From Spinacia oleracea (lineage: Eukaryota; Streptophyta; Magnoliopsida; Caryophyllales; Amaranthaceae), in assembly GCF_020520425.1 (NCBI RefSeq), contig NC_079490.1, positions 5,704,001-5,768,000 of the forward strand: a DNA stretch of 64,000 nt, in the 5' to 3' direction. The translations under genes were made by a program, and so were the position numbers. Below the pieces are notes generated by a model. That model did not search any database. It was not told the origin of the DNA and was given only the letters and a program-made list of their open reading frames with translations. Shown in pieces: positions 1-64,000 of this stretch (position 1 is its first letter; each line of letters starts with the position of its first letter).

Positions 1-668
1 TTAATTATTGGCCCAATCATGATGTTTTGGCCGGTATTTATATGGTTTCAACTTGCCGAACCAAAATTTTATCGTTTCATATTACATATTGGTCGATATG
101 GATGATACAAAGTACATACGATTGATACAGGGCCAATCTGATAAATAGGTCTTTAATGCTTTTATGAATGAGGCAAAAGTCATGTTGCATCAACCATTAT
201 CTTTTGGTCACACTGCAATAAAGTATCCTTCCTCCATTACGACCTTCACTACAATTATGATTGCAACTACAATTGAAGTTGTAGTCTAAACAATTATGTC
301 TAATGGTGCTGCTGGTGCCATCCTAACCTGGCTAAGTTCCAATTTTCTTATTGAATGCCGTCGGAAAGTTCACTGTTATTTTTCAATCTCGTGTTTTAAT
401 TTGTCTGCCAGTCTGTGATTGCTTCAGCTGGATTCCCTCCCTGGCTTCCCTTTATGTTTAGAGCCCCCTTAAAGTTGATGATTTGTGTTTTTGTGCCTAG
501 ATCTTCTTTTGTACATGGGTGAAACCCTTGGGGTGTTGGCGTGTCGCTACTGCATTTCCTTACTAAAATATTGTTAGATGATTTGTCTATTCTGTTATCT
601 AGAGCATTTACTATCAACTCTTTTTTTGCCTCCTGTTTGTGAACTGAATGGTAGCTTATTTCTGGCAG
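1..668 (+). other. LON1 intron sequence (5' edge of window)
   Basis: This AT-rich stretch has no convincing exon. It ends in an acceptor (cag at 666-668) feeding the first visible LON1 exon. The transit-peptide exon or exons of LON1 must lie upstream of the window. Small open frames here have no recognisable content. Confidence 0.7.
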
Positions 669-3600
669 GTTGTGGCATTACCGCTTCCTCACCGTCCGCT
701 ATTTCCTGGATTTTACATGCCAGTCAATGTAAAGGTATGTAGACTTGTAGAGTACTTTGAATGTGGTAATTATCATGTTCTTTTTCATAAATTTGCTTCT
801 TCCAGAACTATTATCACGGGGTCCACCAACTTTATTTTCCTATAAAATATTTGATAGCATCACATTAACTATTGGAGTCGTGATCCCACATGTTTTTACC
901 GTTTCGGTCTTGAGCAGAATATTGTACATTTTCCTTCATTTCCTTCATTGAGCTTGGATATTGCCTCCAAAAGGTGCCAATTGGGCATTCAACAGGAAAT
1001 CTCGTAATCAGCGTTAGTGTCAATTATTTTATAAAGCAAAGCATCGATTGTGGGGTGGCATTTTGAATATATCTAAAAATGCTAAAGTTTAATTGGTAGA
1101 AATGAGTAGATTTTTGGCGTGTAGTTTTCGGTATGCGCTGATGATTTCTGTGAAGTCAAGTTTTGCTATCATGAGTCATGACCATTAATCATCTAAGCAT
1201 CACACAGAAATAATGACTGCTAGACTTCTGCAACATTTCAGAAGTTTCAATAATGTGTTTCTTACCAGTATAATATCTCTCTCTTTCTATTTGTTATGCT
1301 TTCTCTCCCTTCTAATCCCCCACCACCCAAGGGTATGATGGCTTCCTATATGAATAATAGTTTTTTTTTTTTAATTGATTGTTGTTATATCACTCAATGT
1401 ACGATATTGTGGATCTTAGCCTTTAGTTGCATTGTAGTCTAATTGGAAGTTTCTATGGCCTATGTTTTATTTCAGGATCCCAAGCTGTTAGCAGCTCTAG
1501 CAGAAAGTCAAAGAAGGCAAGCCCCTTATGCTGGTGCCTTCCTTGTCAAAGACGAGCCGGATTCTGACACAGAGAAGAATATTTATGATCTTAAAGGACA
1601 AGAACTTCTAAATCGATTGCATGAAGTTGGGACATTGGCCCAGGTACCCTTTTTATTGAACCATTGTTTTTTTTGGATGAGCAAAGTTAACTGAATACTG
1701 ATCTTTGGTTGTTTTTTATTCGTCTTTTTGGTTTTTTCGCAAAGATTACAAGCATCCAGGGAGACCAGGTTATTCTTGTTGGTCATCGCAGACTTCGTAT
1801 AACAGAGATGGTAAGCCTGATGAAAGTTGAAGTGGTAAAAATTTCACGTGCTACTGAATTGTCTACTGCTTGGTCCAATGTTTACCTGCTATAACCCTAT
1901 GAGGCTGATTGCATGTTGTTTGTTTATTAGTATGTAATGATTGCATTCTTCTAGTTGTCTGTTTTTCATATCAATGTTGTTATTAGTTAGGGGAGTGCTT
2001 ATGATTGATGCCATTGTGTTTTTGCTAGGTGAATGAGGATCCTCTAACTGTCAAAGTCGATCATCTCAAGGCAAGGCATTCTATGTTTTGTTTTTTACGA
2101 ACATGTACATGTACTTTCCTTACTTTTAAGTGTATAAGTGCTTGTTTAGATTGATGTCTAGGTGACTGAGGCCATTTATCTGATGCAGGATTTGCCATAT
2201 GACAAAGATGATGATGTCATTAAAGCAACGTCGTTTGAGGTCATATCTACTATAAGGGATGTCTTGCAAAGAAGTTCGCTCTGGAGGGATCATGTCCAAA
2301 CATATACAAAGGTAAGGTTGAACATCGAGCACATGAACCAATTCATATACTTGAATTTTCTTTATTGGGAGTTGGTACTTGGTAGAGGTTTGATAACGGA
2401 GTACAGTTTTCTGTTGCTTTTTTCCATGGAGTAAAATACTGTACGGACCCGAAACACCAATTTCAATGGTAGAGCTAAGTTTATTAACAATTATATATAA
2501 TGTATTGATGCATCAAGATGCTATTTGCAACAATTTGTTTGGTTAGCTGGTCAATTTGTCCCATTTAATTCATGATTTGGATTGGTTTGGTGGATACATC
2601 AAAATCATTCAACTAGATAAAAATTTCTGGGTCACGAACATGCATTTTGCAACCTAAATGTAAAGACCTAACTTGTAAATAACCTAAATCTAAAGATATC
2701 CTGGTCCAAACTTGACCTGACTGGCCTTGCATATTTGCTGATCACTGCCCTTGACCGTGCATGACAAGGAGACATTGCGGTGGGCTGTTCCTTACCTCTT
2801 TGGGGCCGTCCTTGTGCGCTAAGAACCCTGGGTGTTCTGATTTTCTTAGTCCTTTGCCTCGCTGGCACATTTTCTAAAGCCGCGGTTAACCAAACATGTT
2901 ACTGTCATGAATGTTCAGAGACATGTCTTGAAATTGGGTAAAAACCGAACTTCTATATGCTTTTTAAAACACATTCATATATTTGGATAGCTGCCTCCTC
3001 TAGTAAGTGGGTGTTTCAGATTATTTTTGATTCTCATGTGCAATGCTTTATTGAACTCTATATCAAAACAATATGATGCATTCTTGGCCCCATCAGCTGT
3101 TTATATTTACCTAGATTTACGTCCATTTCTACTCACCGTGACTGTTCTATAATTAAATTGTAGTGCATTATCGTTTGAACATGTATTTGCAGTGGCTCCT
3201 GTCTTCTAGTTTTTCTCCCTGAAGAGCTAATCTTTTAGTAAAATGTAAGCCATAAGTTCAGCTTTTCTGTCATGTCATGGTGATGCTTACGGTGCCTGTT
3301 TTCTTCTTTTCAGCATATTGGTGATTTCAATTATCCTAGGCTAGCAGATTTTGGAGCAGCTATATCTGGGGCAAACAAGGTTCAATTACAGCAAGTGCTT
3401 GAAGATCTAGACGTAAGTGTTATAGGATGTAAAATCATAGGTGCATCACGGATCTATCTTATAAAGGATATATTGCATATTTTGTTTCACTTGAACTAAA
3501 TGTTCATTTCCTGATACACCAGGTGCTCAAGCGCTTACAACTAACCTTGGAATTGATGAAGAAAGAAGTAGAAATCAGTAAGATTCAGGTATTTTCCTTA

Positions 3601-6600
3601 CATGCCTTTGGCAGTATCTTTCTTTTGGTACTTCTTTTCTTTTGTGAGGTTTAGTTATCTCTTTTTCATTTATGAAGGAAACCATCGCAAAAGCTATTGA
3701 GGAGAAAATTAGTGGTGAGCAACGCCGTTATCTTCTGAATGAGCAGCTAAAGGCCATAAAAAAGGTTTCTTATCTCTTTTCCCACTTCATAGAAGTAATT
3801 TTCAATGTTGACAACTTGATCATGGTGTGGTTTTTTTGCTACATCTTTTTAAAGTCATCATGATTCTTGTGCGCCTTTGTACATATGAAGTACTGTTCAT
3901 TTGTTCTTTTTTCTTGTAAGTTAATATCTTGTTGCTTGATGCTGTACTATTAACTAGACTTTTCCAATAAAAGTGCTCAACCTTTTCCCCTCTCTCTGTA
4001 CAGGAGTTGGGACTTGAAACAGATGATAAAACAGCACTTACTGGTGAGTGCTGCCAGTGAATTTTTTTTTGTTTTTAATCTCATCGCATCTCGTGTTCTT
4101 GTTATTTATTGTGATGTATGTTTGAGTCTAGAATTGCACTTGATCTGTAAGAAAATACACAATGCCTGATGTTTTGTCTAAGCTGGCCTCATCGCCCTCA
4201 TGTGGTGGTGCATATATTTACCAAGGTTGCCGAAGCTGCCATTTAATAAGAATATGCATCTTCATTGCGCAAAAGTCTTTTTCTGTGCATGAACTCTATA
4301 GTTTTATATCATGTTTCCTAAGTTTAAGTTTCTTTCCTACAGCAAAGTTTAGGGAAAGGATTGACTTAAACAAAGATAAAATCCCGGAGCACGTTATGCA
4401 AGTCATAGAAGAAGAACTTACAAAGCTCCAACTGTTGGAGGCCAGCTCAAGTGAATTCAACGTCACCCGCAACTATCTTGATTGGTTGACAGCATTGCCT
4501 TGGGGAAATTACAGGTTGGTCAGAGTAATTAGAGTTCCTTTTAAAATTATCTCTCTGCTTAAAACTCTGAATAAACATCCTGTTCATTTGAAATTTCTAT
4601 TTGATTTTTTCTTGGTTTCACTTTTAATATACGAAGACGCACATTGTTTTTGTTCATGAAATTTAATTCATGACCAATTTATCTTAGAGCCAGAGAAAAG
4701 AGAACCATAAAGCTGTTATATTAGAATTTGCTCCAGAAAAAGATGTATATTTTGGTTTTGTGTGTTGATTTCCATGGTGTAGGGACGGAATATCACAAGC
4801 TTGCAGATTTTGATTGAGTATGTTTTTAAGACTTCAAAGAGTAGGTAACTGTTTTCTTCTGGTTGAGTCAAAGCCGGAGAAAATTCGCTTTAAGATTAAG
4901 ATCAGTTATTTAGCATGTAAATTTGCATCCTGGCCACAAAACGATCCATTAACAACACATATAGTGCTATTGTGATCCTATATTGTGAGAATTGAATTGA
5001 TAAGTTATGTCCCTTAGCTACATTTTGTTAAGTGATTTAGTTGTGTGGTTAAAAGCCATCTTGTTTGGGTCCGAGAGAAATTCTTTGATGGGAAGTGACA
5101 AATGAAGGTATGCCGTGTAAATATATTGACTATGCTAAGGATATATATCTAGATGTGAAAAAAAAGTATGGATATTTGAAGGAGTTTTGTAGGATTTTGC
5201 TATTATGATTGAACTATACGATGTTTTCCTATGCCCGGAAGTAACAGATGATTAGCGGGTTTATATCGTTAGCAATGGACAAGATTAAAGCGATAGAGGC
5301 ACCAAGTTGCTCAGTTGAAGCGATGGAGAAGAAAGTCAGAAGCTCGAAGGTTTAGGTTAAGTTGAGTGCCAATTAGTACTCAAGTATTGACATTAGATGG
5401 AATTACTTGTATGTAAGTGAATTTTTGAGTACCTTGGGTTGGTTTCACAACCAAATGGAGGTATTAACCAAGATTTAAGTTATTGAACGGCTCAAATGCA
5501 AAGCAACAATTAAGATATTGTGCAGCCGTAATGAAAATTTTGCGACACCAGAGTTGTTATATGGGACGAATGTTGGGAATTTAGGAAGGGTTATATGAAG
5601 AAGATAAGTTTAGCAGAGATGCGTGTGTTGAGGTGGATGTGTTGGAACAACTTAAGATATTGAATTAGGAGTGAAGCCATTCCAAAGAAGGTTGAAGTTG
5701 CGGATATTACTGAGGATAAGAAAAGTTAGAATAAATTATGTTGGTTTGGGCATGTGAGATGATGTATATAGATTCACCTGTAAGGAAAGCGGGATCATAT
5801 GGCACTTGCTAGAAGTGAATGGGGAAGAGCATCTCTGTGGATGACCACTGGAGATAAATATTTGATTCATCGGATTAAGACTTTGACATTGTTGTTGTTG
5901 GCAGTTGTTTTAAAACATCTTGTTTCTTCAGCTAGTAAATATTACTCCCTCCGTTCCTAAATATGTGTCCTATTTGGATGAATGCGCGGTGTTTAATAAA
6001 AATGAGAAGTGTGTAAGAAAAACAATGGAGTGTTTTTTTGGGGGAAATGATAAAGTAGATACTTATTTATTGATAAAACAAATAAAAGTGGATGTGGAGA
6101 TTGAAAAGTGGGAAAAGTGTAGAATGTGTACGAAAAAGTAATCATGATTTATGGATAAGTGTATGGAAAAGTGGGAAAAGTGTATAAATAGAAACATGAC
6201 ACTTATAAGGGAACGCTATTTTTAGAAACAGGATACGTATTTAGGAACGGAGGGAGTACTACCCTTTTGCTTGTTGTGCAATTTTACAATTACCATTTGA
6301 GTCTGAATGGGAATTAAGAAACTTAAGAACCTAAGATTTTTTTTCGGGTTGGTCAAAGTTTTGTTTGTTTGTTTTGATAGTGGGTTGGGCAATGTTGTAT
6401 ATTCTCTTATAAGTCTACTTGATCAGAGCTGCAGACCTTGCAGTTGCATGAAGCTGCTTATGAGGCAGCTTGATCTGTTGTGCAAAAAAGCTTCTAGAAT
6501 CTTATTACTGTTCGAAGCTGGTGTAATTAGTCAATAATCAGCTCGCCTGCTTTTGTTGTAATACCTCATAAGATCAATTATTAGTTTTATGCTAGTTTTT

Positions 6601-9600
6601 TGTAATTAGAGGGCTCATCGGCCTACAGCTGGCACGAGGTGATATGTTCTCGGCGTGATTTTTTTTATCACATACTTATAATCTGTCAACCAGTCTGTTG
6701 CTGCAATGCACTATTTCAGCTTAACATTGTATGTAGATTGTAGATTACTCCCGCCGTCCCTAAAAGCTTTCCCCAAGTGCTTTTGTTCACTTTATTAAGA
6801 ATTGGGTATACACAAAAGCAAATGAGTAGGTAGATATGTCTTTTAGTTAGATTAAATAATTGTATGTGAGGAGAAACGTATGGAGACCATAAACCAAATA
6901 AGGTATGGGGCAAAAAAATAGGGACATCCATTTATAGTATATGGGGCAATTTTTTAGGGACGGAGGGAGTATGATCTAGCGAGGATACTTATATGAACAA
7001 ATTCCTAGGAGTAAATTACTTTCCTTGTATGTAAATACTGCTCGTTTACTATTTTTAGATCCCATGAAAAAGCAGTCGTTTCCATGAAAATAGTGCTTAA
7101 TTTTAAGTGATTGTTCACCTTTCCATTTTGGCATGTTTCAAACAAACTGTCCTGATTATTGATATTGACTATATGCTTTAAACACCCTGCTTCTTAATTG
7201 CAGTGCCACTCTAAAACCCATTCATGTTCCTTTTCACTTTCCTCGATTGTTAAGAAAAGTCAATGAAAACAAACACCTATGATTGAGGGATCAGTGACTT
7301 ACAATTGTACGGTTCAAGATACCCTCACAGGTTTCATTTGATGTGAGTGATGGTCTGATGGAGAGTGGGTAGGAAGGACACTACTGTCAAAAAGAGTGTC
7401 TTGGTGTGATCGAATCCTTAAATTTGAGGGGATGTAACAATACTACTATGATATTAATATGGAGGGAGTATATGCAATATATGTATAATAACACTATGTT
7501 CTTTTACCTTTATTGTTGATGCAGTGATGAAAATTTTGATGTTAGTCGCGCACAAACGATACTAGACGAAGACCACTATGGCTTGTCTGACGTTAAGGAG
7601 AGGATACTGGAATTTATTGCCGTTGGAAAGCTGCGGGGAACAGCTCAAGGTTACCACTTACCAAAGATTTATTTCATTTACTTGTTTCTTGTCTCAAAAT
7701 TCCAGCATAGACCCCATTTTTTAGAAAGTCATTGTTCACCTTTAGATTTTAATAGACCCCTTTGTGATGAAGCGGACAGTTTTTTGCTACTTGCTGAGAT
7801 CATTTGGAAACAGCTCCCTAATAAGCTTCCTGAATGAGGTTAATACTAGGATCTTGATATTTTGTTATACTTGACGAAGGCGTAAGACCAGCTATATGGC
7901 ATTTTTATAGGTCTAGGGTGTATTTTTCTTTTACTTGTCGAAGGCGTAAGACCAGCTATATGTCCTTAATCTAAACAGTTCTTGGCCATTAACGATCGTC
8001 CTCTCTGTCTCAACTAATGACAGTCAATTGATGTTTGCAGAAGAGAATCATATTATTAACTAACATTGGTTGAAGAATATTGATCTCTTCCTATAACAAA
8101 GTTGTTTTATGAGAGATTAGAAAAGTTTTGTATGATACTTGTGGTTCATTTCCTTAAACCATTGACCTTAAGTTATTTCCACGTTTTCATATCGCTATAG
8201 CTAATCCGCAAAAAATAGCATATTGAACGGACCCCTCTTTTCCAATTTGGTTGTCCTGTTTTCTTGTTAAAATTCTAAGTGTAGTGTAGATTTCCTACTG
8301 TAAGATTTGTTTAGAGATTATATATATAAGAAGTTATTTTTTTAGAGATTGGTTTACATTGTTTCAGTATTTTATTTAATTATGTGGGGATTAATGATAA
8401 AAAGTAGTGGACAAGTTTGGCCTTGATGAGTAAATCAATTGAAATAATGACATGTTCGTGTCAGGAAAAATTGTTTGTCTATCTGGCCCACCTGGAGTGG
8501 GGAAAACTAGCATTGGGCGTTCCATAGCGCGTGCTTTGAATCGCAAGTTCTATCGATTTTCAGTTGGAGGACTATCTGACGTTGCTGAGATTAAGGTACA
8601 GCCAAAGTCGTGCTGTTATGAACTTCTTAATATTTAAGACCCCAAAGAAAGGATATTGAGAAAACACTGCATTACTATGTGATTGTGTGCAGGGTCATCG
8701 TCGGACTTATATTGGAGCTATGCCTGGAAAGTTGGTGCAGTGTTTAAAAAGTGTGGGAACAGCTAACCCTTTTGTGTTAATAGATGAAATTGATAAGGTA
8801 TATTCTCTGTTTCACTGTCCTGACTCTACACTCCATATGTTCAACGTTCTGCTTCAAGGACCAGGCTTCTTATCTAGTCTCAGTTTCATGTGATTTTCTC
8901 TGTTGTATTCCTTTTCTGGAAAAGGATTGTATTTGTATGTGTTCTTGTTTAGTCATTTTTTTGTAATGTTCCTAGTGATTATTACTCATACGTTTTATGT
9001 CTACGTGTTAGTTCTTTCTCCACCTATAGCTAATAGGTTTGACTAGTGTAGGGTTTTTCAGTAAAGGATGGATTGCTGATGTTCTGTTGCTTAATGAGAT
9101 CTTCATATATCCATGTGGAACATGGATTTGCTGAATACGTATTTTTCATGAGATATTCAAAGGCTTATCTTTTCCAATGCAGTTGGGTAGAGGACATGCT
9201 GGTGATCCAGCAAGTGCTATGCTGGAGCTTCTTGACCCTGAACAAAATGCAAATTTTCTGGATCACTATCTTGATGTCCCAATTGATCTGTCAAAGGTTA
9301 GTTCCTTATGCTTCCAAAATTTGGAAAGGGCACTAATGAACATATTTTAACCCCCCTTCCCCGCGCTAATATGCAATATCGAGCAATATATTTTAATAGG
9401 GGTGAGTTGTGTAATTTTGGGTGACTCTTTACCATGTTTTTGGCTTCTTGCCTTTTGAATTACTGGGGTGATTTATAGCAACATCCTTTGCTGATACGGT
9501 TTTCGGTGACTTTCGTTTTTGGATGACTTACTAGTGACAGATTGTACTTTGTGGGGGGTGTTTTATAGTACTACCTCCCGTCATTTCAAGGAGCAGATCC

Positions 9601-12600
9601 TTTGGAAGTGTTCTTTTTAAAAGACTTATTATTACGATGTAGTCGACGTTTAGGTTAAATTGTTCAACTATCTGCAGAAAGACTCGAGTTAGTTCTTTGT
9701 ACGTGGTTAGGGATTTTTCTTGCTTCATTTTGACCCCATACGTTCTCATACTTTTATTAGCATCTTTAGAATTTTAGCGACTAGTATTGTTTCCTTCTAG
9801 CTGTTGCAATTTTTTACTATCTTCCTAACGATCCTCAACATAAACGGTGGCAACATTGCCAAATCTTTCTGAAAAAGGTTCATGCCCAGGGTAAAGCAAG
9901 GGGGTCAGATGCACGCAGACTTACCTGTTGGCCCTGTGATAGCAACAAAATGTTTGTTTACAGTGGACACTTGGCTTGATCCAAGAATGATGCTAAAACT
10001 GTATTACTCCTACTCCGTATACCTCTTGAGAATATGAAAATGCAAGGAAAATAACATTATATGTTAATTTTTTTAGTTTATTAATAAACTATTTATCTAA
10101 CTGTTTTAGAAAACTAACACAACCCATTACACAAATAACGTGTTTTCTTCTAAGCTTAACATTCTACCAAAGGCCCAATCGAGTTCTCTATTTATTACAT
10201 TTCCAGAATTTTCTCACTGCTCATTCATCCATCAGCTTCATCTCTTATCGTGATAGATTTATCAGTTTCAATGTTTCATCTCCTTTCCTGATAAGTTCCG
10301 TACTACCACCAGCCCCTTCGCTGTAATTACACTTCTCCCGTTCTCCTTCGTCAACCAGTTTTCAAAATTCCACGTGCACTCCTTACTTTTGAAGGCTTCT
10401 TTGCTCAACATCTCCAATTACCCACCCTCTTTTTCTATGTTTTTGGATGAAGGTGGAGTATGTAATCAGATTTAGTGCTAGATTCTGCCAATTTGACATG
10501 CTAGGTGGTAGGCACATAGCATGGGCTGATATCTCCTTTCTCAGGGTACTTCATTAGTGTAGATGGTGTCTTGCTGAGTGCTGACCAGATCAGTAATAGT
10601 AATGCTAATGCTTAGTAATGGATGTAATTTCGGTCAAGTATTTTTCTAATTTCCCATCCAATCAAATTAGTGGTTTCTTTGTTATTTGGTAGTGTTTTGT
10701 TTTCAGAGAAAAAACTTTGGCAATCTCTTCTCTATTGTTCGTCACTCATCAGAGAAACTTAATTGATAAAGTGGAACAGTAATTATTGGCGTGGTTGTCA
10801 TTTTGAAATGGGATACCAAATCATTTTTCCCAAAATGTTGGGTAAAGAGTGTTTTCAGAATCGCCAGGTTTGCCCCAATCAGCTCTTCTGCCCTCTCTTT
10901 ACCAAACAGTAGAATGAGCAGATTTAACAGATATAACTGCTGATATGGCTCCAATCCCCTCTTTACTCAACATGGCCTATGTTAAAAAGATAAACCTGAG
11001 GTTTTTTCTTCCTGGGACAACATTTTTCTGAATCCGTAAGGTTAAGTATATGTGAAATACCAACGATTGTAGTTCTTTAGCCCCCCCGAAAACGTAGTCC
11101 CTTCATAAAATTTAAAAGCAACAAAAATGCGAAGCTTTTTCTTCGTTGCCTGTCCTTAAACTGAATAAGATCTGAAAATTCACCGTTCACCATGTCACTG
11201 GCTTTCCGCATCAATTAATTTGGTGGGGATGGTTTGTATCTCCATTTCGGATAATTATTTACTGAGCCGTCTTCTTGAGTCTGATATATTTTCTGCAATG
11301 TCATCAAGCTTTTTATTTGCATTTTTACATAAAACTAAAACAGTGAATAGTACGGATGCCCCCCCCCCCCCCACCTTCCCCTGTTACATCTACTTATATC
11401 AAAATTTTGCAGGTTTTGTTTTTCTGCACAGCTAATGTGATAGAAAATATTCCTGCCCCTCTTTTGGATCGAATGGAAGTGATTTCAATCGCAGGATATA
11501 TTACCGATGAGAAATTGCGCATTGCTCGTGACTATTTGGAAAAGACCACCCGTGAAGCATGTGGTATCAAGCCTGAACAGGTAGCAAAGTAATGAATATC
11601 ATAGTTCGTCTAGTATTCTACTGAATCTGTTTTTAGTTGTATGTATATTGAAACTACTCCTGTCAGGAAATAGTTATCACTCATACTGTCTTCAGATTTG
11701 AGAAAAAAGCTGACCCTTTTTAAAAAATAGTACTCGTGATGGTTTATGAATGGACTATCCATGAATTTACTAAATGGAGAGAATTTGGAAATTACTCGAC
11801 TATTGTGAAGAATTACTGAAATGAGTATTTCCTTATTTCTTCCTCATGTGTTCTAATGCTATCAAATCAAACTCTGATATTTATCGAACTGGCATCTTTA
11901 TTTCAGGTTGAGTTCACCGATGGAGCCCTTCTTTCTCTGATTGAGAATTACTGTAGGGAAGCTGGGGTCCGGAACCTTCAGAAACAAATTGAAAAAATTT
12001 ACCGAAAGGTAACATGTCTGTTAAACTTCTTGTTTTCATCAGATACAAACATCATTATATATTTTTCTCTTGCTGATCATCACTCTAAATTCATTTCAGA
12101 TTGCTCTTCAACTTGTGAGACTAAGTGCTGCAAACGAGTCCTTGTCGCTTGCTTCTGACGAGTCTAAAGCTGATTGCTTTGTTGACTCAAGTGGAAACAT
12201 GGTTCAGGAAGAAAACCAAAGTAAAGCTGAAACAGAAGAGAGAAGCCATGAAGATAAGTCTGATAAGAACACCTCGGATAATATAGATTTTGAACAGGAG
12301 CACCCCCAAACATCTAACGATGTACTTGATGACTCAAAGGTAATCTGTGGTCTTTGAGCTCTATGTGGATCCTATTGCAAATGGAATGAAATGTGAAATC
12401 TCTATAAATCCCTCCTCCACAAACAAATACAATACCAATTCTCTTGTGGAACCTCATCTTTCCTGGCACCCCTTCTTTCTAAATCACCGTGAAAGAAGTA
12501 TCTTATTTTGCTCTCATTCTTCAATTTTGGAAAGCAGACATCAATTGTTAAAAAGAAGGAATTCATCCACAAAGCTTAGCTAAAAAGCAAGTGCCATTTA

Positions 12601-14981
12601 AAGTACAGGCTCCAATAAGAGAAACTTAATCCTCTATTCAAAAAAGGCTTCTGATAATTTCTTCTGTTTACTTATGCCAACACTGGCAATGAAGTCAACT
12701 CCTACTCCCCAAAATTGTTTCACTTTCTTATTAGTTCTGGGGGTTGGCAGGTTATCAATGTATTAATTTTTATTTGGGGCGTGTCATCCTCTTCACTCAT
12801 TTCTTCTTATGCATGTTTTCATCGAGGACGCAGTTGAGTAGATGTCTTTTAATTTGATGTAACAAGTGCTTGACCGGTTTTGTATCTACGAGACTACAAC
12901 TGACTTTATGCGTGGCCTGATTTTCTGAATGGTTGTCTGTTGGTGGTGTTATCGATATTTGTTTTGCCTAAAGTCTCTAATTCCTTAGACTTGTGTAGTT
13001 ATGTGGCTTCTCTTTCATGTTTACTATTAGTACAGTGTGTAGACCCTTGATCTGGATAGGTTATTTTAAGTACCTGCTTACCAAAATGCTTTCCCTTAAA
13101 ATTTAATATAGAAAATAGTGGTCAATCAGAAGAAGCCTAGGAGAACTATATTTTTTTTTTTAAATCTGTGTCTCTTGTTGCTAATTTGGGTTCTTTTCTC
13201 TGGTAGGATACAACTGAAGTTGATAAAGCCGAGGAACCGAAGGTGATTGAGAAAGTGATGGTCTCTCAATCAAACCTGACTGATTTTGTTGGGAAGCCTA
13301 TTTTTCATGCAGAGCGTATCTATGATAAGACCCCTACTGGAGTTGTGATGGGTCTAGCATGGACTGCAATGGGAGGTTCAACTCTCTACATAGAGACAAC
13401 CAGCGTTGAGCAAGGAGAAGGAAAAGGGGCTCTTAATCTGACTGGACAACTTGGAGATGTTATGAAGGAAAGTGCACAAATTGCCCTCACAGTTGCCCGA
13501 GGTATTCTACTTGAGAAGGAGCCACAAAGCAACTTCTTTGCCGATTCCAAGGTTCATCTCCATGTTCCTGCTGGAGCCACTCCCAAAGATGGGCCTAGTG
13601 CTGGGTGCACTATGATTACTTCACTGCTCTCTCTCGCAATGAAGAGACCTGTTAAGAAGGACTTGGCAATGACTGGGGAGGTAACACTCACTGGGAAGAT
13701 ACTTCCAATTGGCGGGGTAAGTAACAAAGACAGGATTCCATTCTTTGGGTAATGTTGTCTGGGTTTTTTCCTGCACAAGGGTTTGGGGGTACATTGGCCT
13801 TTTTGTTTATATTAACCCCTAGAAACTTGATGATCTAAAATACAAGACAAGTTTAACAGGAACAGCTTTGTGCTGAACACCACAAATCAATGTTCTAACC
13901 AGAAAATGAGTGCTGTGTTCTTTTCCTTCCAAAAAAAATAAGTTTGAAGGTTAGTGTAGTAAGTTCATTACGTTCAGGTAACTAGGTAAGGCCTAATTAG
14001 TATAAAATAAAATATAATATTCACAACTAAAATATGTTCAGATAAGTTATAAATCAAGTAATAATTCAGATGAGCTCACACAATTAAATACTGCGTAGTT
14101 TAGATATATCAATTCAAATAAGTTCAGGGGTTTTCAGATAAAAAGAAACATAGCCTTGAACACTTGCAAATTTGTTATGTGGGGGAAAAAGCTAAAATTG
14201 TAAGGAACTAGTGGCGATTATGAGTGATGACTGCCTTAAATTTATTTAGAAGAACAAGTAAAAATGCTCGTAATATGTCCTTGTACGCATCCCCTCTCTG
14301 TTGCTGTGTTATTGTAGGTGTGCTGTCGTCTTTGGTTTTCAATTGATTTTCCCAGTTGGTTAGAAAAATAAATGTGGTAATTATAGGCAATTACTCTAAT
14401 TAGTGAATTTGGTGTTGGAAAATGAAAAAAAGATGATTGCATGTTTTGTTACTGGTTCTTTCTTAGTTGGTAGTAATCCCCGGTGCATTAGCAAACAGCA
14501 GATACAATGAGGTATCTGGCATGCTTTTAGATATTTGTAAATGTGCGTGACCTAGTACTTGTGATTTTGCCCCTTTGTTTCAGAACTCATATTATTACCC
14601 ACCTCTTCTAAGATCCTCACTTCATTCCTCCTAGATTCAAATGTGTTAAAGAAACCATTCCATAATTGAACCAAACATACATAGAGTGGTATTCCTACTC
14701 TTTTGCAGCCCACTTGGTTTTTTCTTTTGCTTTTTTGTTGCGGTTGTCTCGTCTTTCCTTTTCTCTTAATTCAAAATTAGTGCCTGAATTTGTTGATTAT
14801 GTAAAACCAGGTAAAGGAGAAGACAATAGCAGCTAAGAGGAGTGGAGTAAAGACCATAGTTTTTCCTGCTGCTAACCGAAGGGACTTTGACGAGCTTTCC
14901 TCAAACGTGAAAGAAGGGCTAGACGTCCACTTTGTAGAGGAATACAGAGAAATATACGATCTAGCATTTAGCGAGGACTGA
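669..14981 (+). CDS. LON1: Mitochondrial Lon protease (LON1), 5'-partial, 19 visible exons
   Basis: This is an ATP-dependent AAA+ serine protease of the mitochondrial matrix that degrades damaged proteins. Exons are 669-734, 1476-1643, 1745-1810, 2029-2070, 2189-2311, 3314-3412, 3523-3588, 3678-3764, 4004-4043, 4343-4514, 7525-7649, 8465-8595, 8693-8797, 9183-9296, 11413-11580, 11907-12008, 12100-12339, 13207-13716 and 14811-14981. Together they encode 864 residues ending ...DLAFSED. The order is LON substrate-binding domain (starts [12 protein letters not shown]), coiled coil, Walker A GPPGVGKT, Walker [10 protein letters not shown], sensor region, then the protease domain. The catalytic Ser is in DGPSAG (codon 13597-13599). 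The dyad Lys is in GGVKEK (codon 14820-14822), on the next exon. The whole is close to Arabidopsis LON1 as I remember it. An acidic Ser/Glu-rich linker (exon 12100-12339) is variable in the family. All introns are GT-AG except 2071-2188, which is GC-AG. The N-terminal transit peptide is outside the window. Confidence 0.96.
5250..5901 (+). mobile_element. RTE-type LINE remnant, 3' end
   Basis: The sequence around 5570-5790 resembles the C-terminal reverse-transcriptase end of plant RTE LINEs. The recurrent block of the kind AEMRMLRWMCG...RIRNE...LRWFGHV is recognisable in broken form (gagatgcgtgtgttgagg, then ggtttgggcatgtgag). It ends in a short (ttg)n tail at 5889-5901, as RTE copies do. A possible upstream piece lies near 4860-4910. 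It is decayed, with no open frame. Confidence 0.6.
5945..6256. mobile_element. Stowaway-type MITE in LON1 intron
   Basis: The terminal inverted repeats begin ctccctccgttcctaaata and end tatttaggaacggagggag. They are flanked by TA on both sides, the usual Tc1/mariner target duplication. The interior repeats the motif aagtgggaaaagtgt several times. It has no coding capacity. Confidence 0.85.
6748..6969. mobile_element. Stowaway-type MITE in LON1 intron
   Basis: The ends ctcccgccgtccctaaaa and tttttagggacggagggag are inverted repeats flanked by TA. The element is about 220 bp and non-coding. Confidence 0.8.
7865..7966 (+). repeat. Short direct repeat in LON1 intron
   Basis: The segment gaaggcgtaagaccagctat, with a similar upstream flank, occurs twice about 65 bp apart within the intron 7650-8464. 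It looks like a small local duplication. No function is evident. Confidence 0.6.
9297..11412 (+). other. 2.1-kb LON1 intron without recognised element
   Basis: This intron lies between the exon ending PIDLSK and the exon starting VLFFCTANV. It includes a run of 13 C near 11360, just before the acceptor. I see no exon and no clear transposon in it. Confidence 0.6.
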
Positions 14982-16610
14982 GGATAACATTGCACAACAT
15001 TGGTAAAAAAAAAGAACATTTTCTCATTTTCAAGAAACAAAGAACTCTCACATCTGATGTTTGAAGGCTGAATCCACTTTCAGGTTGTTTTCGTTTGTGG
15101 GTGTGCGAAAAAAGGAAGGTGGAAAGCGTATGACATAATTTTCGTGTCAATCATGGATATTCAACTTTTGATTTCTAGTACTTGTACATTTTTTCTGTAA
15201 CATTGTGGTACTACAGCTCAGGGGATAGTAATCATTCTTTTACATCGATGTACCAATAGCATCCGAAATAACATGAATTTTTGTCAGAAATATAAAAGGG
15301 AAGAGTTCGAAATTTCAAAGGAACATATTTCCCATTACTTCATGATGGTTAGATTTTTCAACTCTGTACAATGCTTGAATTGACAGGGGAAATGGATTTT
15401 GTTGTCTCTTTTTGATTTGAGAGGGTTGATAATAACCCTGTAACTCTGTAAGTATATTTCTATATTCGAATGAAAATATTTCCCAAGCTTGTTTCACACC
15501 AATACTCGTAGCAGTATCAATCATACGAAGTATCATGCAAGCACCATTTCTTAGAAACGCAAACCTGAGTGTACAATACTTACTTCACTATTCCTGTGTT
15601 GACCTGGTTATTGGGCGGGTTGGGTTATGGTCTGTGCAGGTCAAAAGCGGATTGGGTAATGAAATGGTCAATTTTTGCGGGTTAATAATGGGTGGGTTAA
15701 AGTGGGTCACGGATCAATAACTTGCCATAGTGGGCGAGTCAGTAAATGAACAAGGAAAATGAAAAAAAGTCGTACACCGTAAATACAAGTGAATATGAAA
15801 CTATCCATATAATTTTGTACGGAGTATAGCATAACTATTTTAGTTTTCAAAATTATTGTGTTATAAGTTCGGTCTTATAATCTTGTACGGACTCTGGTGT
15901 AATGTTTGACCGTTAATATATCCAATTCTGTATGGCAAAAAATTATAAAAAATTGATATTTATAAAATACATTTTGAGACAAATTTAATAAGATATTTCG
16001 TGATAATTTTTGATAGATATAATAGTAGAATTCATGGTCAAAATTTCGATATTTGAACACATTTTTCAAAGCGTAAAGAACTTTATGAAACAGAGGTAGT
16101 GTAAGGTATCTCTTCTCTTGCGAAATTAGTACGAGAAATATATAAAAAAATGGACAGGGATGAGAAAAGAAAGTACGAGAAATGAATAACGGAAAAAGTT
16201 AGGGAGGACGAAAGAATATTACAAACTTTATATAAGGCAGTCTTGCACAAAAGACACCTTCGTGTTACATAAGTTAAGCAATAAAATCAATTAGCTAAGC
16301 ATTTGAATTAGTTAGTTAAGCATTGAAACTAATTAGTTAAGCATTGAAACTAATTAGTTAAACAATAGAACCGATTAGTTAAGCAATCAAAGTAGTATTT
16401 TCGGTAAGGCAGTCTTACACAAAAGTTGTCGAAAATTAATTACAGAGTAATTTTATTCCATAAACGAAAAGAGGAAAGGGGTAGTTTAGGCAATCATTAC
16501 ACATCAAATAAGGGTTACATAATATCCTAGTCATCAATTCTCTATCTTAATTAATTTACTTAAGTCTCTTATCATTCAAACCAAACACCCCCTAAGAATT
16601 AAAATTATTT
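14982..16610 (+). other. LON1 3' UTR and intergenic DNA
   Basis: The LON1 3' UTR probably occupies the first few hundred bases. Positions 15595-15745 are G-rich sequence with repeated gggttgggt/gggtgggtt motifs, of the kind left by dispersed plant repeats. The remainder is AT-rich. I found no gene here. Confidence 0.55.
16215..16430. repeat. AATTAGTTAAGCA-rich element fragment
   Basis: About 150 bp of degenerate 20-24 bp repeats built on aattagttaagca is bracketed by aaggcagtcttgcacaaaag (start) and aaggcagtcttacacaaaag (end). The two bracketing copies are in direct orientation. The interior matches the larger elements at 17952-18597 and 62470-62870. Confidence 0.6.
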
Positions 16611-16612
16611 TT

Positions 16613-16623
16613 CCTATATATAA
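16613..16623 (+). promoter_or_regulatory. TATA box of defensin-like gene
   Basis: The motif ctatatataac lies about 270 bp upstream of the ATG at 16892. The spacing implies a 5' UTR of roughly 240 bases. Confidence 0.5.
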
Positions 16624-16891
16624 CACGCATTACTCAACAATACAATTCACTCACCTACTTGTATTTCACAAACATATTTCCAAAACATCCTCCATATAAT
16701 TCTTGAAGAGTTTATATAGCTTTACATTTTCCATGTAATTACACTTTTTTTTCCCTTTAACTTGTCTATTGATTTATTTTTTAAATAAATAAAAAAAATC
16801 ATACGAAATATTATTTTTATGTTGTATGCATTATGTGAACTAATCATTTTATGTATACATGAAACTATAAACAGATTATCTTTATCCGAAG

Positions 16892-18844
16892 ATGAAGTCA
16901 TACATTGCACTTTCAATTTTCGTGGCATTTCTGATTTTTTCTCAATCAGGTAAATCAATAAAGATTGTGAATAAGTTACTCATTTGTTTGAATGCTATCT
17001 TTTTATTTTTTCATTATGGTTATAAAATGGTCTTATATATAATATGCTCATTGCTTCATATGCTAGAAATACTTCGTAAAATTATACTCCCTCTGTCCCT
17101 TAATACTCGCACCATTTTGACTTTTTGCACTATTCACATAATTCACTTTGACCTTATTTTATTTCTAGTATATGAAAACAAATATTAGTATATAATATAT
17201 TGTTGGCTTCATCTTAATATATATTTTCAAAATATTAATATTTTTATAAATTTTTATAATATGTAGTTAAAGATATCGGTGGTCAAAGATGTACATTGGC
17301 AAGCGTGTCCAGTCGAAACGGTGCGAGTATCAAGGGACGGAGGGAGTATTTTGTATGCTCTTACATTCGAAAATAGAAAATGTACGCGTATTGTTTGAAT
17401 TATCAGGACAATTTTTTCAAATTTTAGGGAGTACCACTTAAATCTAAGGATATTTTGATATTTACAACTTTTCAAGTTTCAGGTTTTTATATTTACCATC
17501 CTATTGGATAAAAGCCGCGAAAAAATGGTGAATACAAAACGTTTTATAAAATTAAGATGGTAAATACTGGTACATCATAAATCATAATAAATGTACTAGT
17601 ATAAGGCTTTATCTATTTAGTCAACCTTCACGCTTCTAAGAGGTGTACAAACTTTCTTATGATATGTTACCATATGAAAAAAATATGTGCAAATCATATT
17701 CCTTTTTGAGAGATTACACTCTTTCTCGTATTAAATGCACAATTATCATTGCATTGAGTTAACATTCAAGTTCAAATAAAGCATACAATCTTTTATTGCG
17801 ATATATGATACCATGTATGGAGTAATTAATAAAGTCACAAAAATCATATTCCTTGTTGGGAGATTATTACCATCTATCTAGTTTATCGTAATAAACGTGG
17901 TGTATCATGTCACATTGAGGTGTTAAATTTTATAGTTGAATATACGAACATAAACTTTTGTGTAAGACCGTATAACGGTTAGACTACTTTTTTGGTACTA
18001 ATTAAGGGCTCATTCGGTAACACTATCTGTTTCATATTTTTGGTTTTTTGGTTTTAAAAGTTATATGCTTTTGATTGAAACGTGAACTAAAAAATAGTCA
18101 TACTTATAGTAAACATGTTGATTGTGAAAACTGGAAACTAGTTTTTGTGGTTTTCATATTTTGGTTTTTAGTTTTGTAAAAAACAGAAAACTGAAAACAA
18201 AAAACGATACCGAATGGGGCCTAAATTATTGTAAAACATAATTAAAAGTAATAAAATCATTACTAATTGAATAACAAAATAGTTAAGGTCTAAAGACAAA
18301 TAGTTAAATTTATGAGTCGAATAGTTATTATTTTAATTTGAACAAACTTATTATTAACTAACTCATAAAATCTTAACTAATTGATTTTATTGCTTAACTA
18401 ATCAGTTTCATTGTTTAACTAATTGGTTCAGTTGCATATATAACTAATTAATTTCGTTGCTTAATTAGTTGAATTTCAGACTTAATTAATTGATTTAAGT
18501 GATTAACTAATTAGTTAAAATGCATAACTAATTGATTCCAGTGTATAAAAATAGTCTAACCGTTATGCCATATTTTCTAAAAGTTTGTAAAATATGAACG
18601 TGAAACAGGTGAATGTTATAAATGGGAGAAGATATGTAAAGATGAAAAGTCAGCAGCATTGCCATTCAAATGTCTAAAAGAGTGGTGTGACGAAAATTGT
18701 GTAAAGAAGCACCCTGATAGTAAAAGGGCATGGGGAAAATGCAAAGATGATGATGTACATGTTTGTCAATGCTTCTATATTTGTTATGATGATACTCCTT
18801 TGCCTTCTCCTATTCCACCTATCAACAACAACAATAACCCTTAA
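16892..18844 (+). CDS. Defensin-like (DEFL) secreted cysteine-rich peptide, 2 exons
   Basis: Exon 16892-16949 encodes a secretion signal (MKSYIALSIFVAFLIFSQS). Exon 18609-18844 encodes the mature part, starting GECYKWEKIC. The total is 97 residues. A single intron at the end of the signal peptide is the usual DEFL gene plan. The mature part has nine cysteines: C-x6-C, then CLKEWCDENC, then a gamma-core-like GKC-x6-C, then CQC and YIC. It ends in a Pro/Asn tail, PLPSPIPPINNNNNP. The CxC near the C-terminus and the G-x-C suggest a cysteine-stabilised alpha-beta fold. The odd ninth cysteine and long tail are unusual. Likely roles of this family are defence or pollen/ovule signalling, but which applies here cannot be told. 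The intron carries a Stowaway and an AGTTAAG-family element. Confidence 0.72.
17087..17346. mobile_element. Stowaway-type MITE in DEFL intron
   Basis: The inverted ends ctccctctgtcccttaatac and gtatcaagggacggagggag are flanked by TA. The outer 70 bp match the elements at 51600-51858 and near 55050, so this is one subfamily. Confidence 0.85.
17952..18597. mobile_element. AGTTAAG-rich TIR element, full-length-looking
   Basis: The ends are inverted. The left end has acttttgtgtaagaccg followed by cggttagacta. The right end has tagtctaaccgttatg followed by aaaagttt. The interior is degenerate tandem repeats of aactaattagtt/taattagttgaa. A Tourist MITE is nested at 18006-18221. Related copies lie at 16215-16430 and 62470-62870. 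The superfamily is unclear because I could not fix a target duplication. Confidence 0.65.
18006..18221. mobile_element. Tourist-type (PIF/Harbinger) MITE, nested
   Basis: The ends gggctcattcggta and taccgaatggggcc are inverted and flanked by TAA direct repeats (18003-18005, 18222-18224). It is 216 bp and non-coding. It sits inside the AGTTAAG element, so it is younger than that element. Confidence 0.8.
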
Positions 18845-18904
18845 ATTTTACATCTTATATTTTGAGAATAATACTATTGAAGTTATTGTTCTAAATTCTC
18901 ATTT

Positions 18905-19572
18905 CATGTGTTGTTTGTTTTAAATTATTAAATATAAATAAACAATCGTATTTCAATTTCTTTTTTTGTATTAGTTATTTTTCCTCCTTTTTTTGAATGG
19001 CCATTTTGATTTTCATGGTATATTGGATTTATTATTCCATACGTTCCTAAATAAAAGAAAAGAATCGCGACAAAAAAGTGTAAACCATTAAACATGAGCG
19101 TAAACTAGTACTACGTATAAATTAAGAATGTTCATACGTATACTAACTAGTACTCCGTACTACGTATAAATTAAGAATGTTCATACGTATACTAATTAGT
19201 ACTATGTTATATTCCAACCAAGAAGTGAAGGAGTTATAAAGGTTTTGGAAAAACCAACGACCAAAGGATGCCCAAAGATTTGAAGAGATTAATGACCAAT
19301 TTAATCAAGAGAATCAACTCATGAAAGATCAAGGGTTTATGTTTTATCATTAACCAATGATAATAACCATCCACTAACCCATCAAATCAGAAATGAAGGA
19401 CATACATAGAATTAGTGGAGGAGATAATCTTTCACACGTTGTTTGTATTAAATTATTAAATACAAATAAACAATGGTATTTAAATTTCGTTCATTGTTTT
19501 ACGGAGTAGTTATTTTCCTCCCTTGATTTTTTGAATCTATCCATTTTGATTTTCAAGGTATATTCGATTTTG
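18905..19572 (+). repeat. Duplicated DEFL downstream sequence
   Basis: The stretch 18908-19035, just past the DEFL stop codon, is repeated at 19438-19572. Both contain tgttgtttgt, aaattattaaata, aataaacaat and a shared cattttgattttca block. An internal 60-bp direct repeat (tacgtataaattaagaatg) lies at about 19110-19200. Confidence 0.7.
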
Positions 19573-20103
19573 TTAGAATAATGCCTTGAATCGGTCAAGC
19601 CCCTTACTGCAACGCCCCAGCACGGGGATCGAACTTTACGGTATCTGTTATTCTGGACTAGGGTATCTACAAATCTGAACTTTGACTAATTTTTGTGATT
19701 ATGCGTAAGAAAATTTGTAGTCATGTGGGGGCATGTTAGATTTCTATCGATATATATTTTCTAAATATCAATTTTTTATAATTTTACTTACACATAATTT
19801 GAAATATTAAGAGTCAAAGTAATGTGTTAGAGGAGAAAAAGTCAATATCATGGTGCGATATTTAAGGAATGGAGAAAGTATAATGTTCCAACCAAGAAGT
19901 GAAGAAAGCTATAAATGTTTAGGGAAAACCAACCACCAAAGGAAGTCCACGGATCTAAAGAGATCAATGACCAATTTAATCAAGAGAATCAATTCATGGA
20001 AGATGAACAGTTTAGGTTATATCCTTAACCAAGGATAATAACCATCCATTAACCAAACAAATCAGAAATGAAGGATGTACATAGAATTAATGGAGGAGAT
20101 AAA
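19218..20103 (+). repeat. Direct repeat pair, about 215 bp
   Basis: The segment 19218-19435 (starts caaccaagaagtgaag, ends tggaggagataa) recurs at 19885-20105 with roughly 85 percent identity by eye. The offset is about 667 bp, so the whole downstream block of the DEFL gene looks tandemly duplicated. No open frame is conserved. Confidence 0.7.
19574..19670 (-). repeat. Dispersed repeat fragment, also at 61540-61660
   Basis: The sequence containing gaatcggtcaagcccctta and cccagcacggggatcgaac is present in opposite orientation near 61540-61655. It begins tgttagaataatg. It may be a transposon end, but I could not assign a family. Confidence 0.55.
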
Positions 20104-20450
20104 ACAACCCAAAAAAGTCAGAGACTCAAAGGAATCTCATGACCACAACCATCACAGTTAACCCTTGATCATGAAGAGTTAATAACCCCTTTAATCAAGG
20201 GAACTTAAACCACTTCAACTAATCGAATGAGAAGAGCTAAAAGTTCTTAAAACACATTTAAAATGTTGTTACAAAGGGAATACAAAGGAAGGAAAGCAAA
20301 ACCGCAACATCGTGACTTTTGGCTTTCATCCGATCAGACCGGGCCAGCCCACCCGATCAGGCACGAGTGTAACTCACCAAAACTTCACAAATTCTCCCGA
20401 TCAGACACGAGTTCGACAAAAATTTCCCAGTTTCTTCTTTGTACTTGTAG

Positions 20451-20773
20451 GTAAAGATGGATGTAGGTCGGTCCGGCCCGAAGCCCGACCCGACACGAAA
20501 AAGCCCCGCCCAACACGTGCACGAAGTCGTGGACATTGGCCGGGCCTGAGCCTTATTTTTTTAAAAAAAGCACGACAAGGCAAGGCATGACTCGACCCTG
20601 CACGACAAAACACCTAAATTTAGCCTTACGCATGACGGGCCGGCCCGACACGAAAGCCTGTGGGACATGAGCCTCGTTTTGAATTTTTCGAGCCGGCTTG
20701 ACCCGAAACAACGTGGGCCTATCATGGGCTCGGCCCGAAGCCCGACCCGGACCGGTCCACGACCATGTTTACT
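20451..20773 (-). mobile_element. GC-rich CCCGACCCG dispersed repeat (MITE-like)
   Basis: Its ends gtaaagatgg...ggtcggtccgg and ccggaccggtcc...catgtttac are imperfect inverted repeats. The body is rich in cccgacccg and cacgac motifs. Related sequence lies at 26165-26612, 27018-27212, 53600-54030 and 63003-63075. The element at 46930-47239 is similar in composition but has other ends. Confidence 0.6.
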
Positions 20774-20899
20774 CGTATGTCTAAACCGCTACGGCCACTA
20801 GCACCAGTGCACCACCACTACTGCCCTAACTCACTTCCCTGTTGCCGGCAAACAGCCAATCCTCCACCGCTAAATCGCTACACAAAAACAGAAACCCCA

Positions 20900-21212
20900 A
20901 ACCCTCAACTTTTCTCTCTCCTCTTCTTATTTCCCCCACCGCATCCGCCACCAGTCGCCGGCGCTCCATCTCGTTGCTCTGCAGCTCCGCCTCCTTGCTA
21001 CTGTTGTCGCTGCTTCACCGCCCACGGCTCACCCAACACGTAGGTGCTTCAACTTCTTCTTCTTCTTCAAATTTCAACTTATCAATCGCAAACCAAATTT
21101 GTCTATAATCACTGTTCTTAATGTTATTCGTCCATTGAAATTACATGTTTTGGATGTCATTCAATTGTTAGGGTTTCATGTATTTGATAAAATTGTTCGT
21201 GTAGAGCTCAAA
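20900..21212 (+). promoter_or_regulatory. Probable 5' UTR region of NEPRO-like gene
   Basis: Pyrimidine-rich sequence (ctctctcctcttctt near 20917, cttcttcttcttcttc near 21052) precedes the coding start. This is common for plant 5' UTRs. A possible 5' UTR donor (cacgtaggt) lies near 21039. The short open frames here look like chance. Confidence 0.4.
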
Positions 21213-24200
21213 ATGGGTGCACAGGTTGAACTCCCAGAGGAAAGGCTCAAATCTTTCCTGTGTCAGTTGCAAGCAGAATCCGGAATTCTTGACAGAATCA
21301 TATACAAAAACAAAAATCAGCATCGGAGGTGTTCCTATTTTCAGTACCTCTTGAAGGTTGTTCTGCTAATTGTGTTGTTGTATATTGTAATTTGGACCAT
21401 TTCAAATTTGTGTTCAACTGATTTTGTTACCTTTTGTTATCATTATTAATATTGTCATTGTGTTATTAGGTTAGGAGGGATGTAAAGCTTTTTAATTCAA
21501 TTCACATGGAGGAGCTTTTAGATTCATGTTTTAATGTTATTACTGGAGAAAAGCCTAAACAGAAGGCAAGTGTTCTGGAAAGGTTAGGAATTGTGAATTT
21601 TGCCTCTATGATTTGTTTTTGTGTTTTTGTAGTCGGGTCGAATTCTTTTTGGTTGAACAAATTTTACAAGGTAGCAATTTAGCCTATGAAAGATAATATC
21701 AGCAGATTTGATGGGTGTTCTCTTGCTTACTTATGGGGGGTGTCCTATATAGATGAATTGTCTTGGTTCGAGTTAGGGGGCGGGGAAGTAGACAGAGATG
21801 CTTCATGGAGAAGGTCATGTCTGTATAGAAAGTAGTCCTTAGTCGGGGCAATAGAAAGTAAGTCTGAGAGAAGAAACCTGTTAGGATAAGACAAGTGCAA
21901 TTTTCTCGTTTTCTTCCTTTGTTAGGAGGTTTTTGTGTATTACATCCCAAATAATATGGGGCTTTCCATGGTTTCTTTGAACCACATTGAATATGAAATG
22001 TTTTCGATTTCTTGGGTGTCTTTCCTCGTGCCCTAAAAGCTCTGTCATTCCTGCAATTATGCTTCGATCTTTTGTAAGGGAAAACTGCTTTAACATGCGT
22101 GGTCACTAAAAATTGATATGAGTTCGGTAGAGAAGAGAGAGTAGGTTCATATGAAGCATGGTTTTTGTTCTTAATGTATGACATCCATATTTTCAATGTT
22201 TTTTTCGACAGTTTGAAGAGGAAGAAATGTGACGGTGTAAAATTCAATTTTATTGAACGTCTTCAAGGGGCAGCACGGCTTCTATCTCAGGTGCAAAATG
22301 TTTTCTCCTGCTTAAAACCTATGATTACTCTGCTGATATCTTAGCAATTCATATGGGTATGAAGCTTTTTTTGTATTTTTGAGTTGGTGTAGTGCATATA
22401 AGTATATAACAATAGTTTGCTATATTTTTCATTTCATATCCACTTCCAAATTTTCATGCTTACTCTTCCTGGAAAAGGATGAGGCCTTTCTCTTGAAATT
22501 TACTGAATCTTGTATGGTTATATCTTGTTGCTGTTTTCTAAAGAAGCAAATGCCCTTGTTGCATATAGCTATGCAAGATAACTTGTTGATGATCTATTCT
22601 TATACTGTGGCAATTTTTTGTGCTGCAGATGGTTGAGCCTATACTGAAGGCAGCTATGTATCCTTTGTATTTTTCTTAAATGAAATGAACCATGCTATCT
22701 TATCGGCTTACATACAGAAATTCACTTGTTCAAGTTCTCACATCCATGACATCCACACATTATTACTGTCTTTTTTCTTTTATTTTTGGAGACTTCCTTG
22801 ACTTTCTTACAGTGAAATATCTACCTTGCTCGCTCGTTCATTTTTCATGGGGTTTTCTGTGATGATTCTTGCTCTGCTTGCTCGCCTGAGAGTTTTGGTT
22901 CAGCAGGTAAGTCTCTGTTCATGTGCTATGTTGGAACCAGTGTTTTGCTTAAACTATCTACTGTTAGTACAATTGGCCATATATATGTTACAATGAATTA
23001 CTGGCCATCATGTTTTTGTAAAATATCTTACACAGCAGAAGGCTGTGTGACTTTTGATCAGTTGCCTTTTTACTTTTTGCTTCCTTATGCTAGACATTAA
23101 ATTTCATTTGTATTTCTCTATACTGTTTCAATGATAAAAAACATGGTTATTGAGGACCAGCAGACCTGTTATGGCAGAAGAAAGTCCGAATTTACTAAAA
23201 AATAGTAGATAGACCATGCAAGCCATTCTAAAAACTGGAATGCTATCAAGCTCCCTGCATATTTTTTCCAATTAATATCTGTGGCTCTACATTTATATTT
23301 AGCCACAGGCTTTCATGATTTATATGTCATTATATATTTATATATACTCCTTTCTTGATTGTACGTGAAATTCACTGATATTTTGGCCATTTTCACCTAG
23401 TAACACTCATATACTAGCATGAACATGACCTTAGAGAAGAGTTTGTGCATTAGTGGTCCTACCCCTACACTTATGGGACTTTTTCATGGACAAATAAATA
23501 TGAATCTACTTCATAAAGCCGCACCTTGTTAGGGGTAAGGTTCAGTATATTTTTGCTTCCTCTAGGCTCTAATTACATCATCTGTGAGCTTCACACAGAG
23601 TTGTGTATCATCATTGTTGTCATAATCTCATAAATGGAATGATATAAGCCTACAAGGTCTTGTGCAATTAATTCACTCACAAAAAGGGCTGTAGATATTA
23701 TATAGGCTATGCTCACTGATTAATTTGGATGGCCTATTGTTTTCCTTTTTTTTCCTTTTCAAAATACAAGTTCCTAGGGTGGGGATACACTTGGTATTGT
23801 TGTGTGAGCATTAAGTGTGCGGAGTCTCTAGATGGGAACAGATGTGACTCTGTTTCTAAGCAAATACTGCACTATGGGGCTTTTGTAATTAGTTCAGGCT
23901 TCACCACATACCTGTGTCTTGGCTACTATCTAGTTAGTTAAAAGTTAAAACAATCTAAGAAATAGTTTACTATGCTAAGTAGATGAGCTGCAGTGAGGTT
24001 GTGGAAGATGAAAATATGTGCAGAGCGGTTCAAAAGGTCTTTTTATTCGGCAGCTAATTCATGGATATTGGTTTCAGTTATACCTACAACTTTAGATTTA
24101 CTCCTGCAAAATTAAATTCATAGCGTAGCTGTTGAAGTTTCTTTACAATGCAGATACTACTGGATGTTGTTTCTGTATTCAACGAAGTCTCTTCTCTTGC

Positions 24201-25788
24201 TCAGAAAAAACAGTCCATAAAAATAACTCAGAACGGAATCGAGGTAGTATATTGCTTCATCAGTTCATCACAAGTTCTTTTTTCTGTCCTCTACAACTGT
24301 TATAAGGACCTTTTGCCTCTACTTAACTCAATTTCAAATTATAATGACAAATTATGCAGGCTTTCCGAGAGTATTATCCTACAATGGAGGAGGAAATTGT
24401 CGTTCTAGAGTGCGTCTGGAAAACGGATAAATTTGTATTGGTAGAAACATCTAGTAAAGGCAAGATATCACAGCAAGGTGGGAGTTCAGAAACAGTACAA
24501 ACTCCGGGAACAACTATAAAGTACCAAAGTATTGGTGCTTTTATGGAAGGTAATACCCCACCCCCACTTTCTACCTCTGCATTATCCGTTCACTCATCCG
24601 TACACTTACACTCTTTTACAATTACCTTTACGGCCCGTTTGGTAGCCGGCCATAAATGGTGTCAATGGGAATGAATTTGTATGTAAATGTGTAAGGGAAA
24701 TCAATATTCATTCCCATGCTAATGCTAGTTCACTAAATTATTTCTTTTTCTTTATAAAATTTCATTACCATCCATTACCATTTAGGGAGTGGCATTAGGT
24801 GAAATGCAAATTTATGAAGAAAAGCATAAAGTTTGAGACAAAATTCCATTATCATGGACATTATGATGTTATTTTCTTGCCAAATAACACTTAGATTTAT
24901 TCCCGTTCCCACCATTTATTACCGGCTACCAAACGGGCCGTTAAGGTCGTATATGCTAGTTGCCGTTGCGCGCACAAGGTGTACAATAATTTTATTGTAC
25001 ACCCAGATAACTTTTACCCATTTTTTTGTAACTTTAACCTAGTTTTGATTAACTTTTATATTAGTAAAAAAAAAAAGTTGATAGAAGTGGTTAAATGATT
25101 AATATTATACATTATTAGTGGTTTTAAAGAAATATGTTTTACTGAAATGAAAAAATTTATCACTAAAAAATAGATAACTTTTACATATATAAGCCTAACT
25201 TTAAAACGTTTTGAGTTAACTTTTACTCCGGTGTACACTATTTATTGTACACCCTTTGTAAATAAGAATTTGTGTTTGTTGTTTGGGGCTGTGTCCCTCT
25301 TTGGCCTCAAATTATTCAAGTACAATGATTCTGTTTCACACTGAGATATATCCCTTTGTTTTTACTTGTTCATTTCTATAGATGATGAATATGATTCTGA
25401 GAAGGCTGATGTAAACGAGGGTGAAGAGAGTCTCTCAAAGAGGAAAAGACTTGAATCACAACCACCCATATCCAACGAAAATTTTCATCATCCTGAGCAA
25501 GTTCAAATGCTTTCAGTGCCAGAACACGGCTCAGAAAACGTGTTACAACCAACAGAAGACACCGTGGTCAGAGACAATGCTCTTTCTAGCTCGACTTCAA
25601 GCTTATCTAACCCTAATTCTATGTCGAAAAAGAGTGTGGCGTTCATATCTGTAAAGAAAACTGCTTCTTCAGCATCAAATACAGCATCTGTAACTCAGAT
25701 AGATGACAGTATAGACAAAGGGCATGATGATCAAGACAACACCCTTTTCAGTCTTTTTGGTCAGGAAGAAGTAAAATGTATTTTTTGA
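21213..25788 (+). CDS. NEPRO-like protein (nucleolus and neural progenitor protein family), 8 exons
   Basis: Exons are 21213-21356, 21470-21582, 22212-22290, 22629-22657, 22813-22906, 24154-24243, 24360-24549 and 25382-25788, giving 381 residues. The N-terminal 190 residues carry the NEPRO_N hallmark: ERLKSFLCQLQ, then IYKNKNQHRRCSYFQYLLKV, then RRD. A helical region follows (FIERLQGAARLLS, ILLDVVSVFNEVSSLAQKK). Then come REYYPTMEEE and a Ser/acidic tail ending SKKSVAFISVKK...FSLFGQEEVKCIF. Animal NEPRO is a nucleolar protein linked to RNase MRP/P assembly. The plant role is inferred by family only. The start was chosen at MGAQVELPEE because it matches the expected N-terminus and precedes the conserved block closely. 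Introns hold a Tourist and a Mutator-like MITE. A broken partial copy lies at 42.9-45.95 kb. Confidence 0.85.
24631..24940. mobile_element. Tourist-type (PIF/Harbinger) MITE in NEPRO-like intron 7
   Basis: The inverted ends cggcccgtttggtagccgg and ccggctaccaaacgggccg are flanked by TTA (24628-24630, 24941-24943). It is 310 bp and non-coding. It is absent from the equivalent intron of the pseudogene copy at 44.4-45.4 kb. Confidence 0.85.
24944..25274 (+). mobile_element. Mutator-like MITE with palindromic arms, copy 1
   Basis: Near each end there is a palindrome: 24979-25003 (ggtgtacaata / tattgtacacc) and 25230-25253. The right end taagaatttgtg is shared with copies at 54083-54408 and 63266-63908. 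The left end is blurred where the Tourist element abuts it. No clear target duplication is seen here, but the other two copies have 9-bp ones. Confidence 0.7.
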
Positions 25789-26164
25789 AAAAATGTTCCT
25801 TAAGGTAGCCAGGTTACTTTGAATCAAAGTAAATCTTCCTGCTTTAGAAAGGAACGTAAGGAGTAGGATCGTATTGACCTTTGTACCTCAAAATGATTAT
25901 GTTAGCGCAATTCATACGAGTCTTATCATCTTATGATCAAATGATGTGCTCATTTTTAAGAATTCACTACATTTTTATGCTTCTCCAGGAAAAAAGAAAA
26001 AAAAATTTGACCTTTCTGTGCCACCATTGGCAAAATATGGCAATACTATGGAGTAGAACCGTAGAAATGAGATCGATTTTGTCATAATTTTTGGCTTCGG
26101 GTTGTGCTTTAATCTTGGAGATTAGAGCCTTAGATGGTTTTATTATGCAACTCTCAGCTAGAGG

Positions 26165-26612
26165 TGGCCACTGGGCTGGGTTATGGTATCCTAACCTAGG
26201 ACCGGTCCATGTTGGTTTACGGGTTGGATGGGGTTGACCTAAAGATGGTTGTGGGTTGTGTCAGGTCGGGCTTCGGGCCGTGAGCCTAACTGTGTCGGGG
26301 CCACGCCATGCCCACATTGTATCGTGCTGTGTCTGGTCGAGCCGGAAACTTTAAAACAGGGCCCAGACCCACGGGCTTTCGTGCAGGGTCGTGTCGATCC
26401 GTCATGCCTAAGGCTAATTTTACTAAATTTAGCGTGCTTTGTCGTGCCGGGTCGAGTCGTGTCGTGCCTTGTTGTGCTTTTTCTAAAAAATTAAGGCCCT
26501 ACCCCGGCCCACGGCCCATGACTTCGTGCCCGTGCTGGGCCGTGCTTTTTTTTGTGCTCGTGTCGGGTTGGGTCGTGCTTCGGGCAGGGTCATCTTTAGG
26601 TTGAACCTCCTT
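26165..26612 (+). mobile_element. GC-rich GGGCCGTG dispersed repeat
   Basis: This is the same family as 20451-20773, in the other orientation. It contains aaagatggttgtgggttg near 26241, a body of cgtgctgggccgtg motifs and gggtcatctttaggttg at its end. It is non-coding, although chance open frames cross it. Confidence 0.55.
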
Positions 26613-26662
26613 AGAAATGGGTTTGGATGAGTTTTTTTTTTTTGGGTTTTTGTCATAAAATA

Positions 26663-26989
26663 CTCTCTTCGTCCCTAAAAGATCGCGTCATTTGACTTTA
26701 TACGGTCTCTAAGACACGACTTAAAATGTAAATATCTCTAATTCTACACGCTTCAAAATTATAAAAAGTTAATATTCCAAAAGTATATATTTGAAACGAA
26801 TCTAATAAGACCTCATATTACTATATTATTGTTTATACGTTAATGAGAATTTATGGTCAATTTTTTTTAAAGTTTGACCCAAAATATTGCATTGGGAAAT
26901 TATTTTTTAGAGACGGGATTACATAGTTCAAGTCGCGTCTTAGAGACTGTGTAAAATCAAATAGGACAGTTTTTTAGGGACGGACGGAG
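26663..26989. mobile_element. Stowaway-type MITE
   Basis: The ends ctctcttcgtccctaaaa and ttttagggacggacggag are inverted and flanked by TA. It is about 327 bp. A second inner copy of the cgcgtc...gactttatacgg / tagagactgtgtaaa arms is also visible. Confidence 0.7.
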
Positions 26990-27017
26990 TACTTAGTTCC
27001 GTCAGAAAATCCTTCGA

Positions 27018-27212
27018 AAAATGGTAGTTGATCGGGTTTGATTGGGTTGCTGGTTTGTGGGCCAAATTTTGAGCCCACGAACCCAATTTTGTTGATGGGT
27101 TGGGCTGGTTCGTGTCAGGTTCCCTCAGGTGGACACGATCGAACCTCATAAACCGAGCTGGTCGAGACCCGAGACGTGTTGTGTGTAACCCGACCTATCA
27201 ACCATCTCTACT
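27018..27212. repeat. GC-rich dispersed repeat fragment
   Basis: The segment is bounded by aaatggtagttgatcgggtt and cccgacctatcaaccatctc, which are imperfect inverted repeats. Its composition is like the other gggttgggctggttcgtg repeats in the window. Confidence 0.5.
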
Positions 27213-27266
27213 CTCGGACTCTCGGCTAATTGTCCTCCTTTGTAGCTTAGGCTCTGTCTTTTTCAC

Positions 27267-27465
27267 TTAACTACAGTTTCAGAACTTATTTTACTATTCA
27301 ATTTTGGATCATTTAGTTCATTTCAAGAGCATTACAGAGAAACAGGGTCCTTACTCACCCATGTTTCTTGGAACAGGGGCTACCAGGCTGGGCTTGAAGT
27401 CAAGGTCAAAAACATGGAAAGGCGCAACTGGTGTCCCCTTCGCATCATCTGAGACTGAGACCTAA
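27267..27465 (+). other. Orphan exon-like open frame ending at the retrotransposon
   Basis: A 66-codon open stretch follows a good acceptor (tttttcacttaactacag, ending near 27278). It includes EKQGPYSPMFLGTGATRLGL, KSRSKTWKGATGVPFASSE and TET, then taa at 27463-27465. The codon choice and Gly/Lys/Arg balance look coding rather than random. I do not recognise it. It could be the last exon of an unseen gene, an alternative 3' exon of the NEPRO-like gene, or chance. The retrotransposon inserted within its stop codon, and the 5-bp duplication keeps the stop. Confidence 0.3.
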
Positions 27466-27466
27466 C

Positions 27467-27930
27467 TGTTCCGGGTGTGGAATGAGAACAGCTGACTGTG
27501 GGATACTGGATTCCTGTCGAGATTGCCGGTTGATATCTGCACAACAGAATGGATTAACTAGCCTCGGGGGTGGTTCGAGGATCCCCCCTCCGATGCTTAA
27601 GTAAGATTACTGAAAGATTAAGAGATGATTAAGAAATGATTAGAGAGTAAGAAAGAAGTGTGTTTAAGTGTTTGTGTACCCCATAGCAATAAATGAGGTG
27701 CTCCTTATATAGACCAATCCAAGGGTACGATCTGGTAGGTCCCTTGTGGTTAGATAGCGACTTGTTGATAGTGACCCTTGGCTGGTTGTCTCCATGATAA
27801 TGCCGGTAGGCTGTCTCGCAGAAATGCCGGTAGAGGATATTTACCTAAGATGACCAGGTTACCTGCAGGTTAAGTTTACATACGGGGAGTTCTTCCGGTA
27901 CCAGGTGGTGCCGGTAGGACACCCCGTACA
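27467..27930 (-). repeat. 3' LTR of the Tat/Ogre-like element
   Basis: This is 464 bp, starting tgttccgggtgtgg and ending ccccgtaca on the plus strand. It is nearly identical to 39704-40166. The target duplication ctaac sits just left of it. Confidence 0.95.
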
Positions 27931-27960
27931 ACTAGCCCCCTCAGAGTAAGCGCATATATG
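27931..27960 (-). other. Polypurine tract region
   Basis: Read on the minus strand, ctctgagggggctagt lies directly next to the 3' LTR. That is where the plus-strand priming tract is expected. The same gggggctagt motif is echoed in the tandem array at 28150-28540. Confidence 0.6.
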
Positions 27961-28149
27961 ATCATTGTTGCGCTTGCTCTGAGCTTAATGGGAAAAAATA
28001 AGTATTATTTTGATACCTGGTGGTACAACTAGCCCCCTCAGAGTGAAGCGCAGGTGCTGACTGCGTTGCGAGTGTTTATGAGAAAAGACCGCGAACAGTT
28101 TGACGACTGCCTTCGCTCTGAATGAATAACTTTGTTGCTAGGTCCTTTT

Positions 28150-28540
28150 GGAAAAAATATTTGGACGACTGGCCCCCTTGGAAAAAGATTTTGACGACTA
28201 GCCCCCTTGAAATTGCCGTTTGGACGACTAGCCCCCTTGTAAAAGGTTTGGACGACTAGCCCCCTTGAAAAAGATTTGGACGACTAGCTCCCTTGAAATT
28301 GCCGTATGGACGACTAGCCCCCTTGAAAAAGATTTGGACGACTAGCCCCCTTGAAATTGCCGTTTGGACGACTAGCCCCCTTGAAAAAGATTTGGACGAC
28401 TAGCCCCCTTGAAATTGCCGTTTGGACGACTAGCCCCCTTGAAAAAGATTTGGACGACTAGCCCCCTTGAAATTGCCGTTTGGGCGACTAGCCCCCTTGT
28501 AAAAGGTTCTGACGACTAGCCCCCTTGGGAATACTTCAGA
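28150..28540. repeat. Tandem array of 28/30-bp units next to the polypurine tract
   Basis: About a dozen monomers alternate between two types, both starting gacgactagcccccttgaaa. One continues aagatttg and the other ttgccgtttg, making a 58-bp dimer period. On the element's sense strand each unit contains aagggggctagtcgtc, resembling the polypurine tract region. It lies in the 3' untranslated part of the element. Confidence 0.85.
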
Positions 28541-29149
28541 TGACTACCGCTTTTCGAATTTTTCCCTTACAAGTGGCGGGAGATTGCTAGCCACGTTCCT
28601 CCACGTGGCCTTCATCCTGTGCCTTATTTTTTGCGCTTAATCTGGGTCGTTGATTCTGAATGTAACTGACCTTTTAACTGCTTAACTTACGGGTCGTGAC
28701 GTTTTGCATACCCCCCTTTGACCAATAAAAGGCCTTAACCTCTTCGAGATTTTTCATTTCACCCACTTTATTCTTGAACTTCCGACCTTTCTCTCTCTCT
28801 TCCCCTGGGTTTTTCGCTGAAATTTGTTGCTGTTTGATTCTCAAGCTTTTGCTGTTGTTGTGGTTTGAATTTTCCAAGGTTTATTAGCCTCCTTTTTCGT
28901 TGTTACCGAATTTCGGGTTTTTCTCCCTCTCTTATTTTTGTGCTTGATTTTCTTTCGTTTCTGTGTTTTTTGTAGGTTCTCCCTGTTTTTCTCTTTCGCG
29001 TGCTTCATTTGTCTTTCAAACTCCAGAAAAAACAGTAGGTACCCACCCCTCTATTTTGCTACTCTTTGCTATACATATATTTTTGTTTTTGCATTTCTGT
29101 GGTGTCAAATTTTTTCTTGTTTTTAATTACCCGCCGCCTTAAAAACAAA

Positions 29150-32100
29150 ATGACCAAAAATGTGGGTGGGGACAACCCTTCTTCTCAGCCTTCTGGGTTT
29201 ACCGGTTGGAGTGTTCCTCAAGAGAGTAATTGTAGTTGGGCCCGGGAGGAGCCGTGTTCTCAATCTAATTTAAGACGGGCTGCCATTCGTGAGGTTTATG
29301 CTGAGGGTTTGAATCAGGCTGAGAGAGAGCGTTGTTATGCCCTACATCATCTGCGGGCTCGAATGATACGGGAAGTGAGGTCTCGCGAGCATCCTATTCC
29401 AGCTTCTGAGCCTGCTTTAGATGTTTCTCCCCTTTCGGTGCGGTATTATATTCGTGATTACCGGGAATTCTTGAATTCCACCGGCAGTGGCCACGGGCAG
29501 TATGGAACTAATACTGGCAACTTCGGTGTTTCTTTTGGTCAGGCTGATAGGATGGCTTCCGAACAACCGGCTAGCACTAGTGGCCGCCGCCCTGGTAAAG
29601 AGCCTGTTAATGATGATATTGATATGGCTACCGGCGAATACTCCGATGGTGATTCCATCTTTGAGGATTCCGCCGGCAAGGGTGTTGATGCTCATGGGGG
29701 TGATGATGGTGAAGATGCTGGCGTTTCTGGTAGGGATGACGCAGACATTGGAGACGACGGTATTGGTTCAGATGATGACGATCCGGCCGACGTGATAGTC
29801 GCTGAAGTTCTTGCGGATGAGGCTAAAGAACAGCCTTATTTTACCGACGACTCCACGGATGTTCATAGGAAAGAAGAACTCCCTCCTTTAAAAAGTCTTC
29901 CTCGTACAACCGCGATTTTGACGTCTTGGCGCGATCTGATCATAAAGAAGAATCATGTGGTTCATGGAGGGACTTTTCTTGGATTGCCGGCTGAGTATAA
30001 GCTGGTAGTGCCGGATGAAGGTGCAACTATATTCGACTGTCCTCCCGGCCATATTGCTGTGTATGCGAAGCATTTCGATTTTGGGCTTCGCTTTCCTCTG
30101 CACCCCTTTGTTGAGAAAATATTCCGGGCCTGGAACGTCTGCTTGGCCCAAGTTACCCCTACTACCATCAGAACTGTTATCTCATATGTCTGGTTGTGTT
30201 TGTTTAAACAATGGCCGCTGACGTTGAATTTGTTCAAGCGGCTGTTATGGTTGAAGAAGGATGGAGAGACGGGGTGGATGTCGGCGTATAGCGCAACGAA
30301 GAGAAAGACTGTGCATCCTCCTTTGTCGAGCTGTAAAGATTGGCAGGATCGCTTTTACTTCGTTCAAGTTCCTGACGGCTTTTTGCTCCGACGGACATTT
30401 TCTAAACCCCGGCCTCGAATGGAGCAGTATGACCAGCGTGGTTTGGGCCGGCGGGAGAGAAAGGCTTTTGATTATTTGGCGTGTGACATTTTAGATGTCG
30501 GCCTCAGCAAAAAACAGGCTGTTAATCGAAATTGGCTCCCTAATGCCTATTATATTTTGGGTAATCATCCCTTGTCCGCTGTCGGCCTTTGCAACACCCA
30601 CTGCTTTGGTAAACATATTTTCAGCCGAATGGGATGTACTTATTATTGCTATTTACAGCTTTGTGTATTGCATAAGTTTCTTGCCGGTTTTAATTGAGTC
30701 CTTGTCTTTGCAGGTACTAAAACATTGGATAGAGAAATTCTCGGTTTTGACGAGAATTGGCGACCTGTGTGTACGCAGCCTCCGCCGCCTAAGGGAAAGT
30801 ACGACACCATATCAACGTATTCGACCCGAGCTTCATCTCGTCGCTCTACTGCCACTGTTGCAAAGAATCGTGTGAGTGCTGCCTGCAAATCCAAATCCTC
30901 CTCTGTCGTTGTTTCTCAAGCTCCGCCTTCATCCACAATGCAATCCAATCCAACAGGCCGAGGTGGAACCCGCCGAAAAAGGTCGTCTCTTAATTCCAGT
31001 CGGTCTAATCCGACTAAGAGGGCAAGGGCCACTGGTGAGGATGATGCTTACGCCGATCACGAGGCAAATGAGCCGGTCTTGGAGTCTGCCGCCAAGAAAA
31101 CTACTGATACCGCCCTTCAGGCGCAGCCGTCTCCACCAGCTTCTATTGAGATTTTGGACGAGGGTATTGTCGGCGGTTTTATTGAGGACTTCCACCGGCA
31201 AGCTACTTCTGCTGCTGTTACCGGTGGTAACTCTAGTATGCCTCCCGTCAGTCGCAGCGAGAACAAGTCTGGTGATTCTCGACTGAATTATCATCTGCCG
31301 CTTCGTACCGGTGGTTGGATTGAGGATACCCCCTTTAAGATCCCGGAAGCAATGAAATCATGGTTCGGGTCTTTTGGCGGCGAACCCACCGATCAGTTCT
31401 ACCCAAACATTGATCTGCTGTGTGGGGAGTCGGTGGCGACGGATTCTGCTAAGGACGGTGGGGATTTGGGCTATCGTGCTTTTCGGGATCTGATTACTCC
31501 TGCTGACAGGCCACAGGGTCAGATTGACGCCCCTGCTGCTCAGCATTTCAACGATTTGTACAAGGTATTTCTTGCTTAGTTTGCTACAACTTTTTATCCG
31601 GCCATTTTTTGATTACTCACTTGCTACATGTTTTTTTTTTTGTTTGTTTTGTTTCTTAGGATGTTCAATCCAGCATGGATTTGTACTATGTCTATCGTTG
31701 GAACCAGATGCAGCTGACGCAGAATAACATTGATATTGCCGAGCTGAAGAAGCGGGCTGAGGCGGCTGAATCTGCTTTGAAGATTAACGAGAAGAAGTTG
31801 GAGAGTGCTTCTTCGAATTTGGAGGCGGCGAACCGAAGGCTGGAAGAGGTTGAGCCGAAGCTGAAGGCTGAAACTGAGAGGGCAGACGGTCTGACTGAGG
31901 AGCTGACTGATCTTAACCAGAGTTTGCCTGTGGTGAAGAAGACTGCCGCCAAGAGGGCTGTTGATAAGCTTCTCCAGTCTGACTGGTTTAATGATATTCT
32001 TACTCTGCGCCATAACGGTGGTTGGTGCGCTGCTCATCGGGTCGTTTGCCATGTGAAGAAGCTGGATGAGGATGGGTGGCAAGAATTTGAGGCTGGGTAT

Positions 32101-32247
32101 GAGGAGAAGGAGCTGTACAAGGTTGCTACCGGCTTTGAGCCTCAGGAGCTACCCGAGGCTGTGATTTGCAATGCCAATCAAAAAACCTTGCCCCCCTTGC
32201 AAGTTCCAGAAGATGCCTACTGGTCTGGTGATGAGCATGTCGTTTGA
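29150..32247 (+). CDS. Antisense open region of the Tat/Ogre-like element (putative gypsy-type transposon domain)
   Basis: This lies between pol and the 3' LTR and is transcribed opposite to gag-pol. Three long open segments (about 29150-30608, 30714-31564 and 31660-32247) are separated by two short gaps of roughly 100 bp that look like introns. The first segment starts MTKNVGGDNPSS. It contains FDFGLRFPLHPFVEKIFRAW, which resembles the Pfam family called putative gypsy type transposon (PF04195). The middle is Ser/Lys/Arg-rich. The last segment is a probable coiled coil (ELKKRAEAAESALKINEKKL). Tat elements are known to carry extra antisense frames of unknown function. No enzymatic motif was seen. 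Confidence 0.7.
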
Positions 32248-32734
32248 CGGTCTTGGCAGTCATCACCCTCCTCTTCTTGCGGATCCTCTGCTTTTCCCAG
32301 CCGGCCTCGTACATGTTAGGGTTTTTTAGCTTAGGCGGTTGGCTTTTGACTTTTTGCCAGATGCTGTTAGGGCACTTATTGTTGATGTAACATATCTTAG
32401 AACATCGTTTTATTGTAGGGGTGTCGGTTTTAATCGACATCTTTTGTGCCTTGTGATCAGCTAATCACTTCGCAAGATTTTTTGGTGATGGCTGTCGGTT
32501 TTTAGTGTTTTTTCTGCTGTAATCATGCATTTATAACAAGTAGTTTTTTGATTGTATGTTTACTTCGTTTTGTGTATGATACTTCCATTTTATTAGCATG
32601 AACTCTTATTTGTTGACGGCCTTTCTATATTTCTATCTTGTTGAAATGATACACTCCGAAATAATTGTTATGTTTCGAAATGGAGTGCATCTTGACATCG
32701 TTTATTTTTTCTAACACTTTTAATTACAACAAAT

Positions 32735-33771
32735 TATTATGGGTTGCTACGCTTCGCAGTACAAGTGCTCAAACGGCATTTATTTTCTGTACGGCTACTA
32801 GTCACACCATACACTTCGTTGAATGCTACGCTTCACAATGGAGTGCCCCTTAACGACATTTATTTTCTCCAAAGCTACTAATCACAACAACTTTATTATG
32901 GACTGCTACGCTTCACAGTAAAGTGCCCAGACGGCATTTATTTTCTTTACTGTTACTGATCACATCCATACACTTCGTTGAATGCTACGCTTCACAATGG
33001 AGTGCCCCTTAACGGCATTTATTTTCTCCAAAGCTACTAATCACAACAACTTTATTATGGACTGCTACGCTTCACAGTAAAGTGCCCAGACGGCATTTAT
33101 TTTCTTTACTGTTACTGATCACATCCATACACTTCGTTGAATGCTACGCTTCACAATGGAGTGCCCCTTAACGGCATTTATTTTCTCCAAAGCTACTAAT
33201 CACAACAACTTTATTATGGACTGCTACGCTTCACAGTAAAGTGCCCAGACGGCATTTATTTTCTTTACTGTTACTGATCACATCCATACACTTCGTTGAA
33301 TGCTACGCTTCACAATGGAGTGCCCCTTAACGGCATTTATTTTCTCCAAAGCTACTAATCACAACAACTTTATTATGGACTGCTACGCTTCACAGTAAAG
33401 TGCCCAGACGGCATTTATTTTCTTTACTGTTACTGATCACATCCATACACTTCGTTGAATGCTACGCTTCACAATGGAGTGCCCCTTAACGGCATTTATT
33501 TTCTCCAAAGCTACTAATCACAACAACTTTATTATGGACTGCTACGCTTCACAGTAAAGTGCCCAGACGGCATTTATTTTCTTTACTGTTACTGATCACA
33601 TCCATACACTTCGTTGAATGCTACGCTTCACAATGGAGTGCCCCTTAACGGCATTTATTTTCTCCAAAGCTACTAATCACAACAACTTTATTATGGACTG
33701 CTACGCTTCACAGTAAAGTGCCCAGACGGCATTTATTTTCTTTACTGCTACTGATCACATCCATACATTAC
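32735..33771. repeat. 159-bp tandem array inside the retrotransposon
   Basis: About 6.5 nearly identical copies have a 159-bp period (cacttcgttgaatgctacgc at 32812, 32971, 33130, 33289, 33448 and 33607). Each unit is two diverged halves of about 80 bp, both built on ctacgcttcaca...ggcatttattttct. A decayed unit precedes it from about 32655. It lies between the antisense frame and the end of pol. Satellite-like arrays in this 3' region are known for Tat/Ogre elements. Confidence 0.93.
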
Positions 33772-33924
33772 CTTTGTGTGTTGATTTGTGCCGCGTTTGT
33801 TTTTTGCTTTTTTCTTCCTTCATTTATGGACTGGCCGTATTTGAGGACCGCCCTAATTATACATAACAGCAAAATGCGGACTGCTATTGCAATCAGTCTG
33901 CTCATACATGATCATTATAGTTTT

Positions 33925-36900
33925 TCAAACATAGTACTTTCTCAGAGTACTGGCGTTCCAGGAGTTTTTGAGCGCGGTACCATCCATTTGCATTAACCGG
34001 TATGATCCAGGGACTATTTCCTCCCATATCTGGTATGGTCCTTCCCAATTGGCTGTCAGCTTTCCTTGAGCATTTCCTTTTCCTGTTGCCGCCGTTCTCC
34101 GCAGTACCAGGTCTCCCACTCCTAGAGGCCGATGCTTCACTTTCTTGTTGTATGCTCTGCTCATTCTGCTTTTGTATGCTGCCGAACTTACTTCTGCTTT
34201 CATGCGGATTTCTGGCATGAAATCCAACTGGTGTCGCAGCAGCTGATCGTTTCTCTCCTCATCGTAGTGCTGGATTCGCATGGTTGGCAGAGCCATTTCT
34301 GCCGGTATGACAGCCTCAGACCCGAAGCTCAATTTGAACGGACTCTCGCCGGTAGCCTCCTTGATAGCAGTTCTGTTGCACCACAGAATTTCTGGCATAA
34401 GATCTGCCCATTTGCCTTTACAGTCTTCTAGTTTCTTTTTCAGAGCAGCCAGGATTTGCTTATTCGCCGCCTCTGCTTGCCCATTGCTCTGTGGGTGACA
34501 TACTGATGAGTGAGCTAACTTTACTCTGTACAATCCCAGGAAGCATTGTATGGGTGCACAATCAAACTGTGATCCATGATCAAAAACTATTGCCTGCGGC
34601 AGCCCGAATCTCGTTATTATATTTTTCCATATGAATTTTTTCACCTGGTTTGCCGTTATTTTTGCTACCGGCTCTGCTTCTATCCACTTGGTGAAGTAGT
34701 CCACTGCTACTATCAAGAACTTGCGCCCTCCAGCCGCCATTGGGAATGGTCCAACAATATCCATTCCCCATTGTGCGAATGGGATTGGGTTCAGAATGGG
34801 CATCAAATCATTGGCCGGCAAGTTTATTACAGCTGAAAACTTTTGACATTTCTCGCACTTTTTTACATAAGCTCGACAATCTTCTAACATTGTTGGCCAG
34901 TAATAGCCTTGCCTTTGACAGATGATGGCAAGGGGTTTTCCACCGGCATGGTTTCCACATGTTCCTTCGTGCATCTCTTCGATCAGCCTTGCTGACTCGA
35001 ATGCTGTCAGGCACCTTAAGAATGGCAGGCTAAATGACTTTTTGTACAACCGTCCCCACAGGATGATGTACCAAACCGAGTCCCTTCTTGTCTTTTTGGC
35101 CTCTGCAAAATCTGCTGGTAGGGCTCCAGTCTGTATGTATGTTTGGATATTATCGTACCATTCTGAGGTGGTTGTGATGGCCATGACCCGTATTATCTCC
35201 GACTCCGTACTTCGCTTATTCATGACTTCCATCATGACTGTTCTTTTCAAGTCAGCGACATTTGAACTTGCTAACTTTGATAGGGCGTCTGCCAGTGTGT
35301 TCTCTGCTCGGGGTACCAGATTAATGCTGAATTTCTCTAGCTGAGCCGACACCGACCTCAACTTCTCCAGGTATTTGACCATCGAAGGTTCTTTGGCCTC
35401 ATATTCTCCGCTGAATTGACTTGCTACCAGCTGGGAGTCTGTTGTCAGTATTACTCTTTTGGCATCTGCTGCGAGGCACATTTGGATGCCGGCAATTGCT
35501 GCCTCGTATTCTGCCTCGTTATTTGACGCGTTAAACGTAAACTTTATAGCATATTCAAAAATGTCTCCTGCTGGCGATTTCATGATTATTCCAGCCCCAC
35601 TGCCTGTCTGTGCAGCTGAACCATCCACTGACACATCCCATACTTCAGCTTGTACTTCATCCTCTTGGTATGACGCTTCAACTATGAAGTCCGCCAATGC
35701 CTGGGCTTTGATTGCAGTTCTTGGCCGGAATTCCAAGTCAAACTCGGACAACTCTATTGCCCATTTTAGCAACCGGCCTGATGTATCTAGCTTGCTGATG
35801 GCTTTTTCGAGAGGAAAGTTTGTTAGCACTTCGATTGTATGCGCATCAAAGTATGGTCTTAACTTTCTAGCCGCGATGAGGACTGCATATGCCATTTTTT
35901 CCACCAACGTGTACCTTGTTTCTGGGCCGTTTAGCACATGGCTCACAAAATATACCGGCTGCTGCCCTTTGTTTTCTGTTTCGGCTACCAGTACTGCTGC
36001 AACTGTCTTTGGCGACGCCGATATGTACAGTTGTAATTTGCCGCCCTCTTTTGCCCTTGCTATTGTTGGCAGGTTTTTTAAGTGACTTTTTAGAGCTTCA
36101 AAGGCCTCTTGCTCTGCCGGCCCCCATTTGAACTTCTTGTTTTGCCTCAGGGTTGTGAAGAAGGGCATTTGCTTATCTGCCGACTTGCTCACAAATCTGT
36201 TTAAGGCGGCCATTTTTCCTGTCAGCCGCTGTATGTCTTTTACGCTCTTGGGTTGCGGCAGACTGATGATTGCTTCTACTTTTTCAGGGTTGGCGTCTAT
36301 GCCACGCTCGCTGACCAAGAAACCCAGGAATTTTCCCGACCTTACTCCGAAGACGCATTTTTTTGGGTTTAATTTCATCCTGTATTTTCTCAAAGTTTCA
36401 AAAGTTTCTCGGAGGTCGCTAACATGATCCTCCTCCTTCCGGCTTTTTACGATAGAGTCATCTACATAGACCTCCACGTTTCTGCCTTTTTGGTCGGCAA
36501 ACACCTTGTCAACCAGCCTTTGATATGTTGCCCCTGCATTTTTCAACCCGAACGGCATCGCCTTATAACAGAAAACTCCTGCATCTGTGATAAAGGCCGC
36601 CTTCTTCCTATCTGATTTATGCAGGCTGACCTGATGATACCCTGAGAAAGCATCTAGGAAACTGAGCATTGCGTGACCGCTAGTGGAGTCTACCAGCCTA
36701 TCAATCCGTGGCAGGGGGTAGAAATCTTTCGGACATGCTCTGTTAAGGTTGGTGAAATCTACGCACATTCTCCATGACCCACTTGACTTTCTTACCATTA
36801 CCACGTTTGCCAACCATTCGGGGTAGTCACATGGCTCAATGAAACCTGCCGCCAGAAGTTTATCCACCTCTTCTTGTATTGCTGTCATTTTTTCCGTGGA

Positions 36901-39651
36901 GAAATTACGTTTTTTCTGCCGTACAGGCCTAACATTTCTGTCGGCGTTTAATCGGTGAACCATTATCTCTGGATCGATACCAGGCATCTCATCCGCCGAG
37001 AATGCGAAGATGTCAGCGTGCTCTCTCAGCAAGCTTATGAGGTTGACCTTCATGTCACTCCCCATTTCCGTACCGATCACGACTGTTCTATCCATGTTTC
37101 CAGCCTCCAGCTCGATATTTTCTGTCAGACCATCTGGCATTGGTCTTGGTGCTGATACCGGCCTTTCATCAAAGTGTTCCATGTTTAGGTCGGTTCGACC
37201 CCTTTTTGTGCAGTTCTTTCTTTTTGACAGTTGTTCTTGCCTTGCCGGCTTAGTAGTCAAGTGTATCTCTTGCCTTGCCGGCTCAGTAGTCAAGTTCACT
37301 TCTGGGACCATTCTTCCCGGTGTTCTCAAAGCAGTCAAGTAACAGGACCTTGCCGCCAACTGACTTCCCCTTATCTTTGCCGGCCTTTCCAGGTTCGACA
37401 TATATATCATTGTCAAGTGATAGGTGGAGACTACCGCCTGCACGTCATGTATGAATGGGCGACCGATGATCACATTGTAGGCCGCTGGCACTTTAATGAT
37501 TAGGAAATCCACCATGAGATCTCGCATTTCGGATCCTTCTCCGATTTTCACCGGCAGCCTTATACTACCCTCTGGGTACACTGTAGATCCTGAGAAACCG
37601 ATTACTGGGTAGTTTACCCTTTGAAGTTCGTCCTCTGGTATGTGCAATTGTTTGAAAGCTTCCCAGAAGATGATGTTTGCTGAGCTGCCGCCGTCTACCA
37701 GTACTCTGTTCACATCGGCATTTGCTATATCAATTGTAAGAACTAGTGGGTCATCATGCGGGAAAATGATGCCTCTGCAATCCGATTCCGAGAATGTCAT
37801 CACTGGTATGCTGGGTGGGTTAGGCCACACTCTTGTGTTATGAAAGTTTACCATGTGCCTGTGTTCCTCCAAGCTTCTACTGGCGCCGCTTATTGTCCCT
37901 CCGTGGACTGGGCCGCCAGAAATTACATACACGGGTGGTTTTTTCCCGCCATCCCTCTGTTCTGCTCTGGCACTGGTTTCCGGCTGTTTTTGCTCGATTC
38001 TAGGCGGCTGATATGGTTGCTCGATTCTAGGGTATTGTTGTTGATTTTGCTGTTGTGGCCGGTATGAATTGGTAGGGTTTCCTCCCACCGAGTTGTTGTT
38101 ACCATTTCCCTGCCTTGCCCTATACTGTGAGAAATACCCCTTTCTGACCATATCCTCAATGTTGTCTTTGAGGTCTCTGCAGTCCTCTGTTAGGTGGCCG
38201 TGCTCATTATGGAAGTCACAGAATTTCTTGACATTCCTTTCCCTACTCTGCATTGGTGGCGGCCTTCTCCAGCCATCCATCTTGTTGTTTATGTTATAAA
38301 TTGCCGTCCGCGGTGTGTTCAGCGGAGTGTAGTTATCAAAGAGTCCTCTGGACTCCCTTCTGTCTTGCCGGCTTCTCTGCCCTTGTGGATTGGCATTTCT
38401 GTTATTCTGGTTTCTCTGCCCTGCCCCTTGCTGATTATTGCTCTGATGAAAATTGTTTCCTCCTTTTCCCGTCTGTGGGTTATAGCCTGGATTGTACCCG
38501 ACATTTCCGCCGGTTGCCACTACCACATTGGAGATCTTCATCATTTCATCCCCCCTGATGTACTCGTTGGCTTTGTGCAGGACGTCACCCAGATTGGTGT
38601 ATGACTTTCGGCTGAGATATTTCTTGAATTCGCACTCTTGCATTCCCCTCATAAGAGCCAGAACGGCAACCTCCTGCTGCAAATTGGGGATAGTGATTGA
38701 CTCGTTGTTAAAGCGGGTGAGATAATCCCTTAACGGCTCTCTATCTCTTTGAGCGAACGACATCAGCTCTCCCGATGATTTCTTTCTCTTCTGTTTGCTC
38801 ACAAATCGTGACAAAAACGACGCCTGCAGCTGTCGGAAGCTGTATATGGAGTGTGCCTCTATGCCCTTATACCAGCTCGCTGCAACTCCTAGGAGTGTGG
38901 ATGGGAACACTTTGCACCACATGGCATCAGAATCAGTGTACAGCATCATGTGCTGTTCGAATGTGGTGCAGTGATCCTCCGGATCTGTCGTCCCATCGTA
39001 TCTCCCTGTCGGGATTTTTATCATTTCCATCCTTTCTTCTAGGATTTCTCGGCACAGGGGAGAATCCTTTGGCTGGATTGTCTGCCGTCTAGCTATCTGT
39101 AGAACCGGCGCTCTTCGTTCGTATTCCGCGATGGGGACTTGCTCTGTTTCCGGCCATTCTGTTTCCGCCGGATCCGAGCGCTTTCTTTTTCCTGGGGTGT
39201 TTTCTTGATTCAGGGCGGTTAGGAGATCACTAACAGGTAACTGGGGAACCGTCGGCCTGGTCTTTCTTAGACTGCTGACTGACCCTGGCTGCTGCGAGGC
39301 TGGTAGTTCTGACAAAGCGGCCATCACCGCTGACAGTGTTTTCAATTGCTCTCCCGTGAATACTTCCGACAGGGGAGACAGGCGTTCCTGCAGCGTCTGT
39401 TCCAGCGGAGTTTTCGGTTGCTCTGTGGCAGGGCTTTCTATTTCTAACTCCTCATCGTCCTCCACTGTAAATTCCCTTTGTGCCGGTATCGAGGTGTTTT
39501 TTGTTATTGGGCTGATAACTGATTGTGCTTGTGACGGATGGACGGGGTTTAGAAGTGAGGGTTGGAACTTGGAGGTTGTCGCCGGTTGTGGGGTTGTTGC
39601 TTTTTCTTGACTTTTCTTTGATTTTTTACCGTCTTTCTGTGAGAAATCCAT
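33925..39651 (-). CDS. gag-pol polyprotein of the Tat/Ogre-like element
   Basis: One open frame of 1908 residues starts MDFSQKDGKKSKK. The order seen is gag (WCKVFPSTLLGVAASWYKG), zinc knuckle-like CDFHNEHGHLTEDC, protease (VLVDGGSSANIIF), reverse transcriptase (EVYVDDSIVKS), a first RNase H, a second RNase H (VWDVSVDGSAAQTGSGAG ... LTTDSQL), and integrase. The integrase has an H-H-C-C zinc part ending KKCEKCQKF and a core starting WGMDIVGPFP. Two RNase H domains in tandem are a known mark of the Tat lineage. The frame looks whole. Confidence 0.95.
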   Translation of the reverse strand: MDFSQKDGKKSKKSQEKATTPQPATTSKFQPSLLNPVHPSQAQSVISPITKNTSIPAQREFTVEDDEELEIESPATEQPKTPLEQTLQERLSPLSEVFTGEQLKTLSAVMAALSELPASQQPGSVSSLRKTRPTVPQLPVSDLLTALNQENTPGKRKRSDPAETEWPETEQVPIAEYERRAPVLQIARRQTIQPKDSPLCREILEERMEMIKIPTGRYDGTTDPEDHCTTFEQHMMLYTDSDAMWCKVFPSTLLGVAASWYKGIEAHSIYSFRQLQASFLSRFVSKQKRKKSSGELMSFAQRDREPLRDYLTRFNNESITIPNLQQEVAVLALMRGMQECEFKKYLSRKSYTNLGDVLHKANEYIRGDEMMKISNVVVATGGNVGYNPGYNPQTGKGGNNFHQSNNQQGAGQRNQNNRNANPQGQRSRQDRRESRGLFDNYTPLNTPRTAIYNINNKMDGWRRPPPMQSRERNVKKFCDFHNEHGHLTEDCRDLKDNIEDMVRKGYFSQYRARQGNGNNNSVGGNPTNSYRPQQQNQQQYPRIEQPYQPPRIEQKQPETSARAEQRDGGKKPPVYVISGGPVHGGTISGASRSLEEHRHMVNFHNTRVWPNPPSIPVMTFSESDCRGIIFPHDDPLVLTIDIANADVNRVLVDGGSSANIIFWEAFKQLHIPEDELQRVNYPVIGFSGSTVYPEGSIRLPVKIGEGSEMRDLMVDFLIIKVPAAYNVIIGRPFIHDVQAVVSTYHLTMIYMSNLERPAKIRGSQLAARSCYLTALRTPGRMVPEVNLTTEPARQEIHLTTKPARQEQLSKRKNCTKRGRTDLNMEHFDERPVSAPRPMPDGLTENIELEAGNMDRTVVIGTEMGSDMKVNLISLLREHADIFAFSADEMPGIDPEIMVHRLNADRNVRPVRQKKRNFSTEKMTAIQEEVDKLLAAGFIEPCDYPEWLANVVMVRKSSGSWRMCVDFTNLNRACPKDFYPLPRIDRLVDSTSGHAMLSFLDAFSGYHQVSLHKSDRKKAAFITDAGVFCYKAMPFGLKNAGATYQRLVDKVFADQKGRNVEVYVDDSIVKSRKEEDHVSDLRETFETLRKYRMKLNPKKCVFGVRSGKFLGFLVSERGIDANPEKVEAIISLPQPKSVKDIQRLTGKMAALNRFVSKSADKQMPFFTTLRQNKKFKWGPAEQEAFEALKSHLKNLPTIARAKEGGKLQLYISASPKTVAAVLVAETENKGQQPVYFVSHVLNGPETRYTLVEKMAYAVLIAARKLRPYFDAHTIEVLTNFPLEKAISKLDTSGRLLKWAIELSEFDLEFRPRTAIKAQALADFIVEASYQEDEVQAEVWDVSVDGSAAQTGSGAGIIMKSPAGDIFEYAIKFTFNASNNEAEYEAAIAGIQMCLAADAKRVILTTDSQLVASQFSGEYEAKEPSMVKYLEKLRSVSAQLEKFSINLVPRAENTLADALSKLASSNVADLKRTVMMEVMNKRSTESEIIRVMAITTTSEWYDNIQTYIQTGALPADFAEAKKTRRDSVWYIILWGRLYKKSFSLPFLRCLTAFESARLIEEMHEGTCGNHAGGKPLAIICQRQGYYWPTMLEDCRAYVKKCEKCQKFSAVINLPANDLMPILNPIPFAQWGMDIVGPFPMAAGGRKFLIVAVDYFTKWIEAEPVAKITANQVKKFIWKNIITRFGLPQAIVFDHGSQFDCAPIQCFLGLYRVKLAHSSVCHPQSNGQAEAANKQILAALKKKLEDCKGKWADLMPEILWCNRTAIKEATGESPFKLSFGSEAVIPAEMALPTMRIQHYDEERNDQLLRHQLDFMPEIRMKAEVSSAAYKSRMSRAYNKKVKHRPLGVGDLVLRRTAATGKGNAQGKLTANWEGPYQIWEEIVPGSYRLMQMDGTALKNSWNASTLRKYYV

Positions 39652-39684
39652 GCTGACTGTTCTACCGTTTCAAGGGATAAGGTC

Positions 39685-39703
39685 CCCTCCTTCTAGCGCC
39701 AAT
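39685..39703 (-). other. Primer binding site region
   Basis: On the minus strand, attggcgctagaaggagggg directly follows the 5' LTR. The ttggcgc start is a common plant gypsy primer-site pattern. I could not assign the tRNA. Confidence 0.5.
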
Positions 39704-40166
39704 TGTTCCGGGTGTGGAATGAGAACAGCTGACTGTGGGATACTGGATTCCTGTCGAGATTGCCGGTTGATATCTGCACAACAGAATGGATTAACTAGCC
39801 TCGGGGGTGGTTCGAGGATCCCCCTCCGATGCTTAAGTAAGATTACTGAAAGATTAAGAGATGATTAAGAAATGATTAGAGAGTAAGAAAGAAGTGTGTT
39901 TAAGTGTTTGTGTACCCCATAGCAATAAATGAGGTGCTCCTTATATAGACCAATCCAAGGGTACGATCTGGTAGGTCCCTTGTGGTTAGATAGCGACTTG
40001 TTGATAGTGACCCTTGGCTGGTTGTCTCCATGATAATGCCGGTAGGCTGTCTCGCAGAAATGCCGGTAGAGGATATTTACCTAAGATGACCAGGTTACCT
40101 GCAGGTTAAGTTTACATACGGGGAGTTCTGCCGGTACCAGGTGGTGCCGGTAGGACACCCCGTACA
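39704..40166 (-). repeat. 5' LTR of the Tat/Ogre-like element
   Basis: This is 463 bp, nearly identical to 27467-27930. It ends 134 bp before the PPR start codon and is followed by the ctaac target duplication. Its own transcription would run leftward, away from the PPR gene. Confidence 0.95.
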
Positions 40167-40300
40167 CTAACTAGCAACTAGCCAACTACCCAAGTCACCT
40201 GACCCTGAACTCCATTGAAGAAGAAGCAACGAAAACTGGGGAAGAACTCCAACCCAGTTGAGACCACTGCAACTCTGCAACAACAACGATAATATGGGAG

Positions 40301-42466
40301 ATGAACAACTTCACTCCTCATCTTCAACCCTTCTTCCATTGTGGTAATTCTTCTTTCCTATCTTTCTTTCTTTTCCATTTCCGGCATTTCTCCACCAAAC
40401 AATCAACTGCTGCTCCCATTAACGACCGTCAATTGTGTATTCAATTTGTGAGAAAACATTGCAAATTAGGGTTTTCCAATATCAATTTCCCCCTTTCCCT
40501 CTTCCATCAATTAACTTCTTTGCGCCCCCTTCCTTCCATTATCGTTTTCAATCAGCTCTTTACTGCAATTAACAAATTGAAACGCCTTAAACCTCATTCC
40601 ACCATTATATCTCTTTCCAAGCAGCTTGAGTTACTGGGTATTTCACCTAATGGTCATTCAATGGGTATTCTTGCTAATTCTTACTGTCATTTAGGCCGTG
40701 TCGATTTCGGGTTCTCTCTTATTGGTAAAAGCCTCAAACTTGGGTATCCTCCTAATTGTATTACCTTTACCACTTTAATCAATGGCTTAATCCACTGTGA
40801 TAAGCTTCCTCAAGCTGCTCAATTATTGGATCAAATTGTCAAGCTTGGTTTCCAACCTGACATTTTTACCTATGCTACTATGGTCAAAGGTTTTTGTAGG
40901 ATAGGCGACAATGGCGGCGCTCTGAATTTACTTAACAAAATGCAATCAGAAGGTCTTTGTGAGCCTAACATTGTAATATACAGCACTATTATTGATAGTT
41001 TTTGCAAGGACATGCTCTTAAAAGAGGCCCTGAACCTGTTCTCAGCTATGAAAACTCAGGGCATTCTACCTAATGTTGTCACTTATACCTCCTTGATTAG
41101 AGGTCTGAACAATTCCGGCTATCCGGAACAGGCTAAGGCCGTATTGGATGAGATGATAAAGAGCAATATACAACCAGATGGTAAGACCTATAGTGTGCTG
41201 ATTGACATGTTTTGTAAGCATGGGAGTATTGATGAAGCACAGGCGATTCTACAGCTCATGGTTGACAGAGGTGTGGCTCCAGACATTGTTACTTACAGTT
41301 CTTTACTTAACTGTTTCTGTATGTGTGGTCAGATCGAAGATGCTGAAAAGCTACTTAATATGATGGCCCAAAATGGTTGCGAGCCTGATCTTGTCTGTTT
41401 CAATACTCTGATCAATGCGTACGTGAAACTTGAAAACATTGACGAGGCCCTTAACGTATTCCAAGGACTGTTGCACCAAGGGATAACACCTGATGTTATT
41501 ACATATAACACTCTAATTGATGGCTTATGTAAAGCTAGTAGACTTACACTTGCACACAATCTATTCAAGGAAATGCAAGCTCACGGAATTATTCCAAATG
41601 TTGTCACATATAATTCATTAGTTGATGGCCTATGCAAAAGTGGACAGTTTGAGGAGGCAGTTGCAATTCTTGAAGATATGGAAGATAAAGGTATTAAGCG
41701 TACTACTGTCACTTATAACATCCTGATGAACATCTTGTGTGAGGCTGGGCATTCAAAAGTTGCAGTAGATTTCTTTTCTAATCTTGTATTGAAGGGTCTG
41801 GTACCTAGTATTGAAACATACGAAAAAGATGGTCTCTCAAATTCGGCCCTAGGCCTGCTTTCTGCTATGAAAACTGAAGGAATTGAACCTAATGTTGTCA
41901 CATTTAACTCCTTGGTTAGAGGTTTGTACAATTCCGGTTGTCCGGAACAGGCTAAGTTTGTATTGGATGAGATGACACAAAGCAATATACAACCAAATGT
42001 TAACACCTACAGCATGCTAGTTGACATGTTCTGTAAACACGGGAGTGTTGATCAAGCACAAGCCATTTTACAGCTCATGATTGAAAGAGGTGTGACTCCA
42101 AACGTCATTACTTACGGTTCTTTACTTGACGGTTATTGTTTGCGTGGTCAGATGAAAGATGCCAAAAAGCTATTTGATCTCATGGTACAAAACGGTTGTG
42201 AGCCTGATCTTGTGAGCTTCAATATAATGACAAAAGGCTACTGCACGAAAGGTCTTATGAAAGAAGCTATTCAACTGCTCATTGAAATGGAGGAAAGAAA
42301 CTGTTTTCCAAATAGTGTAACTTATAATACGGTTATTAGGGGATTTATTCAACTCAATGCCTTATCAAGTGCGTTATACTATCAGGATGTTATGGTCATC
42401 AATGGTTTTGAAGCTGAGGCAAAGACAACATCGTTGTTTACTGGACTTTTGTCTAATTATAAGTGA
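40301..42466 (+). CDS. P-class pentatricopeptide repeat protein, RFL-like, intronless
   Basis: The protein has 721 residues. The N-terminus (MNNFTPHLQPFFHCGNSSFL then FHFRHFSTKQS) looks like a mitochondrial presequence. About 18 PPR motifs of 35 residues fill residues 80-715, for example VTYNSLVDGLCKSGQFEEAV. No E, DYW or SMR domain follows, so it is pure P class. The motif style (DMFCKHGSIDEAQAILQLM, CEPDLVCFNTLI) resembles restorer-of-fertility-like PPRs, which bind and process mitochondrial transcripts. Repeats 13-16 are close copies of 5-8, and repeat 13 is short (28 residues, starting ETYEKDGLSNSALGLLSAMK), suggesting unequal exchange inside the gene. The start at 40301 is the first in-frame Met. 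The ATG at 40294 is out of frame. A young retrotransposon sits 134 bp upstream. Confidence 0.9.
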   Translation: MNNFTPHLQPFFHCGNSSFLSFFLFHFRHFSTKQSTAAPINDRQLCIQFVRKHCKLGFSNINFPLSLFHQLTSLRPLPSIIVFNQLFTAINKLKRLKPHSTIISLSKQLELLGISPNGHSMGILANSYCHLGRVDFGFSLIGKSLKLGYPPNCITFTTLINGLIHCDKLPQAAQLLDQIVKLGFQPDIFTYATMVKGFCRIGDNGGALNLLNKMQSEGLCEPNIVIYSTIIDSFCKDMLLKEALNLFSAMKTQGILPNVVTYTSLIRGLNNSGYPEQAKAVLDEMIKSNIQPDGKTYSVLIDMFCKHGSIDEAQAILQLMVDRGVAPDIVTYSSLLNCFCMCGQIEDAEKLLNMMAQNGCEPDLVCFNTLINAYVKLENIDEALNVFQGLLHQGITPDVITYNTLIDGLCKASRLTLAHNLFKEMQAHGIIPNVVTYNSLVDGLCKSGQFEEAVAILEDMEDKGIKRTTVTYNILMNILCEAGHSKVAVDFFSNLVLKGLVPSIETYEKDGLSNSALGLLSAMKTEGIEPNVVTFNSLVRGLYNSGCPEQAKFVLDEMTQSNIQPNVNTYSMLVDMFCKHGSVDQAQAILQLMIERGVTPNVITYGSLLDGYCLRGQMKDAKKLFDLMVQNGCEPDLVSFNIMTKGYCTKGLMKEAIQLLIEMEERNCFPNSVTYNTVIRGFIQLNALSSALYYQDVMVINGFEAEAKTTSLFTGLLSNYK

Positions 42467-42884
42467 TAACATGGAGTTGCTGCAAAAGTCCGTCAACTGG
42501 CAGGTACCAATACTTGCAACCATTGGGAGTTTGGAGTTTGGTGCTAGTATAGCCCATAACTGAAGAGTTCTGTGGCAGGTATTTTTTGTAGTTGTTAAAG
42601 TCCACCTGCAGTTCTGTGTCACTTTAGAAAATTATACTCTTTTTTTTTATGTAACATTTTCGTTGTATTGACTGCATAGATCTTGTTTCTGTTGTGTAGG
42701 AGATGAGATATTAGCATTTTGATTTCTGATCTTCTGCAGTTGGATTTCAGGGACTTTTTCTCCTCTCTCTCAGTTAGGAGATTCATAAAGCACTTAAATC
42801 TCTGGTGCTCTGCTGTTGGAACTTGGAAGTCAGGTATATTTTATACGGAAATGCACTTCCTCGTGTTCTCTACTACAATAGGGT
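42467..42884 (+). other. PPR 3' UTR and spacer
   Basis: This is T-rich sequence after the PPR stop codon, with no gene. The border with the NEPRO-like pseudogene copy lies near 42890, where ttctcacatccatgacatcc matches the sequence just upstream of exon 5 of the intact gene. Confidence 0.6.
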
Positions 42885-42889
42885 CTTGT

Positions 42890-45800
42890 TTATGTTCTCA
42901 CATCCATGACATCCATGCACATTATCTACTTTGCTTGCTCGTTCATTTTTAATGGGGTTCTCTGTCATGATTTATTCTGCTTGCTCGCCTGAGAGTTTTG
43001 GTTCAGCAGGTAAGACTGTTTATCTGCTTTGCAGTTAAAAAAGAAAATTTATATGTCTGCTAAAGTTTGTCAGAAGAAAGTCCAGAATTACTTAACAAGT
43101 TAATAGATGACCGACCATGCAAGACATTCTAAAAACTGGAATACTGCAACGTTTTCAGTTAGTATTTATGGCCCTACATTTTTGCTAGTGACAGGATTTC
43201 ATGACTTATACGTCATTATATATACTCTGTTCTTGATTATATGTGGAATTTGCTGATATTTTGGCCACCTCACCTTGGAAAACTCGGATACTTGCATGAA
43301 CATCACCTTAGAAACGAATTCGTTAGTAGGCCTACTCCACCCCGAAATCTTTCCCTTAGCTTATGGGATTTGTTGTTGGGGAAATAAATATGATACAGTC
43401 TAAGAATCTACTTCAGAAAGCTGCACCTTCTTAGGGGTAAGGTTGAGTATATATTGACCCCCTCTAGGCTCTGGGCTCTATTTACACCAGCTGTGAGCTT
43501 CACACAGAGTTGCGTTAGAACAAGGGTAGTGAATATGATAGTGAGTAGTGTCAAAGTGTTCTTTTAATTTATTTTTCCTTTAATTTTTGGTGGGGAAGCG
43601 CCAGAATTTTATCAAAACCGCGATATGAAAATTTTATAGAAACCAAAAGTTGGTCTTGCTTCCAATACGTTGCTATGGCCCAATATATGTCTGTATCAAA
43701 TTTAGAAACGGTACGTTCAGGCTTTTGCAAATGCTGCACTACGGTGTCTTGCTGGGGGTATCTTAGTGTCTTGGGCCTCTTGGCTACTGTATGGTTAATC
43801 CAAATAGTCTAAAAAGTAATAAACTATGCTAAGTAGATGATCTGGATGGAAATTTGTGCAGAAAGTCGTTGAAAGATCTTTTACCTCGGCAGCTAATGCA
43901 TGACTATTGATTTTAGTTGTACCTACCATTTTTTATTTACTCCTGCAAAATTTAAATTTATAGCATAGCTGTTGAAGTTTCTTGACAATGCAGATACTAC
44001 TGGATGTTGTTTTTGTTTACAACGAAGTCTCTTCTCTTGCTCAGAAGAAAGGGTCCATAAAAATAACTCAGGACGGAATTGAGGTGCTATATTGCTTTAT
44101 CACAAGTTCTTTTTTCTCGTCCTCTACAACTTCTTTAAGGACCTTTCCCCCTCTATTTTACTCAATGACAAATTATTCAGGTTCTTCGAGAGTATTATCC
44201 TACAATGGAGGAAATTGTCGTTTTAGAGTGTGCCTGGAAAACGGATAAATTTGTATTGGTAGAACATCTAGTGAAGGCAAGATTTCTCATCAAGGTGGGA
44301 GTTCAGAAGTAGTACAAACTGTGGGAACATCTATAAAGTACCAAAGTATTGGTGAGTTTCTGGAAGGTAATACCCCACCTCACCATCAACCTCTTTGCAT
44401 TTTTCCATTTTCTCATCCTTAAATATACTTGTGCAATTTCCAGTTTGCCACCGTTAAGCTCGAAGTTACCCCCCCCCCCCCCCCCCCCCAGTTGTCTTTT
44501 CTTTTGCTTTTGTGCTCGTATCTCTCTTTTCCCCTCAGGAAAAGAGTAATTTGATCTATCTTTATTTCCTTTCTCGAGGAAACCATACCTGACTGCTCGG
44601 GAAAATTATGATCTGGTAAACCTTATTCCCTTCCTCAGCTGTGGAAAACCTTGACTGATTGATGGATACAAAAATATGGTTTGGTTGAATGCTAATATAT
44701 CGCTAGGAAATCCGCTTTCAAATTTCATTTTCCTTTGTATAGTTCCTTGGTTGAAAATTTAGAAAAGAAATGTAGAAGCAAGATGAAGAGAAAATGAGGA
44801 AGGTAGAGGATGGAATGGAAAATGTGGCATTCCTTGAGGATCCGTTTCGAACACATTTTCAATGGAAATGATTGTTTTTAGTTCTTGAAGGATTTTATTA
44901 ACCATAGCTCAATAAGCAACCATTACAAGACACATGGAGGGTAAACAAGCTATACAGAGCCAAAACTAGGAGAACTAATTCCATCATTAAGAAAACCGTT
45001 TTCTAGCCTTTGCGAACCAAACAACGGGAAAATCGGAACATTAGATTACCTGAAACATGTTTTCCTCCCTAGCAATCACTCTCTAAATCAGGAAAATCTT
45101 CCGACTATTTTAATCCCCCCAAAAAATAATTCTACCTCCTACGGAGTATAAAACAAAGGAACAGAGGATAATGGGAAACCTACTTTTCCTGGAAATGTCC
45201 CTTTTGTTGGTTTCTTGTTGTACATGCCAATCTTTTTCTCATATTGTTGGGGGGGGCTCAACCATGATTTATTGTTTTTTTTTTTGACAGCAGTTGTTAA
45301 TTAGTGTACTTGCTTTTTTTTTTTGGGACTGTGTTCCTCATTGGCATAAAAATATTCAAGCAAAATGTTTCTGTTTCAACCGGAGATTTGTCAGCATCGA
45401 CATTTGATCCTCTTTCATTCTCCCTTAGTTTTTACTTGCTCGTCTCTACAGATTTTGAATATGATTCTGAGAAGGCTGATGTAAATGAGGATGTAGAGAC
45501 TCTCTATTTTATCTTACTCAATTATGATTCTGATAAGGTATTCTATTCTATCTTAAATCTTAATTATGTTTGTAGAGTATCCATTATTTATGAAAAGCAA
45601 AGAGCCAAATAGCTGCTACATTCCTATACTGTGTTCAGCCACCTGGGAATTTTTCTGTCAGCTTCAGAGATATGAATGCTTTTATTTAGTGTTGGTTTTT
45701 CTGAATCTTTCTTGCTATAGGATACTGTGTTTGACTGCCTTTCTAATTCTTCCTTATTATGCCTCTTTCTAGGCGTTGATGAAGAACTTAGAACCAAGAA

Positions 45801-45954
45801 GACTAATGCAGACACAAGGAAGCAATTTCAAGAGGAAACCTCCTCACCAAAAACTCCTATCAGTGAAATAGCGAATAAGTCTGACGCATACAATATTTTC
45901 AAGTTATCTTCATCAAATAAGTCTGAAGCATACAACTTGAACTACAATTGGTAA
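42890..45954 (+). pseudogene. Partial, broken copy of the NEPRO-like gene (exons 5-8)
   Basis: The order and introns match 22735-25790. The exon 5 copy is near 42930-43011; it has lost the acceptor region, has a stop and a 2-base deletion. The exon 6 copy (43994-44083) is intact in frame (ILLDVVFVYNEVSSLAQKKG). The exon 7 copy (44181-44368) has a 1-base deletion that shifts the frame after DKFVLVE. The exon 8 copy starts at about 45453 (FEYDSEKADVNED) and soon diverges. Exons 1-4 are absent. The intron between copies 7 and 8 has neither the Tourist nor the Mutator-like MITE found in the intact gene, but holds about 900 bp of its own sequence with a long C run near 44470. A stray frame ends at 45954. 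Confidence 0.85.
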
Positions 45955-46439
45955 CTATAGTAAGCTATTTGTTGAATCTAATGATCCTTTTAGGTGACTT
46001 GAAATTCAACTCAATTGTATGATGGGGTTTTGTGCCGGATTCATATTTGTAATGAACATCATTTTTGTTTGGAATTAGGTGCTTGGAGGTTCAACTCTCT
46101 GTATTATGCTCTGCTTGTTTCCGATAAATATATTGGATCCTTGATTATTTAAGAGGGTGTTGTATTGGAATGGCTCATCATTTAAGGGGAACATGTAAGA
46201 GGGTGCACGGTTCATCCGAGCGTACCTTATATGTGTGGAAGTTTTGAAAGCTTAAGATCGTGTCAGACACAATATATGTCATTTGTCCATTAGAGGAAGC
46301 TAGTTTTATTCATGAACATTATATGTATATGAATATCGACTTGTTAACAACACATGAATGAAATTTTGTTCTATTGCTAGTTTTTTTTCAGCCTTGTTAA
46401 TATTGGCAAATTACACATAAATTTAATGCACCATTACTC

Positions 46440-46565
46440 TCACCCGCCCTAAACCTCTCTGCAATTGCAGGGGTAAGGTTGCGTACGTCCGACCCCCCTT
46501 TACCCCGCTTCTTGCGGGAACCTCTTTGAGGCAATGGGGGTAATGATGATGATGATGATGATTAC
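46440..46565 (+). mobile_element. RTE-type LINE 3' tail with (GAT)n
   Basis: The sequence ggggtaaggttgcgtacgtc, ccgcttcttgcgggaacctc and tttgaggcaatgggggtaat is the widespread 3' end of plant RTE LINEs. It is followed by a (gat)n tail at 46542-46562. It is strongly 5'-truncated. Confidence 0.65.
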
Positions 46566-46650
46566 TCTCACCCGCCACAACAATTAGTACCGCCCTTATC
46601 TATGAAAATATCACTTGTAAGTTATATTCCGTCGAAATGTAGTTTATGTA

Positions 46651-46878
46651 CTTGGGTGCATAATGTTCACGCTCGTTGTATACTCTATTTCTAAATGAAC
46701 ATATAGCTCAAATTTCAGTAACATATTGTTCATACAATTATACCGAAAGAACATATAGTTATAATCCAAAAGAACATATAAGATAATATTCCACTTATAT
46801 GTAAACATTGGAATCTTTCTCCATGTTCATTAGGGACATAATGAATATTCATTGAGATATTGTCACCCGGGTGTATAA
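46651..46878. mobile_element. CCCGGGTG-type MITE, diverged copy
   Basis: It begins with gggtgcataatgttcac and ends with gtcacccgggtgtat. The interior repeats agaacatatag motifs. It matches the better preserved element at 56774-57037. Confidence 0.55.
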
Positions 46879-46929
46879 TCTAAATTGCATAACCTTTATA
46901 TTTTAGGTGAAAGAACAGAGGCTGAAAAG

Positions 46930-47239
46930 TAGACCTGATCAACATGAGTCCGGACCGACCCGACCCGATTTTTTGTCGGGACTGGGCAGATGTTTAGGCC
47001 CGGCTCGAAAATTTAAAATTTTTGACGGATTTGGGAAACATAAAAGCTGCATTTTTTGTTATTTGATCCAGCCCGAAAATGGCTAGAAATGCCCGATATT
47101 TTAGGCCGGAAATAGTGGGTTTGGGCATATAAAATCCAGCCCGCATTTTTGCCCAGCCTAGCCCAGCCCGACATACGTGCTGATTTTAAAGCTTCAGCCC
47201 GACCTGAACTCGGCCTGACCCGTCTTTTGATCAGGTCTA
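46930..47239. mobile_element. hAT-type MITE with 8-bp target duplication
   Basis: The ends tagacctgatcaa and ttgatcaggtcta are perfect inverted repeats. The direct repeat ctgaaaag flanks both sides (46922-46929, 47240-47247). It is 310 bp, with a gcccgacc-rich body and no coding. Confidence 0.85.
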
Positions 47240-47524
47240 CTGAAAAGTAAATACTGGAGGACAAGACGATGCCGTATCAATGTGCTGAAGTTGCTAGATT
47301 TTCTTCCCATTTTTGTCTCATTGAAAGTCTGAGAGTGATGGAGCTGGAGCTTTTAAAGAGTATACTTGGCACTTTGCCCAGATCATAATTTTAAGGAGAG
47401 AGAAACACAAGTACTGTTAAATTATTCTGATATTTTTCTAGAAATTTACACAAATTTGAGTATACTTTAAAATTTATTTTTTGCAATTTCTGGGTATGCT
47501 CAAACTAAAATACAGAATACAATA

Positions 47525-50500
47525 ATGCAATTGATTCAAATGTCGTTACCTTTTTCTCCAGTTCTTCATTGCTCCTCAAGGTAATTTACAAATCTCCCAA
47601 AAATGTTTATTTATGTGAATTTTAGTTTAAATTTTGTTCCATTTCTGCATTTTTAAGTTCTTAATTATTCCTTTTACTTGATTTTTTTCTGGGCTTATTA
47701 TAACTATGTAATGAGTACAGTTTTAGCTCATTTAAAATCATACCCATCTCTAAATTGCTGCCCTTTTCTGGGAATTTCATAATTGTCTTAAATATTAGGG
47801 TTTTTGAATTGTACTACCATAGTTATGTTATGTACTAGTTGTTTGAAGCTCATTCTTAGAAAATGAGTGATTGGTGATCTTTCTTTTTGTTTGCCCCTTT
47901 AATGTAATAATAATACTAGCAGTGTTTCATAGAAGATTTGTTGTTTATGATTGTGTGGCAAATTCGATTTTTAAAGTTGATCACTGATGAAATTTTTGAG
48001 AAATACTGTAGTATATTTGGAGGGATTTGTTTACCCCTTAAATGTGATCATACTAGTAGTGTTACATAGAATTTTTTTTGTTTATGATTGTGTGGGGAAT
48101 TCGATTTTTTGAAGTTGATCACTGATGAATTTTTTTGAGAAACACTAAGAGTGTATTTGGAGGGATTTGTTTGCCCCTTAACCCTTTAATGTGATAATAC
48201 TAGTAGTGTTTCATAGAAGATTTGTTGTTAATGATTGTGTGGTGAATTCGATTATGTTGAAATTGTTCATTGATGAAATTATTGAGGATACCGTAGTGAA
48301 TTTGAATTTGAAGGGATAATTCTTCATTGCTTAACATAGTGAAATCAAGTACTATTATTTTCCTTTGCTTTTTAGGGTGAAGTCTGAGAATTTAGTTGTA
48401 AGATGCCCCATTGAGCGCCCGTCTTCAGCAAATGGTATTGCTAAACATATATTCTCTGGGTTGGTAGCTTCTTGCCTAGTTTTCTCCCAAGCCAATTTGG
48501 TATGTATCTCATTTCCGTTTGGTTTTATTTGCAAAAATTGAATTAAATGCATAAACTGTAGCTTAGGATCATGGATTAAGTAAAATGATCTACATTAAGA
48601 TTGATTTGTTTTTGGGTTTTTCTCTTGGTAAAATTATTTTTATTTTGGGGCTAACAGGTTTACGGGGCAGATCTTCCTCATCAAAGTAGCATAGGCCAGC
48701 TTGCCGATGTCTCCGGCAATACGGTTCCATTTCCTCTTGATGAAAGTTCTAGTGATGAAAAGGTGGCAATGATGATGATGAGAGGTATGACGGCTAAAAA
48801 CTTCGATCCAGAAAGATACTCTGGTAGATGGTTCGAGGTGGCCTCTCTTAAAGGCGGATTTGCTGGGATTGGTCAAGAAGACTGTCATTGCACCCAGGTG
48901 ACCATTATAATGATTGAGGACCTCAATCTGCTTTTCATAGGTGCCACTAATATTTGAAGTTGTTCTCTATCTTTGTTGTTCCCAAATGTTGGTACAAAGC
49001 AATTAGAAACATTTCCTCTGTATTTAGGGGTTGTTTGGTTGACATGTAAAAATAGGGGAAGTGAAAATTCATGGGAATTCATAGATTGGTAGTTGTTTGG
49101 TTGACATAAAATAAAAGGAAAAATGGAGGAAGTTGGAATTCCTACAAAACCTGGGAAGTAAATTACCTAGCCTCCCCTTTGGTCAATCAAAATTCATGGG
49201 AATTTCTAATTCCCCTGTTGTCAACCAAACAACTTAAGGAAATTCCCATGGGCTTAGGAAAGTAATTTCCCTTGAATTACAACTTCCTTTAGGAATTATA
49301 TTCCCGTGTCAACCAAACAACTCCTTAATATCTGTTGTGCTAAGATGTTTCCTGATTCTAGGGTATATATACGTTTGATATGAAGACGCCCGCCATTCAA
49401 GTTGATACTTTCTGTGTACATGGTGGTCCTGATGGGTACATTACTGGTATTAGAGGAAGGGTTCAGTGTCTCTCGGAAAAGGATAAAGACCTGAAAGAAA
49501 CTGATTTAGAGAGGCAAGAGATGATCAAAGAGAAGTGCTACCTGCGTTTTCCAACTTTGCCGTTTATTCCCAAGGAGCCTTATGATGTGATTGATACTGA
49601 TTATGACAATTTTGCTCTTGTCTCAGGGGCCAAAGACAAAAGTTTTGTCCAGGTAAATCATAATAGTTTCTTATTTCACATAAAAAGTTTCTTATTTGAG
49701 CTTCTATGATTGCTGTATTTTCATTTATCCAGTAATGTGCGAAGGCAGAACGTGGAAATTTTCTTTCTTTAGCTGTCTAGTACGAGTATAACCAACCAAG
49801 TCTGCTTCTCCCTTGGTGTCAGAATACTTGCAACAGTTTGACCTACACACTTGCTTAGTTTGACCGTAAATATATGCAATTATACAATCATTATCATTAT
49901 CATTACCCCATTGCCTCAAAGAGGCTCCTGCAAAAAGCGGGGTAAGGAGGGGTCGCACATACGTAACTATACAATAACATCTGATTTTTATATATTAGTG
50001 AGAAAAATATGGTCAAAGTTAATGTATGAAAAGCGCAAAAGTCAATATGTTGTTGCAAGTATTCTAGGACGGAGGGAGTACCGGAATAAAACGGAATATG
50101 GTCTAGGCTTGATTAGCATTGAGATTTGTGATCGACATCACACTGGTTTGCTTTGTTACTGTCTAGTTGATTTGGTTTGCTTTCTCTGTTGTTAGCATCA
50201 TATATAGTTGGTTGATTATTCCAAAAACCATATTTGTTGACGAGCACTTTTATTTTGTGAAACTCGAAACTTCAGAAAACTTCTCCTTGATATAGGGATT
50301 GTATGAATTATGTAATTTAAAGCCTACACTTCTACTCTTCCTTTTGAGCAGTCGCCACTTCCTGAGTTCCTTCACTTTCATGTGAAGATGCGGGGTTTTT
50401 CCTGTCATTTAAACTCAAGATCCAATCCGTTGCATTACTATGAGTTGGATTTTTGATGAATATGCTCTGAATTTCACAGATATACTCAAGAACACCGAAT

Positions 50501-50761
50501 CCTGGACCAGAATTCATCGAGAAGTACAAAACTTACCTAGCAGACTTCGGATATGACACAAACAAAATCAGAGATACACCCCAAGATTGCCAAGTAATGT
50601 CGATGAGTGAACTTTCTTCGATGATGTCTCAATCTGGAATGCAAAAGGCTCTAAACAACGAGTTTCCTGATCTCGGGTTGAAGTCTTCTGTAGCATTTGA
50701 TCCCTTCACAAGTGTTTTTGACACATTTAAGAAGCTTGTTGAACTCTACTTCAAGAAGTAG
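47525..50761 (+). CDS. LCNP: Plastid (chloroplastic) lipocalin, 5 exons
   Basis: Exons are 47525-47580, 48376-48499, 48658-48897, 49362-49652 and 50480-50761, giving 330 residues. It is a thylakoid-lumen lipocalin, in Arabidopsis needed for protection against lipid peroxidation and for sustained photoprotection (qH). The N-terminus reads as a two-part transit peptide: a Ser-rich plastid part, then a hydrophobic stretch (HIFSGLVASCLVFSQANLVY) before GADL. The lipocalin signature is in NFDPERYSGRWFEVASLK. Conserved cysteines occur in DCHCTQ, DTFCVHGGPDG and QDCQV. YDNFALVSGAKDKSFVQ and YSRTPNPGPEF match the family closely. It is about 20 residues shorter than the Arabidopsis protein, all at the variable N-terminus. 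Exon 1 was chosen because its frame and donor fit; other start sites are possible. Confidence 0.92.
47889..48320 (+). repeat. Tandem triplication in LCNP intron 1
   Basis: Three units of about 140-150 bp start at 47889, 48029 and 48169 (gtttgcccctt / gtttacccctt). Each contains atactagtagtg, tttatgattgtgtgg and gttgatcactgatgaa, with small differences. It is non-coding. Confidence 0.85.
49027..49322. mobile_element. MITE with GTTGTTTGGTTGACA ends in LCNP intron 3
   Basis: The left end is ggggttgtttggttgacatg. The right end is gtgtcaaccaaacaactcc. A second inner pair (tagttgtttggttgaca at 49091, gtcaaccaaacaactt at 49219) suggests two nested copies. The superfamily is uncertain. Confidence 0.65.
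49808..50078. mobile_element. Stowaway-type MITE in LCNP intron 4 with nested LINE tail
   Basis: The left end resembles ctccctt...gaatacttgcaaca. The right end is ttgcaagtattctaggacgg then agggag plus TA. A truncated RTE LINE tail interrupts it at about 49890-49968. Confidence 0.65.
49890..49968 (-). mobile_element. RTE-type LINE 3' tail (minus strand)
   Basis: The sequence ccccattgcctcaaagaggc and gcggggtaaggaggggtcgc is the reverse complement of the LINE tail at 46440-46565. It is preceded by an (atc)n-like tail (atcattatcattatcatt). Confidence 0.6.
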
Positions 50762-51597
50762 TGAATCTCTCATGTGATAGTAGGCTTCTTGCATATGTAT
50801 GTGAAATTTGTAAAAATCACACTAAAACTTTGTCATATCTGACATTCATATACATGGAAGTGTTTTATTGTTGTCATGCAAAATTGCAAACTGGTAGTAT
50901 CTGTAAGAGGAAGTAATTCCAATGTCAGATATGTATTACAAAATACAGATAGTCAACAAAACGGAAAAATAGGGAAAAGACAAGCACTAAAGGACAAAAC
51001 ATAACAATCAAATGGCGTTTTTATGTGAAAAATGGCGTTTTCATTTCTTTGATATGTTTTTTGCTCGCACATCTTTGATATTGGCCTCGCCGTTTCCGTA
51101 TCTGTAAAGGTGAGCCTTTGGTATAGTTATAGCCTTATAGAGTTCAAAATTTAGTAATAGAGCCCGCTAACACGACATGATCCGACCCTACATGGCTTTT
51201 CTTTAGCCAGTTTAAGCATGAGAGGAACAACAGATGGGCCTACACGGTCCGGCACGTGCCCACCTCATAAAAACATCCAACGTTTAGAAATACTACCATT
51301 AATTCCTAAACATTCACTGAACACTAATAAGTTAGTGTAACACGAAGCGGAAGAGTCACCATGCAAGCCACTCACAAGTCACAAAGCAAACTAATTATTC
51401 AAACAGATTTGAATTTATACTCATTAATCCTCATGCATGCACAGGAAACATTAAACGTATAATAATATATTCTTTTATTAATTCCATACAAAAACTAATA
51501 CTTAGCATGAAAAGGAACAGTCACATAAAAACGTCATTTTCACATAAAAACATCATTGTTCTACGTCATTTTTGTATTAAAAAATCATTGTTCTATA
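50762..51597 (+). other. LCNP 3' UTR and intergenic DNA
   Basis: The first ~150 bases look like the LCNP 3' UTR. A short cacgacatgatccgaccc segment near 51170-51260 resembles the GC-rich dispersed repeats. No gene is seen. Confidence 0.5.
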
Positions 51598-51599
51598 TA

Positions 51600-51858
51600 C
51601 TCCCTCCGTCCCGGAATACTCGCAACGGTTTGACTTTTTTCACTATTCACATAATTAACTTTGACCTTCTTTTATTTATAGTATATGAAAATAAGTGTTA
51701 GCATATAATATATTGTTGACTCCATCTTAATATATATTTTTAAAATATTAATATTTTATAAGTTTTTATAATATATAATTGAAGATATTAATGGTCAAAG
51801 TTGTGCATTGGCAAACGTGTCCAGTCAAACCGTTGCGAGTATTCCAGGACGGAGGGAG
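51600..51858. mobile_element. Stowaway-type MITE
   Basis: The inverted ends ctccctccgtcccggaatac and gtattccaggacggagggag are flanked by TA. The outer arms extend about 60 bp. It belongs to the same subfamily as 17087-17346. Confidence 0.88.
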
Positions 51859-52314
51859 TACTATTTTTCTTATTTTTTATACCATTGTTTTTTTTAAATA
51901 CCATTGTTCTTGTTTAATACCATTTTTAATACATGTTATGTAGAAAGTATCTGGTAATACATAACCCTTTTGGATTTTTACTTCCTCCCGTAATCCTTTA
52001 TTGGTACATTGGTAATTTCACATCACATTAAAAATACCATCGTTCTTATTTTTTATATTTTTTTTTTTTTTTCTCTATACCATTGTTCTTATTTTACAGT
52101 ACCATTTTTTATACATGTTATTTATATACGGAGTATTTGGTAATACATATACGTAACCGTTATGGATTTTTACCTCCTCATGTAACGTATAACATGAAGG
52201 GGAACAGTCACAACCTCACAAGTCACAAAGCAAAATAATTAAAATTGCATTTCCCCAAAATTAAAGCTGAGTTTTATGTAGACTTTGGTAATTCCATTTA
52301 ATCATACCTTACCA

Positions 52315-52327
52315 TCTATATATACAA
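52315..52327 (+). promoter_or_regulatory. TATA box of SUMO-like gene
   Basis: The motif tctatatatacaa ends 49 bp before the ATG. That predicts a short leader of about 20-25 bases. Confidence 0.6.
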
Positions 52328-52375
52328 TAGAGCAACTCCAAATACTCATCATCACAAAAAGCTAAGAAAATAACA

Positions 52376-52696
52376 ATGGCAATTCCACCGGTTGAACAAA
52401 TCAATGTTCAAGACTCAACCACAGAAATCAAACTCGAATCATCATCATCATCATCAAAATCTCATGTAACATTGAAGATTCAAGGAGCAGATGATCATGA
52501 TGTTTACTACAGAGTGAAGCGTGATTTCCCATTACATCACATGAAACTCGATTTCTGCAATCGTCTTGGTGTTGATTATGGAGTTGTTCGTTTTGTTTTT
52601 GGAAAAACAGAGGTTCGAGGGGCTAAAACTCCTGATGATTTGAAGATGAAGAATGGTGATAGTATTATTTCTTGGGTTGACAAGATTGGGGGTTGA
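52376..52696 (+). CDS. SUMO-like ubiquitin-fold modifier ending at Gly-Gly
   Basis: The protein has 106 residues and no intron. Residues 29-106 form a SUMO-type beta-grasp: VTLKIQGADDHDVYYRVKRD, then MKLDFCNRLGVDYGVVRFVF, then EVRGAKTPDDLKMKNGD, then WVDKIGG. The stop codon directly follows the di-glycine, so no protease cut would be needed before activation. SUMO precursors normally carry a few extra residues. The N-terminal Ser-rich tail contains I-K-L-E (residues 18-21), a SUMO-attachment consensus that could allow chain formation. It is diverged from canonical SUMO1/2 (for example HQTGG is replaced by DKIGG). It may be a functional paralog or a retained duplicate. The intact frame, TATA box and leader favour a live gene. 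Confidence 0.82.
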   Translation: MAIPPVEQINVQDSTTEIKLESSSSSSKSHVTLKIQGADDHDVYYRVKRDFPLHHMKLDFCNRLGVDYGVVRFVFGKTEVRGAKTPDDLKMKNGDSIISWVDKIGG

Positions 52697-53030
52697 TTAA
52701 TTAATGAATGTAATTAAATAGAGTTTGATTAATCTTCGAGTTTGATTTCGAGTTTATGGAATGAAGAACAGACTCTGTTTTAGTTATGTTTATTTGATTG
52801 TGTCTTTTTTCTTGTATTAATGGTTTGATCATGTCTCATGTCATTAGTGCTTGGTTTGACAACATTGGGGGTTGATTAATTAATGAATAATTAATTACCA
52901 GTTTTAATCTTTGAGTTTGATTTCGAGTTTATGGGAATGAAGAACAGACTCTGTTTTAGTAATTTTCTGGTTTTTTTATGTTTATTTGATTGTGTCCTTT
53001 TCTTTTTGTAATGGTTTGATCATGTCATTT
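52672..53030 (+). repeat. 179-bp tandem duplication of the SUMO-like gene end
   Basis: The last codons and 3' UTR (gttgacaagattgggggttg ...) are repeated with a 179-bp period. The second copy starts near 52851 (tttgacaacattgggggttg). Both units share gaagaacagactctgtttta and tttatttgattgtgtc. Confidence 0.88.
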
Positions 53031-53599
53031 TTTTTATTACTATTAAAAGAGGGACCCGATAACTATTTTTATCATAAAATAGTAGCCCGAGCACTATTTT
53101 TGAAAATAATTAAATAACTTGAAAAAGAGCCAAGCGTAAATAAATTAGTCAAATATTTTAAATCGAATATTTAAAAATGAAGAATTACCAAGGTTGCTGC
53201 TGAGGTTTCAGGCATCGAGAAGCGATAGAGTTGAAAGAGAGTGTGTGCGCTCAAATAGGATTTTTAGGGTTTTGAATGAAAGCTCGGGGGTTAGATTAGG
53301 GATGAGGGTATTATTGTATATTTCTAGGTGGACACGAAAAGTGTATTTACACATTTACTCTCAGCTCTTGACTTATATAATAGAGATATATATTAAAAGA
53401 TCTAGGACGGAGTAATGGGGGATTAATAAAAATCTATTTTTCTAAATCTCTCTCTAGCTTTTGACAAACTTCCAAGTTTGGAATTCATAATAACCCTATG
53501 CATCCCAAAAGACTTCAAAGTTTGGTTACCCTATGTCAAAAAATAAATAATAAAAAAAAAATTGGTTACCCAATCCCGCATATTGATTATCGCTGCTCA

Positions 53600-54030
53600 A
53601 ACACCTTATACTAGTTTGTCACCCGACACGAAAAAAACACAACATAACACGTGTATGAAAATAGTCTGGCCCGACTTGGCGTCAAAATAGTTCGGCCCGA
53701 CCTGGTTGTGGGTTAGGCTCGGGTCGCTTATTGTTGGGAAAAGCATGACATAACATGACACGGTCTGACACGACAAATCAGGTTAAATTGAGTGAAATTA
53801 GACTTAGACACGAAGGTCAAACACGGTTTGGCCCGTGGCTGAGCCCTCCTTTTGAAAATTTTGGCACGGCTTGGCAAGAAAGCTTGGCCCGTACCTAAGC
53901 TATCCTTTTGGAATTTTGGACACAGCATGACCTGACACGAAACAAGTAGACTTGGCATAGACCGAATTTATTCATCCAATGGCGCATGGGCTCAACACGA
54001 AGCACATCCACAACCATCTTTACCTTAGTA
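53600..54030 (-). mobile_element. GC-rich dispersed repeat (CACGACATG/CCCGAC family)
   Basis: The segment starts near gtcacccgacacg and ends with cacatccacaaccatcttta. This is the same end motif as the copies at 20451-20773 and 26165-26612. The body is rich in gacacg and ggcccg motifs. It is non-coding. Confidence 0.55.
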
Positions 54031-54082
54031 CTATGTGTGAGGTTATAAATCTTATAATCAAGATATCAACACTAAATAAGAA

Positions 54083-54408
54083 CACAAATTCTTATTTACA
54101 TGAGGTGTACGATAAATATTGTACACCGAAGTTAAAGTTGACGTAAAATGCTTAAAAGTCACCATTATATATGTAAAAGTTATCTACTTTTTAGTAATAA
54201 ATTTTTTTATTTTAATCAAAAATATTTATTTAAAATCACTAATAATGTATAAAATTAATCATTTAACACGTTAAAATGTTTATCTACTAACTTTTTTTTA
54301 ATAGTATAAAAGTTAGAGAAAACTGAGTAAAAGTTAGAGAAAACTGAATTAAAGTTATGTTGGTGCACAATAAATTTATTGTACAACTTGTGTACGCAAG
54401 ACCTTTTG
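54083..54408 (-). mobile_element. Mutator-like MITE with palindromic arms, copy 2 (best preserved)
   Basis: It is 326 bp, flanked by the perfect 9-bp direct repeat aaataagaa (54074-54082, 54409-54417). The ends cacaaattcttattt and gcaagaccttttg are imperfect inverted repeats. Palindromes sit near both ends: 54104-54127 (ggtgtacgataaa / tattgtacacc) and about 54362-54387. Confidence 0.85.
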
Positions 54409-55049
54409 AAATAAGAAACTAGAAGTTCCAACATGTTTTGGAAAGAAAAAGAAAATGAACAAGCTTGAATAGTTGAATGATATCTACACGCTCTTTGCGT
54501 TCAAACTCTTTTAACCCAACTATAATCACCATCATACGTTCATCTTTAACCTTATTTGATACCTTCTTTAGGTAAAGATTAACAAAAGTAAATTTAACAC
54601 GTATTCGTATTATCACTCCATGCTAATTGTATTTGAGACTTTAAACAGGATTACTTGTAGTTTATAATGATGCAAACGGATTATAAAAACAACCATCATC
54701 TATACCTGGTCTATACCTAATCTATAAAAAAGAAAATCATAATTGATTGGATGACACGTGTCACCTCCATTCATCCATACATTTATTTTGTCTTTTTTTT
54801 TTCAATTGTTGTTGTTTGTTATACGATGTATTTTTCAATTTCAACTACTCTTCCTTCCTTCCACTCCATCTCACTTTTTAGCACTCAATATTAATTCACC
54901 AATTCTCACTAAAATCATAAACGCTTAATAAAATCAGCACTTTAAAAGACGAAATAAACAACCACTATATAATTGTCCGTTCTTTAAACAGGATCAACAA
55001 CTAGTTATAATTAGCAAGCAGCTCGTTAATATCGAGATTTTATTAAGTG

Positions 55050-55296
55050 ACACCTTCCCTTAATACTCGACCTGTTTTGACTTTTTGCACTATTCACATA
55101 ATTCATTTGACCCTATTTTGTTTCTAGTATATGAAAACAAATGTTAGTATATAATATATTGTTGCCTTCATTTTAATATATATTTTCAAAATATTAAATT
55201 TTTTATAATATATAGTTAAAAAAATTGGTGGTCAAAGTTGTGCATTGATAAACATATCCGGTCAAAACAGGTCGAGTATTAAGTAACAGAAGGACT
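55050..55296. mobile_element. Stowaway-like MITE, diverged
   Basis: The arms cccttaatactcgacctgtt and aacaggtcgagtattaagta are inverted. The interior matches the 17087-17346 subfamily (agtatatgaaaacaaatgtt). The outermost ends are eroded. Confidence 0.7.
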
Positions 55297-55416
55297 AAAT
55301 TTCAAAATAGTAGAATGTGTGGCTTCATGTCGACCCGTGAACATATATTTTTCTCATTTGGGCCACCACCAAAATTTAGCCTTACAATAAAGTGATACCA
55401 AACAAAAACAGTTCAC

Positions 55417-55427
55417 CTATATATAAC
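55417..55427 (+). promoter_or_regulatory. TATA box of the inhibitor gene
   Basis: The motif ctatatataac predicts transcription from about 55450, downstream of the first ATG of the longest open frame (55392). This argues that the longest frame is not the real start. Confidence 0.6.
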
Positions 55428-55535
55428 CTACTACTACATTTACATATTCATGAACATTATTTTTATATGAGCAAAAAAAACAACCATAAATCTAGGGCCA
55501 TGATTTTCACTCCAAAACAACTAAACAAATCTCAA

Positions 55536-56114
55536 ATGGATAAATTATCTAACCCTTTATTTCTACTTGTTTTGCTTATCTTCATCAATAGCAAAATACA
55601 AGTAATTCAAGGAGATGATGAATTCATCAAAAAAACATGTAACAACACTCAATATAGTGATCTATGCATCTCCTCCTTGAAATCATATCCTTTGAGCTCA
55701 AATTCAGATCTAAAAGGGCTAGCAATTATCATGGTGAATGTAGCAATGGTGAATGCATCAGAAACTTATGCTTATTTATCATCACAATTACAAGTGATTA
55801 GTAGTAATATTAGTAGTAATAATAGGGATACTAATATGAAAAAGGTATATCAATTATGTGCTTCTTTGTATTCTTATGCTAATGAATCTCTTAATTCTAC
55901 ATTACAAGATTTGTCTTTGGAAGATTATGATTATGCTACTATTGAAGTAATGGGTGCCTCTGATTATTCCAACTCTTGCCACAATGCATTTAATAGGTAC
56001 CATGGTATGGATTATCCTATGGTGCTTAAGGTTAGAGAAGATGGGTTTAAGCATATTTGTGCTGTGATTTTAGGAATAGTTGATCAACTATATTCAATTG
56101 ATAACCATTCTTAA
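55536..56114 (+). CDS. Plant invertase/pectin methylesterase inhibitor (PMEI/C-VIF type)
   Basis: The protein has 192 residues and no intron. The signal peptide MDKLSNPLFLLVLLIFINSK runs to about IQVIQG and is followed by a PMEI-domain four-helix bundle. The first disulphide pair is in FIKKTCNNTQYSDLCISSLK. The second pair is in VYQLCASLYSYA and SDYSNSCHNAF. There are several N-glycosylation sites (NNT, NAS, NIS, NES, NST). Such proteins act in the cell wall or vacuole and inhibit acid invertases or pectin methylesterases; which target applies here cannot be told. The start was chosen for the signal peptide. In-frame Met codons at 55467 and 55500 would add a charged leader. A tiny upstream frame (ATG at 55451, six codons) could damp translation. 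Confidence 0.85.
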   Translation: MDKLSNPLFLLVLLIFINSKIQVIQGDDEFIKKTCNNTQYSDLCISSLKSYPLSSNSDLKGLAIIMVNVAMVNASETYAYLSSQLQVISSNISSNNRDTNMKKVYQLCASLYSYANESLNSTLQDLSLEDYDYATIEVMGASDYSNSCHNAFNRYHGMDYPMVLKVREDGFKHICAVILGIVDQLYSIDNHS

Positions 56115-56235
56115 TTAGTGTGTAATTTTGTAATAGTTTTCATGTTTAGTTGTTTTATATTATGTTTAAAAGGCAAAATGATATTGTTGTTATTTGTTCA
56201 TTTTCAGCTGTTCAATATATTAAGATCGGTTTTAT

Positions 56236-56514
56236 CACTACAAGAATTTTTATCTTTAACGACAACTTAATTACGACGGGTCAAAAATCTCGTCGCAAAA
56301 GCCTTTTACGACGGGGCAAACAACCAAACAATGACGGGAATAACCGTCGCAAATGTCTTTTACGACGGGTTTACGATGGATTTACGACGGGATTTCTATT
56401 AACGACGGCCCCCTTTTATGACGGGTTCGCGACAGGAAATCCCGTCGTTAATCAACGATTATTGGCCTTTCGCGACGGGATTTCCCGTCGTTAATAGTAC
56501 AATTTCTTGTAGTG
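56236..56514. mobile_element. CACTA-type MITE
   Basis: The ends cactacaagaa and ttcttgtagtg are perfect inverted repeats flanked by TAT (56233-56235, 56515-56517). The interior consists of repeated ttacgacggg / cccgtcgttaa subterminal motifs in both orientations. It is 279 bp and lies just past the inhibitor gene. Confidence 0.9.
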
Positions 56515-56519
56515 TATTG

Positions 56520-56715
56520 TACAACTTATTTGAACTTAACTAAATTTATCTGAATTTATTTGAACTTAACTGAATTTATCTGAACTTATTTGAACTTAAC
56601 TGAATTTATCTGAACTTATCAAAACTTATTTTAGTTATAAATTGTACTTGGCCAACCCTTATTTTTTCCTGAACTTATTTTATCTGAACTTATCTGAACT
56701 TATTTTTCCTCAAAT
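56520..56715 (+). repeat. Degenerate TTTGAACTTAACTGAATTTATC repeats
   Basis: The motif gaactta(t/a)ctgaatttatc is repeated about eight times with variation. This kind of low-complexity repeat is scattered in Caryophyllales genomes (recollection, not tested). Confidence 0.6.
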
Positions 56716-56773
56716 AAGTGGAAATAAGGTTAATTGATCATTATTTTTCCTGAAATAAGCAAAATATGGTTTA

Positions 56774-57037
56774 TACACCCGGGTGCACAATGCTCACTGT
56801 GCACCCTGTTTTACAAAGAACATATAGTTCAAATACAAAGAACATATAGTTCAAATACAAAGAACATATTGTTCGTACCCAAAGAACATATAACCAATGA
56901 ACATATAGTTCAAATCCATAGAACATATATTTTAAATATTTCACTAGTACATGTACATTGAAATCGTTCTCAATGTTCATTAGATTTTCAATAAATGTTC
57001 AACAGGGTGCACAATGAGCACTGTGCACCCGGGTGTA
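56774..57037. mobile_element. MITE with ACACCCGGGTGCACAATG ends
   Basis: The left end is acacccgggtgcacaatg. The right end is cactgtgcacccgggtgta. Both are flanked by TA. Subterminal gtgcaccctgtt / aacagggtgcac extend the inverted repeat past 40 bp. The interior repeats agaacatatagttcaaa. A diverged relative is at 46651-46878. Confidence 0.8.
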
Positions 57038-57129
57038 TAATCCAAATTGCGTGAAATAAGTGAAAATAAGTGTATTTCATTGATCATATTATAGGTGTAT
57101 TTCATCGAATTGTGTCATATTATAAATCA

Positions 57130-57510
57130 ATGCAATAAGATGATTATAACAAGCGAAAATGATTAAAGGTCGCAATAAGCCGTGTCACAATGATATGATG
57201 ACATGACATGCTTATGTGTTATGATTTAAATTGGAAACTAAAATATTTAACTTATATAACATATTATACATGTATCATAAAAAGGTAGGAATGAAAATCT
57301 TAATATTCTAATTTGTTTCCTTCTTTATATCGAATATCTTATTTACATATATTTATAGTAAAAATATTGCATTGATGATAAAAATATTCGGATTATGCAT
57401 AACCTACGTGGCGCCTATATGTACTAATTAAACCCCAACACGTAAGATTGCGACAACTAAATGTTGTCGTAACTTGCGACCTTTATCATCACCCTATAAC
57501 AAGACCCACA
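57130..57510. repeat. Possible MITE with AGGTCGCAA ends
   Basis: The arms tgattaaaggtcgcaa (about 57154) and ttgcgacctttatca (about 57475) are inverted, and ataacaag occurs near both. The limits are uncertain. Confidence 0.4.
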
Positions 57511-58204
57511 TGATTATATTTTTTCTCAAGTATAAATCATAATTGATAATCAAATTAACTAGATTATATGAATAGTGTTAAAAGTTAAATTATGTTATAT
57601 GAAAAAGAATAGAGGAAGTATATACATTAATATCATAAGAAAATCTTTTCTCTTTTTTTTTTTTTGGAAAATCTTTTCTCTATCACTTTCTAATAATGTG
57701 GTGACTTTAGCAATATTATTCAAAAAAGTGAGATTTTTACCTGTAAAATTGGAAAATATAAAGATTTGGGTCAATGATGTTGATTGACACCCATTATTAT
57801 AGGGCCAGTCACCCAGTGTTATCAAAGTGGAGAAACTTTGCTAATCAAGCTTTTTCTTTTCTTGCTATTGCAACATTCTAGGGACATACTTTGGTTACTT
57901 TTGGAAATGGAGAGCACTTCACTTGATTGGAAACATATTATTAAAATATTAAATGGTCTAGTTTTGAACTACTACAATTAAGATGGAGAACATTATTGTT
58001 AGACGAGTAATCAATGTTTGTCCTTCACACTATTTTTCAAAAGATCAACATTCTCAATTTTAATTTAATGCTAGATTATGTGAAATTACTTGAATTGGAG
58101 TGTATTTCATTGATTTAACATATAGGGATTACAATATGAGTCCTAATATACTTAGGAAATACTAATATGAGTCATATGACTAGAAGTCTAATATACATCA
58201 AATA
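57511..58204 (+). other. AT-rich spacer
   Basis: There is no recognisable gene or element here. Short open frames are AT-rich and look like chance. Confidence 0.5.
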
Positions 58205-60180
58205 TCCTAAGAGATTAGATCATAGTATATATTTCTATCTCTATCACACCCCCACAGTCGTAGCGGGAGAAAGTCGTACGCTAAGACTGGATCTGAAATC
58301 CAAAAACAATTGTCGAGGAAGACCCTTAGTAAAAATGTCTGCAAACTGATACCGTGTAGGAACGTGCAACACTCGTACATGACCCAACACCACTTTCTCG
58401 CGAACAAAAAGGATGTCCATTTCCACATGTTTGGTGCGTTGATGTTGGATAGGGTTGTTGGATAAATAAATAGCACTGACATTATCACAATAAACAATGG
58501 TGGCCTGACGTAGAGGGAAATGTAACTCAAGAAGAAGATTACGTAGCCAACAAACCTCTGCAACGACGTTTGCGACGCCTCTATATTTTTCCTCTGCGCT
58601 TGATCTAGAAAGAGTAGGTTGACGCTTAGAAGACCAAGAAATAAGATTGTCACCTAAGAAACAACAATATCCTGAAGTCGAACGGCGAGTGTCATGACAC
58701 CCACCCTAATCTGCATCAGTATATGTAATCAAGCGCAAAGTAGATGTAGGATATAAGTGTAATCCGTGATCAATGGTGCCCTGAATATAACGTAGGATGC
58801 GCTTTAATGCATACAAATGAGGCTCTCTAGGATCATGCATAAAAAGACACACCTGTTGCACCGCATAGGCAATGTCAGGGCGAGTAAATGTAAGGTACTG
58901 TAGAGCACCTGCCAGTTGGGTCCGCCACAGGAGGACCTGAATCTGCACTAAGCTTTGCATTAGTGTCAACAGGAGTGGGAGCAGGCTTATAAGTCCCCAA
59001 TCCCCATGCCTGCACGTTCCAAAATTTTCGCATACTTTTGCTGTGAGAGAAACATATAAGAAGGTGTGCGGGAGACAGAAATGCCCAAAAAGTAATTCAG
59101 GGGCCCCAATTCAGACATAGGAATTTTTTTTTTTCAAATGAGAGATTAATCTGTCACGCAAAGCATCAGATGATGTGCATAAATAATGTCATCAAGATAA
59201 AGTAGTAGGTAAGCCATGGGCGAAGCTACGTGTGGGCCTAGGTAGGCCATGGCCCCCCCCTAAGATTACATAATATATTATAAAATTTGCACTTATGAAT
59301 TACTTCTTCTCCCTTAGCTGAGTTGGTATGAATTGCTAGCTGCCAAAATGCAGGTTGCATGTTCGATTCTAGTGACTTGCATTTCTTGGTTTTTTATTTT
59401 TTATTTTTATTTTCTATTTTCTATTTTTTATTTTTTATTTTTTATTTGTAATACTTGATAAATCTATCATTCTTTGTTTACGAAATCCATTATGAACTTA
59501 TATTCGTTTCTCAAACTTCTTTTATTGTTTTCATTACATTTTAATGTTTTAGTGCTTTAGATTTCTCGTAAAGTATTATTCAATGAAAATAGAGAGTAAG
59601 TTATGTTTTAATACTTAATTTTAGGGAATTAGATAAATACTCCAGTAAAAAAATTTGGCCCCCCTTGTACAAAATATCTGGCTTCGCCCCTGAGGTAAGC
59701 CATATCATCACCATGCTTAAAAGTAAACAAAGTAGTGCCACTTTTTGCAATGACAAAATCCATCTATAATAGAAATTGTGCCAATCGTTGGTACCATGCA
59801 CGGGGTGCCTGTTTTAGGCCATAAAGTGCCTTACGAAGTAAGCAGACGTAGTTGGGAGCTCGTCTGTCAACACAACCTGGTGGTTGATGCATATAAACTG
59901 TCTCTTGGAGATCACCATGTAAAAAAGCATTTTTAACATCAAGTTGGTGAACAGACCAACGTCGTGCCATAGCAAGGCCCAGAATGGTGCGAATAGTTGT
60001 CGGTTTAACCACCGGGCTAAAGGTTTCATCACAATTAACTCCCTTTTCCTGTGACCTACCATCACAAACAAGTCTAGCTTTGTGCCGTAGAAGGTTACCT
60101 TTATCATTTTCTTTATGAGAAAAAATCCACATGCAATTAACAATATCACCCCAATAGGTTTTGGACCAATTCCCATGTCC
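58205..60180 (-). mobile_element. Ty1/copia retrotransposon fragment, broken
   Basis: On the minus strand, reverse-transcriptase sequence (HQLDVKNAFLHGDLQETVYM, LYGLKQAPRAWYQ) lies at about 59770-60135. RNase H-side sequence (LTFTRPDIAYAVQQ, LKRILRYIQGT) lies at 58706-58969. C-terminal pol sequence ([19 protein letters not shown]) lies at about 58250-58420. It is a decayed fossil with several breaks; no LTRs and no gag are seen. The style is like the Ale group. A later hAT-type element sits inside it at 59217-59693. Confidence 0.85.
59217..59693. mobile_element. hAT-like element inside the copia fragment
   Basis: The ends tgggcgaagc and gcttcgcccctga are inverted. The direct repeat ggtaagcca flanks it (59208-59216, 59694-59702). 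It is 477 bp. Near 59313-59385 it contains tRNA-like box sequence (tagctgagttggt, then catgttcgattctag), possibly a captured SINE head. Confidence 0.75.
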
Positions 60181-61064
60181 CCGTAATAATTAAAGCAACA
60201 TATTCATGGGTTAATTTTGGCCGTAAAATGCTTTAGAGATCCTAAAGGGGAAAATAAAAAGTTCGGGTCCCAAACGGTGAAAAAAGGGAAAGGTGAGACC
60301 CCAAAGTTAGGCTTAACTCATGAAAAATAATATGGTCCAATAATTAATGTTTGTACAATGAAAATGTAATCCCATAATTTATCGTCTTTTGTCCTTTTGT
60401 TTAAAAAATAAAATAAAATACGTAATTTTCTAGTAAAGTACAACATCATTAATAGTTAATCATATCATTTTCCAATGTCCTCAATTCCCGTAAAAAATGT
60501 CAAATGGACATTATATTATGGGACGGAGCGAGTATATAAGTAATGTATTTTATTAAAAACACACTCATAAAAAGTAAGTAATACATCTCAAAAAAAAACC
60601 CTACATCTAGACTCTTATCTTGTGAGTTGTGACTAGTTAATTAGTAAATTACACAACAAATGAATTAAGCTACAATTCAAAGGACCTCTAAACAATTATA
60701 AATAAATAAAAAGAGTATCCCCTAGGTCTTAATTGACAGTTATTAAGTTGTTGAATCTGTACACAGTCAAAATTCTGGACTATAATAAATAAGATAATCA
60801 ACATTAGGGAATTGATGTATTCGTTCGTTACCAACTATAGTACCAAATATATTTCACCAAGGCTAAAATATGCGTGTGCCTAGATATCAAATCAACATTT
60901 TTCAGTATAATTCACGGGTAGCACTTGTGCCTATGGAAAATTGGCAAAGAAAAATTAAATAACGTAATAAAGAACAACCAAGATTTAACGTGGTTCACTA
61001 ACAATGTGTTAGCTACGTCCACAGTAAGAGGAGAGGAAAGTTTTTTATGACGTACAGAGTTTAT
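60181..61064 (+). other. AT-rich spacer
   Basis: No gene is seen. The trace gggacggagcgagta near 60520 is a Stowaway-like end without a clear partner. Confidence 0.45.
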
Positions 61065-61530
61065 ATACTACTAGGGGTGGACACGAGCCGAACCGAGCTG
61101 AACTCTAATAGGCTCGGCTTGGTTTGGTTTTTTTTTTTCTCGAGTTCGAACTCGAGCTCGAACTTACCTCGAGCTTAAAAATCCTTATCGAGCCAGACTT
61201 AATAAGAATTTTTCGAGTTCGAGCCGAGATTCGAGCTTGTTCGAGCCTTGACTCGATAAACTGATACACCATATTATACCAACAGGTACAATAATATTAC
61301 TAGTACTTTTCTTAATGTAACATTATAATAGTATTTTTCTTGGACAACTTATGTAAAATATTATCCTTATTTATCGTTTAATTGATAGTTTGGATAATGG
61401 TATTAAACGATATATAAAATTGCATAAATATGCATTATAATTCTTAAATTAACGAGCTAACGAGCTTTCGAGCCGAACACCATTGAGTTTGAGTTTGGTT
61501 CGTGTAGTTATCGAACCACAAATTTAAGCT
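61065..61530. repeat. CGAGCCGAACCGAGC dispersed repeat
   Basis: It begins aggggtggacacgagccgaa and has a body of cgagctcgaac motifs. A mirrored arm of gagctttcgagccgaacacc lies near 61455. It looks like a TIR element but the right end is unclear. Confidence 0.5.
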
Positions 61531-61539
61531 CAAGCTAAC

Positions 61540-61660
61540 CTTAGTCCAGAATAACAGATCCCTTAAAGTTCGGGGCCGGAGTTGACTGATCCCCGTGTTG
61601 GGGCGTTACAGTAAGGGGTTTGACCGATTCAAGACATTATTCTAACAAAATGAATATATA
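61540..61660 (+). repeat. Dispersed repeat fragment, partner of 19574-19670
   Basis: It contains gtccagaataacagatccc and ggggtttgaccgattcaag, the reverse complement of the fragment at 19574-19670. It ends tattctaaca, which mirrors tgttagaata in the partner. Confidence 0.55.
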
Positions 61661-61932
61661 ACATGTTTTTATATGAAGTATAACATTAGAACAAGAGGGT
61701 GAAGAAGATTATTTGATTAATGATTTTCAACGTAACAGAAACTATCACCAAACTGTGACCAGTGATTATGGTGATCCTCAATAAAAGGATCACCCTAATC
61801 ACATCCATGAGTGTGGGAATGCAATCCATCATTGTCCTCATGTTCTGGTTGGCTGAAAATGTTTTTAACATCCTGTAGTTTTTTTATCTCTCAAAAAATC
61901 GTATATTCCAAATTAAACTCCAAACAAAAGCT

Positions 61933-62096
61933 GAATTTTTATTTTTTGTTGTTGTACCACCCAGTTTACCAGATTCGGGGCGAGTTCTGAGTGGATAAAT
62001 TTCAGTCCCCTCCCTATTATTATTGCGGGGAATCGAACACGGGTTTTTTCCTACCAAGTTCAGCTTCAATCACCACTGAACCAACGGATAATCGAT
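61933..62096 (-). mobile_element. tRNA-derived SINE
   Basis: On the minus strand it has an A box (tggttcagtggtga) and a B box (gtgttcgattcccc) about 35 bp apart, then an A-rich tail. The 11-bp direct repeat aaacaaaagct flanks it (61922-61932, 62097-62107). It is 164 bp. It lies just before the UGT start codon. Confidence 0.85.
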
Positions 62097-62469
62097 AAAC
62101 AAAAGCTCTAAATATGGTTGTTGAAACAAAAGACCTTCATATAGTTTTCTTCCCTTTCATGGACCATGGCCATATGATTCCAACCCTCCACATTGCACGC
62201 CTCTTTGCCGCTCGTGACAACGTCAAAGCAACCATTATCACCACCTCTCTCACCATGCCCACTTTCACCAAGGCTAATGAAATCGGACCCCCGATTACCA
62301 ACATCCAAGTAGTCCAATTTCCATCATCCGGGTTACCCGATGACGAGCAGCAGCTTGAGGACTACTTGGAGAAGACCCGACCCGATTGCCTAGTTGCGGA
62401 TATGTTCTACCCATGGGCAACCCAGTGTGCATCCAAATTCAACATCCCAAGACTAGTCCAGAATCACTA

Positions 62470-62870
62470 GAACCTGCGAAGTATAAGTTATGCACTTTAA
62501 CTAATTAGTTGGTCAATAAAATCAATTAGTTAAGTCTGAAATTCAATAAGTTAAGCAACGAAACCAAATAGTTATGCAACCGAACCAGTTAGTTAAGCAC
62601 TTAACCAATTAGTTAAATAATGAAACTGATTAGTTAAGCAACAAGATCAATTAGTTAAGATTTTATGAGTTTTAGTTAATAATAAGTTTGTTCAAAAATA
62701 ATAACTATTCGGCTCATAAATTTTACTATTTGTCTTCATACCTTAGTTTTTTGTTACTCAATTAGTTATGATTTTATTACTTTTAGTTATGTTTTACACT
62801 AGTTTAGTTAGTACCCAAAAAAAATGGTATAACCGTTAGGCGGTCTTATACAAAAGTTTCTGTTTGACAG
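62470..62870 (-). mobile_element. AGTTAAG-rich TIR element inside the UGT pseudogene
   Basis: The right end has ggtataaccgttaggcggtc followed by ttatacaaaagttt. This is the reverse complement of the left end of 17952-18597. The interior is degenerate ccaattagttaagcaa repeats. The left end is less clear. Confidence 0.7.
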
Positions 62871-63002
62871 GATCATGGAATCAGAGGTCGGGAGTTATGG
62901 AGTTATTGTTAACAGCTTTTACGAGTTGGAATCAGATTATGCAGATTTTTACACTAATGAATTGGGAAGGAGGGCGTGGAATATAGGTCATGTTTCACTT
63001 AC

Positions 63003-63075
63003 CAATAAGGGGGTGGGCCCTAAAGATGGTTATGGATCGGGCCAGCCCGAAACCCGATCCGACCCGGCATAAAAA
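63003..63075 (+). repeat. GC-rich dispersed repeat fragment inside the UGT pseudogene
   Basis: The sequence ccctaaagatggttatgg followed by cgggccagcccgaaacccga matches one end of the family at 26165-26612. It adds a stop to the UGT frame. Confidence 0.6.
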
Positions 63076-63265
63076 ACCTTCGAGGTTAAAGCAATGGAAA
63101 AACACGAGTGATTGAAATGGCTTAGTTCAAAGAAGCCTGGTTCGGTTATTTACATCTGTTTTGGTAGCACATCAAGTTCCATAGCTCCTCAACTGCATGA
63201 GATTGCAATGGCTCTAGAGGCATCGGGAAAACACTTCATCTGGGTGGTGAGGAATAATAATAATA

Positions 63266-63908
63266 CAAAAGGTCTTGCTGCATACATAAGGTGTACAATA
63301 AATTTATTGTACACTTTTACCCAATTTTCTCAAATTTTTACCCAGATTTCTCTAATTTTTATATTATTAAAAATAAAAATTGATAGATAAAAATTTTAAA
63401 GGGTTGAATGATTAATTTTATATATTATTAGTGATGTTGAAGAAATATTTTTTTATTAAATTGAAAAATTTTATCACTAAAAACTAGATAACTTTTACAT
63501 ATACAAGGGTAACTTTTATGTATTTTACGTTAACTTTAACATCGGTGTACAATATTTATCGTACATCCTATGTAAGTACTCCCTCCGTATTTATTTAAGG
63601 GATACACTTGGACGGACACGGGTATTAAGAAGAAGAATTGAATGAAATAAAATAATAAAATAAGTGGGGTTGAGTAGATATTTCAATAAGTAAAACAAGT
63701 AAGGATCATGTCATACGGGGGGGTTGGGTGTAGTTATGAAATTATTTGTTTAATAGGGTGGTGGGACATATGATATATTAGATAGAGTATTTAATTAGAT
63801 GGTAGGGTTGATAAGTTATTAAAAATGACAAGTGTATCTCTTAAATAAATACGGCCGGAAAAGACAAGTGTATCCCTTAGACAAATACAGAGGGAGTAAG
63901 AATTTGTG
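63266..63908 (+). mobile_element. Mutator-like MITE with palindromic arms, copy 3 (with nested Stowaway)
   Basis: It starts caaaaggtcttgc and ends agaatttgtg, flanked by the 9-bp direct repeat ataataata (63257-63265, 63909-63917). A perfect 24-bp palindrome lies at 63291-63314 (half: gtgtacaataaa). A second imperfect one lies near 63545-63570. A Stowaway element is inserted at 63579-63896. Confidence 0.82.
63579..63896. mobile_element. Stowaway-type MITE nested in copy 3
   Basis: The ends ctccctccgtatttattta and acaaatacagagggag are flanked by TA. The right arm is duplicated in tandem (gacaagtgtatctctta near 63828, gacaagtgtatccctta near 63863). Confidence 0.8.

Positions 63909-63983
<75 letters not shown>
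63909..63983 (+). repeat. (ATA)n microsatellite
   Basis: About 24 units of ata/aat directly follow the MITE. The pre-insertion UGT sequence already carried aataataataat (Asn codons) at the target, so this looks like an expanded target-site copy. The frame after it reads on as Asn-Lys-Gly-Ala. Confidence 0.9.
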
Positions 63984-63984
<1 letters not shown>

Positions 63985-64000
63985 TAAAGGGGCTGTTTCT

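Follow-up and report, generated by a model that had tools for sequence, protein, structure and literature searches.

A spinach MITE family with Mutator-type insertion, subterminal palindromes and 21-bp-phased motif arrays

The locus at 54083 to 54408 of the window (the whole stretch of 64,000 nucleotides analysed here, Spinacia oleracea contig NC_079490.1, positions 5,704,001 to 5,768,000) raises the question of how a short repeat with a palindrome close to each of its ends was inserted, and whether these palindromes function as hairpins or rather as sites for proteins. The first-pass annotation had recognised three related copies in the window. Their relationship is confirmed and lies far above chance (the palindrome and right-end controls both gave zero sites), and the coordinates given earlier hold for the copies at 54083 and 63266, while the copy placed at 24944-25274 in fact starts at 24966. 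The three belong to three different subfamilies, A (54083), B (24966) and C (63266), and subterminal palindromes near both ends are present in all three, as had been described. Inward of each palindrome lies an array of three TAACTTTTA motifs, all on one strand and spaced by 21 bp. These phased arrays had been missed; they are new and constitute the most interesting part of the element. The features of the three copies are listed below, where OLD denotes a lineage represented by the majority consensus of five diverged copies (L074, L085, L086, L090 and L092), and z refers to the folding of a palindrome as a DNA hairpin.

54083..54408, minus strand: full-length copy, subfamily A, with a 9-bp duplication on both sides
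54074..54082, no strand: target duplication AAATAAGAA, first
54409..54417, no strand: target duplication AAATAAGAA, second
54396..54408, minus strand: left terminus CAAAAGGTCTTGC, 13 bp identical in the A, B, C and OLD consensuses
54083..54099, minus strand: right terminus GTAAATAAGAATTTGTG, the same in consensuses A, B and C, with one change in OLD
54362..54387, minus strand: left subterminal palindrome, imperfect, GTTGTACAATAAATTTATTGTGCACC, z -1.2
54104..54127, minus strand: right subterminal palindrome GGTGTACAATATTTATCGTACACC, z -3.4 (stretch one base off)
54307..54357, minus strand: left array, TAACTTTWA three times, at 54349, 54328 and 54307, in 21-bp steps
54132..54182, minus strand: right array, motifs at 54174, 54153 (one mismatch) and 54132 (two mismatches to TAACTTTTA), in 21-bp steps
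24966..25274, plus strand: second copy, subfamily B, without the first 9 bp of the left terminus (CAAAAGGTC) and without target duplication
24978..25003, plus strand: left palindrome of the second copy, z -5.6
25230..25253, plus strand: right palindrome of the second copy, z -3.7 (stretch one base off)
25008..25058, plus strand: left array of the second copy, motifs at 25008, 25029 and 25050
25175..25225, plus strand: right array of the second copy, motifs at 25175, 25196 and 25217
63266..63908, plus strand: third copy, subfamily C, with duplication ATAATAATA and a nested element inside
63257-63265 and 63909-63917: target duplication ATAATAATA of the third copy, lying in an ATA microsatellite
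63290..63315, plus strand: left palindrome of the third copy, z -6.0 (stretch one base off)
63544..63567, plus strand: right palindrome of the third copy
63489..63539, plus strand: right array of the third copy, motifs at 63489, 63510 and 63531
63579..63896, plus strand: nested MITE that we take to be Stowaway-like, TA-flanked (CTCCCTCCGT ... ACAGAGGGAG), splitting the right terminus of the third copy

The two arrays of the 54083 copy lie on the same strand, and the left array of the third copy is decayed.

These copies are members of a family of approximately 320 bp with about 2,700 recognisable ends in the 894-Mb genome. With at most two mismatches, the left palindrome is found at 2,712 sites genome-wide (none for the reversed control) and the right ends at 1310 + 1416 sites (control likewise zero). 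The consensus measures 317-328 bp, the complete element reading CAAAAGGTCTTGC...GTAAATAAGAATTTGTG, which leaves no room for a transposase; short length, high copy number, defined ends and target duplications characterise the family as a MITE. Using the 54083 copy as query, the best 40 of 1760 candidates, the query itself included, were 94-100% identical, and three other copies at 100, 99 and 98% identity were among the matches listed. Identities of 98-100% suggest that subfamily A, apparently the youngest, has probably moved recently. A description of this family was not found in a literature search that included sequence strings, nor does it appear in the available sections of a spinach repeat survey, which reports 167 full-length MULE-MuDR elements and 445 unknown MITEs (PMC6337768).

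The mode of insertion is indicated by the target duplications. Among the 109 of 118 loci that were scored (low-scoring copies, L009 and L060 were dropped), 47 are flanked by a perfect 9-bp duplication and 76 by one with at most one mismatch, while re-paired flanks, used as a control, gave means of 0.5 and 0.86, respectively, and duplications of 6-8 or 10-13 bp at the same tolerance occur in at most 4 of the 109. In a separate set, in which 67 of 68 loci could be given both ends when errors were allowed (the left end being spurious in L009 and L060), 33 of the 67 carry a perfect 9-bp duplication and 50 carry one within one mismatch, other lengths being rare. Four of the eight subfamily A loci examined have perfect duplications. 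Since most of the sampled copies have 9-bp duplications, insertion of the Mutator type, as proposed by the first-pass annotation, is well supported; about one third of the copies are without a recognisable duplication. Perfect duplications are 82% A+T and a clear consensus is absent. Both of the perfect duplications reported earlier from the window are present, but the one reading ataataata, ATAATAATA, proves nothing alone as it sits in an ATA microsatellite. Insert-free relatives of the insertion site exist for at least five copies (L003, L016, L029, L040 and L044); the joined flanks of L003, for example, align without interruption to 160 bp in a flank of L006, with 93% identity, and thus identify an empty site. 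Assignment to the hAT-type MITEs was rejected, an 8-bp duplication being perfect in only one of the 109 loci.

The terminal inverted repeats (TIRs) are weak, as had been noted, CAAAAGGTCTTGC and CACAAATTCTTAT being alike at 8 of 13 positions. Long TIRs, typical of MULEs, are absent, the match between the two ends being limited to these 8 of the 13 first positions; long TIRs are, according to the available part of a study on VANDAL elements, in which they are degenerate, not obligatory for MULEs (PMC10398659). The repeat is real and well supported, and is filed as a MITE with Mutator-type insertion. The filing ends there, with no named MULE family, because no transposase has been linked to it.

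The left palindrome, GGTGTACAATAAATTTATTGTACACC, is composed of two 11-bp arms and a 4-bp spacer, and the right one, GGTGTACAATATTTATYGTACACC, has a 2-bp spacer. The earlier claim that the palindromes are conserved above the true ends is not borne out. In 62 of 68 aligned copies (six with truncated, ambiguous or nested ends were dropped) conservation is 0.981 and 0.982 at the ends and 0.956 in each palindrome. In a comparison copy by copy, from which none was dropped within L001-L068 and L085-L124, the lead varies by sample: the ends exceed the palindromes in one copy and fall below them in one among L001-L008, in 14 and 6 among L009-L038, in 14 and 13 among L039-L068, in 7 and 12 among L085-L104, and in 6 and 11 among L105-L124, which were chosen for a perfect left palindrome. 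When the consensuses of A, B, C and OLD are compared, the ends keep 29 of 30 columns and the palindromes 45 of 50, a difference that is not significant (p = 0.4), and a higher conservation of the ends is not proved. The interior, in contrast, is unchanged at 79 of 115 columns, and the palindromes are more conserved than this (p = 0.003), in agreement with the first-pass annotation. Their conservation above the interior suggests that they may well be recognition sites.

The arrays are regular in both phase and strand. In consensus B, plus-strand motifs are located at 52, 73 and 94 and at 218, 239 and 260, and in consensus C at 52, 73 and 94 and at 228, 249 and 270, while consensus A has five plus-strand motifs at no more than one mismatch and a weaker sixth where one would be expected, besides a single minus-strand motif. 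One of the three motifs may read TAACTTTAA. At a tolerance of one mismatch, 111 of the 118 copies carry on average 6.05 motifs on the plus strand, compared with 0.20 on the minus strand, and consecutive motifs lie exactly 21 bp apart in 365 cases. In two tests the motif was not chosen beforehand. TAACTTT is the commonest 7-mer in consensuses B and C, with six occurrences in each (a count reached by 0 of 2000 shuffles), and is found four times in consensus A (reached by 16 of 2000). Similarly, a lag of 21 is the best lag in all nine left arms tested, shuffles as good numbering 71 per 1000 for B, 74 for L103, 109 for L074 and 189 for L092. It is also the best in five of nine right arms (13 shuffles as good per 1000 for B, 26 for C, 55 for L103, 195 for A and 259 for L092), a different lag being best in L074, L085, L086 and L090; single-sequence tests of lag 21 are often not significant.

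Between the lineages A, B, C and OLD, 49 of 54 motif columns but only 24 of 48 array spacer columns are unchanged (p = 6e-6), with a slight bias in the motif's favour due to the setting of the motif columns on consensus B, and the motif frame is the most conserved of the 21 phase offsets (0.92, the lowest being 0.53). The strand and most of the phase are kept in the old copies L086, L090 and L092. Phased chains of at least three motifs were found 220 times in the 358 kb examined, always with a TGTACAATA-type half-site no more than 60 bp away; as most of this sequence consists of loci chosen for holding the MITE, the result says that the flanks contain no such chain.

One explanation for the palindromes, offered by the first-pass annotation, is that each end forms its own single-stranded hairpin, which is read by the transposase or the replication machinery. 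As single-stranded DNA, the perfect left palindromes of the copies at 24966 and 63266 do form good hairpins (z -5.6 and -6.0), and the right palindromes of the 54083 and 24966 copies fold too (z -3.4 and -3.7); five palindromes were counted here, the right one of the third copy being excluded as its stretch was 9 bases out of register, and three of the five stretches were one base off. The pairs themselves are however not maintained. In 108 of the 118 copies, one compensatory cell stands against 72 broken ones for the left hairpin, and one against 116 for the right, that is 2 against 188 for all hairpin pairs, in a test weakened by the fact that much of the breakage is perhaps decay after insertion; pairing of the two ends with each other is equally poor (1 compensatory against 99 broken, and 3 against 90). 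None of the five palindrome columns that differ between the lineages A, B, C and OLD is compensated, as judged by eye. In subfamily A the left palindrome contains the uncompensated GTTGTACAATA...GGTGCACAATA and its weak DNA hairpin (z -1.2) is equalled by 25 of 200 shuffles, yet it is this subfamily that has copies 98-100% identical and perfect duplications at half of its eight loci. Covariation and subfamily A make selection for hairpin pairing unlikely, and on covariation and folding hairpin function was rejected as the main explanation; that the palindromes act as hairpins at each end is very improbable.

As regards the arrays, the left one repeats a 21-bp unit exactly in tandem in subfamily C and almost exactly in subfamily A, for which reason the 21-bp spacing could be a functionless relic of minisatellite duplication in an ancestral element. 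The long 21-bp arrays of the same motif at larger genomic loci (see below) and the frequently non-significant lag tests on single sequences point in the same direction. A mere relic would nevertheless have to be reconciled with motif columns that are retained between lineages while the spacers change, with the persistence of strand and of most of the phase in the three old copies, and with the presence of an adjoining array at both palindromes, and this explanation is regarded as rather unlikely. The palindromes and arrays may also serve transcription or silencing rather than transposition, as sites for host transcription factors or as small-RNA precursors. This would agree with the folding of the whole element as RNA (z -3.7, against -2.2 as DNA) and with the anti-silencing role ascribed to VANDAL arrays in the accessible parts of two studies (PMC5735166, PMC10398659), but RNA pairing is expected regardless in an element with inverted half-sites, and such a role appears improbable.

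Given that the hairpins do poorly, each palindrome is read here as a pair of half-sites at which a protein dimer would bind duplex DNA. The interpretation we favour, and consider fairly probable, is that of a MITE family of Mutator type in which the palindromes and the arrays are sites for the transposase or a partner protein; for the binding itself, we rely on conservation, phase and strand. According to this model the MITE would be mobilised in trans by a transposase recognising the terminal 13-17 bp plus the subterminal palindromes, the latter acting as double-stranded dimer sites in which two TGTACAATA half-sites face each other, with no extrusion. The three TAACTTTTA motifs by each palindrome, 21 bp or two helical turns apart, would line up several protein molecules along the same face of the helix, and the protein bound there might be either a further subunit of the transposase or an accessory factor like the VANC protein of the VANDAL elements in Arabidopsis. 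The outside-in order at each end, terminus, palindrome and phased array, would then represent a compact nucleoprotein assembly site, and the remainder of the element filler. Observations that run counter to the model include the weak and short TIRs for a MULE and the phase of a second element in the window, which is 22 bp and not 21. What was a vague palindromic MITE is by this model given a testable cis-anatomy (terminus, dimer site, helically phased array), which is kept across lineages and recurs with different letters in the second element. If confirmed, it would provide a compact model of MULE protein assembly on short non-autonomous elements and raise the question whether MITEs borrow anti-silencing proteins.

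The second MITE-like element has the same design in an unrelated sequence, without a BLASTN match to the first family at 1e-4.

56760..57051, plus strand: second MITE-like element, inverted arms of 53 nt, 89% complementary
56751-56759 and 57052-57060: its perfect 9-bp duplication TGAAATAAG, seen in this one copy only
56781..56806, plus strand: its left palindrome GGGTGCACAATGCTCACTGTGCACCC
57005..57030, plus strand: its right palindrome GGGTGCACAATGAGCACTGTGCACCC
56818..56933, plus strand: its array of GAACATATAGTTC-like motifs, GAACATA at 56818, 56840, 56862 and 56884 (22-bp phase), then at 56899 and 56921

Its palindromes are built as GGGTGCACAATG-CT-CACTGTGCACCC and GGGTGCACAATG-AG-CACTGTGCACCC, and its half-site GGTGCACAAT, which is similar to GGTGTACAAT in the first family, is identical to the inner half-site on the left of subfamily A. 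A diverged relative of this element, 71% identical over 218 bp and with decayed palindromes, is present at 46694-46888.

Mutator-type MITEs are reportedly known from rice, as MDM-1 and MDM-2. In layout, the nearest known systems are Muta1 of the mosquito and VANDAL21 of Arabidopsis. Muta1, a MULE of Aedes aegypti, is described in the available text as generating 8-9 bp duplications and as carrying a palindromic motif at the terminus, with several short subterminal repeats behind it, and its non-autonomous derivatives share the TIR, often in truncated form, with a varying number of repeats (PMC5225508). The spinach family is similar in its duplications and in the combination of a palindrome with short subterminal repeats. 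However, Muta1 has TIRs of 145 bp, an imperfect palindrome of 10 bp and nine repeats of 12 bp separated by 3-4 bp (PMC5225508), whereas the spinach family has TIRs of 13-17 bp, palindromes of 24-26 bp and three 9-bp motifs at a 21-bp phase, and its arrays are direct, not inverted, at the two ends. VANDAL21/Hi, as far as covered by the available portions of two papers, shares with the spinach family degenerate TIRs, and has a VANC protein that binds a 9-base motif whose copies are arrayed in a single orientation, VANDAL arrays having evolved by tandem repeats; VANDALs differ in bearing genes and in the motif itself (PMC5735166, PMC10398659). The dense array of a short motif on one strand of noncoding DNA (on average 6.05 plus against 0.20 minus per copy in 111 of 118 copies) is a feature shared with the VANDAL/VANC type. 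The main text of PMC5735166 uses neither spacing nor any word in palindrom-. The Mutator MITEs of sugar beet, a related plant, are likewise short and non-coding, and the largest family in the part of that work considered has 497 copies, compared to about 2,700 ends in the spinach family (PMC12804786); its main text is without the words palindrom-, subterminal and hairpin.

As to a partner element, neither an autonomous element nor a binding protein was found, and the ends of the family occur in none of six MULE loci (6 kb each) taken from the best 150 of 1,960 MULE domain candidates. Longer arrays of the motif at 21 bp were found at 221 forward + 221 reverse places, against 8 + 8 for the reversed pattern. 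Among the 100 places listed, the last of which are on C2, 84 belong to 12 clusters located on C1 and C2, eight of which span 9-36 kb, and the other 16 are, by our own sorting, eight MITE left arms with a fourth unit, six occurrences of another 21-bp repeat and two single places. The clusters contain long TAACTTTNA arrays at 21-bp phase, as follows.

C1:32584480-32620618: long array
C1:92178471-92209519: long array
C2:64333197-64342400: long array
Nine further clusters: long arrays

By eye, no match to PF10551 (MULE, best 150 of 1,960), PF03108 (MuDR, best 150 of 655) or DUF1985 (149 matches, best 150 of 893) lies inside the 12 clusters. None of the four C1 clusters is bounded by a perfect MITE right end among the 100 listed, all of which lie on C1 no further than 111.7 Mb, and the right end nearest to a C1 cluster, at 92173854, belongs to a MITE of ordinary length 4-5 kb off. 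The clusters may be a partner element or an unrelated array. A possible, though doubtful, extension of the favoured model is that the arrays are, besides the transposase sites, landing sites phased by two helical turns for a VANC-like anti-silencing or assembly protein from a distant partner element. The MITEs would then parasitise both the transposase of the partner and its defence against silencing, the long-array loci of up to 36 kb would be partner candidates, and the second element of the window would parallel this case with a motif of its own.

Some individual copies deviate from the common form. Twelve sites at which the right palindrome is followed by non-MITE sequence were considered separately, and the ten examined are MITE variants or damaged copies. 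L111 (C1:12541191-12541365) is 175 bp long owing to an internal deletion and retains its two ends and two palindromes along with a perfect 9-bp duplication. It was discarded as a minimal mobile form and is probably a post-insertion deletion, since no second full-length match was found among the best 40 of 2,445 candidates. L051 and L067 (C1:129605525-129606170) form a tandem pair in the order duplication-element-duplication-element-duplication, every duplication being TATTAGTTT, which suggests unequal exchange or replicative tandem formation. At 54073-54098 of the window, AAATAAGAA is the reverse complement of a stretch in the adjoining end of the element and thereby creates an extra 26-bp near-palindrome over the junction, probably by chance. 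Finally, L107 is inserted inside the palindrome of an older, diverged relative, with its duplication ATGAATTTA in the palindrome centre.
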